Origin: Actinomycetota bacterium
Lineage (GTDB): Bacteria; Actinomycetota; Acidimicrobiia; Acidimicrobiales; Ilumatobacteraceae
Length of the DNA: 36,935 nt
NCBI GenBank assembly: GCA_016870935.1
Contig: VGAB01000007.1
Coordinates: 1-36,935, forward strand
Direction of reading: 5' to 3'
The notes under the pieces were generated by a model. That model worked only from the letters and a program-made list of their open reading frames with translations. It made no database searches and was not told where the DNA came from. Positions 1 through 36,935 of the stretch are shown here, piece by piece; the first letter of the stretch is position 1; each line of letters starts with the position of its first letter. Position numbers and translations under genes: made by a program.

Positions 1-1
1 A

Positions 2-604
2 GAATTGGTGGCGCGACCCACGGGCTCGATCGAGCCGGATAACGCTTGGCTGAAACTTAAGGATGCTCGCTCGTTAAAAGGCGGGTCGCGGGGCGTTGCC
101 CAGTCGTTGGGGCGATGGCGCGAGGAGCGAGCGATGCGCAGTGACGTGCCACCTCGGAGAATCATGAGTGACATGGCTCTTTTGGGCATATCGCAACGTG
201 TGCCGAAAAGTGTCGAAGATTTGGCTTCGACCCGGGGTGTCGACGATCGTCTTTTGTCCTCTGAGTTTTGTCGTGAAATCATGAACGCGGTTCGTGACGG
301 CGCAAAGCGAACCGTCGCATTGCCAAAAACCGAAAGTGACGAGGTCGACAAACACAGCCGTCCGGCATTGACTTTGATCACGGCCTGGATAGGCGAACTC
401 GCGCGGAAGAACAAAATCGACGCGACCTTGCTGGCCACCAGAAGCGATATCACGGCTTTGTTGCGCAATGAGCCCGAGGCCCGTCTGGCGCAAGGTTGGC
501 GGGCGACACTCGTCGGCGACGACCTGAAGCGGATTCTCAACGGCGAGGTCGGACTGAGCGTCGATCGCGACGGACATCTCAACCTGATCTCGGCGATCAA
601 CTGA
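2..604 (+). CDS. rnd: Ribonuclease D, C-terminal part (5' end outside window)
   Basis: The reading frame is open from base 2, so the gene starts upstream and only about 200 C-terminal residues are visible. The segment contains an HRDC-type helical domain: a W-x-x-x-R stretch, DVPPRRIMSD, then VPKSVEDLAS and a leucine-rich helix. This is the arrangement that follows the DEDD exonuclease domain in RNase D proteins, which trim the 3' ends of tRNAs and other stable RNAs. The exonuclease domain itself would lie outside the window, so catalytic residues cannot be checked. Other HRDC proteins such as RecQ are less likely, because the arginine-rich WREERA-DVPPRR context is typical of RNase D. The family call is fairly secure; completeness is unknown. 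Confidence 0.75.
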   Translation, partial: ELVARPTGSIEPDNAWLKLKDARSLKGGSRGVAQSLGRWREERAMRSDVPPRRIMSDMALLGISQRVPKSVEDLASTRGVDDRLLSSEFCREIMNAVRDGAKRTVALPKTESDEVDKHSRPALTLITAWIGELARKNKIDATLLATRSDITALLRNEPEARLAQGWRATLVGDDLKRILNGEVGLSVDRDGHLNLISAIN

Positions 605-671
605 CCAAGTTCACACATCCGCGCTTTATCTTGCCTAAATGGCTAGAATCACGGGCAATGTTTAACCGCTA

Positions 672-696
672 GGCGGGCACCCAACCGGTATCCGCC
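672..696 (+). promoter_or_regulatory. Inverted repeat in the leader of the small gene at 719
   Basis: GGCGG (672-676) can pair with CCGCC (692-696) across a 15-base loop, just upstream of an A-run and the Shine-Dalgarno site of the gene at 719. A possible -10 box TAGAAT lies at 644-649, but no convincing -35 accompanies it. There is no T-run on either strand in the right place for a terminator, so a 5'-UTR hairpin is the more likely reading. The repeat is short and could be chance. Confidence 0.25.
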
Positions 697-718
697 CCAA
701 AAAAATTGGAGCCCTACC

Positions 719-922
719 GTGAAGAAGGGTCGTCATCGTCGATTCGAAGAAGCGCGTCGTCTCAAGCAGTCTGGGCCGTCCGCGGAAGATCTCGGCGTCT
801 CAAAGAACGGCAAATCCAGGTCTCAAGATGAAGAATATGCCGCCATCGCCGAGCGTTACGGCGTTCGTTTTGACGAAAACGGTGACGAGATAACCGATGA
901 ACCCGACGACGACAATCTCTGA
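719..922 (+). CDS. Small charged protein, function unknown
   Basis: This 67-residue protein begins with GTG and has a GGAG Shine-Dalgarno sequence at 708-711, seven bases before the start. The N-terminus is very basic (KKGRHRRFEEARRLK) and the C-terminus very acidic (ending DEPDDDNL), with a short Y-G-V-R-F segment between them. No known domain is recognised. It lies just upstream of typA and could be co-transcribed with it. The charge asymmetry could suit a nucleic-acid- or ribosome-associated protein, but that is speculation. The good ribosome site and protein-like composition support it as a real gene. Confidence 0.6.
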   Translation: MKKGRHRRFEEARRLKQSGPSAEDLGVSKNGKSRSQDEEYAAIAERYGVRFDENGDEITDEPDDDNL

Positions 923-942
923 ATTTGAAATGAGTCGCAGTA

Positions 943-2778
943 ATTAACAACATTCGTAACCTCGCGCTGGTCGCCCACGTAGACCACGGCAAAACAACGC
1001 TGCTCGACGCCTTGCTGAAAAGCGGCGGAACCTTCGCCGCCCATGAAGCTGTGGTCGAGCGCGTCATGGACTCGAACGACCAAGAGCGTGAACGCGGGAT
1101 CACGATCTTGGCGAAGGCGGCCGAGATCGAATGGCGCGGCACGAAAATCAACCTCGTCGACACGCCTGGTCACGCCGATTTTGGCGGAGAGGTCGAGCGT
1201 GCATTGGCCTTGGTCGACGGCATCCTGCTTCTTGTCGACGCGGCCGAGGGCCCGTTGCCCCAGACGAGATATGTTCTTTCGAAGGCGCTCGCCCGTGATT
1301 TGCCGGTCGTGGTCGTGCTCAACAAAGTCGATCGAGCCGACGCCCGCCCCGAAGAGGTGTTGCATGAGGTCGAACAATTGTTTCTAGACCTCGCGCATCA
1401 CGATCATCACCTGAACTTTCCGGTGATTTCGGCGATCGCCCGCGAGGGCCGATCGATGAAAGGCATTGGCATGCCGGGCGACAACGCCGACCTCGTGCCG
1501 TTGCTCGACGCGGTGCTTGACACGATTCCGCCACCGACGGGCGATGCATCGGCCCCGTTGCAGGCCCTCGTGGCGAACCTGGACGCCTCAGATTATTTGG
1601 GGCGATTGGCGATCGGTCGTGTCGAAGCCGGAGTGATGAACAAAGGCGACATGATCACTGTCTGGCAACATCCGACCCCTGAGAATCCCGCGCCATCGAT
1701 CAAACGGAAGATCTCGTCGCTCTTCGCCTTTCGCGGCATCGGTCGCGAGGAGGTCTCGCAGATCAGCGCCGGTGATTTGTTCATCCTTGCGGGCATCGAC
1801 GAAGTTGAGGTCGGCGACACGATTGCCGCCCTAGAAAACGCCGCGCCCCTGCAGCGACTTGAAGTTGACGAGCCCGTCTTGCGGATGAGTTTCGGCGTGA
1901 ACACCTCGCCCTTTGCTGGTCGCGAGGGCACTTACTTGACGAGCCGCCATTTGAGCGAGCGTCTGTTCAGGGAGGTGCTCGGAAATGTTTCGATCAAAGT
2001 GAACACCACCGACAGCCCCGACATCATCGAGGTGGCGGGACGCGGAGAGTTGCAGTTGGCCGTATTGATCGAAAACATGCGGCGCGAGGGCTACGAGCTG
2101 CAAGTGAGCCGGCCCGAGGTGATCACCAAGACGATCAACGGTGCCAAACACGAGCCGCTCGAAGCGGGCACGATAGATGTTCCCGATGAATATGTCGGCG
2201 CCGTGACGCAGGCGCTCGCGCCGAGAAAGGGACGTGTCGTCAACCTCGAAGTCGGCGACAGCGGTCGAACAATCGTCAGTTTTCAGGCCCCGTCGCGCGG
2301 TCTGATCGGATTTAGATCGTTGTTGCTAACGGTCACCCGCGGCACGGCACTGTTGCACCAGAGTCTCGACGGCTACATGCCGTGGGCGGGTGAGTTGCCG
2401 CATCGAATGGGTGGCGCGATGGTTTCTGATCGCAAAGGCTCGACGACCGCTTATGCGCTCGACAATCTGCAGTTGCGCGGAACTCTTTTTGTTTCTCCCG
2501 GGGTCGAGGTCTATGAAGGAATGGTCGTTGGCGAGAATTCTCGCGAGGACGAGATGGTCGTCAACGCGGTGCGTGCGAAAGAATTGACGAATATCCGAAC
2601 CCACAGCCACGACGACGGCCCGAAACTTGCCACGCCGATCACCCACACGCTTGAAACGGGCATTCAGTGGATCGGTGAAGACGAACTGGTCGAGGTGACT
2701 CCGTCGAAAATTCGGATTCGCAAACGATTCTTGAGTCTTGAAGATCGACGAAAGTCGAACAAGGTGGCGAAGAACTAG
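943..2778 (+). CDS. typA: Translational GTPase TypA/BipA
   Basis: This is a ribosome-associated GTPase of the elongation-factor-G superfamily, implicated in ribosome assembly and stress adaptation. All GTPase motifs are present: AHVDHGKTT (G1), ERGIT (G2), DTPGHADFG (G3) and NKVDR (G4). They are followed by the EF-G-like domains III and V and the BipA-specific C-terminal domain. Homology clearly begins before the first ordinary in-frame start codon (TTG 1012), because the P-loop lies upstream of it. Between the in-frame stop at 931-933 and the P-loop there is no ATG, GTG or TTG. The best start in frame is ATT at 943, giving 611 residues, a normal BipA length. Alternatively ATG 930 joins this frame after a one-base shift. 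The stop codon lies in a CTAG shared with the stop of the opposite-strand gene. Confidence 0.9.
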   Translation: MNNIRNLALVAHVDHGKTTLLDALLKSGGTFAAHEAVVERVMDSNDQERERGITILAKAAEIEWRGTKINLVDTPGHADFGGEVERALALVDGILLLVDAAEGPLPQTRYVLSKALARDLPVVVVLNKVDRADARPEEVLHEVEQLFLDLAHHDHHLNFPVISAIAREGRSMKGIGMPGDNADLVPLLDAVLDTIPPPTGDASAPLQALVANLDASDYLGRLAIGRVEAGVMNKGDMITVWQHPTPENPAPSIKRKISSLFAFRGIGREEVSQISAGDLFILAGIDEVEVGDTIAALENAAPLQRLEVDEPVLRMSFGVNTSPFAGREGTYLTSRHLSERLFREVLGNVSIKVNTTDSPDIIEVAGRGELQLAVLIENMRREGYELQVSRPEVITKTINGAKHEPLEAGTIDVPDEYVGAVTQALAPRKGRVVNLEVGDSGRTIVSFQAPSRGLIGFRSLLLTVTRGTALLHQSLDGYMPWAGELPHRMGGAMVSDRKGSTTAYALDNLQLRGTLFVSPGVEVYEGMVVGENSREDEMVVNAVRAKELTNIRTHSHDDGPKLATPITHTLETGIQWIGEDELVEVTPSKIRIRKRFLSLEDRRKSNKVAKN

Positions 2779-3509
2779 ACGTTTTGAGGTTGCCGAATCT
2801 TGGGGTGGGGCAAATAGGTCGTGCGCGGTGTCTCGAGTTGCTTGACGATTACTTTGTAGATATTTTCGCCGCACAATTCGATTAGCTCGTCTTTGAGATA
2901 TTTATAAACAGGCCTCGAGCCCGTAAATGCCGAAGAGTCGTCGGTGCACCACCAGTGAAAATCTTCGCCACCTTCGCCCCAGTCGCGACGCTTCCACTCG
3001 CGGATGATCGAAAGAATATGCGAATCGTCTTCCTCGTGTTGCTCGAGTCGAATCGGCACTTGCCAGCAAACATCGGGCTTCCAGTCGATTGGTCGCTCCC
3101 CGGCTTGAAGCGCCGCCAGATGAAAAGCACAGCCGACGCCCCCCTCGAAATCTGGACGGTTATGAAAGATGCAGGCACCCTTGAAAGTCGCCGTGGCATC
3201 GGAGCCGTCGGATTCTTTGACCAGCCATTTTCCATCTTGCCCGTTGTCGTAGTTCTGCCAGTGCTCGCGTTTCAGTCGCTTGACATTGCGTTTGACCGCC
3301 GTCAGGTCTTTGGAGTCGATCAGGTGGGCACCATGGCTGCAACAACCTTGGTGCAACTCGGGAGCGGGATCGTCAAGAACACCTTGGCAGCCTTTGCCGT
3401 AGATGCAGTTCCAGTTTGATCGCAAAAAGGTCGCGTCGATCATCCAGGTTTGTTCGAAATCTGGATCGGCGAAACTGATCCATTCGTGCAGTTCTTCGGG
3501 CGCGGACAT
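2775..3509 (-). CDS. Cysteine-rich protein, possible metal-cluster protein
   Basis: With the start at MSAPEEL the product is about 244 residues. Nine cysteines are present (about 35, 41, 56, 57, 113, 127, 148, 188 and 213), most with nearby histidines: NCIYGKGCQG, GCCSHGAH, GACIFHN and GCAFH. The pattern loosely resembles the Fe-S or zinc-chelating families of the YkgJ/DUF3109 type; that assignment is tentative. A start seven codons upstream (ATG 3530) is possible. The later ATG is preferred because a TAGCCT -10-like box (3518-3523) lies eight bases before it. The gene converges on typA, and the two stop codons overlap within CTAG. It diverges from the small gene at 3543. Confidence 0.6.
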   Translation of the reverse strand: MSAPEELHEWISFADPDFEQTWMIDATFLRSNWNCIYGKGCQGVLDDPAPELHQGCCSHGAHLIDSKDLTAVKRNVKRLKREHWQNYDNGQDGKWLVKESDGSDATATFKGACIFHNRPDFEGGVGCAFHLAALQAGERPIDWKPDVCWQVPIRLEQHEEDDSHILSIIREWKRRDWGEGGEDFHWWCTDDSSAFTGSRPVYKYLKDELIELCGENIYKVIVKQLETPRTTYLPHPKIRQPQNV

Positions 3510-3542
3510 CTCGGTGCAGGCTAATGGCATACTTGTTGGACG

Positions 3543-3740
3543 ATGTCAGACTCAATTCAAAATTTTGATGAAATTATCGAAAAGTTAAAATCAGTTTCCG
3601 AGATTCTCGCCGACAAGGCGCTCGACGCCCTAAAAGAAGCCCATCATGCGGGCGAAACCAAGCGTCCCGAACTCGAGCGAACGTTGACCCAAGCCAGAAG
3701 GGCGGTAGAGAAGGCGATTTCGTTGCTGACCAGAACTTGA
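3543..3740 (+). CDS. Small helical protein, function unknown
   Basis: This 65-residue product begins MSDSIQNFDEII and is predicted from its composition to be almost entirely helical. It has regularly spaced leucines and alanines (EILADKALDALKEA, ARRAVEKAISLL), which suits a small two-helix bundle or coiled coil. No catalytic or metal-binding motif is seen. It diverges from the cysteine-rich gene and converges on the LOG-family gene 18 bases downstream. No clear Shine-Dalgarno site precedes the ATG. Its proteinaceous composition makes it probably real, but no family is recognised. Confidence 0.5.
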   Translation: MSDSIQNFDEIIEKLKSVSEILADKALDALKEAHHAGETKRPELERTLTQARRAVEKAISLLTRT

Positions 3741-3758
3741 CGAGGTTTTTCGCCCTGT

Positions 3759-4772
3759 TCAGAACCTGTTGATCGCGTCGATCAATTGGCGCAGACGCCC
3801 GAAGTCGCGCCGAGCAAACTGCAGCGCGAGCCTGAATTTGTCGGGGTTGTCGTTGTCGTCGATCTCTTGTCGGCTCGTTTTGACGACTTCGAGATGGGAT
3901 TCACCGACACAAATATCGCCGAAAGACGCGTTGAGGTCGTCGATCTGGCTCTTCGTCAGAGTCTTATTGAGCCGTAGCACGAGTTTTTTGCCGACATAAC
4001 GCATCGAATGGAAATTCGAATAGAAGTTGTCGATCTCCAAAACCGCCTGATCGACCGAGTTGCAGACTTTGTACAACGCCAGATCTTGCGCTGAAACGAG
4101 TTTTCGCGGCACGAGGGTTTCACGGATGAACGCGTCGAGATTCTCCCAAAATGGATCGCCGGGCAGATCGAGAATGACGATCGGGACGGGGTTGCCCTTG
4201 CCCGTTTGCGAGAGTGTCAGAAGCTCGAACATTTCGTCCAATGTGCCGAAGCCGCCGGGCATGCAGATGAAAGCGTGCGACTCCTTGACCAACATCAACT
4301 TTCGGGTGAAGAAATATTTCATCGCCACGTACTTTTCGTCACCGGCGATGATCGGGTTCGCCGACGTCTCGAACGGCAGACGAATGCTCACGCCTATTGA
4401 CATCTCGCGGCCCGCCCCCGACATGCCTGCCTCCATGATTCCTGGTCCGGCCCCGGTCATGACCATCCAACCGTTTTGTGCGAGTTTGGCGGCGACGGCC
4501 TCTGTCTGCCTGTAAAGCGGGTCGTCTTTTGTGGTGCGAGCCGACCCGAAGATCGTCACTTTTTTTCGATCAACGAACGGGGCGAACATCGCGAAGGCCT
4601 CGCGCATCTCGGCAATCGCCGATGAGGCGATCTTGAGGTTCAGGGTAGAAGTCGAGTCACGACCGATGTCGAGCGCCGACCGAAGCAGGTCTTTTGCGAT
4701 TCGGCGGTCGTGCGAAATTTTTGATTCATCGAGCAGTCGATCGAGAAGCGTCTCGACTTCGCCGTCGGTCAC
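3759..4772 (-). CDS. LOG family protein (TIGR00730-type nucleotide hydrolase)
   Basis: The 337-residue protein has a Rossmann-like lysine-decarboxylase-like fold. It contains TIFGSAR (about 73-79), GAGPGIMEA (about 107-115) and the signature PGGFGTLDE (172-180). LOG-family enzymes release free cytokinin bases from nucleoside monophosphates, or act on related nucleotides; the bacterial substrate is often not known. It is longer than minimal LOG proteins, with an extra N-terminal helical region and a C-terminal extension. The GTG start overlaps the transaldolase stop (GTGA), so translation is probably coupled. The frame stays open far upstream inside transaldolase, but that part is a shadow with no homology. 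Its place behind pentose-phosphate enzymes suggests a link to ribose-phosphate or nucleotide salvage, which is inference. Confidence 0.85.
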   Translation of the reverse strand: MTDGEVETLLDRLLDESKISHDRRIAKDLLRSALDIGRDSTSTLNLKIASSAIAEMREAFAMFAPFVDRKKVTIFGSARTTKDDPLYRQTEAVAAKLAQNGWMVMTGAGPGIMEAGMSGAGREMSIGVSIRLPFETSANPIIAGDEKYVAMKYFFTRKLMLVKESHAFICMPGGFGTLDEMFELLTLSQTGKGNPVPIVILDLPGDPFWENLDAFIRETLVPRKLVSAQDLALYKVCNSVDQAVLEIDNFYSNFHSMRYVGKKLVLRLNKTLTKSQIDDLNASFGDICVGESHLEVVKTSRQEIDDNDNPDKFRLALQFARRDFGRLRQLIDAINRF

Positions 4773-5878
4773 TGTGAAATCTCGGCCGATTTCGAGCCGA
4801 GCACACCGATCAACTCGTTGAAACTCTTTTGAAACGAGGTGACCCCCTCGCGTTCGAGTCGGGCGGCGACATCGCCGACTTGAACGCCGAACTCGGCCAA
4901 CTTCGCCCACTGCGACTCGGCGAGGTCGACATTCTTTGTGATCGTCTCGCCGAGACGACCATGATCGACAAATGCGGCGACCGTGTTGTCGGGAAGGGTA
5001 TTGACGCTGTTCGCGCCGATCAGGTTGTCGACATAAAGCGTGTCGGGATAGTTGGGATTCTTGGTCGAAGTCGAAGCCCACAAGGGTCGTTGTGGTCTCG
5101 CACCAAGGTCGGCAAGTCTTTGCCAGCGGGGCCCCGAAAAATTTGCCGTGAACATCTTGTAGGCGATTTTCGCCTGATTGATCGCCGCCGTTCCGAGCAG
5201 GTCTTTGGCCCCTTGATGCGGCGACTGCTCGAGCAGCCTGTCGATCTCGGTGTCGACGCGAGATATGAAGAAGCTGGCGACGCTGGCGACGCCACTTAGT
5301 TTGTCGGGTGAAACCTTGGCCAGCTCTTCCAGACCGTCGACATATGCGTCCATAACTTGCTGGTAGCGCTCGAGACTGAATATCAGCGTCACATTCACGT
5401 TGCGGGCCTCGGCGATCATCGTTCTGATGACAGGCAGACCCTCGATGGTCGCGGGGATTTTGATCATCACATTGTTTTTGGCAACCCGTCGATGCAGTTC
5501 CCGAGCGGCGGCGAGCGTGGCGTCGCCGTCTTGGGCGAGGCCGGGGTCGACTTCGACGCTGACAAAACCATCGAGACCTTTCGACGAGTCGTAAAGTTCG
5601 GCGAAGACTTCGGCCGCCGAGCGGATGTCGCGCAGAACCAGTTGCCAATAGCAGTCGATAGGCGAAAGTTTTTCTTTGACGAGGGTCGAGAACTGGTCGT
5701 CGTAATCTTTAGAACCCTGTATCGCTTTTTGAAAAATCGTCGGGTTCGATGTCAGCCCACGGATGCCCGAATCGCGCGTTATCTTCAACTCGCCCGAAGT
5801 CACGAAGCTTCGCTTCAGGTTGTCGAGCCAAGGCGATTGGCCGAAGTCGTCGAACAACGAATGCAATCTCGTCGTCAT
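4769..5878 (-). CDS. tal: Transaldolase
   Basis: This 369-residue class I aldolase-type enzyme transfers a dihydroxyacetone unit between sugar phosphates in the non-oxidative pentose phosphate pathway. GLTSNPTIF (about 41-49) and NVMIKIPAT carry the family signatures, and Lys140 is the expected Schiff-base residue. The length and the N-terminal SLFDDFGQSPWLDNL stretch fit the long actinobacterial/cyanobacterial type. Its ATG overlaps the transketolase stop in TGATG, and its own stop overlaps the start of the LOG-family gene. The three genes therefore appear to be a single translationally coupled unit. Confidence 0.95.
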   Translation of the reverse strand: MTTRLHSLFDDFGQSPWLDNLKRSFVTSGELKITRDSGIRGLTSNPTIFQKAIQGSKDYDDQFSTLVKEKLSPIDCYWQLVLRDIRSAAEVFAELYDSSKGLDGFVSVEVDPGLAQDGDATLAAARELHRRVAKNNVMIKIPATIEGLPVIRTMIAEARNVNVTLIFSLERYQQVMDAYVDGLEELAKVSPDKLSGVASVASFFISRVDTEIDRLLEQSPHQGAKDLLGTAAINQAKIAYKMFTANFSGPRWQRLADLGARPQRPLWASTSTKNPNYPDTLYVDNLIGANSVNTLPDNTVAAFVDHGRLGETITKNVDLAESQWAKLAEFGVQVGDVAARLEREGVTSFQKSFNELIGVLGSKSAEISQ

Positions 5879-7830
5879 CAGAGACTCTTCACCATCGTGA
5901 CGACGGCATCCACGCTGACGCCGAGTTCAGTCATCGCGACCGCCCCCGGGGCGCTCGCACCGAATCGATCGATGCCGATCGTATGGTCGGCATACTTGTG
6001 CCAACCGAACGTGACACCGGCCTCGACCGAAATGACGGGCACGCCTTGCGGGAAAAGTTTCGCGCTGTTCGCCTGGCCGAGCCGCTCGAATCGATCCCAA
6101 CTCGGCATGGAGACGACTTGAACTTGAATGTTGGCCTTTTTGAGTTCGACCTGTGCCTGCGCGCAAAGACCGACCTCGCTGCCGGTCGCGAGCAAGACCG
6201 CCTTCGGCGTCGCGACGCTCTGGCCGACGATGCCCGCCCCCGACTTGACCGCGCTTCCGTCAGTGACGCTGGCGACGTTCTGTCGAGAAAGTATCAGCGC
6301 CGTCGGACCTTGATGATCGACCGCCGCGCACCACGCCGCGACGGTTTCATTGGGGTCAGCGGGTCTGATCACCTGCAAACCAGGTATCGCGCGGAGCGAA
6401 GCGAGTTGCTCGACGGGTTGGTGTGTGGGGCCGTCTTCACCGACCCCGACCGAGTCGTGAGAAAATACAAAGACACATTTCGCCTTTGACAACGCGGCGA
6501 GTCGAATCGCCGGTCTCATGTAGTCGGAGAAAACAAAAAATGTCCCGCACACCGGCAACACCCCGCCGTGCAACGCCATGCCCACGACCGCGGCACCCAT
6601 CGCGTGTTCGCGGACGCCGAAGTAAATCTGGCGACCATCAGGGGCGGTGACACTTTGCGCCGTTTGTTTGGCGAGTTTGGTTCCCGTGTTGCCGGTGAGG
6701 TCGGCCGAACCCGCGATCAAACCAGGCAGCGCAGGCAGGGACGCGTCAAGCGCTTTTTGTATCACCTGTCGAGTCGCAAAATTCGAGTTTGAGTCGAACG
6801 AAGGCAGCAAAGATTCGAACGACGACGAATTCGGCGTCTGCCAGGCGGCCTGCCAATTATGGGGGTCGTCCAATTCGGCCACGTCTTTTTCGTATTCAGC
6901 GGTAAATTCGCCGCCACGGGTTCGAGCGTGCTGGCGAATCGTGTTCACCAGATCGGCGGGTGCCCAGAACGGCTCGTCGGGGATGCCCATCACTTTCTTC
7001 GTCGACGAAACATGCGCGGCCGTGAAAGGGTTTCCATGCGCCTCGTGCTTGTCGGTGAAGTCGGGCGAGGGGTAGCCGATGTGGCTTTTCAAGATGCAAA
7101 GCGTCGGTGCGCCGCGATTTGCGCGCGCCGTGAGCAACGCATCTTCGAGCGCGTCGAGATCGTCGGCGATCTCGCCCAACTGCATGATGTTCCATCCGTA
7201 CGACGAGAATCTCTTGACGACGTCGTCCGAACAGCTGAGCGATGTCGAACCGTCGATGGTTATCGAGTTGTCGTCGAAGATGCAGATCAGACGATCGAGT
7301 TTGAGGTGACCCGCGAGCGACGCCGCCTCGTGGCTTATGCCCTCCATCAAACAACCGTCGCCCGCGATCACGTAGATGTTGTGGTCGCACGCCGAGGCGC
7401 CGAACCGCGCGCGCAGATTTCTTTCGGCGATCGCCATGCCGACGGCGTTGGCGAAACCTTGACCGAGCGGACCAGTGGTTACTTCGACGCCCGCGGTGTG
7501 CCCGACCTCTGGGTGACCCGGCGTCGCCGAGCCGAACTGTCGAAACTTCTTGAGGTCGTCGAGTTCGAGGCCGTATCCGTTCAAAAAGAGAGCCGCGTAT
7601 TGCAAGATCGACGCGTGTCCGTTGCTAAGGATGAGACGATCGCGATTTTTCCAACCGGGATCATTTGGATCGTGGCGCAGAACCCGGCTGTAAAGAACAT
7701 GGGCGAGTGGGGCGAGGGCCATCGCCGTGCCTTGGTGACCGCTTTTGGCGGCGAGTGGTGCATCCATCGCCAGGCCTCGGATAAGTGCGACAACCTGCGA
7801 GTCGGTTTGGGCTGAGAGTTTCGAAACCAC
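5878..7830 (-). CDS. tkt: Transketolase
   Basis: The 650-residue thiamine-diphosphate enzyme moves two-carbon units between ketoses and aldoses in the pentose phosphate pathway. Visible features are the N-terminal SGHQGTAMALAPLAHVLY segment, the RDRLILSNGHAS segment, the TPP/Mg motif beginning GDGCLMEG with a downstream DDNSITIDG, and the pyrimidine-domain GVREHAMG. The start is GTG 7830, with a TAGTTT -10-like box seven bases upstream. It is the first gene of the tkt-tal-LOG operon. The oxidative-branch genes (zwf, opcA, pgl) that often follow in actinobacteria are not present here. Confidence 0.95.
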   Translation of the reverse strand: MVSKLSAQTDSQVVALIRGLAMDAPLAAKSGHQGTAMALAPLAHVLYSRVLRHDPNDPGWKNRDRLILSNGHASILQYAALFLNGYGLELDDLKKFRQFGSATPGHPEVGHTAGVEVTTGPLGQGFANAVGMAIAERNLRARFGASACDHNIYVIAGDGCLMEGISHEAASLAGHLKLDRLICIFDDNSITIDGSTSLSCSDDVVKRFSSYGWNIMQLGEIADDLDALEDALLTARANRGAPTLCILKSHIGYPSPDFTDKHEAHGNPFTAAHVSSTKKVMGIPDEPFWAPADLVNTIRQHARTRGGEFTAEYEKDVAELDDPHNWQAAWQTPNSSSFESLLPSFDSNSNFATRQVIQKALDASLPALPGLIAGSADLTGNTGTKLAKQTAQSVTAPDGRQIYFGVREHAMGAAVVGMALHGGVLPVCGTFFVFSDYMRPAIRLAALSKAKCVFVFSHDSVGVGEDGPTHQPVEQLASLRAIPGLQVIRPADPNETVAAWCAAVDHQGPTALILSRQNVASVTDGSAVKSGAGIVGQSVATPKAVLLATGSEVGLCAQAQVELKKANIQVQVVSMPSWDRFERLGQANSAKLFPQGVPVISVEAGVTFGWHKYADHTIGIDRFGASAPGAVAMTELGVSVDAVVTMVKSL

Positions 7831-7837
7831 TGCGCTA

Positions 7838-7843
7838 AAACTA
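7838..7843 (-). promoter_or_regulatory. -10-like box for tkt (near-leaderless)
   Basis: On the minus strand TAGTTT ends seven bases before the GTG start of tkt. A transcript would start at or within a base of the start codon. No convincing -35 is seen. Confidence 0.4.
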
Positions 7844-7848
7844 GTTGT

Positions 7849-8274
7849 TCAAACGGTCTGGCTTGGTTCGGTGGCGTTCGAAACAGGCGGCAAGAGCGTC
7901 AAGGGCACGAGATGCCAGTCTCCGTTGCCGACTCGACAGTGGGCAAAAATCTGTGCATATTCGGTCATTTCTAATTCGCCACGCACGAGCCTGTAGGTGA
8001 ATTTGCCTGGCTCGACAGTGAACGGACTCACGTTTCGAGCGAGTTGTCGACTTTCGGGGCCGCTACCGTCGCGAAAAACCACCTCCAAGACACCGTTGCC
8101 TGGCTCGTTGGTCGGGCAATAGATCAGGGCCACCAGATGCGGATCGATCGTCACGGGCACGGGTCGTGGAGCCGCCATCGAAAAAAATGCGCCGGTCAGG
8201 TCGATTCGGGTACTCGGACCGGGGGCTTGCCGCAACGCGAAGTTTTCGACGAACAACGCGGAGATAATTTTCAC
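7849..8274 (-). CDS. Conserved-looking small protein (possibly DUF6941-like)
   Basis: This 141-residue protein begins MKIISALFVENFALR from a GTG codon. It has alternating hydrophobic strands (VPVTIDPHLVALIYC, VLEVVFRDG, TYRLVRGELEMTEYA) that suggest a small beta-sandwich. The N-terminus and overall layout resemble DUF6941 proteins, which have no known function; this is a weak impression from sequence. A TAAATT -10-like box lies exactly six bases before the start. It is divergent from the acyl-CoA synthetase gene and sits 18 bases upstream of tkt in the same direction, so read-through into tkt is possible. Confidence 0.55.
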   Translation of the reverse strand: MKIISALFVENFALRQAPGPSTRIDLTGAFFSMAAPRPVPVTIDPHLVALIYCPTNEPGNGVLEVVFRDGSGPESRQLARNVSPFTVEPGKFTYRLVRGELEMTEYAQIFAHCRVGNGDWHLVPLTLLPPVSNATEPSQTV

Positions 8275-8280
8275 GCCAAC

Positions 8281-8286
8281 AATTTA
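8281..8286 (-). promoter_or_regulatory. -10-like box, leaderless, for the gene at 7849-8274
   Basis: TAAATT on the minus strand is followed by six bases and then the GTG start. This puts the expected transcription start on the first base of the codon. Confidence 0.45.
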
Positions 8287-8312
8287 GTCTGCGATCCGGA
8301 CTTGTCGCACAC

Positions 8313-8318
8313 TACTGT
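8313..8318 (+). promoter_or_regulatory. -10-like box, leaderless, for the acyl-CoA synthetase gene
   Basis: TACTGT is followed by six bases and the GTG start at 8325. Together with the opposing box at 8281-8286 it forms a compact divergent promoter region. A short inverted repeat, TGCGA (8290-8294) and TCGCA (8305-8309), lies between the two boxes. Confidence 0.45.
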
Positions 8319-8324
8319 TGCCGT

Positions 8325-10493
8325 GTGTCGGAAAGTTCGAACTTCACAGTTTCCGAGGTGGAATCGAAGAAAATTCTCCGCAGTTTCGATGTTCGATTCG
8401 CCGAGGAAGGCGAGGCATTTTCGGTTGATGAATCGGTGGCGGCGGCGAAACGAATCGGTTTTCCCGTTGTTCTCAAGCTGCTCTCTGACTCGATTGCCCA
8501 CAAGACCGAACGGGGTTTGGTCAAACTAAACATTCGCGACGAGGCCTCGCTTCGTGCGGCGGCCACCGAGTTGTTGGCGGCGGCAACCCCCGAAGATGGT
8601 CGGGTTTCGCTGTTGGTCGCGAAAATGGAGGCTGGTCGCCGTGAACTGATTGTCGGTCTCGTGCGGGACGCGCAGTTCGGCGCGTTCGTGATGCTTGGTT
8701 TGGGCGGCGTTTTCGCCGAATTGCATGACGATTTTGTTTTTGCGCCAGTGCCCGTGGACCGAGCTGGTGCGCGTCGTCTGATCGCGCGTTTGCGACAACA
8801 AAACTTCTTCGCGCCTTTTCGTGGCGAACGGGCCGTCGACCTCGAGCAGTTGACGGGGGCAATAGTCGGGGTCTCTGAATTGGCAGAGTCCGACCCGACG
8901 ATCGCGTCGGTGGATATAAATCCGTTGATTGTTCGTCCCGACGGATCGGTAGTTGCAGTCGACGCCCTGATCGAGAAAAGCAAGACGCCACAGCCGATGG
9001 TTGCCGCTGGCTATGCGGTCGAAAATTCGCGCCGAGATTATTTGTCGCTGTTCGAGCCCTCGGGCGTCGTGGTGGTTGGCGCATCGACGCACCCCGGGAA
9101 ATTCGGATTTGTCTCGCTGCACAATATTTTGGCCAACGGTTACCGCGGAAGAGTCTTTGCCACGAACCTGGACGGTTCGTCGGTGTTGGGTCTCGACTGT
9201 TTGACGAGCCTCGATGATCTGCCGCAAGGCCTCGTCGATTTGGCTTTTGTTTGTACTCCGTCGAATTCGAACGAGCAGATCCTGCGCGCCTGCGCCGCCA
9301 AGGGCGTGAGAGCGGTTTACGTGACCTCGGCGGGATATGCCGATTCGGGAGAAGATGGTCGACGGTTGCAAGAACAGTTGGCGAGACTCGCCGATGAACT
9401 CGGGCTGCTGTTGGTCGGGCCGAACGGTCAGGGAATTGTCAGCACGGCGCAACGACTTTGCGCCCAGATAGTGGCGCCGTTTCCGCCGCCAGGTCGAATT
9501 TCGGTCGTCAGTCAGAGCGGAAATTTTTCGTCTAGTTTCATGAACTATTCGCGACAGACGGGCGTCGGAATCGCTCGCGCCGTTTCGGTTGGCAACGCAG
9601 CCCAGGTCGGTATTGCCGAGTTCACGGATTTCTTCGGTCACGACGACCAGACTGCCGTGACACTCGTGTATATAGAAGGTATAGACGACGGTCGGAAGAT
9701 TATGGAGGTCTTCCGGCGCAATGCATCCACGAAGCCGATCGTCGCCGTGAAGGGGGGCGCGACGTCGAGCGGATCAAAGGCGGCCAGCAGTCATACGGGC
9801 GCGATCGCGACCAACGACTTGATTTTCGACGGGCTTTGCGATTCGCTTGGTGTCACGAGGGTGAGAGATATCGAACAAGCATTTGACGTCGCGGCCTCGT
9901 TCGCCACCCAACCGTTGCCAAAGGGTCGCAGAACCGTCGTGTTGACAACCGTCGGCGGCTGGGGAGTGGTCACCGCCGATGTGATCGCCGAAGAAAAGAT
10001 TCTCGAATTGATCGATTTGCCCGACGACTTGATGGTTGAAATCTCGAGGCTGTTGCCGAGCCGATGGAGTCGGAACAACCCGATCGATTGCGCCGGGGGA
10101 GAAACCCGCGAGACGGTGGTCGAAATAATGGGCCTCGTCGCCGCGCACCCGAAAGTTGATGCGATAATTCTTTTGGGAATCGGAATACAGTCGAACCAAG
10201 CAAAAATGATGCGTGACGGCGGCTTTTACGATTCAGGCGACCTCGCTCGCATCGTCGATTATCACGAGAATCAAGATCGCAAATACGCGAAAGCAGCCGC
10301 AGAGCTTTCGATCTTGCACGAAAAGCCGATTTTGGTGGCGACAGAACTTGGCGTGGCCGATCCAAGCAATCCCGGTGTCGTCGCCGTGGGTGAGACCAAC
10401 CGACTCTGCTACGCCAGCGGTCAGCGCGCAGCACGCGCACTGGGTCTAATTTGCAAATACTCGTTGTTTCGTCAGACTGAACCGACCCAATGA
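8325..10493 (+). CDS. ADP-forming acyl-CoA synthetase, fused beta-alpha form
   Basis: The 722-residue protein joins an ATP-grasp domain (about 1-220) to CoA-binding and succinyl-CoA-ligase-like domains (about 240-720). Such enzymes interconvert acyl-CoA plus ADP and phosphate with acid, CoA and ATP. The ATP-grasp part carries AHKTERG with His59, matching the conserved beta-subunit histidine. The alpha part has VVVVGAS (248-254), LLVGPNGQG (362-370), VVSQSGNFSS (about 394-403) and ASSHTG with His490, matching the phosphohistidine region. The domain order is beta then alpha, the reverse of the commoner alpha-beta fusion. Substrate cannot be predicted. It overlaps dacB by ATGA. Confidence 0.85.
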   Translation: MSESSNFTVSEVESKKILRSFDVRFAEEGEAFSVDESVAAAKRIGFPVVLKLLSDSIAHKTERGLVKLNIRDEASLRAAATELLAAATPEDGRVSLLVAKMEAGRRELIVGLVRDAQFGAFVMLGLGGVFAELHDDFVFAPVPVDRAGARRLIARLRQQNFFAPFRGERAVDLEQLTGAIVGVSELAESDPTIASVDINPLIVRPDGSVVAVDALIEKSKTPQPMVAAGYAVENSRRDYLSLFEPSGVVVVGASTHPGKFGFVSLHNILANGYRGRVFATNLDGSSVLGLDCLTSLDDLPQGLVDLAFVCTPSNSNEQILRACAAKGVRAVYVTSAGYADSGEDGRRLQEQLARLADELGLLLVGPNGQGIVSTAQRLCAQIVAPFPPPGRISVVSQSGNFSSSFMNYSRQTGVGIARAVSVGNAAQVGIAEFTDFFGHDDQTAVTLVYIEGIDDGRKIMEVFRRNASTKPIVAVKGGATSSGSKAASSHTGAIATNDLIFDGLCDSLGVTRVRDIEQAFDVAASFATQPLPKGRRTVVLTTVGGWGVVTADVIAEEKILELIDLPDDLMVEISRLLPSRWSRNNPIDCAGGETRETVVEIMGLVAAHPKVDAIILLGIGIQSNQAKMMRDGGFYDSGDLARIVDYHENQDRKYAKAAAELSILHEKPILVATELGVADPSNPGVVAVGETNRLCYASGQRAARALGLICKYSLFRQTEPTQ

Positions 10494-11965
10494 ATCTCAA
10501 AAATTTGAACGAGGCGCTGAAGAGTGTCGTATCGCGCGCCGACCGAATGTCGACGCGCAGACTGATCGTCGCCTTGGTCGCCACGACCACAATTGTTGGC
10601 GTGCCCCTGTTGTCTGTCTGGCAGGTCGCTCTTGCTGCCGGCGAAGAAGTTCGGGAAATCAAGACGCCAAGAATCATGGCGAAAGCACCAGTGACACCGA
10701 TATTCTCGGCACGTCGCACCCCCGAGACGCTCGCGGATCTGATTTCTGCGGGCAAGGTTCAGGCTCGGTTGAATCAGGTCGTCGCCGCGCTGCCGGCAGA
10801 GTCATGTTTGTCGATCTCGACCGACGCCAAGACGGTGATCGAATTCAACTCGACGACGCCATTGATCCCGGGGAGCAATCAAAAACTTCTGACGGCGGCC
10901 GTAGCGCTCGACGTGCTCGGACCAGATCGGCGATTCATCACCAAGATGCTGGGGATAGTCGCCGGTGACGTCGTTCGCGGAGACCTGTGGCTGGTCGGCT
11001 CGGGTGACCCGCTGTTGACGACCCGCGGATATCTGCTCACCGAAAAATATCCGACGCTTACCCCGACCAACGTCGAAAGCCTCGTTGATGCGTTGGTGGC
11101 GATGGGGGTCTCGACCGTCGAAGGCGGGGTCGTCGGTGACGAGAGCATCTATGACTTCGAGCGCTATGTGCCGTCGTGGGGCGACGGCATAAGAAGCGTC
11201 GAGGCTGGTCCGCTTGGTGCGTTGATGATCAACGATGGGGTTGTCAGCGGATCACCATTGAAGCCGGCGAACCCCGCCTTTGCCGCGGCCCGTGAGTTCA
11301 CCAAACTTTTGGTCGCGCGGGGTATCGCCGTGCGCGATGCGCCGGACTCTGGCGTCGCTTCAGCCGACATACCCGTGATCGCGAGCCTCGAGTCCGTGCC
11401 GATGAGCCAGATAGTCGCCGAGATGCTGACCAACAGCGACAACAACACCGCTGAATTGCTGGTGAAAGAAATCGGTCGAGTAGGCAAGGGCTCGGCGACC
11501 CGAATCGACGGCCTGACGGTCATCGCCGAAAAAATCGCCGAATGGGGTTTGCCCGGTGAGGGCGTGGCATTGCTCGACGGCTCCGGGCTCGACCGATCAA
11601 ACCGCCTGACCTGCGATCTTTTGCGTCAACTTTTGCAGCGCGACGGTCGTGACGGCTTGATGACAAATGCGATGGCTCTTGCGGGGCGAACAGGCACCCT
11701 CGGCGACGTGTTTCTTTCTGGCCCGGGTTCGGGGTCAATGCTCGCAAAGACCGGGACTTTGACTGGGGTCAAATCGCTTTCAGGAATGTTTCCGTTGAGT
11801 GATGAGCGAAGCAGCGTGTTTTCTTTGATCATGAACGGCCCTGGCTCGTCAACGCTGAATTTTTATCGTCCCATCTGGAACAATCTTGCGATCGCGCTTG
11901 CCGAGGGAGATGAGCGGATTCAAACCAACAAACTTCTACCCCTGACGCAGGATGCCGCCCCGTAG
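10490..11965 (+). CDS. dacB: D-alanyl-D-alanine carboxypeptidase / endopeptidase (PBP4, S13 family)
   Basis: This 491-residue penicillin-binding protein trims or opens peptidoglycan cross-bridges outside the membrane. A hydrophobic segment at about 24-50, ending in an A-L-A-A-G-like region, serves as signal peptide or anchor. The active-site triads are all visible: SNQK (Ser129, Lys132), SDN (316-318) and KTG (420-422). The long insertion between the first two motifs is typical of class C PBPs. Its ATG overlaps the stop of the acyl-CoA synthetase, so it is probably translated by coupling. Its TAG stop also forms the first three bases of a -10-like box for the next gene. Confidence 0.9.
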   Translation: MNLKNLNEALKSVVSRADRMSTRRLIVALVATTTIVGVPLLSVWQVALAAGEEVREIKTPRIMAKAPVTPIFSARRTPETLADLISAGKVQARLNQVVAALPAESCLSISTDAKTVIEFNSTTPLIPGSNQKLLTAAVALDVLGPDRRFITKMLGIVAGDVVRGDLWLVGSGDPLLTTRGYLLTEKYPTLTPTNVESLVDALVAMGVSTVEGGVVGDESIYDFERYVPSWGDGIRSVEAGPLGALMINDGVVSGSPLKPANPAFAAAREFTKLLVARGIAVRDAPDSGVASADIPVIASLESVPMSQIVAEMLTNSDNNTAELLVKEIGRVGKGSATRIDGLTVIAEKIAEWGLPGEGVALLDGSGLDRSNRLTCDLLRQLLQRDGRDGLMTNAMALAGRTGTLGDVFLSGPGSGSMLAKTGTLTGVKSLSGMFPLSDERSSVFSLIMNGPGSSTLNFYRPIWNNLAIALAEGDERIQTNKLLPLTQDAAP

Positions 11966-11968
11966 AAT
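11963..11968 (+). promoter_or_regulatory. -10-like box, leaderless, overlapping the dacB stop codon
   Basis: TAGAAT begins with the dacB stop codon and ends six bases before the GTG start at 11975. Confidence 0.4.
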
Positions 11969-11974
11969 TGTCTC

Positions 11975-12307
11975 GTGACTGGTTTTAAAATTTCTTCAAG
12001 CGACCCGCAAGAAAGTTCGGCAAAGTCGTTCTCCGAAATCTTCGATTCGTTGATCAAATACACGAAGCGTGAGACTTTGAAACCGATTCGCGGCGCCGGT
12101 CGGTGGATGGCGTTCGGGCTGATTGGCGCGATTTCTTTGTGCCTGGCGATCATCTTCGGAGCGCTCGGCGTGTTGCGTGTTTTGCAAACTATAAGCCTCG
12201 GTGATTCGGAAATCTGGTCGTGGGCGAACTATTTGATCGCGGTCGTGTTTTTGTTGATCGTCTATTTCCTCGCGGTCAAGCGAATCAAGAAAGGCTCGCT
12301 GAACTGA
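11975..12307 (+). CDS. Small membrane protein with two transmembrane segments (holin-superfamily-like)
   Basis: The 110-residue product has a polar N-terminus of about 45 residues, then two hydrophobic segments, about 45-70 (MAFGLIGAISLCLAIIFGAL) and about 84-101, and a basic tail (KRIKKGSLN). This matches small actinobacterial membrane proteins placed in putative holin-like families (Phage_holin_3_6-type). Their role is unknown, and no phage genes are nearby. It sits between dacB and a second small gene whose product is a likely partner. A cell-envelope role is inferred from context only. Confidence 0.65.
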   Translation: MTGFKISSSDPQESSAKSFSEIFDSLIKYTKRETLKPIRGAGRWMAFGLIGAISLCLAIIFGALGVLRVLQTISLGDSEIWSWANYLIAVVFLLIVYFLAVKRIKKGSLN

Positions 12308-12309
12308 TC

Positions 12310-12519
12310 ATGGCCGAGGCGAAAGAGCCGTCGCGCGACGAGGTGATCGCGAATCTCGAGCAGTTTCAAGACGACGTAAAAGAGAACCTCAGCAATCGAT
12401 CGACGCAGTTGAAGGCCTTGATCGGCGGGGCTTCTTCGTTGGGGCTTTTGTCGTCGTTCCTGCTCGGTCGTCGAAGCGGCAAGAAGAAGTCGCGACCGAA
12501 CGACAACCCGAAGAAATAG
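12310..12519 (+). CDS. Small basic-tailed protein downstream of the membrane protein
   Basis: This 69-residue protein starts at ATG 12310, two bases after the preceding stop. The N-terminal half is helical and acidic (RDEVIANLEQFQDDVKENL). It is followed by a short hydrophobic stretch (LIGGASSLGLLSSFLLG) and a lysine- and arginine-rich tail (RRSGKKKSRPNDNPKK). The layout suits a small membrane-associated protein. The frame extends upstream to GTG 12220, but that would lie inside the preceding gene and adds no recognisable sequence. The tight spacing suggests an operon pair with the holin-like gene. Confidence 0.6.
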   Translation: MAEAKEPSRDEVIANLEQFQDDVKENLSNRSTQLKALIGGASSLGLLSSFLLGRRSGKKKSRPNDNPKK

Positions 12520-12531
12520 CCGGTCTGCGCA

Positions 12532-13296
12532 ATGTTCGGTTATGGCGAGAAAGTTCTGCTCTTAGACGCGAAGAAGCGAAGGTATTTGTTCACCCTCAAA
12601 CAAGACGGCGAATTTCACACCCATTCGGGGTTCTTGAAACACGAAGGATTCGTCGGCCAAGACGAAGGCGTGGTTTTGCGATCAACCAAGGGAGCCGAAT
12701 ACATCGCCCTGCGCCCGACTCTCGAAGATTTTGTCATCCAAATGCCGCGCGGCGCGCAAGTCATCTATCCGAAAGACCTTGCGCCGATTTGTATGATCGC
12801 CGACATTTATCCGGGTGCAAAGGTGTTCGAGTCGGGTCTCGGCTCGGGCGCGTTGTCGATGACGATGTTGCGTTACGGCGCCAAAGTTACTGGCTACGAG
12901 TTGCGCGAAGACTTTGCGAATCGGGCGCAGACAAATGTTCGCGAGTTTCTTGGTGCGGGCGCGCTCGATCGCTATCACGTCTCGGTGCGCGATGTTTATC
13001 TGGGCATCTCCGAAAATGGTTTCGATCGAATGGTGCTCGACCTGCCCGAGCCCTGGCGAGTCGTCGCCCACGCCGAAAATTCGCTACGTCGCGGGTCGAT
13101 TCTTGTTTCGTATTCGCCGAGCATCACCCAAGCCACGAAGATGCACGAGACGCTGGGCAAAGGCTGGCTCGACCATCGAACAGTCGAGGTTTTGCATCGA
13201 ACCTGGCACATCGACGGTGCTTCGGTGAGGCCAGATCATCGCATGGTCGCCCACACGGGGTTTTTGACCTCGGCGAGATTCGTCGGCGAAAACTAA
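12532..13296 (+). CDS. trmI: tRNA (adenine-58-N1)-methyltransferase
   Basis: The 254-residue SAM-dependent enzyme makes m1A58 in the T-loop of tRNAs. It has the N-terminal beta-barrel-like domain of TrmI (FGYGEKVLLLD, FLKHEGFVGQDEG), the YPKDLAPICMIADIYPG segment, and SAM-binding motif I VFESGLGSGALS (98-109). The acidic ribose-binding residue follows in GYELRE, and the motif IV DLPEPW carries Asp170. The length is normal for bacterial TrmI. In mycobacteria trmI also lies near the proteasome ATPase gene, which fits the neighbours here. It converges on the ferredoxin gene. Confidence 0.92.
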   Translation: MFGYGEKVLLLDAKKRRYLFTLKQDGEFHTHSGFLKHEGFVGQDEGVVLRSTKGAEYIALRPTLEDFVIQMPRGAQVIYPKDLAPICMIADIYPGAKVFESGLGSGALSMTMLRYGAKVTGYELREDFANRAQTNVREFLGAGALDRYHVSVRDVYLGISENGFDRMVLDLPEPWRVVAHAENSLRRGSILVSYSPSITQATKMHETLGKGWLDHRTVEVLHRTWHIDGASVRPDHRMVAHTGFLTSARFVGEN

Positions 13297-13345
13297 AAAA
13301 GCCTTTTTGGGTTGGGCGACTCTCGCGACTGTCGCGACTTGAGTA

Positions 13346-13591
13346 TCAGGGCTCGATGAAGATGCACTCGCCGGGGCACTCTTCGGCCGACTCGACTACC
13401 GCATCGAGCTGCGAGTCTGCGAAATTCGCCACGCCCGCCGCGCCCTGGGGGTTGCCTTTCGCGGTCGCGTAAATCGTGGAGCCCTCTTTCACGTAGGCCA
13501 AGCCGTCGTCGAGAAGTGTGAACACCTCGGGCGCGATCTCTTCGCAGAGGCCGTCACCTGTGCACAGATCCTGGTCTATCCAAACTTTCAT
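13346..13591 (-). CDS. [3Fe-4S]-type ferredoxin
   Basis: The 81-residue protein starts MKVWIDQDLC. Cysteines 10 and 16 are spaced C-x5-C, and Cys72 is followed by proline. This is the C-x5-C...C-P pattern of bacterial single-cluster [3Fe-4S] ferredoxins that often serve cytochromes P450. Cys76 is an additional cysteine (ECPGEC). A strong Shine-Dalgarno AGGGAGA lies nine bases before the ATG on the minus strand. The gene is inserted between trmI and arc, in the opposite direction to both. No partner P450 or reductase is visible in the window. Confidence 0.88.
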   Translation of the reverse strand: MKVWIDQDLCTGDGLCEEIAPEVFTLLDDGLAYVKEGSTIYATAKGNPQGAAGVANFADSQLDAVVESAEECPGECIFIEP

Positions 13592-13682
13592 GGCTGAGAG
13601 TCTCCCTAAAAATCGCGTTCTGAAACTTGAGTTGAGAACAGACTACACGCCGATCAGACGGGTTGACGGACCAAATTTGGTT

Positions 13683-13710
13683 TTGATAACCGCGATGTTC
13701 GCTATACGGT
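13683..13710 (+). promoter_or_regulatory. Promoter of the proteasome ATPase gene (leadered)
   Basis: TTGATA (13683-13688), a 16-base spacer and TACGGT (13705-13710) form a reasonable sigma-70-like promoter. Transcription would begin near 13717, giving a leader of about 25 bases. The leader holds GAAAGG (13725-13730) as a Shine-Dalgarno site before ATG 13742. Confidence 0.5.
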
Positions 13711-13741
13711 AGGGCTCACGAGTCGAAAGGCAAAATTCACT

Positions 13742-15418
13742 ATGGCACGAGATGGCGATGCGAACGGTGAGGTCGCAAGAGACCGCGCTCGTCAACTCGA
13801 AGAAAAGCTTTTGGAGACAAAAGGCCAGTTGGCCCAAGCCGTGGCACAAAACGAGAAGTTGTCTTACACCTTGCGCGAGTCGCGCGAGCACATCGCGTCG
13901 CTGCGCGACGAGGTCGACAAGTTGACCCAACCCCCGAGCGGCTACGGGGTGGTGGTGGGCAAGAACGACGATCAAACGGTCGACATTCTTTCGAACGGCA
14001 GGAAGATGCGCGTTTCGCTTCATCCCGAAATCGAGTTCGACATGCTTCAGCGTGGCGCCGAGGTCGTGCTCAACGAAAGTTTCAATATCGTGAAGGTGCG
14101 CGTTTCGGAGGCGATCGGCGAGGTGGTGCACCTGAAAGAACTGCTCGACGACGGCGTTCGAGCAGTGGTCGTTTCGCGCGGCGACGACAATCGCGTTTGC
14201 GAACTCGCAGATTCGATGCGCGGGGCGATTTTGCGCAACGGAGACCTTCTGCGAATGGACCCGAAGACGAACCTTTTGCTCGAAAAACTCTCGCAACCAG
14301 AGATCGAGCATTTGCTGCTTGAAGAGGTGCCAGACATCTCGTACGCCGATATCGGAGGATTGGATTCTCAGATCGAGCAGATCGCCGACGCAGTGGAGTT
14401 GCCGTTTCTATATGGCGACCTGTTCGCCGAGCACCAACTGCCCGCACCAAAGGGGATTCTTCTCTATGGTCCGCCAGGCTGCGGCAAGACGCTGATCGCA
14501 AAAGCGGTCGCCAACAGCCTCGCAAAAAAAGTTGCCCTGGCCAACGGTGGCGAAAAAGGCAAGAGCTATTTCATCAACATCAAGGGCCCCGAGTTGTTGA
14601 ACAAATACGTGGGCGAGACCGAGCGACAGATACGACTCGTGTTTCAGCGGGCGCGCGAGAAGAGCGAGGAGGGCTGGCCCGTCATCGTCTTCTTCGACGA
14701 GATGGACTCGATGTTCAGAACCCGCGGCACCGGTATCTCGTCTGACATGGAGTCGACGATCGTTCCGCAGCTTCTGGCCGAGATCGACGGCGTGGAGGGA
14801 TTGAGGAACGTGATCGTGATCGGTGCGACGAACCGCGAGGACCTGATCGACCCCGCGATTCTCCGACCGGGCCGACTTGATGTCAAGATCCGTATCGAAC
14901 GACCCGACGCAGACGCAGCCAAACAAATTTTCTTGCGCTACCTGACAAACGAGGTGCCGATCGCCGACGCCGAGATCGCGGCCCACGAGAACTCGATCGA
15001 CAAAGCGATCGCCGCGATGGTCGACAAAACGGTCGAAATCATGTACAGCAAAGACCAGGAAAACCGTTTTCTCGAGGTCACATATCAAAACGGAGACAGG
15101 GATGTGATGTATTTCAAGGACTTCTCTTCTGGTGCGATGATCGAGAACATCGTGCGAAGGGCGAAGAAGTTGGCGATCAAGCGCGTGATCGGCGGGGGTT
15201 CGCGCGGCGTCAGCAGCGAAGACTTGAAACTTTCGATTCGCCAAGAGTTCAAGGAGCACGAGGATCTGCCGAACACCACGAACCCCGACGACTGGGCGAA
15301 GATCTCGGGCAAAAAGGGCGAACGAATCGTTTTCATACGCACGCTGATTCAAGACGAGGCTGATCGCAGCGCCGGTGGTCGGGCGATTGAAAAAACGGCG
15401 ACAGGCCAGTATCTCTAG
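13742..15418 (+). CDS. arc: Proteasome-associated AAA ATPase (ARC/Mpa)
   Basis: This 558-residue ring ATPase recognises Pup on tagged proteins, unfolds them and feeds them to the 20S core. The N-terminal coiled coil (about 12-62) is the Pup-docking region. OB-fold domains follow (about 65-195), then the AAA module with Walker A GPPGCGKT (243-250), Walker B VIVFFDE (314-320) and the LIGATN-like IGATNRED sensor region. The protein ends in GQYL, the C-terminal motif that docks into the proteasome alpha-ring pockets. Length and termini agree with Mycobacterium Mpa. It is followed nine bases later by dop. Confidence 0.97.
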
Positions 15419-15427
15419 GACTCTCTC

Positions 15428-16945
15428 ATGAGCATCGCCAAGATCCTTGGTATCGAGACCGAGTACGGCATCATCTCGAATGGCATCGAATCGAGCCCGA
15501 TCACGGCGTCGTCGTTGCTCATCAATTCGTACGTCAGTCGATTTGACGCGTCAATCGGATGGGACTTCGAGGCCGAGATGCCCGGTTCCGACGCCCGTGG
15601 GTTCAGCCTCGACGAGGTTTTCCCGCCCGATATCGAGGTGAGCATGGTGAACACCGTCCTGACGAATGGTGCGCGCTACTACGTGGATCACGCGCACCCC
15701 GAGATTTCAACCCCCGAGTGCAGGTTCGCATCAGAGGCCGTGCTATTCGACAGGGCAGGGGAAGAAATCGTTCGGCAAAGCATGGTCGCGGCGAAAAAGG
15801 TGCTGCCCGACGGCGCAGAACTGGTCGCCTACAAAAACAATTCCGACGGAAAAGGAAACAGTTACGGATGCCACGAGAACTATCTCCTGAGCCGACATAT
15901 TCCGTTCGGCGAGTTGGCGAGTTTGATCACACCGCACTTCGTGACCAGACAAGTTTTCTGCGGGGCCGGCAAGGTCGGCAACGAATTCGAGGGGATGCCT
16001 CACAATTCGGTTGCCTACCAAATATCGCAGCGTGCCGACTTTTTCGAGGAAGAAATCGGGCTTGAAACCACGCTCAAGCGCCCGATCATCAACACGCGCG
16101 ATGAGCCCCACTGCGACCCGTCGAAGTATCGACGACTGCACGTGATCGTGGGGGACGCGAATATGAGCGAAGTCGCGACCTTTTTGAAGTTGGGCACGAC
16201 GGCGATCTTGTTGGCGATGATCGAGGACGAGCAACTTGATGCGAGTTTGATGCTCGCCACCCCCGTGTCGGCAATCAGGCAGATCAGCCACGATCCAACG
16301 CTTCGTCAAAAGGTTCTGCTCAATTCGGGCAAGATGATGACGGCGCTCGAGGTGCAAGAGGGCCTCTGCGAGCAAGCCGAGCGCTACGCGACGAAATTCG
16401 GCCTCGAGTCGGTCGGCAACGACGAGGGCAAGTTGATTTTGCATCGATGGCGCGAGGTGATCGAAGGTCTGAAGGAGAACCCCGAGTCGCAAAGTCATAT
16501 CGTCGACTGGGTCGCAAAAAAGCGGATCATCGATGGCATGTCGAAAAGGCACGATTTGCGCGTCGGCGATCCGCGCCTGAAGACGGTCGATTTGCAATAT
16601 CACGACATGCGACCCGAGAAGTGTCTGGCGACGAGGGCAGGCCTGGAGACGATGGTCGACGCCGCGAGCGTCGTTCAGGCGATTGACAATCCACCTGAAA
16701 CCACCCGTGCCTACTTTCGCGGAATGTGCCTGAAAAAGTGGCCGAAAGATGTCGTGGCGGCGAATTGGGACAGCATCGTGTTTGATATCGGCAGAGATCC
16801 CTTGAAGCGTCTGCCGATGATGGAGCCGCTCAAAGGCACAAGGTCGCTGACCGAAGATTTGATCAACCGATGCGCGACGCCCGCCGAACTGGTCGCCGCG
16901 CTCGGCGACGAAATCACGAACTCAAATTTCAAACCGTCGAATTAG
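15428..16945 (+). CDS. dop: Pup deamidase/depupylase Dop
   Basis: The 505-residue member of the carboxylate-amine ligase-like family removes Pup from substrates and, where needed, deamidates a C-terminal Gln of Pup. Visible features are GIETEYG with the Mg-binding glutamates, the Dop-specific insertion (about 48-72, rich in acidic and aromatic residues) that PafA lacks, and YYVDHAHPE with the catalytic Asp87. YGCHENYL and [13 protein letters not shown] are also present. AGGA at 15417-15420, overlapping the arc stop codon, serves as Shine-Dalgarno site. Because Pup here already ends in Glu, Dop should act mainly as a depupylase; that is inference from the pup sequence. Confidence 0.96.
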   Translation: MSIAKILGIETEYGIISNGIESSPITASSLLINSYVSRFDASIGWDFEAEMPGSDARGFSLDEVFPPDIEVSMVNTVLTNGARYYVDHAHPEISTPECRFASEAVLFDRAGEEIVRQSMVAAKKVLPDGAELVAYKNNSDGKGNSYGCHENYLLSRHIPFGELASLITPHFVTRQVFCGAGKVGNEFEGMPHNSVAYQISQRADFFEEEIGLETTLKRPIINTRDEPHCDPSKYRRLHVIVGDANMSEVATFLKLGTTAILLAMIEDEQLDASLMLATPVSAIRQISHDPTLRQKVLLNSGKMMTALEVQEGLCEQAERYATKFGLESVGNDEGKLILHRWREVIEGLKENPESQSHIVDWVAKKRIIDGMSKRHDLRVGDPRLKTVDLQYHDMRPEKCLATRAGLETMVDAASVVQAIDNPPETTRAYFRGMCLKKWPKDVVAANWDSIVFDIGRDPLKRLPMMEPLKGTRSLTEDLINRCATPAELVAALGDEITNSNFKPSN

Positions 16946-16962
16946 CCAACTCTGGGTCGAGG

Positions 16963-16991
16963 TTTACAAGCACGAATATTTTCGCTATGGT
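16963..16991 (+). promoter_or_regulatory. Leaderless promoter of pup
   Basis: TTTACA (16963-16968), a 17-base spacer and TATGGT (16986-16991) match sigma-70 geometry. The six-base gap to ATG 16998 places transcription start on the start codon. This would give pup its own promoter inside the proteasome cluster, separate from that of arc and dop. Confidence 0.6.
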
Positions 16992-16997
16992 GCGCGT

Positions 16998-17192
16998 ATG
17001 GCTGAACGGGCACAAAAAAAGAAGGCGAACCCTGAGCGCGTAAAAGACGAGGCGCAGGTCGAGACCAAAGTCGAACCCAAGGGCGAGAAACTGATTGCCG
17101 AACTGGACGATCTTTTGGACGAAATCGACGAGGTGCTCGAGTCAAACGCCGAGGATTTCGTGAAGAGCTATGTGCAAAAGGGCGGAGAGTAG
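16998..17192 (+). CDS. pup: Prokaryotic ubiquitin-like protein Pup
   Basis: The 64-residue, highly charged, probably disordered protein is the tag for proteasomal degradation. The central-to-C-terminal region (ELDDLLDEIDEVLESNAEDF) is the Mpa-binding helix, followed by VKSYVQKGGE. The protein ends in Gly-Gly-Glu, encoded directly by GGC GGA GAG TAG. Many Pups, including the mycobacterial one, end in Gly-Gly-Gln and need Dop to convert Gln to Glu before PafA can use them. This one is ready for ligation as translated. It lies between dop and prcB in the usual order. Confidence 0.97.
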   Translation: MAERAQKKKANPERVKDEAQVETKVEPKGEKLIAELDDLLDEIDEVLESNAEDFVKSYVQKGGE

Positions 17193-17195
17193 CCC

Positions 17196-17201
17196 TAGCC
17201 T
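17196..17201 (+). promoter_or_regulatory. -10-like box, leaderless, for prcB
   Basis: TAGCCT ends six bases before ATG 17208, in the short gap after pup. No clear -35 is seen. Confidence 0.35.
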
Positions 17202-17207
17202 GAAAAT

Positions 17208-17993
17208 ATGTCGATGCCGATGTTTTCGGCGGGCTCCGACCCGGGTGCAAATTTTGGAGAGCTTCTAAAGCGAGTTGGGCTTTCGCCGTTCAGCGCCAAA
17301 ACCGACGAGACCGAACTTACGATTCCGCACGCGACAACTTGTGTCGCCATGCGCTTCGCAGGCGGAGTCGTGATGGCGGGCGACAGACGAGCGACTTCAG
17401 GGAACCTGATCAGTCACCGCAGCATGGAAAAGGTCGTGCAAGCCGACGAGTTCAGCGGTGTGGCGATAGCGGGCGCGGCGGGGCCCGCGATGGAGATGAT
17501 CAAACTTTTTCAATTGCAACTTGAGCACTACGAAAAAGTCGAGGGCCACACGCTCTCGCTCGAGGGCAAGGCGAATCAGTTGTCGATGTTCGTGCGCAGC
17601 AACCTGCCCGCGGCGATGCAAGGCATGGTCGTGGTGCCGATTTTTGCTGGCTTCGATTCGTCGCAAAATAGCGGTCGACTCTGGGATTACGACGTGACGG
17701 GTGGAAGATACGAAGAAAAAGATTTTGTCGCCACCGGTTCGGGCATGTTGCACGCCAGCACCGTGATGCGGGTGGCATGGCGTCGCGACCTCGTAGCCGA
17801 CGATGCGATCAAAATTTGTGCCAAGGCCTTGTGGGAGGCCGCCGATGCCGACTCGGCAACGGGCGGCCCAGACTTGTTGCGCGGTATTTACCCCGTGGTT
17901 GCCTCGATCACCAAAGACGGTTGGAGGTCGGTCAGCGACAGCGACCTGGCAAAAATTTACAGCGAGATCGGCAAAGAAGTTGGTTCGCGATGA
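17208..17993 (+). CDS. prcB: 20S proteasome beta subunit
   Basis: The 261-residue Ntn-hydrolase is the catalytic subunit of the core particle. A propeptide of about 42 residues precedes TTCVAMRFAGG. Autocleavage after Ala42 would expose Thr43 as the nucleophile. The supporting residues are visible: the aspartate in AGDRRATSG and the lysine in SMEKVVQ. The residue before the cleavage site is Ala rather than the usual Gly. The stop codon overlaps the start of prcA (ATGA), which would help equal production of the two subunits. Confidence 0.97.
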   Translation: MSMPMFSAGSDPGANFGELLKRVGLSPFSAKTDETELTIPHATTCVAMRFAGGVVMAGDRRATSGNLISHRSMEKVVQADEFSGVAIAGAAGPAMEMIKLFQLQLEHYEKVEGHTLSLEGKANQLSMFVRSNLPAAMQGMVVVPIFAGFDSSQNSGRLWDYDVTGGRYEEKDFVATGSGMLHASTVMRVAWRRDLVADDAIKICAKALWEAADADSATGGPDLLRGIYPVVASITKDGWRSVSDSDLAKIYSEIGKEVGSR

Positions 17994-18667
17994 GCATGCC
18001 GTTCTACGTTCCGCCAGAGCAGTTCATGAAAGATCGGGCGGACTACGCCCGCAAGGGCATCGCCCGTGGACGGGCGATCGTCGCACTTCAATTTGATGGC
18101 GGCATCGCGATGATTTCAGAGAACCCGTCGACGACGCTGCACAAGATCAGCGAGATTTACGACCGCATCGCCTTCGCCGGTGTCGGAAAGTACAACGAGT
18201 TCGATCAATTACGGGTGGCAGGTGTGCGTGCGGCAGACCTGAAGGGATATCAATTTTCGCGACAGGATGTCGACGCCAGAAGTTTGACCAACCAATACGC
18301 GCAGATCTTGAGCCAAATGTTCAGCGAAGGCCCAAAGCCGATGGAAGTCGAGTTGCTGATCGCCGAGATCGGGCAAGATTCGTCGTCCGATCGGATGTTC
18401 CATGTTCTTTATGACGGCACGGTTTTGGATGAACATGACTTTGCGATTCTGGGTGGCGACAGCGATGCGGTATCGGCCCGACTGAAGTCTGAGTTCAAAC
18501 AGGGCTCGTCGCTAAAAGACGCGATCAGACTCGCCGTCAGCGCCCTGTCGGGTCCCGACAGAAAACTTGGCAACACCGAACTTGAGATCGCACTGCTCGA
18601 ACGCAATGGCAAGCGTCGATGCTTCCGCCGCGTGGAAGACGACGAGATTCAAAAACTTCTCAAATAG
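17990..18667 (+). CDS. prcA: 20S proteasome alpha subunit
   Basis: The 225-residue subunit forms the outer rings that gate the core and receive the Arc/Mpa C-termini. The start is ATG 17990, overlapping the prcB stop. MSMPFYVPPEQFMKDRADY matches the N-terminus of actinobacterial alpha subunits, including the short gate segment and the R-K-G-I-A-R-G-R segment. Reading further upstream in the same frame only enters prcB out of frame. The C-terminal part (ELEIALLERNGKRRCFRRV) is the usual last strand. Without a terminal catalytic Thr it is non-proteolytic. Confidence 0.96.
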   Translation: MSMPFYVPPEQFMKDRADYARKGIARGRAIVALQFDGGIAMISENPSTTLHKISEIYDRIAFAGVGKYNEFDQLRVAGVRAADLKGYQFSRQDVDARSLTNQYAQILSQMFSEGPKPMEVELLIAEIGQDSSSDRMFHVLYDGTVLDEHDFAILGGDSDAVSARLKSEFKQGSSLKDAIRLAVSALSGPDRKLGNTELEIALLERNGKRRCFRRVEDDEIQKLLK

Positions 18668-18705
18668 CAGCCTGCTTGGGGCTCGCCATGGGCCGTCATT
18701 GTGAC

Positions 18706-18711
18706 TAGGTT
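18706..18711 (+). promoter_or_regulatory. -10-like box, leaderless, for pafA
   Basis: TAGGTT ends six bases before ATG 18718. It supports this ATG over the in-frame TTG at 18712 as the true pafA start. Confidence 0.4.
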
Positions 18712-18717
18712 TTGAGC

Positions 18718-20076
18718 ATGGAGCGACGCATCTACGGGCTCGAAAACGAATATGGCGTGACCTGCACGTTGCGCGGTCAGCGCCGACTGAGCCCCGACGA
18801 GGTTGCCAGATATCTGTTTCGCAAAGTCGTGAGTTGGGGTCGAAGTTCGAACGTCTTTCTTGAGAACGGCTCGAGACTTTATTTGGATGTCGGCTCGCAC
18901 CCCGAGTACGCGACCCCGGAGTGCGACTCGATTCTCGACGTGGTCACCCACGACAAAGCAGGCGAGAGGATTCTCGAAGAACTGCTGGTCGGGGCTGAAC
19001 AGCGCCTGCGCGACGAGGGCATCAGGGGGACGATTTATCTTTTCAAGAACAACACCGATTCGGCGGGGAACAGTTATGGCTGCCATGAAAATTATCTGAC
19101 CTCGCGCACCGACGAGATCGAGAAGTATCCCGAAATCTTGATCCCGTTTTTGGTGACCCGACAAATATTCACCGGAGCGGGGAAGGTTCTTCAGACGGCG
19201 AGGGGGCCGATCTTCTCCATCGCCCAGCGCGCCGAGCATATTTGGGAAGGCCTGAGTTCGGCGACCACGCGCAGCCGGCCGATAATCAACACACGAGACG
19301 AGCCCCATGCTGATGCCGAGAAGTACCGGCGATTGCACGTGATCGTCGGCGATTCGAACATGAGCGAATACACGAATTTCGTCAAGGTAGGGGCCACCTC
19401 ATGCGTGCTGAAAATGATGGAGGAACCGGGTTTCGTGATGCGCGACCTGACCCTCGAGAATCAGACTCGCGCCATCCGCGAGATCAGCCACGACATCTCA
19501 TGTCGGCGAAAGATTCGGCTTGCCTCGGGCCGCGAACTTTCGGCGCTGGATATCCAACGAGAACTGTTGGATCATGCGCTGCGGTTCGCCAAAACTGGTC
19601 GATTCAACGCCGAAGAATTGAGGGCCTTGGAGATGTGGGAGCATTGCATCGCGACGATCGAGAACGACCCGCTGAAGTTGAATCGTGAAGTCGACTGGGT
19701 GATCAAATACCACTTGATCGATGCTTATCGCGAAAAGAACTCGCTCGCCTTGGACGACCCTCGGGTACAGCTTGTGGACCTGCAATTTCATGACATCTGC
19801 CGGAACCGGGGTCTCTTTTACAAGTTGCAAAACAATGGGCTCGTCGAGCGCGTTTGTGATGACCCACAGATCGACAGAGCACGCGATATCGCGCCGCAAA
19901 CGACACGGGCGCGCCTTCGAGGCGAGTTCATCAAGCGCGCGAAAGAGAAGAAGCGTGATTACACGGTCGACTGGGTGCACCTGAAACTCAATGATCAGGC
20001 GCAGCGCACCGTGCTGTGCAAGGATCCGTTCAAGTCGAAAGACGAGCGCGTGGAAAAACTCATCGCATCGCTCTGA
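18718..20076 (+). CDS. pafA: Pup--protein ligase PafA
   Basis: The 452-residue enzyme uses ATP to phosphorylate the C-terminal Glu of Pup and join it to substrate lysines. ATG 18718 gives [20 protein letters not shown], which aligns in length and register with mycobacterial PafA. In this numbering the catalytic aspartate is Asp57 ([16 protein letters not shown]). Other family motifs are [25 protein letters not shown] and [14 protein letters not shown]. The Dop-specific loop is absent, which separates it from Dop. In mycobacteria pafB and pafC follow; here lepB follows instead. Confidence 0.96.
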
Positions 20077-20091
20077 TTTCGGGGTGAGCAC

Positions 20092-20097
20092 TACGAT
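20092..20097 (+). promoter_or_regulatory. -10-like box, leaderless, for lepB
   Basis: TACGAT ends six bases before the GTG start at 20104. Confidence 0.4.
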
Positions 20098-20103
20098 TGT
20101 CGG

Positions 20104-20700
20104 GTGCCAGAAAGTCAAGTGGACGGAGCAGATCGTCGTCGCGCACTCGCTTTGAAGCAACTGGTCGAATGGATCTTTGTCATCGTCGTCGCTTTGGTGG
20201 TGGCGATCGTGCTGCGCGTCTATTTTGTTCAACAGTTTTTTATCGCCGGTCCGAGCATGGAGACGACAATGTTCGGCGACAACCGAGTCCTGGTCAACAA
20301 ACTTGCCTATCGGTTGGGTGAGGTCAACCGAGGCGACATCGTCGTGTTCGACAGGGCGACGATGAACGGGTCGGTGGTCGAACACGACGACCTGATCAAA
20401 CGGGCGATCGGTTTGGGCGGTGAGCGGCTGGCGATCAAAGGTTGCGTGGTCTACATCAACGGCTCGCCAATCGCCGAGCCCTACCTGCCCGAACGCGACA
20501 CAGAACAGAGTGACCTGTCTTCCCGGTGCGGTGTCGTGGACATGGACGAGGTGACGCTCGAGGACGACGAAATCTTTTTGATGGGCGACAATCGTCCGCA
20601 AAGTTTCGATAGTCGAATGTTCGGGGCGATCAAGAAAGATTTGTTGGTGGGTCAGGCCTTCGTGCTGCTCTGGCCACCGAGCGCCTGGCGCGGGCTGTGA
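20104..20700 (+). CDS. lepB: Signal peptidase I
   Basis: The 198-residue membrane protease removes signal peptides from Sec- and Tat-exported proteins. One transmembrane segment (about 22-37) is followed by the extracytoplasmic catalytic domain. The Ser/Lys dyad is Ser51 in AGPSMETTM and Lys99 in DLIKRAIGLGGE. The conserved box E is GDNRPQSFDSR near residue 160. The length is normal for a single-span bacterial enzyme. It lies between pafA and the Tat genes, and its 3' end overlaps the convergent phosphodiesterase gene by 49 bases. Confidence 0.94.
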   Translation: MPESQVDGADRRRALALKQLVEWIFVIVVALVVAIVLRVYFVQQFFIAGPSMETTMFGDNRVLVNKLAYRLGEVNRGDIVVFDRATMNGSVVEHDDLIKRAIGLGGERLAIKGCVVYINGSPIAEPYLPERDTEQSDLSSRCGVVDMDEVTLEDDEIFLMGDNRPQSFDSRMFGAIKKDLLVGQAFVLLWPPSAWRGL

Positions 20701-21434
20701 CCTGGTCGATCGCCAAACACCTTGTTGAAGGCGTCGACCATTCGGTCTGACCAGTCGCTGTAAACCGCGTCGACGCCCATCAGCAGCGCCGATTCGATCT
20801 GGTCGGGGTATTGAAGGTCCCAACTGAATGCGGCTCGCCCGAAACGATGAGCCAGGGCGACGAGACCGCCGTTCCAGTCGGTGCGATGCATGTTCAAGAC
20901 ATCGATGCCTCGTTCGGCGAGATTCGCGCACCTGCGCTCGGGACCCTCGGTGATCTTCGCGAGGCGTATCGAATTTACGAAGCGAAAGTCTGGAAACTGT
21001 GATTTCCAGCCGGCGAGCACCTCGAGATTCGGATGACAGATAAATGTTCGGGCTCGCTTTGCCGAATCTTGAATCGCTTCGGCGATGAGATTCATAGCCG
21101 CAGGGTCACAAATATCAATCGACAAAAAGAATTCGGTCTCGACCAAATTTGCCAATTCTTCGATGGTTGTCAGGGGTGTCGGTAATTCCTCGAATGAACT
21201 GTCGGCGATCTTCGAAGGTCGCAGCCTGCGCCAACGACCGGTCTCAACCACTCCGTCGTGGTCCAAGACGGCGCGTTGGTCTCGGGTGACCCAACAATCG
21301 GTCTCTAAACCGGTGGCTCCGAGTTTCAAAGCGAGTCGAAACGCCTCGAGTGTATTTTCTGGAGCGTGCGCACTTGCCCCTCGATGTGCGAACAGCAACG
21401 GTGTTTGAAACAGTGACGGTAGGCGCTGTTGCAC
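20652..21434 (-). CDS. Glycerophosphodiester phosphodiesterase family protein
   Basis: The roughly 260-residue protein is a TIM-barrel phosphodiesterase that splits glycerophosphodiesters into glycerol-3-phosphate and an alcohol. Key residues are His17-Arg18 in AHRGAS, Glu44 and Asp46 in LETDCW, and His59-Asp60 in LDHDG. The motif usually written I-E-I-K or I-D-V-K reads SIDIC, so the lysine is replaced by cysteine. The start is taken as GTG 21434 because homology starts right after it and a TATTAT -10 box lies six bases upstream. The C-terminal tail (about 16 residues, GHSPRQALGGQSSTKA) is encoded opposite the end of lepB and may be a lineage-specific extension. Confidence 0.85.
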   Translation of the reverse strand: MQQRLPSLFQTPLLFAHRGASAHAPENTLEAFRLALKLGATGLETDCWVTRDQRAVLDHDGVVETGRWRRLRPSKIADSSFEELPTPLTTIEELANLVETEFFLSIDICDPAAMNLIAEAIQDSAKRARTFICHPNLEVLAGWKSQFPDFRFVNSIRLAKITEGPERRCANLAERGIDVLNMHRTDWNGGLVALAHRFGRAAFSWDLQYPDQIESALLMGVDAVYSDWSDRMVDAFNKVFGDRPGHSPRQALGGQSSTKA

Positions 21435-21440
21435 ACTCAG

Positions 21441-21446
21441 ATAATA
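21441..21446 (-). promoter_or_regulatory. -10 box of the phosphodiesterase gene, leaderless
   Basis: On the minus strand TATTAT, one base away from TATAAT, ends six bases before GTG 21434. Its first two bases are the end of the 21445-21463 inverted repeat. Confidence 0.55.
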
Positions 21447-21463
21447 GGAGAGGTGCTCTCCTA
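21445..21463. promoter_or_regulatory. Perfect inverted repeat between divergent promoters, candidate operator
   Basis: TAGGAGAGGTGCTCTCCTA has 8-bp perfect arms around a 3-base centre. Each end shares two bases with a -10 box: TATTAT for the phosphodiesterase gene on one side and TAGACT for the tat gene on the other. A protein bound here would block both promoters. No T-run follows in either direction, which argues against a terminator. It does not belong to any known operator family that can be recognised here. Confidence 0.55.
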
Positions 21464-21467
21464 GACT
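21462..21467 (+). promoter_or_regulatory. -10-like box of the tat gene, leaderless
   Basis: TAGACT ends six bases before ATG 21474. The position mirrors the opposing box at 21441-21446. Confidence 0.45.
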
Positions 21468-21473
21468 TTGAGC

Positions 21474-21944
21474 ATGTTCAACCTGACCGGCAGCGAAATT
21501 ATGTTCTTGCTGATCATCGGTTTGGTGGTTTTGGGGCCCGAAAAACTGCCCGACGCGATTCGCCGGGTCGGTCGGCTGTATGCAGAACTCAAACGAATGT
21601 CGTCGGGGGTGCAAACCGACTTGCGCAAAGTCATGGACGAGCCGCTGAAGGAAATGATGAACACGACAAATTCGGTGAAGTCGCTGTTTACCGAGACGGC
21701 GGGGCAGTTCGAATCGGCGGCGAAAGATACGTTTCAGCCGGATTTCGTGCCGTATGTGCCACCGGCCGAAGCAAAGCCGGTCGAACTGCCGATCGTGTTG
21801 TACAACGCCGACGACCCCGAGAACCAAACAGAGGGCGACGCGACATCGGAAAGTCCGGTAGTCGAGCCAGCAACTGTTGAACCCGAGACTCGACGGTCTG
21901 ACGACGAATCTTCGGCAAACAACGCCCTGGACGACATCTCATGA
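21474..21944 (+). CDS. Sec-independent translocase subunit, TatA/TatB family
   Basis: The 156-residue protein has an N-terminal transmembrane helix (about 6-22, containing IMFLLIIGLVVLGPEKLP), a hinge and an amphipathic helix (DAIRRVGRLYAELKRM). This is the TatA/TatB fold. The Gly-Pro-Glu at the hinge and the long, acidic, proline-rich C-terminal region favour a TatB-like role, but the short-helix families overlap and TatA cannot be ruled out. ATG 21474 is preferred over TTG 21468 because of the -10-like box spacing and the typical M-F-N start. It overlaps tatC by ATGA. No second TatA-type gene is present in the window. Confidence 0.88.
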   Translation: MFNLTGSEIMFLLIIGLVVLGPEKLPDAIRRVGRLYAELKRMSSGVQTDLRKVMDEPLKEMMNTTNSVKSLFTETAGQFESAAKDTFQPDFVPYVPPAEAKPVELPIVLYNADDPENQTEGDATSESPVVEPATVEPETRRSDDESSANNALDDIS

Positions 21945-22717
21945 TCGGCCGAAAGTCAAAGCAGCGTGCAACGGGCGACATGTCGTTAGCCCAGCACTTG
22001 GCCGAATTGCGAATGAGGCTGATTCGTTCGATCTTGGCGATCGCCTTGGGCGCGGCAGGAGTTTTGGCGTTTTACGATCCAGTGCTTCGATTTCTAACCA
22101 GGCCCTACAGGAATCTGTGCGCCGAGCGCGCCGACTTCAACTGCGACGGCTCGTTGTTCGCGCTCGGACCGCTGGATGGTTTGTCGGCGAGAATGCGCAT
22201 CGCAGGTTATGGCGGGCTGATTCTCGCGTTGCCGGTCTTGCTTTGGCAAATCTGGCGATTCATCGTGCCGGCGCTGAGCACCAAAGAGAAGAAGTACACG
22301 ATTCCATTCATCGGATCGTCGATTGTTCTGTTTTTGTCGGGATGCGCGCTCGCGTATTGGACACTTTCGCGGGCCTTGCAGTTCTTGATCTCATGGTCGG
22401 GAACCGATGTCAACCAGGCGTTTCAGATCACCAAATATGTCAGCCTCGTCACGTTGATGGTGTTGGCGTTCGGGGTCGGGTTTCTTACGCCGCTGTTGAT
22501 CGTGTTTCTTCAACTTGTCGGCGTGCTCACCCCGAGAACGTTGATTCGTCAATGGAGGATCGCGATCGTCGCGATCTTTTTCACCGCCGCGATAATCACC
22601 CCAAGCGGAGACCCGATAACCCTGATGGCGTTGGGTCTGCCGCTGACGCTCTTGTACTTCGTGGCGATTTTGGTCGGCTTTTTGGCCACCCGAAGACGTG
22701 CCCGCGAGGCGTACTAA
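21941..22717 (+). CDS. tatC: Sec-independent protein translocase TatC
   Basis: The 258-residue, six-span membrane protein is the receptor for twin-arginine signal peptides. It begins with the typical MSLAQHLAELRMRLIRSI segment (HLxELRxRL motif), which helps bind the signal peptide. Six hydrophobic segments follow, and conserved features include WQIWRFIVPAL and the region around FGVGFLTPLL. A 13-residue basic leader precedes the conserved start. Its translation is probably coupled to the upstream tat gene. Confidence 0.96.
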   Translation: MIGRKSKQRATGDMSLAQHLAELRMRLIRSILAIALGAAGVLAFYDPVLRFLTRPYRNLCAERADFNCDGSLFALGPLDGLSARMRIAGYGGLILALPVLLWQIWRFIVPALSTKEKKYTIPFIGSSIVLFLSGCALAYWTLSRALQFLISWSGTDVNQAFQITKYVSLVTLMVLAFGVGFLTPLLIVFLQLVGVLTPRTLIRQWRIAIVAIFFTAAIITPSGDPITLMALGLPLTLLYFVAILVGFLATRRRAREAY

Positions 22718-22726
22718 CGATCGTTC

Positions 22727-25276
22727 ATGTCCCGGCCATCGCGCGAGTCGCTAATTGCTCGGTATGACTTCATCCTTGACAAATTTCAGATCGAAGCACT
22801 CGACGCATTAGATCGTGGCGAGTCGGTGCTGGTTGCGGCACCAACGGGCTCGGGAAAGACATTGGTCGCCGAATATGCGATCGAGGCGGCTCGCCGTCAA
22901 GGTTTGCGCGCTTTCTATACGGCGCCGATCAAGGCGTTGTCGAACCAGAAGTTCAACGATCTCGCCGCCTATTTCGGGCGGGACGACGTGGGTCTGTTGA
23001 CCGGAGACAACAGCATCAACACCGACGCGCCGATCATCGTGATGACCACCGAGGTCTTGCGCAACATGATCTATGCGCGGTCGGAGGCGCTCGAGAAGTT
23101 GGCGGTTGTCGTTCTCGACGAGGTGCACTATCTGCAAGACGCCTATCGCGGCCCCGTGTGGGAGGAGGTGATCATTCACCTCGACCCGACGGTGCAATTG
23201 GTCTGTCTGTCGGCCACTGTCTCGAATGCCGAAGAGGTCACCGAATGGCTCAGCACCGTGCGCGGCAAAACACTCGCAATCGTCGAAGAAAAGAGACCCG
23301 TCGAACTCGTGAATCATTATGTGATCGGCGACAAGGCGCGACATGAATTGCGAATGTTCGAGACGTTGGTGGATGGATCGCCAAACCCGGAGGTTTCACG
23401 GTTCGAGCGACAAACAGATCGGAGATCGAAAGTTTTCGCGCCAAACCGGCTCGAGATCGCTGATCTGCTGCAAGACGAAGATTTGCTGCCCGCAATCGTT
23501 TTTATTTTCAGCCGCAACCAATGCGACGAGGCGGCCGAATCGTGCGTGCGCCACGGCATTCGATTGACCAACAAGGCCGAACGAGAGGAGATCGCGGAGA
23601 TCATCGACTCCAGAGTGGCGATCTTCAGCGATGACGACCTCGCGGCACTCGGGTTTTCGCGCTTCGCCAATCAGCTCGAATCGGGAATCGCCAGTCATCA
23701 CGCGGGAATGGTGCCGGCGTTCAAGGAGATCGTCGAAGAGTGCTTTATCCGTGGTTTGGTGCGCCTCGTTTTCGCCACTGAAACTCTTTCGGTCGGGCTG
23801 AACATGCCGGCCCGTGCGGTCGTGATCGAAAAGACGACGAAGTTCACGGGCGAGAACCACCAACCCCTGAAAGCGTCGGAATATACGCAACTCACGGGGC
23901 GAGCAGGAAGACGCGGCATCGACACGGTCGGCCACGCTTTGGTGCTCTGGAATCAATTCACATATTTTGATTCGGTCGCCGCACTGGCAATGAGTCGATC
24001 GTTCAGGCTCGTCTCGGCGTTCAGACCGACCTACAACATGGCGGCCAACCTGATCAACACCCACTCACGTCAAGAGGCGCATCACTTGCTGAACCTCTCG
24101 TTCGCCCAGTTCCAAAGCGGACGAGATGTCGTCGAGCTTCAGGCCCGGATTGCACGGCGCAGCAAGGAACGCGACCGCCTGCGGGCGCAGGCTGCGAGTG
24201 ATTTCGGCGACATCGACGAATATCGCGCAATCTTCGACAACAAGCCCGATGCGACCGCAATCGATGCAGAGCTCGCACGACTAAAACCTGGCGACATAGT
24301 CATGATCGCGCGTTCAGGTCGAGAAGCAAAGGCGGTGGTGGTTGCGACCGCCCAACGAACCACGGGCACGCGAGTCACCCTGGTCACGGCGAACAAGGCG
24401 GTGCTGCAGCTTCAGGCGGGCGACTTTGACCGGCCCCCGACGAGGGTCGCCCAGATTCGTCTGCCCGATAGTTATGCGCGCACGAGCCCTAAATACATAA
24501 AAGATGTCGCGCTTCGCGTGCAACGAACAAAAGTCAAGTCGATCACGAGCAAGGGCGGGGAGCGAACGGCTAGCGAACACCCGGTGTCGGACGATCCCGA
24601 ACTCCGTCGAAAGTTGATCGCCGCGAAATCGGCGGATCGCATCGACGGTGAACTGAAGTTGATCGAGGAGAGAATTCGAAAGTCAGTGCAAACAGTGAGC
24701 GCAAGATTCGATGATCTGGTGCAGTTGATGGAACGACGGGGCTATGTCGAAAATTGGAGGCTGACCGAGCAGGGCCGATCCCTTTCGAGAATCTTTCATG
24801 AACTCGACCTGTTGATCGCCGAGGCACTAGAGAACCAGATCTTTGACGGCCTCGAGCCCGCCGAGTTGGCGGCGCTGTTGAGCGTATTTGTATATGAATT
24901 CAGGCGTGCCGAGGAAGCCCCGAAGGCTCGAGTGCCGAAATCTTTGGTTGGTCGATGGAAAGAATTGCAACGCCTGAGTTCGGCGATCGGTCGCGACGAG
25001 GAGTCAAGTGGCGTGGCGGCGCATCGGGATCTTGACGCGGGTCTGATCGAAACTACTTTCGAGTGGGCGACCGGTGCCGATTTGATCGATCTCCTGGATG
25101 ACGACCTCACCGCCGGTGATTTTGTCAGAACGATGAAGCAGTTGATCGATTTGTTGCGCCAGATTTCGGAGATCGCGCCAGACTCTGCGACAGCAATCAA
25201 CGCCGAGAAGGCGACGAAACTGATCCTGCGCGGCGTCGTCGCCGCCTCGCAGGGCCCGGCTGTGGCGCAATCATGA
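22727..25276 (+). CDS. helY: Ski2/Mtr4-like DExH RNA helicase (HelY)
   Basis: The 849-residue superfamily 2 helicase has all core motifs: APTGSGKT (38-45), TAPIKALSNQKF, DEVH (131-134), LSATVSN, TETLSVGLNMPA, and QLTGRAGRRGID near 390-400. The C-terminal part holds the helical and DSHCT-like domains of the Ski2/Mtr4 group. In actinobacteria this gene, called helY, follows tatC, as it does here. Its role is thought to be RNA processing or decay, not firmly established. The stop codon overlaps the next start by ATGA. Confidence 0.93.
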   Translation: MSRPSRESLIARYDFILDKFQIEALDALDRGESVLVAAPTGSGKTLVAEYAIEAARRQGLRAFYTAPIKALSNQKFNDLAAYFGRDDVGLLTGDNSINTDAPIIVMTTEVLRNMIYARSEALEKLAVVVLDEVHYLQDAYRGPVWEEVIIHLDPTVQLVCLSATVSNAEEVTEWLSTVRGKTLAIVEEKRPVELVNHYVIGDKARHELRMFETLVDGSPNPEVSRFERQTDRRSKVFAPNRLEIADLLQDEDLLPAIVFIFSRNQCDEAAESCVRHGIRLTNKAEREEIAEIIDSRVAIFSDDDLAALGFSRFANQLESGIASHHAGMVPAFKEIVEECFIRGLVRLVFATETLSVGLNMPARAVVIEKTTKFTGENHQPLKASEYTQLTGRAGRRGIDTVGHALVLWNQFTYFDSVAALAMSRSFRLVSAFRPTYNMAANLINTHSRQEAHHLLNLSFAQFQSGRDVVELQARIARRSKERDRLRAQAASDFGDIDEYRAIFDNKPDATAIDAELARLKPGDIVMIARSGREAKAVVVATAQRTTGTRVTLVTANKAVLQLQAGDFDRPPTRVAQIRLPDSYARTSPKYIKDVALRVQRTKVKSITSKGGERTASEHPVSDDPELRRKLIAAKSADRIDGELKLIEERIRKSVQTVSARFDDLVQLMERRGYVENWRLTEQGRSLSRIFHELDLLIAEALENQIFDGLEPAELAALLSVFVYEFRRAEEAPKARVPKSLVGRWKELQRLSSAIGRDEESSGVAAHRDLDAGLIETTFEWATGADLIDLLDDDLTAGDFVRTMKQLIDLLRQISEIAPDSATAINAEKATKLILRGVVAASQGPAVAQS

Positions 25277-25896
25277 CGATCAAGAGGGGTCAAGACTGGG
25301 GTCAACTTGTAGAGCGTCCCGACAGACTGCATATTTTTGACGACGACTCGTCATTCGGCAGTTTTTTGAGCGACAATCGCGCTCTGGACTGGTCGAGCAT
25401 GAATTTTGCGATTTTGAAGTCTGAAGCGGCCCGCGATCTCGGTTTATCGGGCGCAAGAACCGAATCATCGCAGATGTTGCGAACCAGTTTCGATTTGATC
25501 GAGGTGCAGGCTCAGGTCGGCGATCTTCGAATCACCCGGTTCCTAGTGGGTCACGCGGTGCTGGGAAATGGTTTCTTTCGTGGTCGAACTGTTGGCGTCT
25601 TCAATGTCTCTTTTCATGCCGGACGGGATTGGGCGCCAAGAGCCCACCCCAACGACGGAAAGATGGATGTCGTGGAGTTCGCCAAAGACATGAAATTCGC
25701 GCAGCGGTTTGCCGCCTATCGAAAGTTGAAGACTGGTTCGCATTTGCCGCACCCTGATATTTCGTATCACCAGTCGAACCAATACCAATTTGACGACCTT
25801 CGGGCGACGCGTTTGACGGTCGATTCGCTCGATCTTGGCGCGGTGAAAACATGCACATTTCAGGTGATTGTCGACGCGGTGACGTTGTACTGGTGA
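25273..25896 (+). CDS. Stand-alone protein resembling the C-terminal domain of lipid (DAG/YegS) kinases
   Basis: The 207-residue protein shows the spacing of the C-terminal half of YegS/diacylglycerol kinases: NGFFRG (99-104), then APRAHPNDGKMDV (121-133) and GSHLPHPDI (155-163). In those kinases the equivalents are the N-G-x-x-x-G-G, P-A-x-x-x-D-G-x-L-D-V and G-x-H segments. The nucleotide-binding N-terminal domain with its G-G-D-G-T motif is absent, so kinase activity is not expected unless a partner supplies it. It overlaps the helY stop (ATGA) and so is co-translated with it. The family link rests on spacing and motif likeness only. Confidence 0.55.
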   Translation: MTIKRGQDWGQLVERPDRLHIFDDDSSFGSFLSDNRALDWSSMNFAILKSEAARDLGLSGARTESSQMLRTSFDLIEVQAQVGDLRITRFLVGHAVLGNGFFRGRTVGVFNVSFHAGRDWAPRAHPNDGKMDVVEFAKDMKFAQRFAAYRKLKTGSHLPHPDISYHQSNQYQFDDLRATRLTVDSLDLGAVKTCTFQVIVDAVTLYW

Positions 25897-25900
25897 AAGT

Positions 25901-25906
25901 TATGAT
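25901..25906 (+). promoter_or_regulatory. -10 box of the M20 gene, leaderless
   Basis: TATGAT, one base from consensus, ends six bases before ATG 25913. A weak GTGACG (25879-25884) lies 16 bases upstream. Confidence 0.5.
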
Positions 25907-25912
25907 GTTGCA

Positions 25913-27127
25913 ATGAGCAAGTTCACCGCCGAAATGGTCAGCGATCTAAAGCGCCAGGTTTCCGCCGATATAGACAGGCGCTCAAGCGACCTGGTCGAGA
26001 TAAGCCGTCAGATTCATGCGCATCCCGAAACCAACTTTGAAGAACACTTTGCACACAAGATTCTGACCGATTACATCGCCGATCAAAAGTTGAGCGTCGA
26101 ACGCGGCGCCTACGATCTCGACACGGCCTTCGACGTATCGGTCAAGGGCGGTGCGGGGCCGACGGTCGCGGTGCTTTGCGAATACGACGCTTTGCCTGGC
26201 ATTGGCCATGCTTGCGGTCACAACATCATCGCCACTGCCGGCCTTGGGGCGGGCATCGCCCTCTCGAGCGTGGTCGAGCAATGCGGAGGCAACCTGAGAT
26301 TGATGGGAACGCCCGCCGAAGAGGGTGGCGGAGGAAAAATCGAGATGGCGCGCAAAGGCGCATTCAAGAGCGTCGACGCGGCGATGATGGTTCATCCCGC
26401 TGACGCCGATTTGGCCCGGATGAACGCGATCGCGATTCAGCATTTGATGGTGAAGTTTCATGGTCTTGCGGCTCATGCGGCGGTGTCGCCGCACAAAGGA
26501 AAGAATGCTCTCGACGCGGCGGTGCTCGGCTACATGAATATCGCCGCGTTACGGCAGCACATTTTGCCGACCGAGCGGATCCATGGAATATTCACCAACT
26601 CCGGCGAGAAACCCAACATCGTGCCGCGCGAAACAGAGATGGACTGGTACGTTCGTTCACCGACGATCGAAACTTTGCAGCCGTTGAAAGAGCGTGTGAC
26701 GAAGTGTCTCGAGGCGGGGGCGATGGCGGCGGGTTGCACCGTCTCGTTCGACTGGAAGGGCAACACTTTCGCCGATCTCATCGACAATGTGCCGTTGCTC
26801 GAGAGTTATATTCGCAACGCCGAAAGCTTCGGTCGCAAAATGACGACCGAGTTTCTGCCCGGAACGGGTGGTGGGTCGACCGACATGGGCAACATCAGTT
26901 ACCTTGTGCCCTCGATTCATCCGATGTTGCAGGTCGCCCCGAGCGGCGTCTCGCTGCATAGCGCGGCGTTCGCCGACCACACCAAGGGTGAAGAGGCAAA
27001 TCGCGCCATTTCGGACGGTGCGAAGATCATGGCGATGACCGCCATCGACATGTGGGTTTCCGAGGCGTTACAGCGCGAGGTGAAAGCCGCTTTCGGCGAT
27101 GGCTTCGTGCCCGAAGGGGTGCTCTAA
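25913..27127 (+). CDS. M20 family metallopeptidase / amidohydrolase
   Basis: The 404-residue zinc-dependent hydrolase belongs to the M20D-like amidohydrolases that cut amide bonds of amino-acid conjugates or dipeptides. Metal-site features include GIGHACGHN (Cys101 and His103), GTPAEEGGGGK with Glu136 and Glu137, and His161 in VHPAD. The dimerisation-lid region includes AHAAVSPHKGKNALDA. The C-terminal GGGSTDMGN and the HS segment (SLHSAAF) complete the site. The substrate is unknown. It lies in its own transcription unit with a -10 box close to the start. Confidence 0.88.
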   Translation: MSKFTAEMVSDLKRQVSADIDRRSSDLVEISRQIHAHPETNFEEHFAHKILTDYIADQKLSVERGAYDLDTAFDVSVKGGAGPTVAVLCEYDALPGIGHACGHNIIATAGLGAGIALSSVVEQCGGNLRLMGTPAEEGGGGKIEMARKGAFKSVDAAMMVHPADADLARMNAIAIQHLMVKFHGLAAHAAVSPHKGKNALDAAVLGYMNIAALRQHILPTERIHGIFTNSGEKPNIVPRETEMDWYVRSPTIETLQPLKERVTKCLEAGAMAAGCTVSFDWKGNTFADLIDNVPLLESYIRNAESFGRKMTTEFLPGTGGGSTDMGNISYLVPSIHPMLQVAPSGVSLHSAAFADHTKGEEANRAISDGAKIMAMTAIDMWVSEALQREVKAAFGDGFVPEGVL

Positions 27128-27146
27128 GCCCCCGATTTGGGCTGAA

Positions 27147-27172
27147 ATTCAGGGCTTGGCGAATCCCTGAAT
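27147..27172. terminator. Perfect hairpin between the M20 gene and the ThyX-like gene
   Basis: ATTCAGGG (27147-27154) and CCCTGAAT (27165-27172) form an 8-bp perfect stem around a 10-base loop whose TT and AA could add two pairs. It lies 20 bases after the M20 stop. No T-run follows, so it is not a classical intrinsic terminator. It could be a weak terminator, an RNA-stability hairpin, or an operator just upstream of the next gene's -10 box. Confidence 0.4.
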
Positions 27173-27189
27173 GTGTGGTTCTCGAATCG

Positions 27190-27195
27190 TAAGAT
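27190..27195 (+). promoter_or_regulatory. -10-like box upstream of the ThyX-like gene
   Basis: TAAGAT ends eight bases before GTG 27204. The expected transcription start would fall one or two bases before the start codon. Confidence 0.35.
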
Positions 27196-27203
27196 AACGC
27201 GCC

Positions 27204-28799
27204 GTGACGGTGTATGTGCCTGAAGTGTTCACTGACGAAGAGCAGGAGACGCTGCGTCGATACTTCACGAATTTGGACGGGCCGGTGTTCGCGCTCGTCA
27301 ACCTGCCCGAGGTGGTCAAGGGTGCGTTGTTCGCCCGTTATAGCCGAAGTCCGAAAAGTTTGCGGAGACTATTTTTGGACGAGTTTGTCGGCGATCTTGA
27401 CCTGAGCGGTGACAAGTCGGTCGATGCCACCACTGGTCTCGAACGCGCCGAAGATCTGTATGAGAAGGTGTTCGTCGAGTATGGCGACGACAGTGTCGCC
27501 CAGTTGGGCGGTGTTCATCTGGCCTGCGAACAAGCCTCGAACCTGTTGACGAAAATTCTTGAGCGCGGTCGATTGATGAGCTACCTCGAGCAGAGCACCC
27601 GCTACATAAATTACGACGCACGGCTCGGTGGTCGTTACCGCTTCTATCGCGATGGCGACATTTTGAACGGACCATTCGGCACCCGCTACGTGGGCGACAT
27701 GGACCGGATGTTCGACTCGTATTCGGCGATGGTCGAATCGGTGACGGCCCATGTTCGAAAAACCTTCAAACGCGACAGCAATGTCTCGGATTTCGTGTTC
27801 AAACAGGCGACTCGGGCCAAAGCGCTCGATGCCGTTCGCGGAGTTCTGCCCGCGGCGTCGTTGTCGAACCTCGGAATCTACGGCACGGGACAGGGCTACG
27901 AGGCGTTGTTGCTGCGAATGCGCGGCCACAGCTTGCCCGAGGCGCGGCTCTACGCAGACCTGATGCTCACCGAGCTGCGCAAAGTAGTGCCGAGTTTTCT
28001 GAAACGGGTCGACTTGGCAGATCGCGGCGGAGCCTGGACGAATTATCTGGCAGAACGCGAACAGGAAACGATCGAACTGGTGGACGACTATTTCGGCGCG
28101 TTGGACCCCGCCGAAGTGAACGAAGTCGAGTTGGTCGACTTCGACCCGCTTGGCGAGGAGAAACTTTTGGCGGCGATCTGTTATTCGAGCTCGCATCTTC
28201 CCGAGTCTCAACTAGTCGAGGAGGTTCGCGAATTAAGTCATGACAAAAAGGTGGCTTTGATTCGCGCCTATGTCGGGGAGCGGAAAAATCGCCGCCACAA
28301 ACCAGGGCGGGCGTTTGAACGAGTCGGCTACCGATTCGACGTGCTCGGCGACTACGGGGCGTTTCGCGATCTGCAACGACACCGTCTGCTGACGATCGAA
28401 TGGCAAAAGTTGACCCCGCATCACGGATATGTTCGACCCGAGTTGGTTGTCGAGGCCGGCCTGGGCGACCAATTCGACGAGTCGATGCACAGATCCGCCG
28501 AACTTTACGACGCGTTGTTGCCCGATTATCCGAGTCAAGCGCCATACGCCGTTTCAATGGCATATCGCATGCGATACACCATGCAATTCAATGCACGCGA
28601 GGCGATTCACATGCTCGAGTTGCGGTCGTCGCCGCAAGGCCATCCGTCATATCGGCGGGTGGCGATCGAGATGCATCGACTGATCGCCGAGAAGGCCGGG
28701 CATAAGGCGGTGGCAGAAGCGATGACGCACATCGTCAAGCAGGCTCCCGAACTCGAGAGGCTCGATTCCGAGCGAAAAGCGGAAGCCAGGCGAAAGTGA
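27204..28799 (+). CDS. Two-domain ThyX-like (flavin-dependent thymidylate synthase-related) protein
   Basis: The 531-residue product appears to hold two ThyX-like modules, about 40-260 and about 320-500. ThyX enzymes use FAD and folate to methylate dUMP and carry the signature R-H-R-x-x-S-x-x-x-Q-S-x-R-Y. The first module has RGRLMSYLEQSTRY (121-134), where the His is replaced by Gly. The second has RHRLLTIEWQKLTP (392-405), which keeps R-H-R but loses the Q-S-x-R-Y part. Single-domain ThyX is about half this length. Long ThyX-annotated proteins of this size probably exist elsewhere, but true thymidylate synthase activity is doubtful here. The start is GTG 27204. Confidence 0.75.
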   Translation: MTVYVPEVFTDEEQETLRRYFTNLDGPVFALVNLPEVVKGALFARYSRSPKSLRRLFLDEFVGDLDLSGDKSVDATTGLERAEDLYEKVFVEYGDDSVAQLGGVHLACEQASNLLTKILERGRLMSYLEQSTRYINYDARLGGRYRFYRDGDILNGPFGTRYVGDMDRMFDSYSAMVESVTAHVRKTFKRDSNVSDFVFKQATRAKALDAVRGVLPAASLSNLGIYGTGQGYEALLLRMRGHSLPEARLYADLMLTELRKVVPSFLKRVDLADRGGAWTNYLAEREQETIELVDDYFGALDPAEVNEVELVDFDPLGEEKLLAAICYSSSHLPESQLVEEVRELSHDKKVALIRAYVGERKNRRHKPGRAFERVGYRFDVLGDYGAFRDLQRHRLLTIEWQKLTPHHGYVRPELVVEAGLGDQFDESMHRSAELYDALLPDYPSQAPYAVSMAYRMRYTMQFNAREAIHMLELRSSPQGHPSYRRVAIEMHRLIAEKAGHKAVAEAMTHIVKQAPELERLDSERKAEARRK

Positions 28800-28841
28800 G
28801 GCACTTGACGACGATTTGGTGTCAGTACCCCCGATATCCGA

Positions 28842-28847
28842 TACTAT
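28842..28847 (+). promoter_or_regulatory. -10 box with leader upstream of the acidic Cys4 gene
   Basis: TACTAT at 28842-28847 is one or two bases from consensus. It would give a leader of about 27 bases with TAGGA (about 28872-28876) as ribosome site before ATG 28881. No good -35 is seen. Confidence 0.4.
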
Positions 28848-28880
28848 GCGCGCTTCAGAACACCCAGTTATTAGGACTAC

Positions 28881-29375
28881 ATGGCTGACGAAGAAAACGA
28901 AACTGAAAACCCCGAAGAGGTTGTCGACGGAGAAGTCGAGCCCGACGAACTCATCGACGGCGAAGAAGATGTCGATCCCGAAGCGCTGTTGGATGAAGAC
29001 GGCGCAGAAGGGGATGAGGTCGACAGCGATTTGCTCGTCGTCGACCCGGTCATCACCGACGAAGGCTCGACCCTCGCCACGCCACCGACGAAACCAAAAA
29101 CGGGCGAAGAAGACGAAGAAGACGAAGAGCTTCAACCAGATGATGTCGAAGCCGATCTCTCGGCGATTCTGCAAGAGAAACTCACAACGCCTGTCGAGGT
29201 TGACGAAGACGTCGAAGACGAAACGGGTGGCGACGATCGCACAGACGGCGTCGAGCGGTTGCAACCGCGGCGACCAGATGAGACGCAATGCGACCGTTGT
29301 TACTACTTGGTTCGACAGAATGCGCCAGGGTGTCCAGTCGACGACCCGGTGTGTCCGCTGTTCCAAAATAGTTAA
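28881..29375 (+). CDS. Very acidic protein with C-terminal Cys4 motif
   Basis: The 164-residue protein is extremely rich in Glu and Asp over its first 125 residues, which are likely disordered. It ends in a compact four-cysteine segment: Cys137 and Cys140 (QCDRC), Cys151 and Cys158 (GCPVDDPVC). The layout of acidic body plus C-terminal C-x2-C knuckle recalls the actinobacterial DUF4193 proteins, though the second cysteine pair is spaced differently, so this is only a resemblance. A zinc-binding, possibly RNA-polymerase- or ribosome-associated role is a guess. It has a good ribosome site. The acetyltransferase gene follows within 10 bases. Confidence 0.65.
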   Translation: MADEENETENPEEVVDGEVEPDELIDGEEDVDPEALLDEDGAEGDEVDSDLLVVDPVITDEGSTLATPPTKPKTGEEDEEDEELQPDDVEADLSAILQEKLTTPVEVDEDVEDETGGDDRTDGVERLQPRRPDETQCDRCYYLVRQNAPGCPVDDPVCPLFQNS

Positions 29376-29383
29376 GTCGTGTG

Positions 29384-29845
29384 ATGCAGATCTTTGTACG
29401 AAAAGGATCTGTCGAGGACTGCGAGATTCTTTCGCTGCTAGAAATCGAGCGCCGCAGTTCTCTGGATCAGTTTCGTGGTGGTGCCCAGCTTTCGGAGATT
29501 GTTAAACAAGTCTCACCGCATTGGCAGTCGGCGTTAGGCGACGACAATACGGCGGTTTTCGTCGTCGGGGATCGTGGCGAGGTGATGGGCTTTGCCGTAG
29601 CCAGAAAATCAACATGCGAGAAATCGAACATCGCGACGATCGAGCAAATTTTCGTGACGAAAGATGCACGAGGGCTGGGTCTGGGCGACAGTTTGCTTGC
29701 CGAGGTGATGCGCTGGGCGAAATCAGAGCGGCTCGCGGCACTCGACGGTTACGCCTTGCCAGGTGATCGCGAGACTAAGAACCTGTTCGAAAGGGCAGGG
29801 CTCGTGGCGCGACTGATCACCGTCACGACCGATCTTCTCGACTAA
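29384..29845 (+). CDS. GNAT family N-acetyltransferase
   Basis: The 153-residue protein shows the GNAT acetyl-CoA-binding motif at DARGLGLGDSLLAEV (about 94-108), preceded by the beta-strand IEQIFVTK. The first half contains VFVVGDRGEVMGFAVA, typical of strands 2 and 3. The acceptor is unknown. ATG 29384 is chosen over GTG 29381, which would add one residue. It follows the acidic Cys4 gene closely and may be co-transcribed with it, and it converges on the crotonase gene eight bases later. Confidence 0.82.
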   Translation: MQIFVRKGSVEDCEILSLLEIERRSSLDQFRGGAQLSEIVKQVSPHWQSALGDDNTAVFVVGDRGEVMGFAVARKSTCEKSNIATIEQIFVTKDARGLGLGDSLLAEVMRWAKSERLAALDGYALPGDRETKNLFERAGLVARLITVTTDLLD

Positions 29846-29852
29846 AAGATAC

Positions 29853-30638
29853 TTACTTGCCCTTCCAATTTGGCGGGCGCTTTTCGATGAACGCGGTGAG
29901 ACCCTCTTTGGTGTCCTCAGACGACAATACGGCGCCGAACTCTTTGTTGGTCATCTCGATCAAGGTCTTGTCTGACTCCGTGGCGGCAGCAAGGACTATT
30001 TTTCGACTGGCCCAAACGGCGAGCGGGGCGGCTTTGCATACGCGTTTGGCCAGGTCGAGCGCGCCGTCGAGCGCCTGCGTGGGCTCGACGAGTTTGTTGA
30101 CCATGCCGAGGTCGTAGGCGCGCTGGGCCGAAAATGGTTCGCCCGTGAGAATCGCCTCCATCGCCGCAGCACGACCAATCGCGCGGGGCAACCTGAAAAG
30201 ACCACCTGCGCCGGCGATCAAGTTTCGTGTCGCCTCGGCAAGACCGAACGCCGAGCGGGTGGTCGCAACGACCATGTCGCAAGCCAAAACCAATTCACAG
30301 CCTCCAGCGGTGGCCAAACCGTCGACAGCGGCGATCACGGGCTTCTTTCTGTCACGATAAACAAAACCGCCGAAGCCGCCCCGAGCGGTGTTGAGCGCCG
30401 CGGCGTTGCCCGAGTTGATCGCTTTCAGGTCGGCACCCGCGCAAAAGACCGGACGCTCCTGGCCGGCCGTGTTGGCGGCGAGAATTCCGATCCACACTTC
30501 GGGGTCTTGCTCGAGTTTGTCGATCGCGGCTTCGATGCCGCTGGCCACATCGCCGTTCACGGCATTGCGCGCTTCGGGACGGTTCAGCGTGATGATTGCG
30601 ATTTTTTCGCGGACTTCATATTCAACGATGTTGGTCAT
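29853..30638 (-). CDS. Enoyl-CoA hydratase/isomerase (crotonase) family protein
   Basis: The 261-residue protein has the crotonase fold. Oxyanion-hole segments are FCAGADLKAI (65-74) and GLATAGGCEL (107-116). The two catalytic glutamates of true enoyl-CoA hydratases are both present as Glu115 and Glu135, with the usual 20-residue spacing. This favours hydratase activity in fatty-acid or amino-acid breakdown over other crotonase reactions. No other beta-oxidation gene is adjacent. A TAACCT -10-like box lies six bases before the ATG. Confidence 0.9.
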   Translation of the reverse strand: MTNIVEYEVREKIAIITLNRPEARNAVNGDVASGIEAAIDKLEQDPEVWIGILAANTAGQERPVFCAGADLKAINSGNAAALNTARGGFGGFVYRDRKKPVIAAVDGLATAGGCELVLACDMVVATTRSAFGLAEATRNLIAGAGGLFRLPRAIGRAAAMEAILTGEPFSAQRAYDLGMVNKLVEPTQALDGALDLAKRVCKAAPLAVWASRKIVLAAATESDKTLIEMTNKEFGAVLSSEDTKEGLTAFIEKRPPNWKGK

Positions 30639-30644
30639 CGCCCA

Positions 30645-30650
30645 AGGTTA
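30645..30650 (-). promoter_or_regulatory. -10-like box, leaderless, for the crotonase gene
   Basis: On the minus strand TAACCT ends six bases before ATG 30638. Confidence 0.4.
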
Positions 30651-30658
30651 ATTGATCA

Positions 30659-30678
30659 GACCGCTAGAACTAACGGTC
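30659..30678. terminator. Hairpin between the 411-residue gene and the crotonase gene
   Basis: GACCGCTA and TAACGGTC form an 8-bp stem with one G-T pair around a 4-base loop. On the minus strand it lies 12 bases after the stop of the upstream gene and just before the crotonase promoter. There is no T-run after it, so it would be an atypical or Rho-assisted terminator. Confidence 0.35.
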
Positions 30679-30690
30679 GAGGTCGGGTGA

Positions 30691-31926
30691 TTAGACCGCG
30701 GCGGCTTTCGGCTTGCGCCGAAACTCTTTTTTGACTCGTGGTGGTCGCAGAGGTCGTGGGGCGACGGCGCCCGGTTGAACCTCGATCGCGAACAGTGAGG
30801 CGATTTGCGGAATCAATGGGGCAAGTCGCTTGACGGTTTCGCGCAGAGCGTCGTTGGTGGTCTGAGGCGAGCCCAATGGCTTGACGAGAGAGCGAATCGG
30901 CGAAAATGCGAGGGCCTCGAGGATCGCGACCCATTTGTCTGATGTGGCATCGACAGACAGCGATTCGGTCGTGAGTTTGGCGAGTTGCTGGGCAAGTTCT
31001 GCCGGAAACAATACGCCCGCTTTTGGCGGCTCACCCGACATTTTTATCGCTCGCAATACCCGATTGGCCGAGATTGCGAGACGCAGGTCGTCGAGCCACT
31101 GGGTAAGTTCGGCTTCTTGTCGGTTCTTGAGCGCTTGCTTTAGTTCGGTGGCGAGAGCGCGGGTCGACTCATCTCGGGCGACCATCGGATCGTCAGAACC
31201 GCTGACCACGGCGCGAAGATCCCGCAGGTCGAGCTGAACGAGGTCGGTTTTTGCCGCCTCGGCTTTGTCGAGCCATTCGGCGACGCGCAACTTGGGCAAA
31301 ATATCTTGCGCCATTTGAATCAAGCCGTCGGCCTTGATTTCCGGCTTGTTCTCGGCCTTCAGTTTTGCATTTTGCTCCTTGATCGCCTCGCGCACGGCGC
31401 GCAATCCACCCGCCAGGGCTCGCTCGGCGACGCTGCGTTGTTCGCCGGGCAACGAGGCCAAAACTGCGGAGCGGTGAGTTCGTTTTGGCTTTAGGCGCTT
31501 GGGCGTTGGTCTGACGGGCAATTGCACGATTGGCGCAGTCGGTGCTTTTCGATCTGGTCTTGGCTCGCGACGCTTTGGCCTCGACTTGGCCCCGACGTCA
31601 GATTTAGGCGCGCGTCGGGGCTTTGAACTGCGGTCGGATTTTTTGCGGTCGGCCAGTTTTTCGGTGACTGTCTTGAAGGGCTGGTCGTCGATTAGTTCGA
31701 GAAACGTGCCCTTCTGCGACTTGTCGCGCTGCGTGACGACTGCGAGCACCGTGACGCCATCGATGTCGAAGTCGGCTTCAATTTTCAGCACGTCGCCGAC
31801 CTTGCTCGAGCCCGTCAGAAGCGAGGCGTCTATAACGCCCTTCGGAACTTTGGCCCCGGCAGCCCGCCATGTCCACGAGCCGTCGCCACGCTGGCTCGTC
31901 AGTTCGACATCAAGGCGTCTGGACAT
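30691..31926 (-). CDS. Large basic protein of unknown function
   Basis: The 411-residue protein has three parts. Residues 1-90 are beta-rich and begin MSRRLDVELTSQRGDGSWTWRA; the SKVGDVLKIEADFDIDGVTVLAVV stretch could be an OB-like or small barrel fold. Residues 90-155 form a disordered, Lys/Arg/Pro-rich linker with repeated K-R-R and P-K-R. The rest is helical, with a regular leucine pattern (ERALAGGLRAVREAIKEQN, AEWLDKAEAAKTDLVQLDL), and ends in a very basic tail (RVKKEFRRKPKAAA). Nucleic-acid or ribosome binding is a reasonable guess from charge and layout. No family is recognised. A TACCGT box lies eight bases before the ATG. Confidence 0.65.
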   Translation of the reverse strand: MSRRLDVELTSQRGDGSWTWRAAGAKVPKGVIDASLLTGSSKVGDVLKIEADFDIDGVTVLAVVTQRDKSQKGTFLELIDDQPFKTVTEKLADRKKSDRSSKPRRAPKSDVGAKSRPKRREPRPDRKAPTAPIVQLPVRPTPKRLKPKRTHRSAVLASLPGEQRSVAERALAGGLRAVREAIKEQNAKLKAENKPEIKADGLIQMAQDILPKLRVAEWLDKAEAAKTDLVQLDLRDLRAVVSGSDDPMVARDESTRALATELKQALKNRQEAELTQWLDDLRLAISANRVLRAIKMSGEPPKAGVLFPAELAQQLAKLTTESLSVDATSDKWVAILEALAFSPIRSLVKPLGSPQTTNDALRETVKRLAPLIPQIASLFAIEVQPGAVAPRPLRPPRVKKEFRRKPKAAAV

Positions 31927-31971
31927 GAGTCTTTACGGTATAGGCAAATAGAAAGATCTCAGCCGAAATAG

Positions 31972-31977
31972 TACGGT
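31972..31977 (+). promoter_or_regulatory. -10-like box, leaderless, for the hexapeptide-repeat gene
   Basis: TACGGT ends six bases before GTG 31984. Confidence 0.4.
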
Positions 31978-31983
31978 GATTTC

Positions 31984-32505
31984 GTGGCCGTTTATGCGTT
32001 GGGTGATCGTGTTCCGAAGATTCATGATTCGGCATTCGTGCACCCCGAGGCCGTGGTCATCGGCGCGGTAGAGATCGGGGCTGAGTCGACGATTTGGGCC
32101 GGCGCCGTGTTGCGGGGCGACGACGGCGAGATTCGCATCGGTGCGCGAACCAGCATTCAGGACAACTGCGTGTTGCACACGACCCCGGAAACGCCGACGA
32201 TCGTCGGCGACGATTGCGTGATCGGGCACATCGTGCACCTCGAAGCCTGCACGATCCAATCTGGAGCCCAAGTTTCGACGGGTGCGATCGTGTTGCATCG
32301 GGTCGTGGTCGAGAGCGGGGCGATCGTGGGCGCGAATTCGGTGGTTTTGAACGACACTGTCGTGCCTGCGGGCGCACTGGCGGTGGGTTCGCCTGCCGTG
32401 ATCAAAGAGGGTCGAGCAAAAAGCGAGGACATCGATAGCGGCGCGCGAATCTATGTCGCCAAAGGCAAATTGTTCCGCGAAAAATTGCGCAAGATTCGCG
32501 ACTGA
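31984..32505 (+). CDS. Gamma-carbonic-anhydrase-like hexapeptide-repeat protein
   Basis: The 173-residue protein forms a left-handed beta-helix of the trimeric gamma-CA/YrdA/PaaY type, seen as repeated [I/V]-G-x-x-x-x motifs over residues 15-130. Metal-site candidates are His65 (VLHTT) and His82 (IGHIVHLEAC). The third canonical histidine, normally in V-G-H-x4-H-G-C, is aligned with Glu87, while His85 lies two residues earlier. Metal binding may therefore differ or be lost, and carbonic anhydrase activity is uncertain. It has a GTG start and is divergent from the 411-residue gene. Confidence 0.85.
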   Translation: MAVYALGDRVPKIHDSAFVHPEAVVIGAVEIGAESTIWAGAVLRGDDGEIRIGARTSIQDNCVLHTTPETPTIVGDDCVIGHIVHLEACTIQSGAQVSTGAIVLHRVVVESGAIVGANSVVLNDTVVPAGALAVGSPAVIKEGRAKSEDIDSGARIYVAKGKLFREKLRKIRD

Positions 32506-32532
32506 CTCGCGATTGATTTGCAGGTTCGACGT

Positions 32533-33618
32533 CTAACGGTCGACGACGGCCAGTAGCGCCGAAAGATCGATGCGCTCCGACTCGATCAGGTAGCTGTTCG
32601 CCGCATCCCGGCGAAACTGGCGGCACAAATCTGGGCGAAAGAAGCGCGCCCCTTCGCGAATCACATAGTTCAAGATAAAGAATCGATAGGCGAAAGGCAG
32701 AAACTCGATCTCTTGACGAGTCAACTTGAACACTTCGTTGTATGCCTCGATGAATTTGACGAAACGTGGTTCGACGAGCGTGTGCGCCGAGTAGGTGAAC
32801 TGGGTTTTGTCGCCCGTGCGCGATGAAACGCGACTCAGAAAATAGAAGTCCAACAACCGAGATTCGACGCGAAACCAGTCGTAGTCCCATCGGGTGGCGA
32901 GTTTGAAACGTTGCGCTGACCCCGGCGGGTTCGTCTCGACCGAAAAATTGCCCAGGTTCCAGTCGACCAAAATCGGGATTCGCTGCCACTCGTCGTAGTG
33001 AACCTTCTCGAGATGCAGCAGGAAGTCGTGGGTGAAGCGACGCAAAGTTGAGATCGCCAGAGAATCGAGGGAAAAGTGTTCGGGTGCCTGCTCGTCGTTC
33101 AACAAGTCGTAGAGATGAATCGCATCGCTTTTGACCGAATTGGATGTGGGCGGCATCGTCGGGGCGATCTCGGCGCAGGCGAGGTGGAATTCGGCGATCT
33201 CGTGGGCGAGGGTGGTGACATCTTGGTCGTCGAGAATTCTCGGCAGACCGGCGAGGCCCTGTACATCGGTGTAAAAAACCGCCCAACAACTGCCGTCATA
33301 CCAGGTGAACGGGCGAGAGTCCTTCGACAGAACCTCGGCGAGAAAGCCCGACCAACGACCTCCGCCCAATTGCCTGCTACATCGAGCCAACCGATCGTGG
33401 TCTTCGGCGAACTGAAAATACGAACCATACGAGCTGACTTTGGCGATCAGTGTGTGCGCATCATCGAGCGTGATTCGAAACACCCGATTTGTCGAGACAT
33501 GTGCCGAGATCTCGTCGAACCTGACGATCTTGCGCGAGTCGGCGTACGCCGACCAGGCGTCGATCACATTTTGTTTGGCATTCGGCAACGACTCGACAAC
33601 TTGTGACTGCGAGACCAC
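32533..33618 (-). CDS. APH-like (kinase-fold) protein of unknown substrate
   Basis: The 361-residue protein has the layout of aminoglycoside/choline-kinase-like phosphotransferases. Lys60 in LIAKVSS is the likely nucleotide lysine, and VDWNLGNF (218-225) matches the catalytic H-x-D-x-x-x-x-N loop. WDYDWFRVESRLLDFYFL (about 244-261) matches the metal-binding Asp segment and following helix. The His before the catalytic Asp219 is Val here, but Asp219, Asn224 and Asp245 or Asp247 are kept. This suggests an active but divergent small-molecule kinase. The GTG start has no clear promoter or ribosome site. It lies next to whiB. Confidence 0.65.
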   Translation of the reverse strand: MVSQSQVVESLPNAKQNVIDAWSAYADSRKIVRFDEISAHVSTNRVFRITLDDAHTLIAKVSSYGSYFQFAEDHDRLARCSRQLGGGRWSGFLAEVLSKDSRPFTWYDGSCWAVFYTDVQGLAGLPRILDDQDVTTLAHEIAEFHLACAEIAPTMPPTSNSVKSDAIHLYDLLNDEQAPEHFSLDSLAISTLRRFTHDFLLHLEKVHYDEWQRIPILVDWNLGNFSVETNPPGSAQRFKLATRWDYDWFRVESRLLDFYFLSRVSSRTGDKTQFTYSAHTLVEPRFVKFIEAYNEVFKLTRQEIEFLPFAYRFFILNYVIREGARFFRPDLCRQFRRDAANSYLIESERIDLSALLAVVDR

Positions 33619-33648
33619 GCTTTAGTCTCGCAGAATTTTCGGGCGTTT

Positions 33649-33948
33649 CTACGAACGCGCGCGCACACCGATCGGCGCGATCAGATGAAACCCGGCATGA
33701 TGGCGCTGTTCTTCAGACTCGCCGCCCCAGAAACCATATTCGTGGTGGTCTCGAGCGAACTCTCTGCAGGTCTGCAGAACCGTGCAGGTTTCGCAAACCG
33801 TGCGCGCCATCTGCTCGCGTTGCTCGCGGGCTTGCGGTCGCTCGGCGATGGAGGGGAAAAATATGTCGGTGAGCCCGCGACATGCCGCATCGTTCATCCA
33901 CTTGTCGTCGGTCTCGATCCGTCGTTGATAAAAATCAAACGCTGACAC
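33649..33948 (-). CDS. WhiB-like [4Fe-4S] transcription regulator
   Basis: The 99-residue protein has the four cluster cysteines of the Wbl family: Cys23 (AACRG), then Cys52, Cys55 and Cys61 in CETCTVLQTC. The conserved GFWGGE turn (usually G-V/I-W-G-G) follows. Wbl proteins bind sigma-A and regulate redox, division or antibiotic-response genes in actinobacteria. The C-terminus after the turn has only a short RHHAGFHLIAPIGVRARS tail, so DNA contact residues differ from basic-tailed types. GTG 33948 is chosen because a full promoter ends seven bases upstream; TTG 33957 and the later ATG at residue 18 are alternatives. Confidence 0.9.
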   Translation of the reverse strand: MSAFDFYQRRIETDDKWMNDAACRGLTDIFFPSIAERPQAREQREQMARTVCETCTVLQTCREFARDHHEYGFWGGESEEQRHHAGFHLIAPIGVRARS

Positions 33949-33955
33949 GCCCAGC

Positions 33956-33985
33956 AAACTAGGCGATATCTAACTGATCAGTCAA
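33956..33985 (-). promoter_or_regulatory. Promoter of whiB with palindrome at the -35 region
   Basis: On the minus strand TTGACT (33985-33980), an 18-base spacer and TAGTTT (33961-33956) form a good sigma-70-like promoter, seven bases from GTG 33948. A 10-bp palindrome ACTGATCAGT (33973-33982) overlaps the -35 box and could be a regulatory site. Confidence 0.6.
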
Positions 33986-35044
33986 TTAGATCTTGAGCGC
34001 TTGTGAAACCGCCTCGGCGAACATGTCGATGTCTTTGTTGGTGATATCCCAAGCCGTCATCCACCGATATTTGTGGTTGAGGGCGTCCCAATCCCAGAAA
34101 AACGCCCAGTCTTGCAGCGCCTTTGCCGCCTGTGGCTGAATCGTCGGAAACAGACTGTTGACGCTGGGGGGAGTGAGCAATCCGAGCGACTTGTGATGCT
34201 TTGTTTTCTCGTATAGGGCGAGAGCCATCGCGTTGGCCTGACCACCAAGTTTGAAGAACAGATCGTTTTGCAGCAGTTCGATGTATTGCGCCGAGATGAA
34301 GCGCATCTTGCTGTGCAGTTGGGTGATCTGTTTGCGGATGTTTTCGACGCGGTCGGCGAGCGCAGTGTTGAAAAAGACGACTGCTTCACCAAAGACGATG
34401 CCCGCCTTGGTGCCACCGAAACTCAGAACATCGACGCCGGCATCGATCGTGAAACTTCGCAGCGCCTGCGGGGTGGATCCGAGCGCGGCGGCGGCGTTGG
34501 CCAGGCGGGCGCCGTCCATGTGCACGAGCAAACCGTGGTGGTGCGCCACATCGCATAACGCTCGAACTTCTTTGGCCGAATAGAGGGTTCCCAACTCGGT
34601 GGCCTGGGTGATCGAAACGACCGCGGGTTGCGCATGGTGAATATTGCCGCGCATGTGAACGACTTCCAAAATGTCTTGCGGTTTAAGTTTGCCGTCGAGC
34701 GACGGGCGAGTCTGCAGTTTGGCACCGAGAATTCGCTCAGGCGCACCGGCTTCGTCGACGGCGATGTGGGCCATCTCGGTGCAGACAACCGAATCGGCGG
34801 GCTTGAGCATGCACGCGAGTGCCAAAACGTTGGCACCCGTGCCTCCGTAGACGAATTCGGTGCGCACCGTTCGACCGAAAAGGTCGTCGAACAACCGTCG
34901 AGCCTGCTCGGTGTAGACATCTTGTCCGTAGGCGAGTGCGTGGTCGGAGTTGGCGCGAACCAGCGCCTGCACGATGTCGGGGTGCGCTCCAGCGGCATTG
35001 TCGGAGGCCATCACTCGCGACGGGCGAGGCAGGTTAATCGGCAC
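33986..35044 (-). CDS. Low-specificity L-threonine aldolase-like PLP enzyme
   Basis: The 352-residue fold-type I PLP enzyme belongs to the beta-eliminating lyase/threonine aldolase family, which splits threonine into glycine and acetaldehyde. Family marks are ASDNAAGAHPDI (13-24), FVYGGTGANVLAL (64-76), VHMDGARLANAAAALG (174-189) and LSFGGTKAG with the PLP lysine Lys213. The GTG start at 35044 gives MPINLPRPSRVMASDN; ATG at residue 12 is also possible. It ends just before the whiB promoter, which uses its last few downstream bases. Confidence 0.88.
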   Translation of the reverse strand: MPINLPRPSRVMASDNAAGAHPDIVQALVRANSDHALAYGQDVYTEQARRLFDDLFGRTVRTEFVYGGTGANVLALACMLKPADSVVCTEMAHIAVDEAGAPERILGAKLQTRPSLDGKLKPQDILEVVHMRGNIHHAQPAVVSITQATELGTLYSAKEVRALCDVAHHHGLLVHMDGARLANAAAALGSTPQALRSFTIDAGVDVLSFGGTKAGIVFGEAVVFFNTALADRVENIRKQITQLHSKMRFISAQYIELLQNDLFFKLGGQANAMALALYEKTKHHKSLGLLTPPSVNSLFPTIQPQAAKALQDWAFFWDWDALNHKYRWMTAWDITNKDIDMFAEAVSQALKI

Positions 35045-35079
35045 GGTTCAGTATGCCCACTCGAACAACTCGGCTCGGG

Positions 35080-35085
35080 TAGGTT
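35080..35085 (+). promoter_or_regulatory. -10-like box, leaderless, for the gene at 35092
   Basis: TAGGTT ends six bases before ATG 35092. Confidence 0.4.
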
Positions 35086-35091
35086 TCTGTC

Positions 35092-35469
35092 ATGACGAAA
35101 TCAGAGGATCTCAAAACCCACGAAGATCGCTGTCAGTGGTGTCGGTCGCCGTTCAGCCAGCGGCAAGGGGCGGGCAGACCTCGTCGGTTTTGCAGTCAGG
35201 CCTGTCGTCAATGGGACTGGGTGGCGCGCCAACGGGCCACTGAACTGGCGCTAAGCGAGGACGAGTTGGTCATTGCCCGCAAGGAACTCGACGCCTTACG
35301 CGACCAGATCTATGTTTTGAAGTGCGCGATCGCCGATGTCGAAGCCGACCTTGACCCGGCGGTAGACCCGACCACAAGAGACTTCAAGGCGGCCCTCAAA
35401 TGGCTTCTACAGGCCGCCAAACCGCTGGCGAACGAACAACTGCACCCGAGCCCGAGCCGAGCAGCATGA
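35092..35469 (+). CDS. Cys4 zinc-finger and coiled-coil protein
   Basis: The 125-residue protein has an N-terminal zinc-finger-like region with Cys14, Cys17, Cys34 and Cys38 (RCQWC ... RRFCSQACRQ). A probable coiled coil at about 50-90 (ELALSEDELVIARKELDALR) follows, then a short helical tail. The R-R-F-C-S-x-x-C-R-Q element is shared with many actinobacterial small proteins of unknown role. DNA or RNA contact is plausible but unproven. It is divergent from the threonine aldolase gene. Confidence 0.7.
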   Translation: MTKSEDLKTHEDRCQWCRSPFSQRQGAGRPRRFCSQACRQWDWVARQRATELALSEDELVIARKELDALRDQIYVLKCAIADVEADLDPAVDPTTRDFKAALKWLLQAAKPLANEQLHPSPSRAA

Positions 35470-35599
35470 GGCGTTTTGAGGCAGTTTCAGTGGGTTTGGG
35501 CATGTGGCGATTCGCCCATAATGTTAGTTATGTAAAGTTGATCTAGGCCGAAACTTTAGGTTTCTGCACCCTCCCAACTCCCTGCCAGTATCAACTCGT
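35470..35599 (+). other. Intergenic region upstream of the lyase-like gene
   Basis: The 130-base gap is more AT-rich in its centre. It holds a weak promoter candidate, TTTGGG (35495-35500), 16 bases, CATAAT (35517-35522), and further TA-rich boxes near 35524-35536. No Shine-Dalgarno site or -10-like box stands at the usual distance from ATG 35600. No RNA gene is recognised. Confidence 0.35.
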
Positions 35600-36859
35600 A
35601 TGCCTGCAGCCAAATCTTTGCCCGAACGAGGTTTAGACGCCAGCACGGTGTTTGAGACGCTTGAGGGGCTTCGCCGCAATGATGTGCGCTGGCGCGAAGG
35701 TCGAGCCTTCAGCCTCGCCTACAACGCGGGCCCTGAGGCTCTGGCCGTGGCTGAGGAGGCTTATCGACGCTTTAGCGGCGAAAATGCCCTGAACACGGGT
35801 GCGTTTCCTAGCCTGCGCCAAATTCAGGCCGATGTGGTTGATATGACGAAACCATGGCTGGGTGCTTCGAATGAGGGCGCAGGTTTCATGACCTCTGGGG
35901 GCACCGAGAGCATCTTGATGGCCGTCAAATCGGCCCGCGATCGCTTGGCTCAAGAGCGGAAAATTGTCCGGCCAAACATGGTCTTGCCGATATCTGCCCA
36001 CGCCGCCTTCGACAAAGCGGGGGCATATTTTGGTGTCGAACTTCGTCGAGTCGACGTTTTAGATGACTGGCGTGCCGATGTTTCGGCGATGCGACGAGTA
36101 GTCGACGACCACACTGTGCTGGTGGTCGGTTCGGCGCCCCAATATCCGCAAGGTGTGGTCGACGATATTCCGGCGATCGCCAGCCTCGCCGCAGAGCACG
36201 GCGCCAACTGCCATGTCGATGCCTGCATGGGCGGTGTCACGCTCGCCTACCTCGAACGCCTCGGCGAGCCGACCAAGCCGTGGAATCTGAAAGTTCCAGG
36301 CGTGAGTTCGATTTCGGTGGATCTGCACAAGTTCGGATACACGTCGAAAGGTGCTTCGGTGATCATGTACGCGAACAAGCACCTGCGATCATTCCAGGGT
36401 TTTGTCACCGACAAATGGTTGGGTGGTTTGTACGGCTCTTCAGGAGTGCTCGGCACCAAGTCGGGTGGCAGCATGGCGAGCGCCTGGGCCGTGATGAACT
36501 TTCTCGGCGACGACGGCTACCTGCGGTTGACCAAACAGGCTCGTGAGGCGACGCTGCAATTGGCAAAGATCATCGACGAGTCTGAGCATTTGGTTTTGCG
36601 GGCCGAGCCCGAGACGACACTCCTCTGCTTTGGGGCGCGCGAACCCGCGCGCCTGAGCGTCTTTGGTGTTGGCGACGAACTGAACCGCCTCGGCTGGTAT
36701 GTAGATCGCCAGTCGCCGCCCGACTCGTTGCACTGCACTGTAAACGCAATTCATCATGACAAAATTCAACTATTCAGCGAAGCGCTGACCAGCGCGACCC
36801 AAACAGCCCTGCACAAAAACACCGCCGGTCAACAAGGCGCCTACGGCACCCTCGACTAA
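35600..36859 (+). CDS. Sphingosine-1-phosphate-lyase-like PLP decarboxylase-family enzyme
   Basis: The 419-residue protein is a group II PLP decarboxylase-fold enzyme closest in motif to S1P lyases, which split long-chain base phosphates into an aldehyde and phosphoethanolamine. Marks are GFMTSGGTESILMAV (95-109), the ring-stacking His in ISAHAAFDKAG (131-141), VGSAPQYPQGVVDDI (176-190), HVDACMGG (205-212) and VDLHKFGYTSKGAS with PLP lysine Lys244. It has no N-terminal membrane anchor, as in soluble bacterial relatives. The substrate is not known. Its stop codon overlaps the next ATG (TAATG). Confidence 0.85.
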   Translation: MPAAKSLPERGLDASTVFETLEGLRRNDVRWREGRAFSLAYNAGPEALAVAEEAYRRFSGENALNTGAFPSLRQIQADVVDMTKPWLGASNEGAGFMTSGGTESILMAVKSARDRLAQERKIVRPNMVLPISAHAAFDKAGAYFGVELRRVDVLDDWRADVSAMRRVVDDHTVLVVGSAPQYPQGVVDDIPAIASLAAEHGANCHVDACMGGVTLAYLERLGEPTKPWNLKVPGVSSISVDLHKFGYTSKGASVIMYANKHLRSFQGFVTDKWLGGLYGSSGVLGTKSGGSMASAWAVMNFLGDDGYLRLTKQAREATLQLAKIIDESEHLVLRAEPETTLLCFGAREPARLSVFGVGDELNRLGWYVDRQSPPDSLHCTVNAIHHDKIQLFSEALTSATQTALHKNTAGQQGAYGTLD

Positions 36860-36935
36860 TGACAAACCTGCAACCGCTAAGCACAGTTGGCGAAAAATCC
36901 GTTGGAGTGCGCCCAGTCACCTTCTGGTGTTCGAT
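36859..36935 (+). CDS. Start of an unidentified gene (3' end outside window)
   Basis: ATG 36859 overlaps the preceding TAA stop, and the frame stays open to the window edge, giving about 25 residues (MTNLQPLSTVGEKSVGVRPV and onward). No domain can be recognised from so short a segment. The overlap implies coupling with the lyase-like gene, so its identity would help to define the pathway. Confidence 0.55.
   Translation, partial: MTNLQPLSTVGEKSVGVRPVTFWCS

Follow-up and report, generated by a model that had tools for sequence, protein, structure and literature searches.

The gene at the head of Table 1 very probably encodes an active flavin-dependent thymidylate synthase in which a single chain carries two ThyX modules that share a composite site, a reading built on residue conservation, structural models and the near-absence of other thymidylate synthases from genomes with the gene. 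It lies in the window, by which we mean the whole 36,935-nucleotide stretch of actinobacterial DNA analysed here. Pfam matched Thy1 (PF02511) twice and no other domain in the 531-aa protein, with 55.2 bits for the first match (27441-27995) and 66.9 bits for the second (28167-28694) against a curated cut-off of 24.8, which bears out the two ThyX modules that a first-pass annotation had read in the open reading frame 27204-28799. The NCBIfam thyX equivalog TIGR02170 scored 43.4 bits, below its curated cut-off of 87.9, and a sequence search of the PDB with the same protein returned no match at E 1, so that the tie to solved structures depends on Pfam, profiles and models.

Two neighbouring reading frames were also noted. 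The frame directly 3' of the gene (28881-29375, +) is without a Pfam match; its 164-aa product is very acidic and has a tail rich in cysteine (CDRCYYLVRQNAPGCPVDDPVCPLF). On the 5' side, a 207-aa ORF (25273-25896, +) overlaps the end of a helicase gene; only the C-terminal beta-sandwich domain of YegS-type lipid kinases was matched in it (27.8 bits, cut-off 27), and no kinase domain was found.

Table 1. Positions in the window of the tandem ThyX gene, its modules and its putative ligand residues (canonical positions in T. maritima numbering unless marked Mtb).
Feature	Position	Strand	Remarks
Two-module ThyX-type thymidylate synthase (predicted)	27204..28799	+	531 aa, GTG start; two Pfam Thy1 matches in one open frame
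N-module, residues 1-303	27204..28112	+	Putative "subunit C" dUMP side; also S55 of the "subunit B" side
C-module, residues 304-531	28113..28799	+	Putative "subunit A" side: RHR and R174
S97 = T. maritima T55 / Mtb S71	27492..27494	+	FAD phosphate contact, subunit B role (PMC6514825)
N-module motif RGRLMSYLEQSTRY, residues 121-134	27564..27605	+	E86, S88, R90, Y91 kept; without H79; R78 not conserved
R212 = T. maritima R147 / Mtb R172	27837..27839	+	dUMP phosphate contact; Mtb role from PMC9571937
C-module motif RDLQRHRLLT, residues 388-397	28365..28394	+	R78, H79, R80 kept; without E86, S88, R90, Y91
RHR, residues 392-394	28377..28385	+	Within the C-module
NAREAIHMLELR, residues 463-474	28590..28625	+	N163, R165 and dUMP-activating R174 (R474); R174 role from PMC8316439

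In the ThyX of M. tuberculosis (Mtb), three subunits contribute to each active site (PMC6514825): subunit A with R95-H96-R97 and R199, subunit C with Q103, S105, R107, Y108 and R87, and subunit B with S71 and R190. A docking study places R172 in contact with the dUMP phosphate (PMC9571937). In a viral ThyX, too, residues of two monomers surround one pocket, Q75 of monomer A and Q89 of monomer B (PMC3498832). The T. maritima equivalents are R78, H79, R80 and R174 for subunit A, E86, S88, R90 and Y91 for subunit C, and T55 and R165 for subunit B, with R147 as the dUMP-phosphate Arg; S88, R90, Y91 and R174 are catalytic residues tied to the chemistry in the T. maritima enzyme (PMC8316439).

The two modules of the window protein keep complementary parts of this set. 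The N-module has E129, S131, R133 and Y134 (ExSxRY), together with R212 and S97, and is without the RH of RHR and without R174 of ThyX, retaining in T. maritima numbering S/T55, E86, S88, R90, Y91 and R147. The C-module has R392-H393-R394 and R474 and is without ExSxRY and R147, so that the retained canonical positions are R78, H79, R80, N163, R165 and R174. The full dUMP/FAD ligand set (R78, H79, R80, E86, S88, R90, Y91, R147, R174 and S/T55) is thus present at least once per chain, each member, split between modules. Neither module contains the ThyX signature RHRxxSxxxxSxRY, with RHR confined to the C-module and SxRY to the N-module, and only the whole chain supplies both parts. Because the ligand sets of the two modules come from different subunits in canonical ThyX structures, the split follows the subunit split, with the C-module bearing the residues of the A face and the N-module those of the C face.

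This partition is conserved. Across 128 of 128 actinobacterial relatives, S97, R123, E129, S131, R133, Y134, R212, R392, H393, R394, R465 and R474 are invariant, and their opposite-module counterparts are replaced, save for the Arg at R80, which is present in both modules. At the R165 position, actinobacterial proteins have an invariant Gln in the N-module (Q230) and an invariant Arg in the C-module (R465), although this subunit-B residue sorts uncleanly, since Bacillus and some phage forms have an N-module Arg. The motif that the first-pass annotation had described for the N-module stands as regards Gly in place of His (G122, 127/128) and the intact E-x-S-x-R-Y, but not as regards the first Arg: R121 is Trp in 87 of the 128 proteins, so the "R-x-R" is conserved only in part. 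Its description of the second module, as keeping RHR and losing the Q-S-x-R-Y half, agrees with the sequence, in which residues 392-394 are followed by LLTIEWQKL and by no ExSxRY.

The same picture emerged from a count over all alignment columns, with no residues chosen beforehand. Of 50 columns conserved in one-module ThyX, 14 diverse tandem proteins keep none in both modules, 9 in the N-module only (among them S55, E/Q86, S88, R90, Y91 and R147) and 3 in the C-module only, the latter being R78, H79 and R174, found in 14/14 diverse C-modules; the equivalents of S97 and R212 are present in all 14 N-modules. On these comparisons, the residue split is no product of chance.

The genome of origin, that of a freshwater actinobacterium (1.58 Mb, 90.7% complete), was searched for other routes to thymidylate, a check that the first-pass annotation had proposed for thyA and canonical thyX. 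Neither ThyA nor any ThyX besides the tandem gene was found in it, so the gene takes the place of ThyA in its genome, a mark of ThyX/FDTS; nor was a DHFR found there. The ThyX reaction yields no dihydrofolate, and the absent DHFR therefore fits a ThyX-dependent organism. ThyX users are often without DHFR (PMC1971073). Of 61 related genomes, 59 have a ThyX match, in nearly all cases with both modules in one gene, and a few of the 61 give partial matches; ThyA is present in one. Among 149 Actinomycetota genomes, 44 carry tandem ThyX; a one-module ThyX is absent from all 44, and a fragment of ThyA occurs in a single one. The tandem gene is the sole thymidylate synthase found in its own genome and in nearly all sampled members of the order.

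Thymidine kinase is present in the genome, so thymidine salvage exists, and dTMP could in principle come from salvage if the protein were a ThyX-derived enzyme that, in the manner of PolB, (hydroxy)methylates another nucleotide or that carries out another flavin reaction. The shared fold of PolB and the low similarity of the sequence to one-module ThyX, with a score under the NCBIfam thyX cut-off, would also suit such an enzyme, which we nevertheless consider quite improbable: all dUMP and catalytic residues of ThyX occur once per chain and are invariant, tandem genomes of the phylum are almost always without other thymidylate synthases, and a phage relative adjoins a dCMP deaminase gene and lies near a dUTPase gene. 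With every residue of the dUMP and flavin chemistry once per chain, the new flavin- or nucleotide-dependent activity floated in the first-pass annotation finds no support, and neither does its caution that the name thymidylate synthase would be risky, as tandem genomes have neither ThyA nor one-module ThyX almost without exception.

Structural models point to ThyX folds in both modules, where the earlier reading had made a second ThyX fold the thing to look for. The whole-chain model reached a pLDDT of 87.3 and a pTM of 0.87, and its C-module (residues 304-513) superposed on T. maritima ThyX 5chp with Z 16.6 over 190 residues (rmsd 2.4). As the whole-protein structure search gave C-module matches only, the N-module was modelled (AlphaFold, pLDDT 81.6) and searched alone; its best PDB match was Mtb ThyX 3hzg (Z 12.3, 169 residues, rmsd 2.7), against Z 4.4 for the first non-ThyX row. 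Profile comparison by hhalign matched each module to canonical ThyX, the N-module with E 5.8e-12 and the C-module with E 1.4e-14, and gave no significant match between the two modules directly. Because each matches canonical ThyX, we take this as complementary divergence, not missing homology.

The C-module is thus the closer of the two to canonical ThyX by profile and fold, and dead paralogues serve as partners in other enzymes, such as deoxyhypusine synthase (PMC3663545). Both points would suit a protein in which the RHR-bearing C-module alone was catalytic, as dimer or tetramer, and the N-module was a structural or regulatory pseudo-enzyme. We give this arrangement even less credence, as the C-module is without S88, R90, Y91 and R147 in every lineage whereas the N-module keeps all four, and a pure scaffold is not expected to retain exactly the missing ligands.

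Tandem ThyX extends well outside the order. It occurs in plasmid records of Bacillus, Paenibacillus, Parabacteroides, Euzebya and Miltoncostaea, where NCBI names it FAD-dependent thymidylate synthase, and in phages Tunturi_5, Microcystis LMM01, Microcoleus, Vibrio BONAISHI and Yong. Every aligned plasmid or phage protein has the same split, including the Bacillus/Paenibacillus plasmid, Parabacteroides, cyanophage, Vibrio and Acidobacteria phage versions, with the Bacillus and phage forms at 22-30% identity. The match in Vibrio phage Yong covers two annotated genes but proved to be one tandem ORF of 461 aa. One plasmid of Parabacteroides distasonis (NZ_OY725790, L170) encodes a tandem ThyX that shares 44% identity with the protein of the window, which suggests a transfer from or to the actinobacterial-type group.

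In a tree of the modules, the N-modules group as a single clade (98/100), and the C-modules all fall to the same side of a branch (71/99). This fits a single ancient duplication, for which the tree is moderate evidence, given a bootstrap that had yet to settle and the long branches of several C-modules. Together with the correspondence to the canonical subunit split, it lends good support to the earlier proposal of duplication followed by division of binding roles. That the gene is instead decaying, with two modules degenerating independently, or is an assembly artefact has next to no probability: the frame split of one relative and the few partial matches would fit, but nearly all of the 61 relatives share the architecture, mostly in uninterrupted frames, and conservation of the split residues in 128/128 contradicts decay.

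Several actinobacterial genomes depart from the common arrangement. In L004 (G004, contig C35), the tandem gene lies in two frames, one per module, probably through an assembly frameshift. One genome of the phylum, G100, carries two different tandem genes (L072 on contig C71 and L073 on contig C5). Two loci of a related family, considered as split tandem versions, were rejected, since G110 (L178:3004-3909, contig C1 near 3140147) and G099 (L179:2880-3788, contig C3 near 26559) each have, in place of the tandem form, a different and divergent one-module ThyX of about 302 aa with the motif NTHRxFSRNSxSSRAIP, close to a dapA-like gene; the tandem form is present in other genomes of G110's family.

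A mechanism can be proposed within the canonical frame of a homotetramer with four active sites, each built from three subunits. The C-module would act as subunit A and the N-module as subunit C, carrying R147, with the N-module probably also supplying S55 for the subunit B role. Two chains would then form a pseudo-tetramer with two complete sites, each made of a C-module face and an N-module face, and two degenerate ones. For such a dimer, we infer a binding mode in which dUMP would be held by R133, S131 and R212 of the N-module and R392 and R474 of the C-module, and FAD by the C-module RHR, stacked on dUMP; in catalysis, the methylene group of CH2-THF would pass to the flavin and on to dUMP, giving dTMP. 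It is doubtful, if somewhat less so than the alternatives weighed above, that the two degenerate sites hold a second role, such as NADPH or folate binding or regulation; if they do, the protein would be an asymmetric thymidylate synthase in which redox chemistry and methyl transfer take place in separate pockets.

Judged by sequence and model, then, the protein appears to combine an ordinary function with an unusual build, being a flavin-dependent thymidylate synthase with its site shared between two fused modules. It would represent a natural inter-subunit complementation experiment, in which the multi-subunit active site of an essential type of enzyme was fixed by duplication and complementary loss, apparently once, in an architecture spread over Acidimicrobiia, other actinobacteria, Firmicutes plasmids and large phages. 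Tandem ThyX allows each catalytic residue to be altered on a single side of the site, offering a direct route to the subunit roles of ThyX and to the number of working sites. Besides, annotation by the thyX equivalog cut-off can overlook the thymidylate synthase of a whole order. We found no published account of the complementary split in the literature on tandem, double or fused ThyX.

Among known systems, the ThyX of Chlamydia trachomatis (CT632) has about 530 aa, roughly twice one module, and was reportedly assayed by Griffin et al. in 2005 and shown to be active as a thymidylate synthase in a bacterium that has no ThyA. If that protein is tandem, activity of the two-module architecture has already been shown, and by this analogy it may already be known. 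PolB, the UMP/dUMP methylase of Streptomyces cacaoi, has the ThyX fold (Z 13.6 to the C-module) and exerts its activity as a one-module chain. Canonical ThyX (FDTS), represented by T. maritima TM0449 and M. tuberculosis ThyX, shares with the tandem protein the predicted fold of both modules, the dUMP/FAD ligand residues, the three-subunit logic of the site and the replacement of ThyA. It differs in having one module per chain, with all ligands in that module and four equal sites, whereas tandem ThyX has two half-ligand modules per chain and at most two complete sites per predicted pseudo-tetramer. The closest counterparts in build are the long ThyX proteins of the Bacillus/Paenibacillus, Parabacteroides and Euzebya plasmids and of phages Tunturi_5, LMM01 and BONAISHI, which have the same two modules and the same split; the Bacillus and phage forms retain H53 and, in part, R165 in the N-module, and most of them are without N163 and R165 in the C-module.
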